The notes below the pieces were generated by a model. It saw only the letters and a program-made list of their open reading frames with translations, did not search any database and was not told where the DNA came from. This document shows positions 1 through 26,365 of a stretch of DNA of 26,365 nucleotides, one piece after another. How positions within the stretch are numbered: the first letter of the stretch is position 1; the number at the start of each line of letters is the position of its first letter. The translations under genes were made by a program, and so were the position numbers. The stretch comes from a virus, in IMG/VR virus record IMGVR_UViG_3300032753_000147, positions 1 through 26,365 of that record. One strand, 5' to 3'.

Positions 1-62
1 TTGACAAACTCAACGACAAGCTCGATGCCTACATGAAGGAGCAACGCAGTGCCCTCAACTAG
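1..62 (+). CDS. C-terminal end of an upstream gene (partial)
   Basis: Reading from base 3, an open frame runs into the window and ends at TAG 60-62. It encodes the last 19 residues of a protein, a charged tail ending KEQRSALN. The tail is hydrophilic and probably helical. It is too short to assign a function. The stop lies 14 bases inside the next gene, which begins at GTG 49, and the GGAG-like stretch at 38-41 inside this frame serves that next gene. By position it should belong to the same late operon. Confidence 0.6.
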   Translation, partial: DKLNDKLDAYMKEQRSALN

Positions 63-486
63 CAAAAAACAACACAACTTTATGGCCGCAGTCGCCAACA
101 ACCCAGACTTTGCAAAAAAAGCTGGAGTTCCACAATCTGTGGGAAAAGACTTTACACAAGCCGATAAAGGCATTAAATTCAAGGGTGGCGCGGAAACCCG
201 CGCTGACCGACAAGTTGTCAACAAGCCGGAAACTCGTCATGGGGAATCGGCGCTTTTTAAAAAAGGTGGTTCTATGAAAGCGAAAAAAATGGCGAGCGGT
301 GGCAACACTACTGGCAAAGATCCAAGCAAAGAAAGCAAGGGCTTGACTAAAGAGGCAATGGGCAAGGTGCGCACTGCTGCTCCTAGCCGTGATGGTTTGG
401 CCGAGCGCGGCAAGACCAAAGGCATGTTGCCCAAAATGGCTGGTTCCACAACCGGCATGAAACGCGGCGGCAAAGCTAAGGGTTAA
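49..486 (+). CDS. Small basic Gly/Lys-rich phage protein, unknown function
   Basis: A 145-residue protein starting at GTG 49, with an AAGGAG-like ribosome site at 36-41. The N-terminus (SKKQHNFMAAVANNP, then GVPQSVGKDFTQADKG) looks like a compact conserved domain that I recall from small proteins of tailed phages. I cannot name its function. The rest is low-complexity, strongly basic and probably disordered, with GG-centred motifs (FKKGG, KMASGG) and a tail reading DGLAERGKTKG and then MKRGGKAKG. The RGKTKG ending recurs in the next gene. It overlaps the upstream gene by 14 bases. The next gene starts two bases after its stop. It could be a minor virion, scaffold-like or DNA-binding protein, but only the basic charge supports that. 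Confidence 0.75.
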   Translation: MPSTSKKQHNFMAAVANNPDFAKKAGVPQSVGKDFTQADKGIKFKGGAETRADRQVVNKPETRHGESALFKKGGSMKAKKMASGGNTTGKDPSKESKGLTKEAMGKVRTAAPSRDGLAERGKTKGMLPKMAGSTTGMKRGGKAKG

Positions 487-488
487 TC

Positions 489-1175
489 ATGGCTGAAAAA
501 CAAATGAGCGCTGCTGAGAAAGCAGCACGCCAAGAGCAGGCCGACCGCAAAGCGCAAGAGGCCAATGACAAGGCGTACGAAGCCTCACGCACTACTCCTT
601 ACAAAAAAGGTGGCAAAGTGAAAACCAAACGATACGACGACGGCGGTGAAGTTGATCCAGCGATCGAAGATGAAAGCGATCGCGGCTCGATGACCCCCGC
701 ACAGCAGGCGAATAGCAGCGCGTCTACCCCCTCAAATTTTGGTGCTGCTTTCAAAGCCGCACGCGCAGCGGGCAATGACACGTTTACGTTTAACGGCAAG
801 AAGTACACGACTGAAATGGCTGGTTCAAAACCCGCCGCAAGTAAGCCCGCTTCTACCCCATCCAAAGCATCACCCGATGCTGGGTACAACAAAAACGCTT
901 CGCCTTCTACACCTTCTGCAAAAGCATCGGCAAAAGATTTCGATCCTGTTGGTGACTATTTGAAGAAAAAACTGTCGAATGATTCCGACTACAACCCACG
1001 CTTGGGTAAGTACGGAACAAAAGTTGAAAGCCAAGGTCGTACTCGTACCCCTGAGCGCTCTTCTGGTCGCCCCGGCTCCAGCGCCATGAAAAAAGGCGGC
1101 GTGGCAAAATCTTCAGCATCAAGCCGTGGCGATGGCATAGCTGCACGCGGCAAAACTAAAGGACGTTACTTATGA
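489..1175 (+). CDS. Low-complexity Lys/Ser/Ala-rich protein, unknown function
   Basis: A 228-residue protein. Residues 1-35 are a charged, probably helical segment (AAEKAARQEQADRKAQEAND). Then comes a paired motif YKKGGKVKTKRYDDGGEV. A Ser/Pro/Ala/Lys-rich linker with repeated SKPA, STPS and SPSTPS stretches fills the middle. A short ordered-looking stretch around residue 150 reads FDPVGDYLKKKLSNDSDY. The C-terminus reads MKKGGVAKS and then GDGIAARGKTKGRYL, matching the tail of the preceding gene, so the two share a C-terminal signature although their N-termini differ. It starts two bases after the upstream stop, and its stop overlaps the next ATG. Function is unknown. A role in particle assembly is only positional inference. 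Confidence 0.7.
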   Translation: MAEKQMSAAEKAARQEQADRKAQEANDKAYEASRTTPYKKGGKVKTKRYDDGGEVDPAIEDESDRGSMTPAQQANSSASTPSNFGAAFKAARAAGNDTFTFNGKKYTTEMAGSKPAASKPASTPSKASPDAGYNKNASPSTPSAKASAKDFDPVGDYLKKKLSNDSDYNPRLGKYGTKVESQGRTRTPERSSGRPGSSAMKKGGVAKSSASSRGDGIAARGKTKGRYL

Positions 1176-1366
1176 AAATGGATCACGCACCCCTGATGAA
1201 AGAACCCGGTTCTGCACATCAAATGCACCACGAAGCCATGAAAAAGCACGAAGATGGTGGCCACAAACACCATAGCGGCGAATTCATGAAGCATTCTGCT
1301 GGGCACCAGTTTGAGCAAGACAAAGTCAAAGCCATGTGCGGCGGCGGAATGGCGAAACGCAAATGA
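1172..1366 (+). CDS. Histidine-rich miniprotein
   Basis: A 64-residue protein with ten histidines clustered between residues 5 and 45 (HQMHHEAMKKH, GGHKHHSGEFMKH), one cysteine at 56 and a GGGMAKRK tail. Histidine spacing of this kind commonly binds Ni, Zn or Cu, but no metalloprotein family is recognised. It begins at ATG 1172, overlapping the preceding stop (ATGA), with AAAGGA upstream at 1157-1162. Its own TGA overlaps ATG 1363 of the next gene in the same way. The tight coupling on both sides argues that it is a real gene despite its size. It also carries the GG motif common to its neighbours (HEDGGHK). Confidence 0.65.
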   Translation: MKMDHAPLMKEPGSAHQMHHEAMKKHEDGGHKHHSGEFMKHSAGHQFEQDKVKAMCGGGMAKRK

Positions 1367-1653
1367 TGGCCAGTCGCGGTATGGGGGCAGTGCGCCCCTC
1401 TAAGATGCCAAGCGGTACGCGCAAAGCACGCCGCGACGACACCGACTTTACCGAGTACGCCGAAGGCGGAAAGGTGGGGTTGTATGCGAACATCAACGCC
1501 AAGCGTAAGCGTGGTGAAAAGATGCGCAAACCCGGTGCTAAAGGCGCACCAACGGATGAGGCTTTCATCAAGTCAGCCAAAACCGCGAAGAAAGCCAAAG
1601 GCGGTAAGGTTGGGAAAACCCTAGCAGAACTCGCCGAGTATCGGAGAAAATAA
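1363..1653 (+). CDS. Small basic protein with GLYANI segment, unknown function
   Basis: A 96-residue, highly basic protein. I chose ATG 1363 because it overlaps the upstream stop as ATGA, matching the neighbouring junctions. An in-frame GTG at 1336 would add nine residues inside the previous gene. Recognisable segments are ASRGMGAVRPSKMPSG, FTEYAEGGKVGLYANINAKR, EKMRKPGAKGAPTDEAF and KAKGGKVGKT. I recall the GLYANI and KMRKPG segments as recurrent in small phage proteins of unknown role. It precedes the head-tail adaptor by two bases, with GGAG near 1644 as that gene's ribosome site. It could bind nucleic acid or act as a minor structural component. Nothing in the sequence decides. Confidence 0.72.
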   Translation: MMASRGMGAVRPSKMPSGTRKARRDDTDFTEYAEGGKVGLYANINAKRKRGEKMRKPGAKGAPTDEAFIKSAKTAKKAKGGKVGKTLAELAEYRRK

Positions 1654-1655
1654 TC

Positions 1656-2591
1656 ATGGCAAATACAACTTCCGGCACCGCAGGATTCAATCTTCAACTC
1701 GTTGAGCTTGTTGAGGAAGCGTTTGAACGCGCCGGTCGGGAGTTGCGTTCTGGCTATGACTTGAAGACCGCTCGCCGCAGCTTGAACATCATGTTCGCTG
1801 AATGGGCCAATCGCGGCATCAACATGTGGACGATCGACTCGGGCACCATCAACTTGGTGCAGGGCCAAAACACATACCCTATTCCAAACGACACCGTGGA
1901 TTTGCTTGAGCACGTCATCCGCACGCAGGCAAACAGCACTTCCAATCAAGCCGACTTGACCATCACACGCATTAGTGTTTCTACCTATGCAACCCTCCCA
2001 AACAAACTGCAACAGGCTCGTCCAATTCAGGTTTGGGTGCAAAGACTGGATGGTCAGACGTTTAGCACAGGCTACACCCTTGCAAGCAGCATTGGCGCAA
2101 CAGATACCACGATCCCGCTGAGCAGCACGGCGAACTTGCCTAGCACTGGGTTTATACAGATCGGCGCAGAAACGATTGTCTACGGGTACATCTCCGGCAA
2201 TACGCTCTACAACTGCGTGCGCGGGCAGAACAACACAACCGCTGCGGCGCATAGCGCGAACGCGGGGGTGAACCAACAAAACTTGCCGTGCGTCACCGTG
2301 TGGCCAACCCCAGATGGCTCGCAACCGTATCAGTTCGTGTATTGGCGTCTGCGCCGCACGCAGGATGCGGGCAATGGTGTGAATGTGATGGATGTGCCTT
2401 TCCGCTTCATCCCAGCGATGGCGGCGGGCTTGTCGTTCCACATCGCCAACAAAATCCCCGAGGGTATGCCCAAACTTGGCGTGCTGAAGCAACAGTACGA
2501 TGAGGCATGGGAGCTCGCGGCCTACGAAGATCACGAAAAAGCCTCGATTCGGTTTGTGCCGCGTCAGCAGTTCATTGGGAACACGATCTAA
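1656..2591 (+). CDS. Putative head-to-tail adaptor (P22 gp4-like)
   Basis: A 311-residue protein with a helical N-terminus (FNLQLVELVEEAFERAGREL, then LKTARRSLNIMFAEWANRGIN) typical of the connector proteins that dock under the portal ring, such as the P22 gp4 tail accessory factor. Position and N-terminal pattern support the call; it comes from memory, not a search. Residues about 125-205 form a beta-rich insertion (TTIPLSSTANLPSTGFIQIG, then YNCVRGQNNTTAAAHS) of a kind often inserted in phage virion proteins. The C-terminal part returns to an alpha-helical core (FRFIPAMAAGLSFHIANKIP). It should sit in the virion between portal and tail. The next gene starts directly after the stop. Confidence 0.72.
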   Translation: MANTTSGTAGFNLQLVELVEEAFERAGRELRSGYDLKTARRSLNIMFAEWANRGINMWTIDSGTINLVQGQNTYPIPNDTVDLLEHVIRTQANSTSNQADLTITRISVSTYATLPNKLQQARPIQVWVQRLDGQTFSTGYTLASSIGATDTTIPLSSTANLPSTGFIQIGAETIVYGYISGNTLYNCVRGQNNTTAAAHSANAGVNQQNLPCVTVWPTPDGSQPYQFVYWRLRRTQDAGNGVNVMDVPFRFIPAMAAGLSFHIANKIPEGMPKLGVLKQQYDEAWELAAYEDHEKASIRFVPRQQFIGNTI

Positions 2592-3020
2592 ATGGGAAAC
2601 AGATTTGCATCCGGCAAATGGGCGATTGCCGAGTGCGACCGCTGTGGGCAGAGGTACAAGCTCAAGCAGTTGCGCAAAGAAATCGTCAAGACCAAGAACT
2701 ACGACTTGCTGGTCTGTCCTGAGTGTTGGGACCCGGATCATCCACAGTTGCAGCTCGGTATGTTCCCGGTCGATGACCCACAAGGTTTGAGAGACCCACG
2801 CCCTGATCGCAGTTACACTGTGTCCGGTAACAACGGCCTGCAGATCATCAGAAGCACAAGTACCAGCCCTCTGGCTCAAGGTACTAACGAAGGTGGTAGT
2901 CGGATTTTCCAATGGGGTTGGAACCCTGTCGGGGGCTCTGAATATTTTGACGCTGCGCTGACGCCAAACAACTTGGCATTAAGCGTAAGTATTGGTACAG
3001 TTACAGTCGCAACGACATAA
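2592..3020 (+). CDS. Zinc-ribbon protein of unknown function
   Basis: A 142-residue protein with an N-terminal zinc ribbon: C15-x2-C18, a 23-residue loop, then C42-x2-C45, in the contexts CDRCGQRYK and CPECWDPDHP. The four cysteines should bind one zinc. The middle has a DDPQGLRDPRPDRSY segment. The C-terminal 50 residues are beta-prone and low in charge, ending in SVSIGTVTVATT. The ATG follows the adaptor stop with no gap, so translation is probably coupled. Zinc ribbons at this place could bind DNA or stabilise a virion subunit; the sequence does not decide. No nuclease motif (HNH or other) is visible after the cysteines. Confidence 0.7.
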   Translation: MGNRFASGKWAIAECDRCGQRYKLKQLRKEIVKTKNYDLLVCPECWDPDHPQLQLGMFPVDDPQGLRDPRPDRSYTVSGNNGLQIIRSTSTSPLAQGTNEGGSRIFQWGWNPVGGSEYFDAALTPNNLALSVSIGTVTVATT

Positions 3021-3030
3021 GGAGCCGATC

Positions 3031-3231
3031 ATGGCAAAAATGGAAAACGAAAAGTCCGACATCTCGCAAGACAAGAAGCTCATCAAAAAAGCTTTTGGTA
3101 TGCACGACAAACAGTTGCACGAGAACAAAAAGACCAACTTGTCTGGCCTCAAAAAAGGTGGCGTGACCGGCAAAGCAATGCGTGCCGTTGGTCGTAACAT
3201 GGCTCGTGCAAAAAACCAACGCGGAGGCTAA
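3031..3231 (+). CDS. Small basic KKGG-motif protein, unknown function
   Basis: A 66-residue protein. I prefer ATG 3031 over an upstream in-frame GTG at 2992 because AAGGAG at 3019-3024 is well placed for 3031 and the longer form would overlap the zinc-ribbon gene. The sequence is basic and probably helical in the first half (SQDKKLIKKAFGMHDKQLHE), followed by TNLSGLKKGGVTGK and RAVGRNMARAKNQRGG. It belongs to the group of small KKGG proteins in this window. No catalytic motif is seen and the function is unknown. Confidence 0.68.
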   Translation: MAKMENEKSDISQDKKLIKKAFGMHDKQLHENKKTNLSGLKKGGVTGKAMRAVGRNMARAKNQRGG

Positions 3232-3232
3232 T

Positions 3233-3493
3233 ATGGCCAAGAATAATAAGCCCGCTTCTGAGTACGCGAAGCCACACACCATGACCGGCAAAGCGCTGAG
3301 CAAAGCTGACTTGGGCGTCGAGTATGAAACCGACCCCAACACAATGCCCGCTGATGAATCAACCCCCGGTGGTATGCCCGCACGCCGTGTGAGCGTAGGC
3401 AACCACACCCGCGAAGCCAAATCCACAGGTATCAAAATCCGTGGCACTGGCGCAGCGACTAAAGGTGTGATGGCCAGAGGTCCGATGGCATGA
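3233..3493 (+). CDS. Small protein ending in TGIKIRGTGAATKG, unknown function
   Basis: An 86-residue protein starting at ATG 3233, one base after the upstream stop, with GGAGG at 3223-3227 as its ribosome site. An in-frame start at 3182 would lie inside the preceding gene and is less likely. The N-terminus reads EYAKPHTMTGKALSKADLG and the middle is Pro/Asp-rich. The C-terminus STGIKIRGTGAATKGVMARG is a recognisable ending that I recall from small phage proteins next to tail genes. The TGA overlaps the next ATG (ATGA), coupling it to the second adaptor gene. Function is unknown. Confidence 0.68.
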   Translation: MAKNNKPASEYAKPHTMTGKALSKADLGVEYETDPNTMPADESTPGGMPARRVSVGNHTREAKSTGIKIRGTGAATKGVMARGPMA

Positions 3494-4416
3494 ACTACGC
3501 GCAGCTTGTAACTGCTGTCACCGACTACACGGAGAACACTGTCCCGACCGTGGACATGAACAACTTCATCCGTCAAGCCGAGCAGCGTATTCACAATACG
3601 ATTCAGTTCCCCTCGCTGCGCAAAAATTCAGTGGGGGTTGTGTCGTCCACAACTCCTTACTTGGCCTCCCCCGGCGACTTCTTGTCTGTGTATTCTCTAG
3701 CAGTCGTTGACGCATCGGGCAACTACAACTACCTGCTCAACAAGGATGTGAACTTCTTGCGGGAAGCGTACCCCTCCGCGTCATACCAATCCCAGCCGCA
3801 GTATTACGCGCTCTTTGGGCCGACTGTGTCTGGTGGCGTGATTTCCAACGAGCTGTCGTTTCTGTTGGCCCCGACACCGGATCAAAACTACAACGTCGAA
3901 CTGCACTATTACTACTACCCCGCGAGCATCGTGCAGGGTACGATGTCTAACTTGGTGCTGACCACATTGGGCTCTGCGCTCACTTCTGGCACGTATTTCA
4001 ACGTGGCCTTGACTGGCGGGTCTGGTAACTCGGCCACAGCCACGGTCACTGTCTCTGGCGGCATCGTCACGAGCATCACGATCACCGAAGGCGGCGCGTA
4101 CTACATTGTGGGCGACGTGGTTAGCGCTGCAGTCACGGACATTGGCGGCACTTCAACAAGTGGCGTTGCGTTCACGGCAACAGTCAACTCGGTCACGAAC
4201 TCCACCGGCACAAGCTGGCTGGGCGACAACTACGACAGCGTACTGCTGTACGGCACTCTGGTTGAGGCTTACACCTACATGAAGGGTGAGACCGACATGA
4301 TGACTTTGTACGATGCGAAGTACAAAGAAGCACTTGCACAAGCAAAACGTCTGGGCGATGGCCTTGAACGCGAAGATAGTTATAGAAGCGGGCAGTACCG
4401 CCAAGCGGTGACTTGA
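3490..4416 (+). CDS. Putative second adaptor / tail-tubular-A-like protein
   Basis: A 308-residue protein. The N-terminus (MNYAQLVTAVTDYTEN, then NNFIRQAEQRIHNTIQFPSL) and the segments SPGDFLSVYSLAVVD and NKDVNFLREAYPS look like the adaptor or tail tubular A family that links portal and tail in short-tailed phages. An LHYYYYPASI strand precedes an insertion at about residues 155-235. The insertion is Gly/Ser/Thr-rich (GGSGNSATATVTVSGG) and resembles a small beta-sandwich decoration. The C-terminus returns to a helical core (LGDNYDSVLLYGTLVEAYTY, then KYKEALAQAKRLGDG). The start overlaps the upstream stop (ATGA). Role and structure are inferred from pattern and position. Confidence 0.68.
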   Translation: MNYAQLVTAVTDYTENTVPTVDMNNFIRQAEQRIHNTIQFPSLRKNSVGVVSSTTPYLASPGDFLSVYSLAVVDASGNYNYLLNKDVNFLREAYPSASYQSQPQYYALFGPTVSGGVISNELSFLLAPTPDQNYNVELHYYYYPASIVQGTMSNLVLTTLGSALTSGTYFNVALTGGSGNSATATVTVSGGIVTSITITEGGAYYIVGDVVSAAVTDIGGTSTSGVAFTATVNSVTNSTGTSWLGDNYDSVLLYGTLVEAYTYMKGETDMMTLYDAKYKEALAQAKRLGDGLEREDSYRSGQYRQAVT

Positions 4417-4417
4417 T

Positions 4418-4846
4418 ATGGCGTTTACTGGCAATTGGGCGTGCGACGCCTTCAAAACAGGTTTGATGAACGGGGTGTACAACTTCACCTCGGGCACGTA
4501 CTACATCGCGCTGTACACCAACGCGGCGACGCTGAACCAAACGACAACCGCTTACACAAGCGTTGGTGAGGCCACGGGCGGCAGCTACACGGCGGGCGGT
4601 CAACTGTTGACCATCACGCAAACCCCGACAACGGGGACCAGTGGCGACACGGCCTATATCTCGTTTGCTAACGCTGCGTGGACTGGGGCGATCACGGCGC
4701 GAGGCGCGTTGATCTACTTGAACAACGGCACAACCAACCCCGCAGTATGCGTGCTGGACTTTGGGAATGACAAAACTTCCAACGGCACATTCACCGTACA
4801 ATTCCCAGCATCGACAAACACATCCGCAATCATTCGGATTGCATAA
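4418..4846 (+). CDS. Small beta-rich virion or fibre protein, copy 1
   Basis: A 142-residue Thr/Ala/Gly-rich protein with no charged helices, probably an all-beta virion or fibre subunit. It begins one base after the second adaptor gene. Its layout matches the protein at 5063-5518: F(K)xGLMNGVYNF, then YIALYTNAATL, then TTAYTSVGEATGGSYTAGG, and a final strand ending IIRIA (copy 2 ends ALIQIA). The two are probably ancient duplicates separated by a 64-residue ORF. No known adhesin domain is recognised. The next gene has AAGGAG right after this stop. Confidence 0.65.
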   Translation: MAFTGNWACDAFKTGLMNGVYNFTSGTYYIALYTNAATLNQTTTAYTSVGEATGGSYTAGGQLLTITQTPTTGTSGDTAYISFANAAWTGAITARGALIYLNNGTTNPAVCVLDFGNDKTSNGTFTVQFPASTNTSAIIRIA

Positions 4847-4855
4847 GGAGCGCAC

Positions 4856-5050
4856 ATGGCGATCGTAACAACCACCAAAGGCGACATGGATGACTCTTTG
4901 CTTGAACGCAAGGATGTTCACTTTGAAGACGACAACGAATCCACCGATGCGATTGAGTATTGGTTGGACGGCGAGCTGGTGCATCGCTCTGTGCATGTGA
5001 CACTCAAACAAAACGTATTGGCCGACGGTATGGCCACAATGCTCGGTTAA
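4856..5050 (+). CDS. Small acidic protein, unknown function
   Basis: A 64-residue acidic protein (DMDDSLLERKDVHFEDDNES). The second half reads EYWLDGELVHRSVHVTLKQN, which looks like a pair of beta strands. A GGAG site lies nine bases upstream of ATG 4856. It sits between the two halves of the duplicated pair (4418-4846 and 5063-5518), so it may act with them, for example as an assembly partner. That is inference from position. I recognise the pattern as recurrent beside fibre genes in phages but know no function. Confidence 0.62.
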   Translation: MAIVTTTKGDMDDSLLERKDVHFEDDNESTDAIEYWLDGELVHRSVHVTLKQNVLADGMATMLG

Positions 5051-5062
5051 AAGGAAATTATT

Positions 5063-5518
5063 ATGGCAAACACCCAAGCTATGACAACCGCGTTCAAGAG
5101 CGCCATTCTGAACGGTCAACACAATTTTGGTACTGCCCCCGTGCGTGCCAGCGGCGCTGCCGACACTTTCAAAGCTGCGCTGTACTACACCACTGCAACT
5201 CTGGGCGCGGGCACAACTGCGTACTCAGCAACAGGCGAAGTGTCTGGCACAAACTACACTGCCGGCGGCAACACCGTCACCAACGCAACGGCTCCTGCTA
5301 CAAGCGGCACAACTGCGTACTGGACACCCTCTGCGAGCATCGTGTACACCAACGTGACCATCAGTACAGCGTTCGATACCGTGTTGTTGTACAACTCAAC
5401 TCAAAGCAACCAAGCGGTCAGCGTCCACACATTTGGCGCTCAAACCATCACCGCTGGTAACTTCACGTTGACAATGCCAACAAACGCCGCTGGTACCGCG
5501 CTGATCCAAATCGCTTAA
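5063..5518 (+). CDS. Small beta-rich virion or fibre protein, copy 2
   Basis: A 151-residue Thr/Ala/Ser-rich protein, paralogous in layout to 4418-4846. Shared landmarks are FKSAILNGQHNF (FKTGLMNGVYNF in copy 1), KAALYYTTATL (IALYTNAATL), TTAYSATGEVSGTNYTAGG (TTAYTSVGEATGGSYTAGG) and a terminal ALIQIA (IIRIA). Spacing between landmarks is conserved, so this is probably a true duplication and not just shared composition. AAAGGAAA lies upstream of ATG 5063. A structural role, perhaps as a fibre or decoration subunit, is inferred from composition and neighbours. Confidence 0.65.
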   Translation: MANTQAMTTAFKSAILNGQHNFGTAPVRASGAADTFKAALYYTTATLGAGTTAYSATGEVSGTNYTAGGNTVTNATAPATSGTTAYWTPSASIVYTNVTISTAFDTVLLYNSTQSNQAVSVHTFGAQTITAGNFTLTMPTNAAGTALIQIA

Positions 5519-5536
5519 CCAAACTAGGGGGACGCC

Positions 5537-6751
5537 ATGTTTGGTATAACCCCATTTGCGGGTGCTCCGTTTGCGAGTATCCCTAGTACTGGCACAGTTG
5601 TCTCCATCAGTGGGGTCACAGGTACAGGCTCCGTAGGCTCGGTCTCACAAAGCTTTGCAAATGCCCTTGCAAGCGTAAACGGCACAGGGTCAGCCGGCAC
5701 CGTTGTGGCCACACCACAACTTGCTCTTTCAGGTGTTACCGGCACAGGCTCAGTTGGCTCCGTCACAGAATCCATTGCTGAAACCCTTTCCGGTGTTACT
5801 GGCACAGGGTCAGTTGGCTCCGTTTCCCCAAGCCTCGCCGCCGCGCTGACAGGCGTTACAGGCACAGGCTCCGTGGGCACAGTCACGGCCACACCCCAAA
5901 TTGCGCTCACAGGCGTCGCCGGCACCGGCTCCGTGGGGTCGGTCTCCCCAAGTTCTGCGGTCGCACTCACAGGCGTTACAGGCACGGGCTCCGTGGGCAC
6001 CGTGGTGTTCAACATCAACGCTGCACTCTCAGGCGTCACAGGTACGGGCGCGGTTGGATCAGTTGCTGGGAATATCACCGTCGCGCTCACGGGCGTTGCG
6101 GGTACTGGAGCAGTTGGTTCCGTCGCCGCGCAGGTGTCCGAGCAGCTCACAAATACCGTGGGTACAGGCAACGTGGGTACAGCCACGGCGAACATTACCG
6201 TCGCGCTCACTGGTGTTGTGGGTACTGGAGCAGTTGGCTCAGTCACACCCGGAAAGTCCGCCGCGCTCACAGGCGTCACAGGCACAGGCTCCGTGGGCAC
6301 CGTGGTGTTCAGTATCAATTCCGCGCTCACGGGGGTAACGGGCACAGGTTCAGTGGGCACCGTGGTGTTCAACATCAATGCCGCGCTCACAGGCGTCGCC
6401 GGCACAGGTTCAGTTGGTTCAGTCATTGCTGGCAAATCCGCTGCGCTCACAGGCGTCACAGGCACAGGCTCAGTGGGCACCGTGGTGTTCAATATCAACG
6501 CTGCGCTCACAGGCGTCGCAGGTGCGGGTTCTGTGGGTACATTCGGCACGTTGTTCTGGAGCGCGATCACTAACGGTGAAAATGCAAACTGGGGCGTGAT
6601 TAACAACCCGGAAACACCAAATTGGGCGACAATTGGAACAAGTCAAACACCTGCGTGGGGCGTGGTCAGTACCAATGAATCTGCGGGTTGGGGAACAGTT
6701 GACACAACTGAGGACGCCCAATGGGAATTGGTTGACCTGCATGATACGTAA
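5537..6751 (+). CDS. Tandem-repeat fibre-like protein with Trp-periodic tail
   Basis: A 404-residue protein in three parts. Residues 1-22 are a hydrophobic leader (MFGITPFAGAPFAS). Residues 23-342 are sixteen back-to-back 20-residue repeats with core ALTGVTGTGSVGTV followed by a variable six or seven residues such as VFNINA, TPGKSA or SPSLAA. Residues 341-396 hold six tryptophans spaced exactly 11 residues apart (W341, 352, 363, 374, 385, 396), with steps such as WGVINNPETPNW. The repeats have almost no charge and suggest a beta-solenoid or extended fibre. AGGGGG at 5527-5532 is the ribosome site. Position within the fibre cassette supports a virion surface protein. No enzymatic motif is seen. 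Confidence 0.75.
   Translation: MFGITPFAGAPFASIPSTGTVVSISGVTGTGSVGSVSQSFANALASVNGTGSAGTVVATPQLALSGVTGTGSVGSVTESIAETLSGVTGTGSVGSVSPSLAAALTGVTGTGSVGTVTATPQIALTGVAGTGSVGSVSPSSAVALTGVTGTGSVGTVVFNINAALSGVTGTGAVGSVAGNITVALTGVAGTGAVGSVAAQVSEQLTNTVGTGNVGTATANITVALTGVVGTGAVGSVTPGKSAALTGVTGTGSVGTVVFSINSALTGVTGTGSVGTVVFNINAALTGVAGTGSVGSVIAGKSAALTGVTGTGSVGTVVFNINAALTGVAGAGSVGTFGTLFWSAITNGENANWGVINNPETPNWATIGTSQTPAWGVVSTNESAGWGTVDTTEDAQWELVDLHDT
5603..6562 (+). repeat. Sixteen tandem 60-bp in-frame repeats
   Basis: Sixteen consecutive units of exactly 60 bp, each encoding 20 residues, with no indels between units. The first half of each unit is conserved (GVTGTGSVG) and the last 20 or so bases vary. From about 5963 onward many units repeat almost identically, including a TVVFNINA type that recurs at units 7, 13 and 15 and alternates with other types. 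The more uniform downstream half suggests recent unit duplication or conversion. Confidence 0.9.
6557..6724 (+). repeat. Coding repeat: six Trp codons every 33 bp
   Basis: Six TGG codons begin at 6557 and recur at exact 33-bp steps, encoding an 11-residue repeat W-x-x-[IV]-x-x-x-[EQ]-x-x-x. The DNA between Trp codons is diverged while the period is exact, so it is selected at the protein level, not a recent DNA duplication. Confidence 0.85.
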
Positions 6752-6760
6752 AGGGAAAAT

Positions 6761-7249
6761 ATGGCACTCGTTTTAGCAGATCGCGTACAACAGACTGGCA
6801 CGGCCAACACGACGGTCAGCTTTACCCTATCTGGTTCTGTCTCTGGCTATCAATCCTTCGCCGTCGTAGGCAACACAAACACCACGTACTACGCCGCAAC
6901 AGACTTGTCTGGGAACTGGGAAGCGGGTATCGGTACTTATGCTACTGGTGGCACTCTGACCCGCACAACGATTCTTTCGTCAAGCAACTCTGGCGCTGCG
7001 GTCACTTTCACTGGTACTGTTACGGTTTTCTGTACGTATCCAAGCGAGAAATCGGTCAACTTAGATGCAAACGGTATTGCATACGCCCCCACATTTAACG
7101 CTTCAAACGGTTTGATTTCGAACAACCAGACTATTTCTGCAAACGCAACGGTCAACACTGGGGACAACGGGTTTTCCGCAGGTCCAGTATCTGTGGCTAC
7201 AGGCGTAACCGTAACCGTGGCAACCGGCTCCATCTGGACGGTTGTGTAA
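6761..7249 (+). CDS. Tail fibre-like protein with N-terminal fibre domain
   Basis: A 162-residue protein. Residues 1-100 (ALVLADRVQQTGTANTTVSF, then GYQSFAVVGNTNTTYYAATD, then TRTTILSSSNSGAAVTF) match a domain I recall at the N-terminus of many phage fibre proteins. The C-terminal 40 residues form a beta module (TISANATVNTGDNGFSAGP, then VTVATGSIWTVV) that also ends the next gene. AAAGGG lies just before ATG 6761. It probably builds or decorates the receptor-binding apparatus. Short length and lack of a distal catalytic domain suggest one subunit of a multi-protein fibre. Confidence 0.68.
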   Translation: MALVLADRVQQTGTANTTVSFTLSGSVSGYQSFAVVGNTNTTYYAATDLSGNWEAGIGTYATGGTLTRTTILSSSNSGAAVTFTGTVTVFCTYPSEKSVNLDANGIAYAPTFNASNGLISNNQTISANATVNTGDNGFSAGPVSVATGVTVTVATGSIWTVV

Positions 7250-7263
7250 GAACCCCTTAGAAT
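7235..7263 (+). promoter_or_regulatory. Candidate sigma70-type promoter before the GTG-started fibre gene
   Basis: TGGACG at 7235-7240 and TAGAAT at 7258-7263, separated by 17 bases, resemble -35 and -10 boxes (4/6 and 5/6 consensus matches). They span the end of one fibre gene and one of the larger gaps in this tightly packed stretch (36 bases before GTG 7286). It could give separate transcription of the downstream fibre genes. Matches of this quality occur by chance. Confidence 0.25.
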
Positions 7264-7285
7264 GTAAAAAGCACAGGAGCACAAA

Positions 7286-7867
7286 GTGTCATCTGCATAC
7301 ACCTCATTACTGCAATACGTTCTTCCGGCGACGGGAGAAGACCTCAACACTTGGGGCACGTTACTCAATACTTCACTGACTCAGTTGGTGGAAGACTCGG
7401 TTGCAGGCGCAACCACACAAGATGTCACTTCGGCGGACTGGACGCTTACGATTGCAAACGGTGCAACAGACCAAGCGCGTATGGCTATCTTGATAGCAAC
7501 AGGTTCCCCCGGTACGACGCGCTACATCTACGCTCCCGCGCAAAGCAAAATCTATTGCATCATCAACCAATCAAATTCCATTATTCAACTTGTTGGCGGC
7601 AGTGCAGGTAGCGCAACAACAGGTATTTCAATCTCGGCTGGATCAAGCGCAGTAGCTGCTTGGAACGGTAGCGACTTTGTGCAAGCTGCGGGTAACGGCG
7701 GCGCGGTTGGCGGCGGTAATGACCAGATTTTTTTCTTGAACGGCCAGACTGTCACCTCAAGCTATACCATTCCAAACAACGACAACGCAGGTTCATTTGG
7801 GCCTATTACCGTTAACAGCGGTATTACAGTAACCGTCCCCACAAATTCCACTTGGACTGTGGTTTAA
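7286..7867 (+). CDS. Tail fibre-like protein
   Basis: A 193-residue protein starting at GTG 7286, with AGGAG at 7274-7278. The N-terminal part (SLLQYVLPATGEDLNTWGTL, then VEDSVAGATTQDVT) and the repeated beta segment SADWTLTIANGATDQARM, followed by TRYIYAPAQSKIYCIINQSN, resemble a common phage fibre domain. A Gly-rich hinge (GNGGAVGGGNDQ, residues about 137-148) leads to a C-terminal module (TVTSSYTIPNNDNAGSFGP, then ITVTVPTNSTWTVV) like that ending the preceding gene. Function is inferred as part of the host-binding fibres. The next gene has AAGGAG directly after this stop. Confidence 0.66.
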   Translation: MSSAYTSLLQYVLPATGEDLNTWGTLLNTSLTQLVEDSVAGATTQDVTSADWTLTIANGATDQARMAILIATGSPGTTRYIYAPAQSKIYCIINQSNSIIQLVGGSAGSATTGISISAGSSAVAAWNGSDFVQAAGNGGAVGGGNDQIFFLNGQTVTSSYTIPNNDNAGSFGPITVNSGITVTVPTNSTWTVV

Positions 7868-7876
7868 GGAGCATAA

Positions 7877-8539
7877 ATGTCATCAGTAAAAATGCAAGGC
7901 GGCGCAAGCGGGACTGGTTCCGTCACGTTGCTCGCACCCAACACAAACAACACAGATGTGCTGACACTGCCTGATGTGGCGGCGGATACTCTGGCCTCGC
8001 TTGCCGCAACGCAGACGCTCACAAATAAAACACTGGGTTCTGGCCTTGTGGCTGGGGCAAGCTACTTGACCTCGGGTACTGCGGTTGCGTCTACCAGTGG
8101 CACAAGCATCGACTTTACGAGCATTCCAAGCTGGGTCAAGCGTATTACTGTGATGTTTCAAGGTGTGTCTTTAAGCGGCACATCTTCCTATTTAATTCAA
8201 CTTGGCGCTGGAAGTGTTACAACTTCAGGTTATTTAGGATATTACAGTTATCAAGAAAACGGTGGAACACCTGCTGCAAGCACTTCTACCGCTGGATTTC
8301 AAGTTTATGAAAATAATGCTTCAAATTTAAGATATGGAACAGCCAGATTAGTAAACATTTCAGGAAACAATTGGATTTGTGATGGTGTTTTTCTTGGAAC
8401 AAGTTCTTCGTCCGTTTCCGCATATTTTACTACTGGCGGGTCTATTGCTCTTTCTGGCACTCTTGACCGTGTACGTATCACAACAGTAAACGGCACAGAC
8501 ACCTTTGACGCTGGCTCAATCAACATTCTTTGGGAATAA
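7877..8539 (+). CDS. Fibre/adhesin protein, paralogue A, with AT-rich central domain
   Basis: A 220-residue protein. It has an N-terminal lead with TQTLTNKTLGSGLVAGASYL, a strand block SIPSWVKRITVMFQGVS, a variable centre at about residues 95-190, and a conserved ending LDRVRITTVNGTDTFDAG then SINILWE. The lead, strand block and ending are nearly the same in the protein at 10663-11271; the centre is not. Counted GC falls from 37/60 at 8041-8100 to 19/60 at 8281-8340, so the centre looks acquired or swapped. It should be an exposed receptor-binding subunit. AAGGAG precedes ATG 7877. Confidence 0.7.
   Translation: MSSVKMQGGASGTGSVTLLAPNTNNTDVLTLPDVAADTLASLAATQTLTNKTLGSGLVAGASYLTSGTAVASTSGTSIDFTSIPSWVKRITVMFQGVSLSGTSSYLIQLGAGSVTTSGYLGYYSYQENGGTPAASTSTAGFQVYENNASNLRYGTARLVNISGNNWICDGVFLGTSSSSVSAYFTTGGSIALSGTLDRVRITTVNGTDTFDAGSINILWE
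8027..8052 (+). repeat. 26-bp direct repeat, copy 1 (partner 10771-10796)
   Basis: This 26-base stretch, encoding KTLGSGLV with flanking bases, is identical to 10771-10796, with more divergent homology continuing on the downstream side. It lies in the conserved lead of paralogous adhesin genes and could serve as a crossover point between them. Confidence 0.8.
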
Positions 8540-8542
8540 GCT

Positions 8543-8575
8543 ATGACAGCAAAACTTGACGGCACCAAAAAATGA
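8543..8575 (+). pseudogene. 10-codon stub of the glycine-rich adhesin start
   Basis: ATG 8543 opens a 10-codon frame, MTAKLDGTKK, ending at TGA 8573-8575. Seven of its first eight residues match the start of the adhesin gene at 9245 (MVAKLDGT), but every shared codon other than ATG and AAA uses a different third or synonymous base. The stub follows the adhesin at 7877-8539 by three bases, where the glycine-rich adhesin would be expected to begin. Its stop overlaps ATG 8572 of the endonuclease. I infer that it is the original gene start cut off by the endonuclease insertion, now perhaps working as a leader for translation of the endonuclease. Confidence 0.7.
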
Positions 8576-9244
8576 ACTGCGCTGTATATTGGATTCGCTG
8601 CAAAGACCATACTGACATGTTCAGTCAGGGGTATATCGGCGTGTCCAAAAATTCAGAGCGTCGTTTTATCCAGCATCAAACCAGAACAGAAAACCCACAC
8701 CTCAAAAAAGCCATACAAAAATACGGTTGGGACAATTTGATTAAAACTGAGATTTTGGTTTCTGATGAATCGTATTGCCTTGACATTGAAGCTAAATTAC
8801 GACCGGCAGAAAAGATTGGCTGGAACATTTGTGTTGGCGGTGGTATGCCACCGTTGTTAATTGGCCAAACGGCTTTAATAGGCATAACTCCGTGGAACAA
8901 AGGCAAGACGTACAGCGAGGCCACCAAAAAGAAAATTAGTGCTGCTGTGCGTTTGTCCATGCAAAATCCAGAGCGCAAAGAGGTCAACCGACAGTTGCTG
9001 CTAGGCAAGCCCTCGTTGATGCGCGGCAAAAAACACACCGCAGGTACTCGTGCGAAAATGAGCGCAGCAAAAAAGGGTTTACCAGCAAAAAACAAAGATG
9101 CACCCATAACCGAAGAGCAAAGGCAGAAATTGATTTTTGCGGTTCGAGCGTATTCTTGGAAATGCCCGCACTGCCAAAAAGAAGGCTTTGGACGGGGCTC
9201 GGCTACCAGATGGCATTTTGATAATTGTAAAAAAGGAGTGACAA
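8572..9244 (+). mobile_element. Homing endonuclease insertion in the adhesin start
   Basis: The inserted unit runs from the stub overlap to just before the restored ATG 9245. It is bounded by two versions of the same MxAKLDGT gene start, one truncated (8543) and one functional with its own ribosome site (9233-9238). No inverted repeats or transposase are seen, consistent with spread by double-strand-break repair. The exact borders are inferred. Confidence 0.6.
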
Positions 9245-9255
9245 ATGGTCGCTAA
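8572..9255 (+). CDS. GIY-YIG homing endonuclease with NUMOD3 motifs and zinc finger
   Basis: A 227-residue free-standing homing endonuclease. The GIY-YIG nuclease fold covers about residues 1-91: VYW at 5-7, YIG at 21-23, RRF at 30-32 with the catalytic Arg, H35, E73 as likely metal-binding Glu, and N85 in GWNICVGG. Two NUMOD3-type DNA-binding motifs follow (PWNKGKTYSEATKKKISAA at 107-125, and a second at 145-169 with RGKKHTAGTRAKMSAA). A C-terminal zinc finger has C198, C201, H215 and C219 in CPHCQK and RWHFDNC. All key residues are present, so it is probably active. Composition is AT-rich (19/60 GC at 8701-8760). It starts in an ATGA overlap with the stub and ends 11 bases inside the adhesin gene, and its 3' end supplies that gene's AAGGAG site. 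Confidence 0.88.
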   Translation: MNCAVYWIRCKDHTDMFSQGYIGVSKNSERRFIQHQTRTENPHLKKAIQKYGWDNLIKTEILVSDESYCLDIEAKLRPAEKIGWNICVGGGMPPLLIGQTALIGITPWNKGKTYSEATKKKISAAVRLSMQNPERKEVNRQLLLGKPSLMRGKKHTAGTRAKMSAAKKGLPAKNKDAPITEEQRQKLIFAVRAYSWKCPHCQKEGFGRGSATRWHFDNCKKGVTNGR

Positions 9256-10135
9256 ATTAGATGGTACTAATGGTTTGATCCAGCAGTACGATTACCAAAC
9301 ACCATCAACTGGGTTCTCGTACACATTCGCTGCGGGCACAACCAACCTTGTGATGAACCCTGCTGCTACTTTGGCAACGGGGACAATTACCATGCCTGCA
9401 ACCCCTGCGGACGGCATGACCATCACATTCAGCTCGACCAAGACAATCACCGCGCTGACAGTCAACGCCAACACAGGTCAATCGATCTCAAGTGCGCCGA
9501 CTACCTTGGCCGCTGGCGGGTTGTACACATTCCTCTATCGTCTATCAAGCACAACTTGGTACGTGCAGATTGCACCCGCAACTGGAGGTCTTCCCGGCGT
9601 CCTTGGCCAAGCATTCACCACAACTGGCTCAGGCCAGACATTCACAATTCCTTCAGGCGTGACAGCGCTGAAAGTGACTGTGGTGGCGGGTGGCGGTAAT
9701 GGAGGAACGCTTAGTGGGTGTGGTAGTGGTGGCGGTGGCGGGGCTGGTGCATCCGCTATTTCTTACCTAACAGGTCTAACCTCAGGAAATACAATTTCCG
9801 TAACTGTTGGCGCAGTAGGCGGGTCTTCTAGCATTTCTTCTGGCACTCAAACTATAACCACAGTTACATGCACTGGCGGCAGCAATGGAAGCAACTCCGG
9901 GCCGGGCGGCGCTGGCGGAGCAGCTTCTGGCGGGTCGTTAAATTTTAACGGTGCTAGAGGAAGCGATAACATCATGGTTGGCGGAAATTCTATTTTTGGC
10001 GGCGGTGGTTCTTCGCATTGGGGGACGGCAGGTTCTGGGTATGCCGCAACTACTTACGGCGGTGGCGGTGGCGGTAATGTCAATAGCGGCTCAGGTGGTG
10101 CAGGTTACCAAGGCGTAGTCATTTTTGAATGGTGA
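9245..10135 (+). CDS. Glycine-rich phage adhesin
   Basis: A 296-residue protein. Residues 1-112 are a beta-rich fibre domain (KLDGTNGLIQQYDYQTPSTG, then TITMPATPADGMTITFSST, then YTFLYRLSSTTWYVQI). Residues 120-150 (AFTTTGSGQTFTIPSGVTAL, then VTVVAGGG) lead into a long Gly-rich region with runs such as GSGGGGGAGAS, GPGGAGGAASGG, FGGGGSS and YGGGGGGN, ending YQGVVIFEW. Glycine-rich tips of this type form polyglycine-II-like sandwiches with variable loops in phage adhesins such as T-even gp38; applying that here is inference. The start ATG 9245 follows AAGGAG inside the endonuclease gene. The stop overlaps the next start (TGATG). Confidence 0.78.
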   Translation: MVAKLDGTNGLIQQYDYQTPSTGFSYTFAAGTTNLVMNPAATLATGTITMPATPADGMTITFSSTKTITALTVNANTGQSISSAPTTLAAGGLYTFLYRLSSTTWYVQIAPATGGLPGVLGQAFTTTGSGQTFTIPSGVTALKVTVVAGGGNGGTLSGCGSGGGGGAGASAISYLTGLTSGNTISVTVGAVGGSSSISSGTQTITTVTCTGGSNGSNSGPGGAGGAASGGSLNFNGARGSDNIMVGGNSIFGGGGSSHWGTAGSGYAATTYGGGGGGNVNSGSGGAGYQGVVIFEW

Positions 10136-10374
10136 TGAACATGCAAGCATTAATCTCACAAATTGAACCCCGTGAAACAGGTTATCGCGTGGCACAAGTT
10201 GAGCCTGATGATCAGACATTCCCAGTCGCCGCTGGGTTGTTCTGGACTGCTTGTGCCGACAATGTAGTGGCCGATCAGTTTTGGTATGACCCTGCTGACA
10301 ATACCATCAAAGCAGTCCCCACGCCCAGCGTTTCCCCAACACAACCTAAATCAACAGGGTCACAAACCCTATGA
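10135..10374 (+). CDS. Small conserved fibre-cassette protein, unknown function
   Basis: A 79-residue protein. ATG 10135 overlaps the adhesin stop by one base (TGATG); an ATG at 10129 would add two residues and cannot be excluded. Residues 4-60 (ALISQIEPRETGYRVAQVEP, then FPVAAGLFWTACADNVVADQ, then FWYDPADNTIKAVP) look like a compact beta domain that I recall following glycine-rich adhesins in phages. The last 20 residues are Pro/Ser/Thr-rich. A chaperone or fibre-assembly role is possible from position only. Its stop overlaps the next ATG (ATGA). Confidence 0.65.
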   Translation: MNMQALISQIEPRETGYRVAQVEPDDQTFPVAAGLFWTACADNVVADQFWYDPADNTIKAVPTPSVSPTQPKSTGSQTL

Positions 10375-10652
10375 CAATCTTGGTTGTCCCAGCCCACAGC
10401 GTGACCTATGACGGCGCTTCGGTGTACGTCTACCACGCCAACAAGGGCGAGGGTTTGCCCAAGCACGAGCACACCTTTGCCCACTTGACCATGTGCCACG
10501 CTGGGTCAGCGATTGTTCGCAAAGAAGGCCGTGAGTTGGTGATGACCAAAAATACTCAGCCCGTGAACTTGGTTGCGGCAGAGTGGCATGAGATTGAAGC
10601 ACTCGAAGACGGAACAGTATTTGTAAACGTATTTGCCGAAGGTAAATACTAA
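10371..10652 (+). CDS. Cupin-like small beta-barrel protein
   Basis: A 93-residue protein with a cupin pattern: motif 1 GEGLPKHEHTFAHLTMCHAG (H32, H34, possible H38) and motif 2 with VNLVAAEWHEIEAL (H73). Three histidines in this arrangement can bind a metal ion; whether it is an enzyme or only a structural barrel cannot be told. The length fits a single cupin domain. The start overlaps the upstream stop (ATGA), tying it to the small fibre-cassette protein. A cupin among adhesin genes might act on sugar or be part of the virion; I have no direct evidence for either. Confidence 0.65.
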   Translation: MTILVVPAHSVTYDGASVYVYHANKGEGLPKHEHTFAHLTMCHAGSAIVRKEGRELVMTKNTQPVNLVAAEWHEIEALEDGTVFVNVFAEGKY

Positions 10653-10662
10653 GGAGTAAAAA

Positions 10663-11271
10663 ATGACAACTCAAATTTCAGGAACATCCGGCGTAACATT
10701 CCCTGCGGGCGGCGTAGGCAACCCTGCGGGCGCAGTGGTCGGCACAACCGATTCACAAACCCTGACCAACAAAACACTGGGTTCTGGCCTTGTGGCAGGT
10801 GCAAGTTATTTAACTTCTGGTACAGCACAGGCCAGCACTAGCGGTACGTCAATCACTTTTAGTTCAATTCCATCTTGGGTTAAACGAATTACTGTGATGT
10901 TTAACGGTGTGAGTACTAGTGGCTCATCACCAATTCTTTTGCAAATAGGTTCAGGCTCTATAACATCAACTGGATATATTAGCGCAGGAAATTATGGATT
11001 AAGTTCCTTGGGTGGAGGAGTTACTGCAACAAATGGTTTTTTATGCACCGCTGTTTTTACCGCAGCAAATACTTGTTCTGGTACTACATTTGTAAATTTA
11101 GTTTCTGGTAATTCATATATTTCTACATCTAATGTAATTGAAAACGTAGGAAGATTTAACGTTGCCACTGGCTCTGTAACATTAACTGGCGCTCTTGATC
11201 GCGTAGTCGTCACCACAGTCAACGGTACTGACACTTTTGATGCTGGCTCTATTAACATCTTGTACGAATAA
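10663..11271 (+). CDS. Fibre/adhesin protein, paralogue B, with AT-rich central domain
   Basis: A 202-residue protein. The N-terminal lead is ISGTSGVTFPAGGVGNPAG, then DSQTLTNKTLGSG. From GSGLVAGASYLTSGTA on it parallels paralogue A (7877-8539), including SIPSWVKRITVMFNGVS. The centre (about residues 85-175) is unlike A, and the ending LDRVVVTTVNGTDTFDAG then SINILYE matches again. Counted GC drops from 41/60 at 10681-10740 to 16/60 at 11101-11160, much lower than the flanks. AAGGAG lies at 10651-10656. It is likely a second exposed receptor-binding subunit. Confidence 0.7.
   Translation: MTTQISGTSGVTFPAGGVGNPAGAVVGTTDSQTLTNKTLGSGLVAGASYLTSGTAQASTSGTSITFSSIPSWVKRITVMFNGVSTSGSSPILLQIGSGSITSTGYISAGNYGLSSLGGGVTATNGFLCTAVFTAANTCSGTTFVNLVSGNSYISTSNVIENVGRFNVATGSVTLTGALDRVVVTTVNGTDTFDAGSINILYE
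10771..10796 (+). repeat. 26-bp direct repeat, copy 2 (partner 8027-8052)
   Basis: Identical to 8027-8052; see that entry. The two copies lie 2.7 kb apart in the same orientation and the same reading frame of paralogous genes. Recombination between them would delete the endonuclease and the glycine-rich adhesin. Confidence 0.8.
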
Positions 11272-11274
11272 AAT

Positions 11275-12018
11275 GTGGAGCCGATCAGTCTTCTCTTCGG
11301 TGCTGTTGCGCTGGTCAAGCAGATCAAGGCTGGTTGTGACCAACTGCATGAAGGCCGCATGGCCATCGAAGAGTTTAAAAAAGGTGCAGAGCGTGCTGTC
11401 GGTGACGTCAAAGCTATTGCCAAGGAGCTCACAGGATTTTGGGGTTGGGTTAAAGGGCTATTGGGAATCAAAAGCGCGAGTGCGCCAGTCGTCCAGTTTG
11501 CCGCCGCAGCTCCTGTGCCCGCTAAAAAGGCTCGTGCATCCCAAGACCCAGAAGAACTTCAAACCCAACTCATTGTTGACATTGGCCAGAAGATGGGGGA
11601 GTTCTTTGACATCCACCAAAAGCTCAAAAACTACTACGCGGACTTGGAAGAAACATCAGTTACAGTCTACGATCCAGACCAAAACGTCGCTAAAAAGGCA
11701 ATGGAGCGCTCACTCGTTGAGCTGCAACTGGAGAACTTAAGCGTTGAAATCCGAGAGGCAATGGTGTATGCGCCCCCTGAGTTAAAGGACATATACACAA
11801 GGTTTCTCAAGATGTACGAGCGCATCATTGACGAACAGGAGTTTGCTCGGCGCGAGCACATCCGCAAAAGGAATGAAGCAAGGTGGCTACGCGAGGCAAT
11901 CCGTCAACGTCGATCAATGCGTCTAGCTCTAGGGGTAACTCTGGTGGGGCTGGCGGCGTGGATGTGGGGCTTGCTGCTTACAGTGCGTCTAGCGACTCGG
12001 GATTCCATGCCATTTTAA
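11275..12018 (+). CDS. Coiled-coil protein with C-terminal membrane segment
   Basis: A 247-residue protein starting at GTG 11275, three bases after the upstream stop; I see no good ribosome site, so coupling to the upstream gene is likely. The N-terminus (MEPISLLFGAVALVKQIKAG) is an amphipathic or weakly hydrophobic helix. An Ala/Pro-rich linker lies near residues 73-90. A long charged helical region follows (residues 95-215, with KNYYADLEETSVTVYDPDQN in the middle and ARREHIRKRNEARWLREAIR at the end). A membrane segment is at about 218-238 (LALGVTLVGLAAWMWGLLL). It lies upstream of lysis genes and may be a membrane-attached part of that module or a virion protein. No family is named. Confidence 0.65.
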   Translation: MEPISLLFGAVALVKQIKAGCDQLHEGRMAIEEFKKGAERAVGDVKAIAKELTGFWGWVKGLLGIKSASAPVVQFAAAAPVPAKKARASQDPEELQTQLIVDIGQKMGEFFDIHQKLKNYYADLEETSVTVYDPDQNVAKKAMERSLVELQLENLSVEIREAMVYAPPELKDIYTRFLKMYERIIDEQEFARREHIRKRNEARWLREAIRQRRSMRLALGVTLVGLAAWMWGLLLTVRLATRDSMPF

Positions 12019-12170
12019 TTCTGCTGGTGCTCTTGTTTGCGTTGTTGATTCCGGCGGCGGGGTACGTTTGGTACAGAGCCCACGTAGCTCAAATGGCTAT
12101 GGAGCACACCCTGCGCAAACTGCAACAGGTGCAGCGCGAGATGGAACAAGCTAAAAAGGGCAAGGAATGA
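11958..12170 (+). CDS. Small single-span membrane protein with charged helical tail
   Basis: A 70-residue protein in a different frame from the gene it overlaps. The frame is open from GTG 11883, but that would overlap the upstream gene by 136 bases. GTG 11958 or 11964, preceded by GGTGGGG, gives about 60 bases of overlap and is preferred, though the start is uncertain. One strong membrane segment (HAILILLVLLFALLIPAAGY) is followed by a charged helix (EHTLRKLQQVQREMEQAKKG). The basic tail suggests that the C-terminus stays in the cytoplasm. The stop overlaps the lipoprotein start (ATGA). It could be a holin accessory or antiholin-like protein; position only. Confidence 0.55.
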   Translation: MDVGLAAYSASSDSGFHAILILLVLLFALLIPAAGYVWYRAHVAQMAMEHTLRKLQQVQREMEQAKKGKE

Positions 12171-12346
12171 AGTACGCTATTTTGCTGGCTTTGTTACTGG
12201 TTGGCTGTGAAGACCGCTACCGCTACCATTGCCAAGACCCAAAAAATTGGAGTGAAGATGAGTGTAAACCCCCGCTCTGCGTTGCTACGCAAACTTGTCC
12301 AGAGTATTTCAACAAGCCTCAAAATGCGAAGCCAACAAACCCTTGA
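12167..12346 (+). CDS. Small Cys-rich lipoprotein
   Basis: A 59-residue lipoprotein starting in an ATGA overlap with the preceding stop. A short signal peptide MKYAILLALLLVGC has a clear lipobox LVGC with C14 as the lipidated residue. The mature part EDRYRYHCQDPKNW, then ECKPPLCVATQTCPEYF carries four further cysteines (22, 33, 38, 44), which could form two disulfides in the periplasm. It overlaps the next gene by 23 bases. At 59 codons it falls below common length cutoffs. A role in lysis or in blocking superinfection is possible; neither is shown by the sequence. Confidence 0.72.
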   Translation: MKYAILLALLLVGCEDRYRYHCQDPKNWSEDECKPPLCVATQTCPEYFNKPQNAKPTNP

Positions 12347-12701
12347 ACAAAAAGACGCGGATACCAAGCACTTTGTCATCAGAACATTTGCTGTATCCTT
12401 GGCGGGGATCATTTGGCTTTTTGGCTACAGCGTGGTTTTTACTGAGCAACCACTGTTCAATGAGTCCCCGGTAGACAAAGCCATCTTTGGCATCCTGACC
12501 TTGGTGGCCGGCCAGCTCTTGCAGATTCTCGCCAACTACATCACAAAGGCACCGATTGTCACTCCGCCGACTCCGATTCCTTGCCCACCAGCATTGCCTG
12601 CGCCTGCGCAAGCAGTTACAGTAGCACCCAAACCTCCGGTGGTAGCGCCCACGCCACCCGCAGTTCCATCCAAACCCCCACGACTTGATGACGAGGATTG
12701 A
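12324..12701 (+). CDS. Holin-like protein with two membrane segments and Pro-rich tail
   Basis: A 125-residue protein from ATG 12324. An in-frame ATG at 12258 has a better ribosome site (GGAG at 12249-12252) but would overlap the lipoprotein by 89 bases. Residues 1-17 are charged (LEQKDADTKHF). Two membrane segments lie at about 18-38 (RTFAVSLAGIIWLFGYSVVF) and 53-73 (AIFGILTLVAGQLLQILANY), with a short loop between them. The last 50 residues are Pro-rich (VTPPTPIPCPPALPAPAQ, then PSKPPRLDDED). Two spans just upstream of spanins and endolysin fit a holin of the class II type, but the long proline tail is unusual. I call it holin-like, not proven. Confidence 0.6.
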   Translation: MRSQQTLEQKDADTKHFVIRTFAVSLAGIIWLFGYSVVFTEQPLFNESPVDKAIFGILTLVAGQLLQILANYITKAPIVTPPTPIPCPPALPAPAQAVTVAPKPPVVAPTPPAVPSKPPRLDDED

Positions 12702-12703
12702 CC

Positions 12704-13153
12704 ATGAGCATATTTAACCCCTACGTTATTCTTGGCGTCATCGTGGCGATGGTATTTTCGTTTTACGCCGGAAAGAACCAAGCCTACAAAGAACAGTTCA
12801 TTGCTGTGCAAGCCGCCCAAGCGGAAGAAGCCAAAAAGCAAGCCAGCATGAAGGATGTCGTAGCCGATAATCGAGTCAAGTTTGTCAAAGGAGAGGCCAA
12901 TGCCCAAGCTGAAAATGTTCGCCTTAAGTCTGCTCTTGCCACTAGCGAGTTGCGGCTTTCTATCGCCTCCCGTCAGCTTCAAACCAGCACAGATACCGGA
13001 ACTCCCGCCGGAGCTGGGGACCAAGCGCGATGCGACGTTGACCCAGAGGCTGCTCAACGAATTGTCACCATCACCCAAGACGGCGACTCAGCAATCCGGC
13101 AACTCAACACCCTCATCGACACCTACAACCAAGTGAAGGAGAAACAGAAATGA
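12704..13153 (+). CDS. Rz: Rz-type inner-membrane spanin
   Basis: A 149-residue protein from ATG 12704, with GAGG at 12694-12697; an in-frame TTG at 12698 overlapping the upstream stop is a weaker start. A signal-anchor lies at residues 7-25 (YVILGVIVAMVFSFYAGKN). It is followed by a long Ala/Gln/Lys-rich periplasmic helix region (KEQFIAVQAAQAEEAKKQAS, then VRLKSALATSELRLSIASRQ), and the C-terminus ends in QLNTLIDTYNQVKEKQK. This is the build of inner spanins, which join with an outer-membrane lipoprotein to fuse the two membranes in the last step of lysis. A full outer-spanin frame is nested inside. The stop overlaps the endolysin start (ATGA). Confidence 0.78.
   Translation: MSIFNPYVILGVIVAMVFSFYAGKNQAYKEQFIAVQAAQAEEAKKQASMKDVVADNRVKFVKGEANAQAENVRLKSALATSELRLSIASRQLQTSTDTGTPAGAGDQARCDVDPEAAQRIVTITQDGDSAIRQLNTLIDTYNQVKEKQK
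12900..13136 (+). CDS. Rz1: Rz1-type outer-membrane spanin nested in Rz
   Basis: A 78-residue lipoprotein encoded wholly inside the Rz gene in the +1 frame, as in phage lambda. ATG 12900 has AAGGAGAGG (12888-12896) as its ribosome site. The signal MPKLKMFALSLLLPLASCG has lipobox LASC with C18 as the lipidated residue. The mature part begins Pro-rich (FLSPPVSFKPAQIPELPPEL), the hallmark of outer spanins. The tail is Ser/Thr/Pro-rich. It should sit in the inner leaflet of the outer membrane and bind the Rz coiled coil. A TTG at 12882 could extend it by six residues; I prefer the ATG. Confidence 0.8.
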   Translation: MPKLKMFALSLLLPLASCGFLSPPVSFKPAQIPELPPELGTKRDATLTQRLLNELSPSPKTATQQSGNSTPSSTPTTK

Positions 13154-13671
13154 TTGAAAACTGGAACGCATCTTTTGAGCACGTCATCAAATCCGAAGGT
13201 GGCTACGTCAACGACCCCGCCGATCCCGGTGGTGAAACCAATCTGGGTGTGACCAAAGCGGCTTGGGGCGAGTACCTCGGTCGGGCGGTGGAGCATGGCG
13301 AGATGCACGAGCTGACCAAAGAAATCGTTGAGCCCTTCTATAAAGCCAACTACTGGGACAAGTGCCAGTGTGACTCACTCCCCGCTGGGCTGGACTACGC
13401 TGTGTTTGACTTTGCCGTCAATGCAGGGATCAAGCGCTCGGCCAAGTTCTTGCAGCAAGCCGTCGGCGTTCCGTCAGACGGAGCGATTGGCCAAGGCACC
13501 GTTGCCGCCGCGCAGGAGATCAACCCCCAAGAAGCCATTGCTGCATTCAGCCAAGCTAAGAAAGACTTCTACAACAGTCTGGCCGAGAAGAACCCCAGCC
13601 AGCACAAGTTCTTGCATGGTTGGTTGAGCCGAGTGGACCAAGTAGAGCAGAACGCCACAGCTATGGCGTAA
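13150..13671 (+). CDS. Endolysin: GH108 N-acetylmuramidase
   Basis: A 173-residue glycoside hydrolase family 108 lysozyme that cleaves the MurNAc-GlcNAc bond of peptidoglycan. The family signature is plain at residues 15-35: SEGGYVNDPADPGGETNLGV, with E16 as the catalytic acid. The middle (LTKEIVEPFYKANYWDKCQC, then LDYAVFDFAVNAGIKRSAKF) is the rest of the catalytic domain. The C-terminal part (LQQAVGVPSDGAIGQGTVAA) resembles the peptidoglycan-binding region usual in the family. No signal peptide is seen, so release through a holin is expected. The ATG overlaps the Rz stop, closing the lysis cassette. Confidence 0.9.
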   Translation: MIENWNASFEHVIKSEGGYVNDPADPGGETNLGVTKAAWGEYLGRAVEHGEMHELTKEIVEPFYKANYWDKCQCDSLPAGLDYAVFDFAVNAGIKRSAKFLQQAVGVPSDGAIGQGTVAAAQEINPQEAIAAFSQAKKDFYNSLAEKNPSQHKFLHGWLSRVDQVEQNATAMA

Positions 13672-13698
13672 CCCTGCGATTGATGGGAAAATGCAGTC

Positions 13699-16296
13699 AT
13701 GCCATTACAAAAGATTCTTTTCAAGCCCGGTGTAAACCGTGAGAACACTCGCTACACCACAGAGGGCGGGTGGTATGACTGCGACAAGATTCGGTTCCGT
13801 CAAGGCACGCCGGAGAAGATCGGGGGCTGGACTCAAATCTCCCCCTTTACGTACCTAGGCGTTTGCCGTTCTTTGTGGGCTTGGACAACGCTGGGCGGGA
13901 TCAACTTGATGGGCGCGGGTACAAACTCGAAGTTCTACATTGTTCAAGGCGGCGGCTACAACGACGTTACACCCATTCGGTCAAGCCAAACATTGAGCAC
14001 CCCGTTCTCCATTTCTGCGGGCTCTACCACCCTTACAGTGAACACCGGCACAGCCAGTGGTGTTTCGGTCGGGGACTACGTTACGTTTTCTGGGGCGCGG
14101 TCTTTGAGCTACCAGACGTTCACCCGCAGCAGTTCAACCCAGTTTGTACTCAGCACCGCGTTAGCGGCCAACACCCAGATCACATTGGGCATATCCGCCG
14201 GCAGCACGCTTCCTTCGCCGCTGATTGTTGGCGCGGTCTACTACATTGTTGGTGTGTCTGGCACAACCGTGTCATTTGCATCGGCTGTCAACGGCGCAGC
14301 GATCACGACAACCACAGCGGGAACTGGTACTTTTTCTCTGTCCGTGGCCTCCGGCATCACGGCGGCGGTGCTGAATCAAAACTACATGGTCACATCCACG
14401 CCGACCACCACCCAATTCACGGTCACTCTGCCCGTGGCGGCAACCACATACAGCACTGGCAACGGCGGCTCCACAGTCTACGCAGCGTATGAAATTTCCC
14501 CGGGCTACGCTACGGCGCAGCCTCTGTCGGGTTGGGGCGCGGGTGTGTACGGCTACGGCACTTGGGGCGTGGGCAATGCGGGTAACTCGGCACTGCGCTT
14601 GTGGAGCCAGCAGAACTTTGGCCAAGACCTGATCTTCAACTACCGTGGTGGCCCACTGTACTACTGGAGTGCGTCGATTGGCTCAACCCCCGTATCGGCT
14701 ACGTTCACACAAAATACTCAAACGGTCTCGGCGGTCAACACCAGCACGTACTACATTACGTTTAGTACAGCGCTTACAGCAGGCACTCCGGTGCAGTTCA
14801 CATCGACTGGCTCTTTGCCCTCGCCGCTGACAGCGGGCACGGTGTATTACATCATCAACCCCACGGGCACAACTGCGCAGTTGTCAACCACATCGGGCGG
14901 GGCGGCGATCTCTCTCACCACCTCGGGCACTGGGACGATCACAATGTACACCCCGGGCACGGTCTCCGCTGGTATCTCTCCATACGTTGGGCTTGCGGTC
15001 GTGTTCAACACCACTGGCGGTTTGCCGACGGGCTTGTCTGTGGGTACGGTCTACTACGTGGCGAGCGCAAGCGGATCGACGTTCAGCGTATCGGCTACCT
15101 CAACAGGGCCGGCCATTGCGTTCCTGAGCGCGGGTTCAGGCACCCAGACAGTTTCAAACCGAGCAATCCCTGTGACTTCGATGTACGGCGCGTCCAATGT
15201 GCCCACGGCGGTGAACTACATGCTGGTGTCTGATGCCAGCCGGTTCGTGTTTGCGTTTGGCACCACCGCGCTGGGCGACTCCTCGGGCACAGTGGACGCG
15301 ATGTTGATTCGTTGGTCAGACCAAGAATCGGTGGTGAACTGGACCCCTGCGATCACCAACCAAGCGGGTGACATTCGCTTGTCCCACGGCTCCCAGATTT
15401 TGACTGCGGTGCAGACGCGCCAAGAGATTTTGGTGTTCACCGATGCGGCGCTGTACTCGTTGCAGTACTTGGGCCCGCCCTACGTTTGGTCTTCACAACT
15501 CATGGCCGACAACATCTCGATGGCGGGGGTCAACACCGCTACCGTGGCGTCCAACACGGTGTACTGGATGGGCTTGGGCAAGTTCTACAAATACAACGGC
15601 ACTGTGCAGACCATGCGCTGCGACCTGCGCCAGTACATTTTCCAAGACATCAACTTGGATCAGCAAGATCAATTCTTTGCCAGCACTAGCGAAGCGTTCA
15701 ATGAGGTGTGGTGGTTCTACTGTTCTTCCGGTTCAACCGTGATTAACAAGTACGTGGTGTACAACTACGCGGAAGACATTTGGTACTACGGCACGATGGG
15801 CCGCACCGCTTGGATGGACTCCAAGATTTTCAACTACCCCGTTGCCGCCACGTACATCAACAACTTGGTGTACCAAGAGAATGGCCTGAACGATAACGCT
15901 ACGGGTACGCCAGCAGCCATTGACGCTTATATCTCTTCATCGGAGTTTGACATTGGCGACGGGCACAACTTTGGTTTTGTGTGGCGCATCCTGCCTGACA
16001 TCACATTCCGTGGGTCGGATACCACCAACAACCCAAACCCTTCTGTAACCATGTCGCTGCTGCCATTGCAGAACTCTGGCTCTGGGTACAACAACCCTCT
16101 GTCCGAGGGCGGCATCGACTTTGGCACGGTCACGGAGACCAACATGGTTCCTGTGGAGCAATTCACTGGGCAAATCAACATCCGAGTGCGCGGACGTCAG
16201 ATGGCGTTCAAAGTTGAGTCAAACCAAACGTATATGACTTGGCAGCTCGGCGCTCCTCGTATCGACATCAAACCTGACGGCAGAAGGGGTTCGTAA
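13699..16296 (+). CDS. Large hub-like tail protein (P22 gp10 / T7 gp12 analogue)
   Basis: An 865-residue virion protein. The N-terminus (LQKILFKPGVNRENTRYTTE, then WYDCDKIRFRQGTPEKIGGW) matches a pattern I recall for large tail-hub or tail-tubular-B-like proteins in short-tailed phages. Residues about 164-214, 366-416 and 435-485 are three related insertions of about 50 residues with a common GTVYYI core and a GTGT-type end. The distal half (RWSDQESVVNWTPAITNQAG, then SLQYLGPPYVWSSQLMADNI, then WMGLGKFYKYNGTVQTMRCD) is dense in Trp/Tyr repeats like a beta-propeller. It probably forms the tail nozzle or hub. The ribosome site before ATG 13699 is weak. The stop overlaps the next start by one base. 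Confidence 0.7.
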   Translation: MPLQKILFKPGVNRENTRYTTEGGWYDCDKIRFRQGTPEKIGGWTQISPFTYLGVCRSLWAWTTLGGINLMGAGTNSKFYIVQGGGYNDVTPIRSSQTLSTPFSISAGSTTLTVNTGTASGVSVGDYVTFSGARSLSYQTFTRSSSTQFVLSTALAANTQITLGISAGSTLPSPLIVGAVYYIVGVSGTTVSFASAVNGAAITTTTAGTGTFSLSVASGITAAVLNQNYMVTSTPTTTQFTVTLPVAATTYSTGNGGSTVYAAYEISPGYATAQPLSGWGAGVYGYGTWGVGNAGNSALRLWSQQNFGQDLIFNYRGGPLYYWSASIGSTPVSATFTQNTQTVSAVNTSTYYITFSTALTAGTPVQFTSTGSLPSPLTAGTVYYIINPTGTTAQLSTTSGGAAISLTTSGTGTITMYTPGTVSAGISPYVGLAVVFNTTGGLPTGLSVGTVYYVASASGSTFSVSATSTGPAIAFLSAGSGTQTVSNRAIPVTSMYGASNVPTAVNYMLVSDASRFVFAFGTTALGDSSGTVDAMLIRWSDQESVVNWTPAITNQAGDIRLSHGSQILTAVQTRQEILVFTDAALYSLQYLGPPYVWSSQLMADNISMAGVNTATVASNTVYWMGLGKFYKYNGTVQTMRCDLRQYIFQDINLDQQDQFFASTSEAFNEVWWFYCSSGSTVINKYVVYNYAEDIWYYGTMGRTAWMDSKIFNYPVAATYINNLVYQENGLNDNATGTPAAIDAYISSSEFDIGDGHNFGFVWRILPDITFRGSDTTNNPNPSVTMSLLPLQNSGSGYNNPLSEGGIDFGTVTETNMVPVEQFTGQINIRVRGRQMAFKVESNQTYMTWQLGAPRIDIKPDGRRGS

Positions 16297-16622
16297 TGGC
16301 ATCAAAGAATTCAGTGGCTCCAAACTTGCCTATCGCCCCCGCCACATACGATCAGGGGTACATGAACCAGCTTAACAACGCGCTGCGTCAGTACTTCAAT
16401 CAGTTGGACAATCCATCCCCCATGATTGCTTCATCACAAAACGTGGGCGCAGTCACGGTGGTGTCAGGTCTTTCTTTGGCCACGCCGAGCCCAAGCAACC
16501 CGGCGGTGTATGTAATCAGCCTGCCGACACAAGCAGACTTTGCCAATCTTCGTTCTGGCGATGTGTACTACGACACCTCCGGTGGAACCGCAACAAGTTA
16601 CCCATTGCGCATTAAGGCGTGA
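16296..16622 (+). CDS. Small tail-region protein, unknown function
   Basis: A 108-residue protein starting one base inside the hub gene's stop (TAATG). The N-terminal 40 residues (PIAPATYDQGYMNQLNNALR, then QYFNQLDNP) are probably a helix. The C-terminal half (VYVISLPTQADFANLRSGDV, then YYDTSGGTATSYPLRIKA) looks like a small beta domain. Tight coupling to the hub gene suggests a partner protein, for example a hub accessory or fibre attachment subunit. I recall similar proteins after this hub family but no known function. A short gap of 31 bases follows, with a possible GTGAGG ribosome site for the next gene. Confidence 0.66.
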   Translation: MASKNSVAPNLPIAPATYDQGYMNQLNNALRQYFNQLDNPSPMIASSQNVGAVTVVSGLSLATPSPSNPAVYVISLPTQADFANLRSGDVYYDTSGGTATSYPLRIKA

Positions 16623-16653
16623 TACAGTTCTATAACATTTTCGTGAGGCTTTC

Positions 16654-18444
16654 ATGAGCTTACAAGACGCAGCAAAACACCTATCCATGCACGGGCGCGG
16701 CCCTGACGACCATCTCGTTCACATGAGCGGGAAAGAAGTCCAAAGTCTGCAGAAACTTGCCCAAGCGCATGGCGGCTCACTCACAACCAACCCACACACT
16801 GGCCTGCCCGAAGCTGGGTTTCTTGACTCCCTTTTGCCGACGATCATTGGTGCCGGCGTGGGTGTTGCTACAGGTGATCCAATGCTTGGTGCTGCGGCCT
16901 CCGGTATGTTTGGTTTTGCTAAGTCCGGCAGTTTGACTCAAGGTTTGATGGCTGGCTTGGCGGGTTACGGCGGTGCAGGTTTGACAGCAGGTATTACTCC
17001 TGACCAAGTTGAAAATATGTTCACGTCTGGCTCGGCTACTGGCGGTGCTGGCGCTGCATCCAATATTGCACCTACATCTTTTGCTAATGCCCCCACAGAT
17101 ATGACAGCGTATGCGCCAACGCCTACGCAATTCGGTGCTTTTGGGGAAGCCCCATCAGCGGTTGGTACGGTTGACCCGACCGCAGTAAGTTATAACTCTT
17201 CGGCTTTTACTGGCGACGCGCCAACCACCGGAACTGCGGCTGTTTCTGACTCGGCCCAACAAGCCACATCTCAAGCTATGGGTAACGGGGCAATCAACCC
17301 CACGCCATCAATTTCCGACACGATCACCAACAACTTCAAGAATAACAAGATGCTTGGAGCGTACGCCGCCGCGCCGCTGGTGGCGAGCATGGCTAAACCC
17401 GCCACTCTATCTGGCCTGCAGGCACCCGACCAATCCATGATTGCGCCTCGTTACCGCTACACGCCCGGTATGGCCAATCCCACGCCTGCGGCAAGCCCAC
17501 AAGGAAAAGAGAATACATACTTCCCCGGCCAAGGCTACACACAGCTTTCTGCGGCGGATGCCAAGTCTTTGTATGGTTACGCCGACGGCGGCATGACTTA
17601 CGGCGCGGGTATGCAAGACCCCAATATGCAGACTGTGCCCAGCTACGACCCCGTGGTGCGCATGGCCTCGGGCGGTACTCGGTATGACCCAAACACACAG
17701 ACTTACAGCACTGATCCAACAGCCCCTGCAAACAGCATCAGCTCAACCTTGGCTCCAAGTATGTATGACCCCAACAACACCCAAGGCGGCAATAGCAACG
17801 CAACAACCAGTACAGCAACTAACGGGTCTCCAACAGGCTCAACCGTTGGGGATATTGGCTATAGCCTCTCTGCGTTGGCTCCCTTCTCTGTTATTGGCAT
17901 GGTTGCGCAGAGCATGATGGATTCAATGTCTCCCACCAGCGTCACATCTTCAAACGCGGTCAATGGTATGGATTCCCAATCTGATGCGGCTACTGCTGCT
18001 GGCGTAGCCCCTGCCGGCTCGGTCAATGGTGGCGTCTCAACTGCCCCCGGTAATGATGGTGTTGGCGCGGTAAACGGCGTGGCGGGGGATACTTCAAGCA
18101 GCGACTCTGCGGCTCATGGTGGCCTGATGGCGGCTTTTGCTAATGGTGGCGGGGCATTCAATTTAGGTGGATACTCGGACGGTGGCAGACTTTTGAGAGG
18201 CCCCGGCGATGGCGTTTCCGACTCAATCCCCGCAACGATCGGACACAAGCAACCTGCTCGGCTTGCTGATGGTGAGTTTGTGGTACCTGCCCGTATTGTT
18301 TCTGAGCTCGGTAATGGTTCTACTGAAGCAGGTGCTCGAAAGCTCTACGCGATGATGGATCGTGTCCAGAAAGCTCGCGGCAAAACCGTGGGCAAAAACA
18401 AGGTGGCCACCAATACCCGCGCTGACAAACACTTGCCAGCATGA
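16654..18444 (+). CDS. Putative internal virion protein with glycine-zipper region
   Basis: A 596-residue protein. The N-terminus (QDAAKHLSMHGRGPDDHLVH, then LAQAHGGSLTTNP) is followed at residues 53-115 by a hydrophobic Gly/Ala stretch (LLPTIIGAGVGVATGD, then QGLMAGLAGYGGAGLTAG) like those of ejected, membrane-active virion proteins. The long middle is Ala/Ser/Thr/Pro-rich and disordered-looking. GG motifs recur: YADGG at 309, MASGG at 337, FANGGG near 495 and YSDGG at 507. The C-terminus (GPGDGVSDSIPATIG, then RLADGEFVVPARIVSELGNG) is a conserved segment I recall from phage structural proteins. It is likely packaged and injected with the DNA; inferred. Its stop overlaps the acetyltransferase start. 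Confidence 0.65.
   Translation: MSLQDAAKHLSMHGRGPDDHLVHMSGKEVQSLQKLAQAHGGSLTTNPHTGLPEAGFLDSLLPTIIGAGVGVATGDPMLGAAASGMFGFAKSGSLTQGLMAGLAGYGGAGLTAGITPDQVENMFTSGSATGGAGAASNIAPTSFANAPTDMTAYAPTPTQFGAFGEAPSAVGTVDPTAVSYNSSAFTGDAPTTGTAAVSDSAQQATSQAMGNGAINPTPSISDTITNNFKNNKMLGAYAAAPLVASMAKPATLSGLQAPDQSMIAPRYRYTPGMANPTPAASPQGKENTYFPGQGYTQLSAADAKSLYGYADGGMTYGAGMQDPNMQTVPSYDPVVRMASGGTRYDPNTQTYSTDPTAPANSISSTLAPSMYDPNNTQGGNSNATTSTATNGSPTGSTVGDIGYSLSALAPFSVIGMVAQSMMDSMSPTSVTSSNAVNGMDSQSDAATAAGVAPAGSVNGGVSTAPGNDGVGAVNGVAGDTSSSDSAAHGGLMAAFANGGGAFNLGGYSDGGRLLRGPGDGVSDSIPATIGHKQPARLADGEFVVPARIVSELGNGSTEAGARKLYAMMDRVQKARGKTVGKNKVATNTRADKHLPA
17575..17592 (+). repeat. 18-bp repeat encoding GYADGG, copy 1
   Basis: An 18-base stretch encoding GYADGG, identical to 19730-19747 in the second internal virion protein. 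Identity at the DNA level, with conserved frame, suggests copying of the motif between genes or strong local codon preference. Confidence 0.75.
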
Positions 18445-18905
18445 CCACCACGTACCACTCTGAAGACCCCGGCTCCTTTATTGAGGAGCTGAAAACCCTC
18501 ATCCCTGAGCACTACGATGAGTTGTGCGTGACCAAAGACTTCCCCCTGATGCCTGACTACGAGGCGTACGGAAGACTGCACCTTGCACAGATGTTGCGCT
18601 GTATCACAGTAAGGGTGGATAATCAGCTCGTTGGGTATGCGCTTTTCATTGTGCAACCGCACCTGCATTACAAATCCTGCGTAACTGCTTTTGAGGACAT
18701 TTACTTCTTGAAGAAGGAGTATCGCTTAGGCCGCACAGGTATCCGTCTTTTTCAGTTCGCTGAGGACGTGCTCAAACAAGAAGGTGTGCACCGAGTAATC
18801 ATGCACACTAAAATTCATTTGGACAACTCGCGTTTGTTTGAATACCTTGGGTACAAGATGACCGACAAGTTATTCACAAAGATTTTGAACACGGAGCAAG
18901 TATGA
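18441..18905 (+). CDS. GNAT-family N-acetyltransferase
   Basis: A 154-residue protein with a GNAT layout. Strand segments (MLRCITVRVDNQLVGYALFI) lead to FEDIYFLKKEYRLGRTGIRL (R95 to R102), which fits motif A, where the acetyl-CoA pyrophosphate binds. A helix (FQFAEDVLKQEGVHRVI) and the motif B-like NSRLFEYLGYKMTDKLFTK follow. The substrate is unknown; GNATs acetylate amines on small molecules or proteins. Both ends overlap neighbours as ATGA, so it is expressed with two internal virion proteins and may modify a virion or host protein. Confidence 0.8.
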   Translation: MTTTYHSEDPGSFIEELKTLIPEHYDELCVTKDFPLMPDYEAYGRLHLAQMLRCITVRVDNQLVGYALFIVQPHLHYKSCVTAFEDIYFLKKEYRLGRTGIRLFQFAEDVLKQEGVHRVIMHTKIHLDNSRLFEYLGYKMTDKLFTKILNTEQV

Positions 18906-21010
18906 TTTCACGCCGTCAACTTTATGCAATGGGTGAGCCCCTCGGTGAATCCGCAACATACCGCAAAACTGATGGCGGTTTGATTCTTGGCGGTGGGGGG
19001 TCATCTTCTCCTGCCCCTACTTCGCAAACAACGACCACTCAAGACTTACCTGACTGGGCAAAAGGCCCAGCGCAAGATGTGCTGAGCAAAGGCGCGGCGC
19101 TTACCGATACAAGTCAAAACCCATACCAAGCATACGGTGGCCAGCGCATCGCCGACTTCTCTGATCTGCAGAATCAAGCGTTTAGTCAAGCTGGCCCACA
19201 AGGGTTCGCCAATACCGTTGGCCAGTACATGAATCCGTACCAACAAAACGTAACGGACATTCAAAAACGCGAAGCCACTCGTCAGTTTGGTATTCAGCAA
19301 GCTGGGCAACAAGCACAAGCCGCACAGTCGGGCGCATTCGGCGGTTCACGTCAGGGCGTAGTGCAGGCCGAAGGCCAACGCAATTTGAACCAACAGCTCA
19401 ACGATATTCAGGCGCAGGGCTCCAACGCTGCGTTCCAAAATGCACAGAACCAGTACAACACTGGGCTAGGCCAAGAATTGCAGATGGGCGGGCAACAACA
19501 AGCTCAGCAACAGCAAGGCTTAAACATGGCGTACCAAGACTTCTTGAACCAGAAGAACTACCCATACCAGCAGCTCAGCTACATGTCCAACTTGATTCGT
19601 GGCACGCCAATGGGCATGAACACGACATCTCAGGTCTACCAAGCTCCCCCTACATCCACGCAAACACTTGGCTCTTTGGGTCTGGGTGCTTACGGCCTGA
19701 GCAAAATGGCTGCGGGCGGGGCGGTCAAAGGTTACGCCGACGGCGGCGGGCTGGACATCATGCAGAAATTCAACGACCCACAAGAGATGGTCGGCGGCAT
19801 GAGCAAGCTCAGCAAAGAGCAACTGCAGCAGATCGTTCAGAACCCAGCTACTCCTGCTGAGAAACAAGCAGCGCTGGAAGAATTGGCAATTCTCGCTTCT
19901 GAAGATAGTGGCTTGGCTTCGGCCTACAACCAGATTCCATACTCACAGCAACAAAACATGGTGCAGGCTGCGGGTGGCGGCGTGATGGGCTTTGCCGACG
20001 GCGGTAACTCACTGGATGCGTACATGGGCAACCTTAGCGGATTGGGTAGCCAAGACATCTCTGTTACCCCAGAACAAAAAATGCAAGGTATATCTGCGCT
20101 GGTGCCCCAAGTCCAAGCTCAATTTGGCCCAAGCAAAACTGAACCATTTGCACAAGATATTGCAAGTGAAGTCGCCGACTTGAAAAGCGGCAAAGATGTG
20201 GAGTCGGCCAAGGGTCTAGGGGCGCTGAAAGCTGCGATGGCGCTGTCCCAAGGCAATAATCTGATCCGTGGCCTTGGTGCTGCGGGTGCTGCCTACGGCG
20301 ACGAAGTTGCCAAAGCTCAAAAAGAAAGCCGCGACGCTCAACGCCAACTGCGCCAATCTCAAATCACTTTGGCCGCTGCGGATCAAGCTCGTGCCGATGG
20401 TATGGTTGGTAAAGCGCAAGAGTTGTTCAATCAAGGCCAAGCAGAAAAGAAAGAAGCTCTGGGTCGCAACATCGATGTACAAGGCAAACTGGCTACTCTC
20501 GCCGAGCAAGATCAAGCAAACCGTCGCAGCACTGCTGCACAAATGGCTGCGGTCAACAAACCCACATTCGAGCTCAGCATGGTCAAGGCAAAAGTGGACG
20601 CTGCGATTCAAGCCGACCCAACAATCGCCAACGACCCAGTGCGTTTGAAAGCGTTGCAAGCAAAAGCGTATTCTGACGTTGCACAAGAAACAAAAGGCGC
20701 ATGGGCGGCGGGCCAACGAGTGGATCAAACTGCTGCAAACAACGCAGCGGTGCAAAGAGAAAAAGCTCTGGCCGCTGTGGATACTGCCAAATATTCTGAC
20801 CCCGAGTGGAAAGCTGCTAAGAAAAACAACGACGCTAAAGCTATGGCCGAACGGGAAGAAGCAATGGTCCAACAAAGGGTTAACCCCAACCCAGCTCCTG
20901 CGACCACTACTGGCGGCGCGGGTGCTAATATGGTTCGTCCCCCAAACATGACAGACCAGCAATGGAATGCGTATCAAGCCTACGTTAGAAGCCAATCAGG
21001 AGGCCAATAA
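18902..21010 (+). CDS. Putative internal virion protein, Gln-rich, two GG-motif copies
   Basis: A 702-residue protein. The N-terminus (SRRQLYAMGEPLGESATYRK, then GGLILGGGGSSSPAP) is a leader of a type I recall on phage virion proteins. Residues about 50-245 are Gln/Asn/Ala-rich and helical (RQFGIQQAGQQAQAAQSGAF, then ELQMGGQQQAQQQQGL). Two related GG motifs lie at 269-285 (MAAGGAVKGYADGGGLD) and 356-368 (AAGGGVMGFADGG). The second half is a long charged helical region (AKAQKESRDAQRQLRQSQIT) up to a Pro/Thr-rich linker and a C-terminal NMTDQQWNAYQAYVRSQ. It is likely an ejected core protein like T7 gp14-gp16; this is inferred from position and composition. Its stop shares one base with the next ATG. 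Confidence 0.65.
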   Translation: MISRRQLYAMGEPLGESATYRKTDGGLILGGGGSSSPAPTSQTTTTQDLPDWAKGPAQDVLSKGAALTDTSQNPYQAYGGQRIADFSDLQNQAFSQAGPQGFANTVGQYMNPYQQNVTDIQKREATRQFGIQQAGQQAQAAQSGAFGGSRQGVVQAEGQRNLNQQLNDIQAQGSNAAFQNAQNQYNTGLGQELQMGGQQQAQQQQGLNMAYQDFLNQKNYPYQQLSYMSNLIRGTPMGMNTTSQVYQAPPTSTQTLGSLGLGAYGLSKMAAGGAVKGYADGGGLDIMQKFNDPQEMVGGMSKLSKEQLQQIVQNPATPAEKQAALEELAILASEDSGLASAYNQIPYSQQQNMVQAAGGGVMGFADGGNSLDAYMGNLSGLGSQDISVTPEQKMQGISALVPQVQAQFGPSKTEPFAQDIASEVADLKSGKDVESAKGLGALKAAMALSQGNNLIRGLGAAGAAYGDEVAKAQKESRDAQRQLRQSQITLAAADQARADGMVGKAQELFNQGQAEKKEALGRNIDVQGKLATLAEQDQANRRSTAAQMAAVNKPTFELSMVKAKVDAAIQADPTIANDPVRLKALQAKAYSDVAQETKGAWAAGQRVDQTAANNAAVQREKALAAVDTAKYSDPEWKAAKKNNDAKAMAEREEAMVQQRVNPNPAPATTTGGAGANMVRPPNMTDQQWNAYQAYVRSQSGGQ
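19730..19747 (+). repeat. 18-bp repeat encoding GYADGG, copy 2
   Basis: Identical to 17575-17592 and in the same codon frame; see that entry. Confidence 0.75.
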
Positions 21011-24000
21011 TGCCCCAATCGATGAGCCCCGAAGAATGGTTGGCTTCACAAAATGGTGGTGCAAAATCCACCATCCTTAGCCCAGAAGAATGGTTGGCTC
21101 AACAAAACGGCGGCGGGAACAAAATCCTCGGCCCCGAAGAATGGCTGAAACAGCAAGAGCCCAAGCCAGAAGACCAGTCGGTTTTCCGTCAAGTAGCCGA
21201 CGTCCCCCTCGAAGTCACGCAAGGTTTTGTTACCGGCGTGCGCATGATCTCGGACGCTTTCGGCGCAAACAACCCAGTCTCCAAAACACTTAAAGGCGGG
21301 GAGGACTACATCGGCAGTCTGCTGAGTGCGCAGTCCAAACAAGACTCCCAAGAAATTGCCCGCATCATGGACGAGGCGAAAAACAAAGGAGTCTGGGATC
21401 AGGTTAAAGCGGGTGTGAAAGCCCTGACTGTTGCGCCTGTCGATTTGATTTCTAACGCTTTGGGCACATCTGGCCCCATGCTGGTCGGCGCTCTTGGTTC
21501 TGAGGTTCTGGGCGGCGGGGCGTTGGCCGTTCGCGGCGCGGGCGCGTTGCTCGGTGCTGCTACTGGCGCGGGCGCGGTCAAAGGTTCAATCTACGACTCG
21601 GTCAAAGAAGAGCTCAGCAAAACCGATATGCCACCCGAGCAGGTGGAAGCTCGCGCTCAGTTGGCGCAGCAATACAACGGCAAAAACTTGGACATGATTC
21701 TTGGTGGTGCCGCTCTTGGTGCTTTGGAATCTGTTTCGGGTATGCAAGGGTCTGTAGCTCGCCAAGCCGAACGCCGTATCATGGGCAAAGAGGCAGACGC
21801 TGCCGCCGACGCTGCCGCCGCAAAAGCGATGCAGGAGCAACTTGAAAAAACTAAGAAACGCGGAGCCCTCAAGCAAGCTGGCATTTCCGGTGCGGAAGAA
21901 TTTGGTACAGAGTTTGGCCAGTCCGCCCAACAACAAATCGCACAAAACTTGGCGCTGCAGCGCGAAGGCATTGATACCCCGCTGATGCAAGGTGTTGTCG
22001 GCCAAGCCACGCTTGAAGGTTTGGCGGGTTTTGGTCTCGGCGCTCCTGCTGGCGCACGGGAAGTCGGCCATGCACGCACGCAACTCAGCCAACAAGAGCA
22101 AGATGTTGCAGACAAAGCCAAACAGCAAGTTGAAGCAGAACGCGCCCAACTAGCTGCCCTCGGGGAAAAAGAAACCTTGACCCCCGACGAGAAGGCCGAG
22201 TACGAAAAACTGCAGACTGTCTATGCTCCGGTGGAAGAAAAAACTGCCGCCGGCGTTACCGTGGATGAAGCGTATGTGCATCAGGTCACGAGTGAGTTAG
22301 TAGCCAAAGGCGTTGACCCCAAGGACGCCCGCGAGGAAGCAATCAAGATCGCAACTGAGGAAGCCGAAAACGATGCGGATTATCAGAAGCAAACTGAAGG
22401 GACACAAAATGCTGCAGAACCTAACGCCGCCCCAGTTGGAGGAGGCGATGAAGTGGCTGGACAGCCCGGTCAAGTCGAGCCCACCGCAGGAGTTGAAGGA
22501 GCTCAACGAAATGGAATGGTTCCTGCTGAACCGAATGCTGCAGTGCCTGCTGCAGGAGAAAGCCAACAACCCGCTGCAGTAGTCCGTGGGGGCACAATGG
22601 CGGCGGCAGACGCCCTGCAAAAAGCAAACGCGCCCCAAGAAGTCGTCAGTGAAACACCTGCCGAAACACCTGCCGAAACACCTGCCGAAACACCTGCCGA
22701 ACCAATCGCTGAAACACCCGGCGAAACAACTCCTGCACCTGCTGAAGAATTAGTAGAAGCGCCTAAAAAAGGGAAGGGTCGCCCCGCCTATACCGAAGAA
22801 CAGCGTGCGGCTGCGGAAGAACGCAACCAAAAACTCGCCGAGCAGAAAAAGCAAAGCGAGGAAAAATCCAAGGCTTTGAACAAGCAAGCGGATGATGCAG
22901 TTGAGAAACTCAACGCGGCTCTGGAGCCTATCGATCTAGACACCATTGACAGCGACGAGGCAATGACGGCGGCTGAACGCGATAAGCGGGTAGGCACAAT
23001 CCAAGCGCTCAAGGCATTGATGCAACTGCAGGACTCCGCCGAGGGCAACCCAGCGCTGCGCAGAAAAATTGATGCTGCGTTAAACAACCCTAGCATCACG
23101 CCCAAAATGAAGGCCGATGTTAAGGCCGGCCTCAAGTACGCTTCGCCTAGTCAAACAAACAACGGTGCGGTTGATACCCAATTCTCCAAGTTCACCAACG
23201 CTACTCAAGCGCTGTCGTATATCACCAAAAAAGGCAATGCGTTCCAAAGATTTTTGGCTAAACGACTGCGCCCATTCGTTGCCGGCGTGAAGTTTGTCGT
23301 AGTTGAAAAGGGTGATCCACTCCCCGCGCAGTTGCAAAAGTACGCAGAAGAATGGGATCGTGCGTTTGGCATGTACGTGGAAAATTCTCAGACCCGTGAG
23401 CGTACTGTTTATGTGCGCGGCGAAAGTTTTGGGAATGACCAAGGTATCAACAACGTGACCGTGCTGCACGAGATGCTGCACGCCGCTACAAACGTCAAGC
23501 TGTCCCAAGCCTTGAACGCGCTCCAACGCGGGTTCTCCGGTGATGCCAAACTTACCCGGGCCTACAAAGATTTGCTGCGCACAATGAACAGCGCAAAAGA
23601 CCGATTTAATGAATTGGCCAAGCAAGGCAAACTCCCCGAGCACATTTCCAAGTTGGCCCGCAACGGCAATATTTTTGATGACCCCCGCGAGTTTGTAGCC
23701 TATGGCATGTCTGACTCGGGTATGCAAGAGTTCCTGATGGGTGCGCATGGGTATGAAGAAGATACGTCTTTCTTCAATCGGTTTGTTGATGCACTGCGCA
23801 AGTTCTTTGGGATGGGCGAAGATACCGTCAATGCTTTGTCTGATTTGATCGCTGTGACTGACCGCGTGCTGAATGCTAAATTGACCCCAGCTATGCGCTT
23901 GGCCGAGTACGGTATGCCAGAGCAGGTGTCGGCGCAAGCCAAGGCCAACGTCGCTAAGACCGACAAACTCGTTGAAAAAATCACCACATCTAAAGTCGGT

Positions 24001-26365
24001 GCGGGCCCTCAGCCGGGCATCATGGACGCAATCCGTGAGCTGGTTACTACACGCGACAATACCCTCATGTCCGACGTACTTGCGGCAAGATTTAAAGACT
24101 GGAGAACTAAAGCGCTCAGACAGTTCTTGCCCACATTGCAGAGTGAGACGCTGGTTGATTGGGCTGAAAAACTTGGTATGCGCAACATTCGCAGCGCGTG
24201 GGAAACCATTGCCGATATGAACGGTATGCGCACCAAAAAGACAGCGGAGGCTGCGGCAATCAGCAACGACATCAATAACCTGCATTTGGATAACCCACAG
24301 CAGTACGAGCATCTTGGGGACGTTATGCACTATGCGACTCTGCGTGGTGTTGACCCAGCCCGTGACAACAGCAATAAAGTTCTGAACCATTTGTGGTCCA
24401 AGCTCGATGACAAATCCAAAGCGATCTACGAAAAGATGCGCGACTTGTACGAGAACAACTACAAAGAATACAAAGCCCTCTTGATGGAGCGTGTTGAGAA
24501 GTCCGGTGCTGAAGGCAGCATTGATGACCCCAGCACACCAAAAGGCAAATTGGCTGCGTCTATTCGCAACATGTTTGAGCAGTCCCGCAAAGAAACCACT
24601 GCGCCCGATGGCACGAAATACATTCCTCCATATTTCCCCTTGATGCGTTATGGCCAATACTGGGCTCGCATTGGGGCTGGTGCAAACCGTGAGTTCTATA
24701 TGTTTGAGTCGGCCTACGACCGCAATATGTTCTTGGCTCGCCGAGTGCGTCAAATGCAAGCGAACGGCGACAAACGCGACCTGCGCACCATGATGGAGGA
24801 TCAGGAGATTCAATCCGGCAACGACATGCAGTCGGCACGCCAGCACATGGCCAACACCAGCGAGTATTTGAAAGCGGTGTTCAAAGCAGTGGATGACTCT
24901 ATCGTTCGTCCCGCGCCTGTGGTGGATGACTTTGGCAACGCGGTCAGCACCTACTCGATCACAAACCCCGATGCGTTCAAGGACGAGATTTACCAACTGA
25001 TGCTGCAGACTCTGCCAGACAAGAGCTTCCGCAAGCAGTTCATTCACCGCCAAGGCGTGACAGGGTTCTCGCAAGACATTAACCGCAACTTCGCTGCATC
25101 CACGCAGAACATGGCCAACCAACTGGCCCGGTTGAAGTACATCCAGCCTATGCTCGATAGCGTGCAAGCTGCACAAGATGCGTTGGCAGGTAATCCTGAC
25201 CAAGAAAAACTCGGCCAGTTTGTAACCGAGATGCGCCTGCGCGTGGAGAATGAAGCCTACCCAAGTGGCCCGAGTGCAATCGGGGGCGCGGTTGATTTTG
25301 CAAACAAGTCAGCGTTCCTCTACATGATGAGCACGGTGAAGACCGCCATTGCTCAGTTCTCGGCGATCCCAGTCTTTGCTGCTCCTGTGCTCGCTTCCAA
25401 GCATGGCGTTGCTGCCACTGCGCGAGAGCTGGGTAATTTCCTGAATGTGTTCAATAACTTCGGCGTTATGCACGAGGACGAGGATGGCAACCGTTCTTTT
25501 GTTGCACCTACCATCGCAGCTTCAAAGAACATCAAACTCAATTCCGAAGAACGCCGAGCAGCTCAGTACCTGCAGGATAGAGGCATTGCGGAAACCACGA
25601 TGGCCTACGACTTAGGCAACCGCCGCAAAAAACCTACACACATTTTGAACTCCCCCGCTCGCCGCGTGATGAGCAATGTCGGCACCATGATGACTGGGTT
25701 GTTCCACCATGCTGAGCGCATGATTCGTGAAGTGACTTTCATGTCTTCGTTCCGGCTGTATCGCAAAGCCAACCCCAATATGTCATTTGAGGAAGTGGCC
25801 AAGCTCGCCGAGAAAGACACATACACCGCACTGGGTAACTACGCTTCGATCAACCGCCCACGCGGTATCGCCGCCGACGCAAACAATCAAGTAGCTCTGG
25901 ACGCGCACAAGCCGCTCGGTCGCGCAGTCTTGCAGTTCAAAATGTTCCCTGCGTTTGTGACTACGTACTTTGTCAGAAACTTTGGTCGGATGATCGACAA
26001 GAACATGACCCCCCAAGAGCGCAAACAGGCGGCGATGCAGTTCTGGGGCTCGTTGGCTATGTCTGGTATGTTGGCTGGCTACATGGGGATTCCCGGTATG
26101 TCTTTGGCTATGGGCATTGCCCAAGGCTTGCGCAATATGCTGCGTGACGACGACGATGATCCAATCGAGGAACGTGATCTTGAGTTGTGGTTCCGCAATA
26201 AGTGGCTCCCTGAAACCTTTGGTAATGTGAAGGTTGGCGATCATTCGTTGGCCGACTTGATGAACCACGGCGCTATCGCTGCGCTGACAGGCTATGACAT
26301 CACCAACAGCTTGTCCCTGAACAATATGTGGTTCCCCGACCAAAAAGAGCAGGCTACTAGCCAAG
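21010..26365 (+). CDS. Giant polyvalent internal virion protein with HExxH motif (partial)
   Basis: The frame is open from ATG 21010 to the end of the window: at least 1785 residues, C-terminus missing. Residues 6-49 hold three copies of [SG]PEEWLxxQ. A hydrophobic Ala/Gly region lies at about 135-200 (LISNALGTSGPMLVGALGSE). Residues 280-720 are charged, Ala/Glu-rich and partly low-complexity, including TPAE repeats. HEMLH at 820-824 (VTVLHEMLHAATN) is a zincin HExxH motif, and PREFVAYGMSD with E894 is a likely third ligand, so a metallopeptidase-like domain is probable. The last 600 residues are helical with hydrophobic segments (FLYMMSTVKTAIAQFSAIPV, then FWGSLAMSGMLAGYMGIPGM near 1678). 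The whole resembles the large polyvalent proteins that phages inject with DNA. Confidence 0.78.
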   Translation, partial: MPQSMSPEEWLASQNGGAKSTILSPEEWLAQQNGGGNKILGPEEWLKQQEPKPEDQSVFRQVADVPLEVTQGFVTGVRMISDAFGANNPVSKTLKGGEDYIGSLLSAQSKQDSQEIARIMDEAKNKGVWDQVKAGVKALTVAPVDLISNALGTSGPMLVGALGSEVLGGGALAVRGAGALLGAATGAGAVKGSIYDSVKEELSKTDMPPEQVEARAQLAQQYNGKNLDMILGGAALGALESVSGMQGSVARQAERRIMGKEADAAADAAAAKAMQEQLEKTKKRGALKQAGISGAEEFGTEFGQSAQQQIAQNLALQREGIDTPLMQGVVGQATLEGLAGFGLGAPAGAREVGHARTQLSQQEQDVADKAKQQVEAERAQLAALGEKETLTPDEKAEYEKLQTVYAPVEEKTAAGVTVDEAYVHQVTSELVAKGVDPKDAREEAIKIATEEAENDADYQKQTEGTQNAAEPNAAPVGGGDEVAGQPGQVEPTAGVEGAQRNGMVPAEPNAAVPAAGESQQPAAVVRGGTMAAADALQKANAPQEVVSETPAETPAETPAETPAEPIAETPGETTPAPAEELVEAPKKGKGRPAYTEEQRAAAEERNQKLAEQKKQSEEKSKALNKQADDAVEKLNAALEPIDLDTIDSDEAMTAAERDKRVGTIQALKALMQLQDSAEGNPALRRKIDAALNNPSITPKMKADVKAGLKYASPSQTNNGAVDTQFSKFTNATQALSYITKKGNAFQRFLAKRLRPFVAGVKFVVVEKGDPLPAQLQKYAEEWDRAFGMYVENSQTRERTVYVRGESFGNDQGINNVTVLHEMLHAATNVKLSQALNALQRGFSGDAKLTRAYKDLLRTMNSAKDRFNELAKQGKLPEHISKLARNGNIFDDPREFVAYGMSDSGMQEFLMGAHGYEEDTSFFNRFVDALRKFFGMGEDTVNALSDLIAVTDRVLNAKLTPAMRLAEYGMPEQVSAQAKANVAKTDKLVEKITTSKVGAGPQPGIMDAIRELVTTRDNTLMSDVLAARFKDWRTKALRQFLPTLQSETLVDWAEKLGMRNIRSAWETIADMNGMRTKKTAEAAAISNDINNLHLDNPQQYEHLGDVMHYATLRGVDPARDNSNKVLNHLWSKLDDKSKAIYEKMRDLYENNYKEYKALLMERVEKSGAEGSIDDPSTPKGKLAASIRNMFEQSRKETTAPDGTKYIPPYFPLMRYGQYWARIGAGANREFYMFESAYDRNMFLARRVRQMQANGDKRDLRTMMEDQEIQSGNDMQSARQHMANTSEYLKAVFKAVDDSIVRPAPVVDDFGNAVSTYSITNPDAFKDEIYQLMLQTLPDKSFRKQFIHRQGVTGFSQDINRNFAASTQNMANQLARLKYIQPMLDSVQAAQDALAGNPDQEKLGQFVTEMRLRVENEAYPSGPSAIGGAVDFANKSAFLYMMSTVKTAIAQFSAIPVFAAPVLASKHGVAATARELGNFLNVFNNFGVMHEDEDGNRSFVAPTIAASKNIKLNSEERRAAQYLQDRGIAETTMAYDLGNRRKKPTHILNSPARRVMSNVGTMMTGLFHHAERMIREVTFMSSFRLYRKANPNMSFEEVAKLAEKDTYTALGNYASINRPRGIAADANNQVALDAHKPLGRAVLQFKMFPAFVTTYFVRNFGRMIDKNMTPQERKQAAMQFWGSLAMSGMLAGYMGIPGMSLAMGIAQGLRNMLRDDDDDPIEERDLELWFRNKWLPETFGNVKVGDHSLADLMNHGAIAALTGYDITNSLSLNNMWFPDQKEQATSQ
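22651..22698 (+). repeat. Four 12-bp tandem repeats encoding ETPA
   Basis: Four identical in-frame copies of GAAACACCTGCC, giving ETPAETPAETPAETPA in a Pro/Glu/Thr linker of the giant virion protein, followed by degenerate copies to about 22740. Slippage here would change linker length without shifting frame. Confidence 0.9.

Follow-up and report, generated by a model that had tools for sequence, protein, structure and literature searches.

A GIY-YIG homing endonuclease gene inside the start of a phage tail gene, accompanied by a recoded copy of that start

The locus and its empty counterpart

The window considered here is the whole 26,365-nucleotide stretch, a 26-kb virus contig from IMG/VR that is represented by a single metagenomic record. 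Within it, a stub encoding MTAKLDGTKK and closed by a TGA codon (8573–8575), a complete endonuclease gene and a glycine-rich gene follow one another (Table 1), as a first-pass annotation made from the letters alone had reported. The glycine-rich gene, read from ATG 9245, encodes 296 amino acids and begins MVAKLDGTNGLIQQYDYQ; its product matches PHROG tail-fibre families and Pfam Gly_rich_2, and the name "adhesin" given to it earlier is an inference. The reading frames are tightly interlocked: the endonuclease start overlaps the stub stop (ATGA), and the endonuclease stop, TAA at 9253–9255, falls within the new tail-gene start, giving these two ORFs an overlap of 11 nt.

Table 1. Features of the locus, with positions in the window
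Feature	Position	Strand	Basis or remark
Upstream tail-associated gene, left flank of target	7877–8539	+	L002 synteny; PHROG 29482
Stub ORF MTAKLDGTKK*	8543–8575	+	8543–8568 is the tail gene's native start
Inserted element (inferred): endonuclease, Shine-Dalgarno and recoded first codons	8569–9275	+	both junctions against L002
GIY-YIG/NUMOD3 homing-endonuclease ORF, 227 aa	8572–9255	+	Pfam, PHROG, alignment A1
Shine-Dalgarno AAGGAG, within last endonuclease codons	9233–9238	+	22/23 related loci with a Shine-Dalgarno of at least 4 nt here
Recoded tail-gene start, codon 1 to first base of codon 11	9245–9275	+	12/33 nt differ from native
Remainder of glycine-rich tail-fibre-like gene	9276–10135	+	near-identical to L002 through codon 108; Gly_rich_2, PHROG tail families

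The endonuclease matches Pfam GIY-YIG (PF01541; 4.9e-5, above the gathering cut-off), NUMOD3 (E = 5.7e-9, above the Pfam cut-off) and the homing endonucleases of PHROG 314 (2.8e-24), and both Pfam domains are present in all eight members tested. Alignment A1 has the invariant positions Y6, Y21, G23, R31, E73 and N85, and the C-terminal motif CxxC...H....C is conserved in it as CxxC...RWHFxNCK. With its catalytic domain and conserved catalytic positions the enzyme belongs to the GIY-YIG family, and it also has the DNA-binding region, NUMOD modules or zinc motif, expected of the Seg and intron-type enzymes. An intron- or intein-encoded endonuclease is not what lies here, as the gene has its own stop codon and the target begins again from a new ATG; a group I intron or other known RNA gave no match above cut-off in 8300–9600. 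KVP40 SegD is a distant relative, the best relative of the endonuclease is 56% identical, and no exact second copy of the element was found. The genome-collection scan returned distant relatives only, at no more than 37% over any long stretch, and a PDB search with the endonuclease alignment gave no meaningful match.

Scanning for the downstream N-terminus gave 80 loci with a similar start (L002–L081), none of which has a doubled start. The most informative of them, L002, lacks the endonuclease and is collinear with the window, gene order being the same to the left and to the right (92% identity by blastn over window 6344–8166, about 1.8 kb on the left side). Its gene, like those of many endonuclease-free paralogues, has one start that is read straight through, MTAKLDGT-NGLIQQYDYQ, encoded by ATGACAGCAAAACTTGACGGCACC AAC GGC CTG ATC CAG CAG, and it is thus the uninterrupted locus that the annotation had proposed to look for. 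Endonuclease-free relatives carrying both short starts, or a stub that aligned to an unrelated gene, would have refuted the earlier reading; instead, all of L002–L081 have a single start, and the stub is identical to the native starts of L002 and L018 (24/24 over 8543–8566). The window shares 26 nt with L002 from the stub's first base, departs from it after ACCAA (8568) and rejoins it at 9276, both junctions being sharp. From this comparison, the insert comprises the endonuclease ORF, the Shine-Dalgarno and a recoded copy of the cut-off codons, about 707 bp in place of five native bases (CGGCC).

The two starts agree in 7 of 8 residues and in only 15 of 24 bases, with a synonymous change in every shared codon except ATG and AAA. 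The first reading had described this recoding correctly, and only its extent needs adjusting, since the divergent block reaches 9275, slightly beyond the 24 bases compared at the time. Measured against L002, 12 of the 33 bases of codons 1–11 differ, the sole non-synonymous codon being codon 2 (T to V), against 6 of the 291 bases of codons 12–108 (285/291 match; Fisher p = 2e-9). The codon limits of this block, like those of the blocks compared in other loci below, were picked after inspection of the alignments, and such p-values are therefore a description of the contrast and not the test of a hypothesis fixed beforehand. Because L002 is an exact empty site and the difference is confined to codons 1–11, the resemblance between stub and second start is not due to chance. 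In named phages, relatives of the target gene were limited to matches of 33–39%.

Two further features of the region can be recorded here. Shortly 3' of the tail gene, 10663–11271 holds a paralogue of the 7877–8539 gene, with which it shares TLTNKTLGSGLVAGASYLTSGTA and DTFDAGSINIL-E ends, a case of module shuffling in the region. Elsewhere, 5537–6751 is a 404-aa ORF made of repeated GVTGTGSVGSV-like units, over which the reverse strand is also open for 360 aa.

Related elements in other phages

Related endonucleases were inspected at both ends of each gene. At 23 loci, one of them in the cultured Methylophilales phage MEP301, the stop codon of a related GIY-YIG endonuclease is found at −17 to +2 nt relative to a tail-fibre-like gene start; several families are represented among these downstream genes. 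The Shine-Dalgarno in the last endonuclease codons averages 5.65 nt in length, against 3.19 nt at control positions. The earlier proposal that the endonuclease came with its own version of the target's start and a ribosome site is upheld, and the arrangement recurs in related elements, whereas the description of adhesin start codons as an unusual homing site was too narrow, because the same endonuclease lineage is found repeatedly at tail-gene starts. Alleles of one site with and without the endonuclease are available for the window and L002, for MEP301 and L537, and for L244 and L330.

A recognisable stub remains in 11 loci. In L247, the stub MTVTINGTTK* is paired with a second start MTVTISGTTG, and in L244, MPVSIV* with MPVSIIGNSG; the L082 stub is joined in frame to the endonuclease (MTVSINGTS...) and its second start reads MTVSISGTNG. 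In L084, L085, L243, L248 and L249, the endonuclease frame opens inside the first few codons of the native gene and hence uses the native ATG. Seven further loci that have native relatives combine a divergent start with near-identity after it, for example L085/L399 (15/24 differences in the start, 0/66 after), L249/L402 (10/36 and 0/78), L247/L020 (8/27 and 1/33) and L242/L048 (8/24 and 9/96). Even the start codon differs in the copy carried by the L249 element, where the second start is TTG (L249:3659) and the listed native relatives have ATG. On the upstream side, L244 matches the native L330 at 25/25 bases before the gene and at 15 bases of the stub.

In the cultured phage MEP301, the endonuclease gp20 begins MASIKLQGDTS-LYWIRL and the tail-fibre gene gp19 begins MASIKLQGDVSGELTI, while the exact empty counterparts L536 and L537 have the uninterrupted ATG GCA TCA ATT AAA CTA CAA GGC GAC ACC TCT GGT GAG CTA. 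The endonuclease start equals that of L536/L537 through ...ACC TC, a stub identity of 32 nt; the tail-gene start, ATG GCT AGT ATT AAA TTA CAG GGG GAT GTG, is recoded through codon 10, and the next 29 nt are again identical to L536/L537. In the genome paper, the sole description of ORF20 is that of an endonuclease with a presumed role in host DNA degradation (PMC8024684).

An exception is L477 (2001–2700), in which the endonuclease and its MEP301 counterpart are 96% identical. Stub and second start alike read MASIKLKGD, with recoding at only 3 of the 9 shared codons; of the four codons that changed, three lie at codons 8–11 beside the insertion point, among them ACC to GTG. Strong recoding is therefore not obligatory, and L477 represents either an early state or one homogenised by gene conversion.

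Genes for more distant endonucleases (L089, L090, L257, L260, L261, L264 and L265) lie beside other genes or are unresolved, so the habit of occupying tail-gene starts belongs to the close clade. Separately, L245 and L246 (2960–3010 in each) have a common GGCGATCTCTCAAGCTAATGCAGC at the left end with different stubs upstream, possibly the element's own left boundary. In L170 and L172 (2850–2914 in each), a sequence coding for an HHMDNCK-like endonuclease C-terminus directly precedes a tail-gene start MASTINAK..., possibly a further divergent endonuclease with the same habit.

A proposed mechanism and the readings that compete with it

These observations support the first-pass interpretation overall, most of which was confirmed. 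The explanation that we regard as probable is that a free-standing GIY-YIG homing endonuclease entered a phage tail gene at codon 9, as part of an element whose 3' end would supply a Shine-Dalgarno, placed in the last endonuclease codons, and a recoded copy of all target codons 5' of the insertion. The target's native initiation site would be taken over by the endonuclease, through in-frame fusion or, in the window, through the ATGA stop/start overlap, and the target would be translated anew from the supplied start into an almost unchanged protein. The enzyme is then inferred to cut the native start of endonuclease-free relatives, after which repair would copy the element in; there are no cleavage or homing data. 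The recoded spelling may keep the restored start uncut, may prevent recombination at the duplicated start from deleting the element, or both, which is likewise inferred. As far as comparison of sequences can establish them, the insertion, its junctions, the stub identity, the recoding, the new Shine-Dalgarno and the recurrence elsewhere are secure.

The suggestion that the stub drives endonuclease translation is plausible, given the in-frame fusions to the native ATG in MEP301, L082, L085 and others; reinitiation at ATGA in the window is an inference. It can be observed that at 8560–8575, ACC AAA AAA TGA, slippage by −1 within the A run would join stub to endonuclease (MTAKLDGTKK-MNCAVYW), in a hypothetical product that resembles the natural fusions of L082 and MEP301. 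Such a ribosomal frameshift is possible, and is not needed given the ATGA overlap.

The resolved insertion points fall in the codon before a conserved glycine, at about codons 9–11: AA|C GGC in the window, TC|T GGT in MEP301 and, if the shared left end is AAAATGA, AC|A GGC in L247. This position suggests, from the nucleotides alone, that the enzyme's recognition target may be a conserved coding sequence of GTNG/GDTSG type, present early in many tail genes. The stop codon of the endonuclease often lies inside the new start, so that the last endonuclease codons, the Shine-Dalgarno and the start form one short dual-coding stretch.

It remains to ask why the second start is recoded. One answer, which we judge unlikely but which deserves to be kept, retains the architecture and makes the recoding passive: the second start would have been acquired from a homologue whose start had diverged, and selection against cleavage would have played no part. 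In its favour, stub and second start differ in 48 of their 69 shared codons, only modestly above the 39.4 that unrelated native starts coding for similar peptides would give (P = 0.017), L477 is only weakly recoded, and some second starts are at 3–4 mismatches in 21 bases from native paralogues. The weak recoding of L477, the modest size of this excess and the lack of an exact second copy of the element also count against our main explanation, as does the fact that tail genes recombine often: in the upstream syntenic block, 6.7% of 33-nt windows also differ by at least 12 bases, although those divergent windows are not tied to a conserved peptide or to an insertion junction. Passive capture, for its part, has to accommodate second starts that are further from any known native start (mean 5.3 mismatches) than natives of different genes are from one another (4.1; p = 0.01), and those of MEP301, L478 and L479, which track the peptide of their own stub closely and yet change its codons. 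The right junction is also at or near the insertion point in resolved cases; in resolved pairs these junctions cluster near codons 8–14, unlike the ends of random conversion tracts. As the excess of codon differences is significant but modest, selection for recoding is favoured but not proven.

A second answer, to which we give the same low credence, is that the recoding was selected mainly against recombination between the direct repeats formed by stub and second start, and thus against loss of the element, rather than against cleavage. It would account for recoding that spans the whole duplicated segment, codon 2 included, and for the change of ATG to TTG in L249; against it, L477 changes mostly codons 8–11, as if the insertion-side part mattered most, and L084, L085 and L249 are among many elements whose second start is still divergent with the stub mostly lost, so that no repeat remains.

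The two remaining readings can be set aside. Tandem tail genes with similar starts do exist in these phages, but an origin of stub and second start as two paralogous genes, with the body of the first displaced by the endonuclease, is very improbable and was rejected, because the empty-site relative L002 has one gene, its flanks match both sides of the window, and stub and second-start gene together rebuild it, with the identical upstream flank of L244/L330 agreeing. An assembly chimera or sequencing artefact, conceivable for a single metagenomic virus record, is most improbable of all, being contradicted by the isolate genome of MEP301 and by the same architecture in many independent contigs.

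With the main explanation, a broader picture is somewhat favoured: a phage endonuclease lineage specialised on tail-fibre start codons, which takes the initiation site and pays for it with a ribosome site and a cleavage-proof recoded start, in the manner of a natural home-and-rescue drive that is mobile among different tail-gene families sharing no more than a short N-terminal motif.

Comparison with known systems

By the usual view, free-standing homing endonucleases stay out of coding sequence except with the aid of introns, inteins or bypassing. The element described here points to another route into a gene without killing it, namely the synonymous rewriting of the disconnected start together with a supplied ribosome site, and it is a possible route for tail-fibre genes to swap starts. 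No description of this 5' version was found in the open-access papers searched, subscription journals being outside the scope of the search.

The closest precedent is found in the mobile ORFs of fungal mitochondria, known from atp6 of Allomyces and from atp6, atp9, cox2 and nad3 of Glomus, with LAGLIDADG endonucleases or, in atp9, a GIY-YIG enzyme (PMC3630166). There, as in the window, an endonuclease lies in a gene together with a copy of the cut-off coding end that is divergent in nucleotides and conserved in protein, and a native remnant is left behind (PMC3630166). The fungal elements replace the 3' (C-terminal) end and form an in-frame hybrid in mitochondria (PMC3630166), whereas the window element replaces the 5' end in tailed phages, brings a new Shine-Dalgarno and start codon, and has its endonuclease take the native initiation site. 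It thus shares one hallmark of the replaced-end mobile ORF, the divergent copy of the disrupted coding end, and lacks the other, a 3' end fused in frame; it is the 5'-end bacteriophage counterpart.

Among phage systems, the Seg endonucleases of T4 are likewise free-standing GIY-YIG enzymes, often overlapping an upstream ORF, promoterless and expressed polycistronically; they occupy positions between genes and can cut at sites hundreds to thousands of bases distant (PMC2988022), whereas the window endonuclease is inserted inside a coding start that is duplicated and recoded. T4 mobA with the gene 60 bypass insert, which may protect against cleavage, and Aeh1 mobE in nrdA resemble the window in having an endonuclease within a gene whose function is preserved by an accessory sequence or a split, and differ in relying on HNH enzymes and on a split protein or bypassed insert (PMC2988022, PMC5009743). 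In the window, by contrast, synonymous rewriting of the first codons keeps the target protein whole.

Finally, the synthetic HomeR home-and-rescue drives place a nuclease cassette in an essential gene along with a recoded piece that restores function and resists cutting (PMC7968924), a design logic that the window element parallels, with resistance to cutting inferred in its case. These are engineered CRISPR constructs in insects (PMC7968924), and the likeness is one of analogy only, without kinship. A natural counterpart of recoded-rescue gene drives becomes directly testable, including in cultured MEP301.
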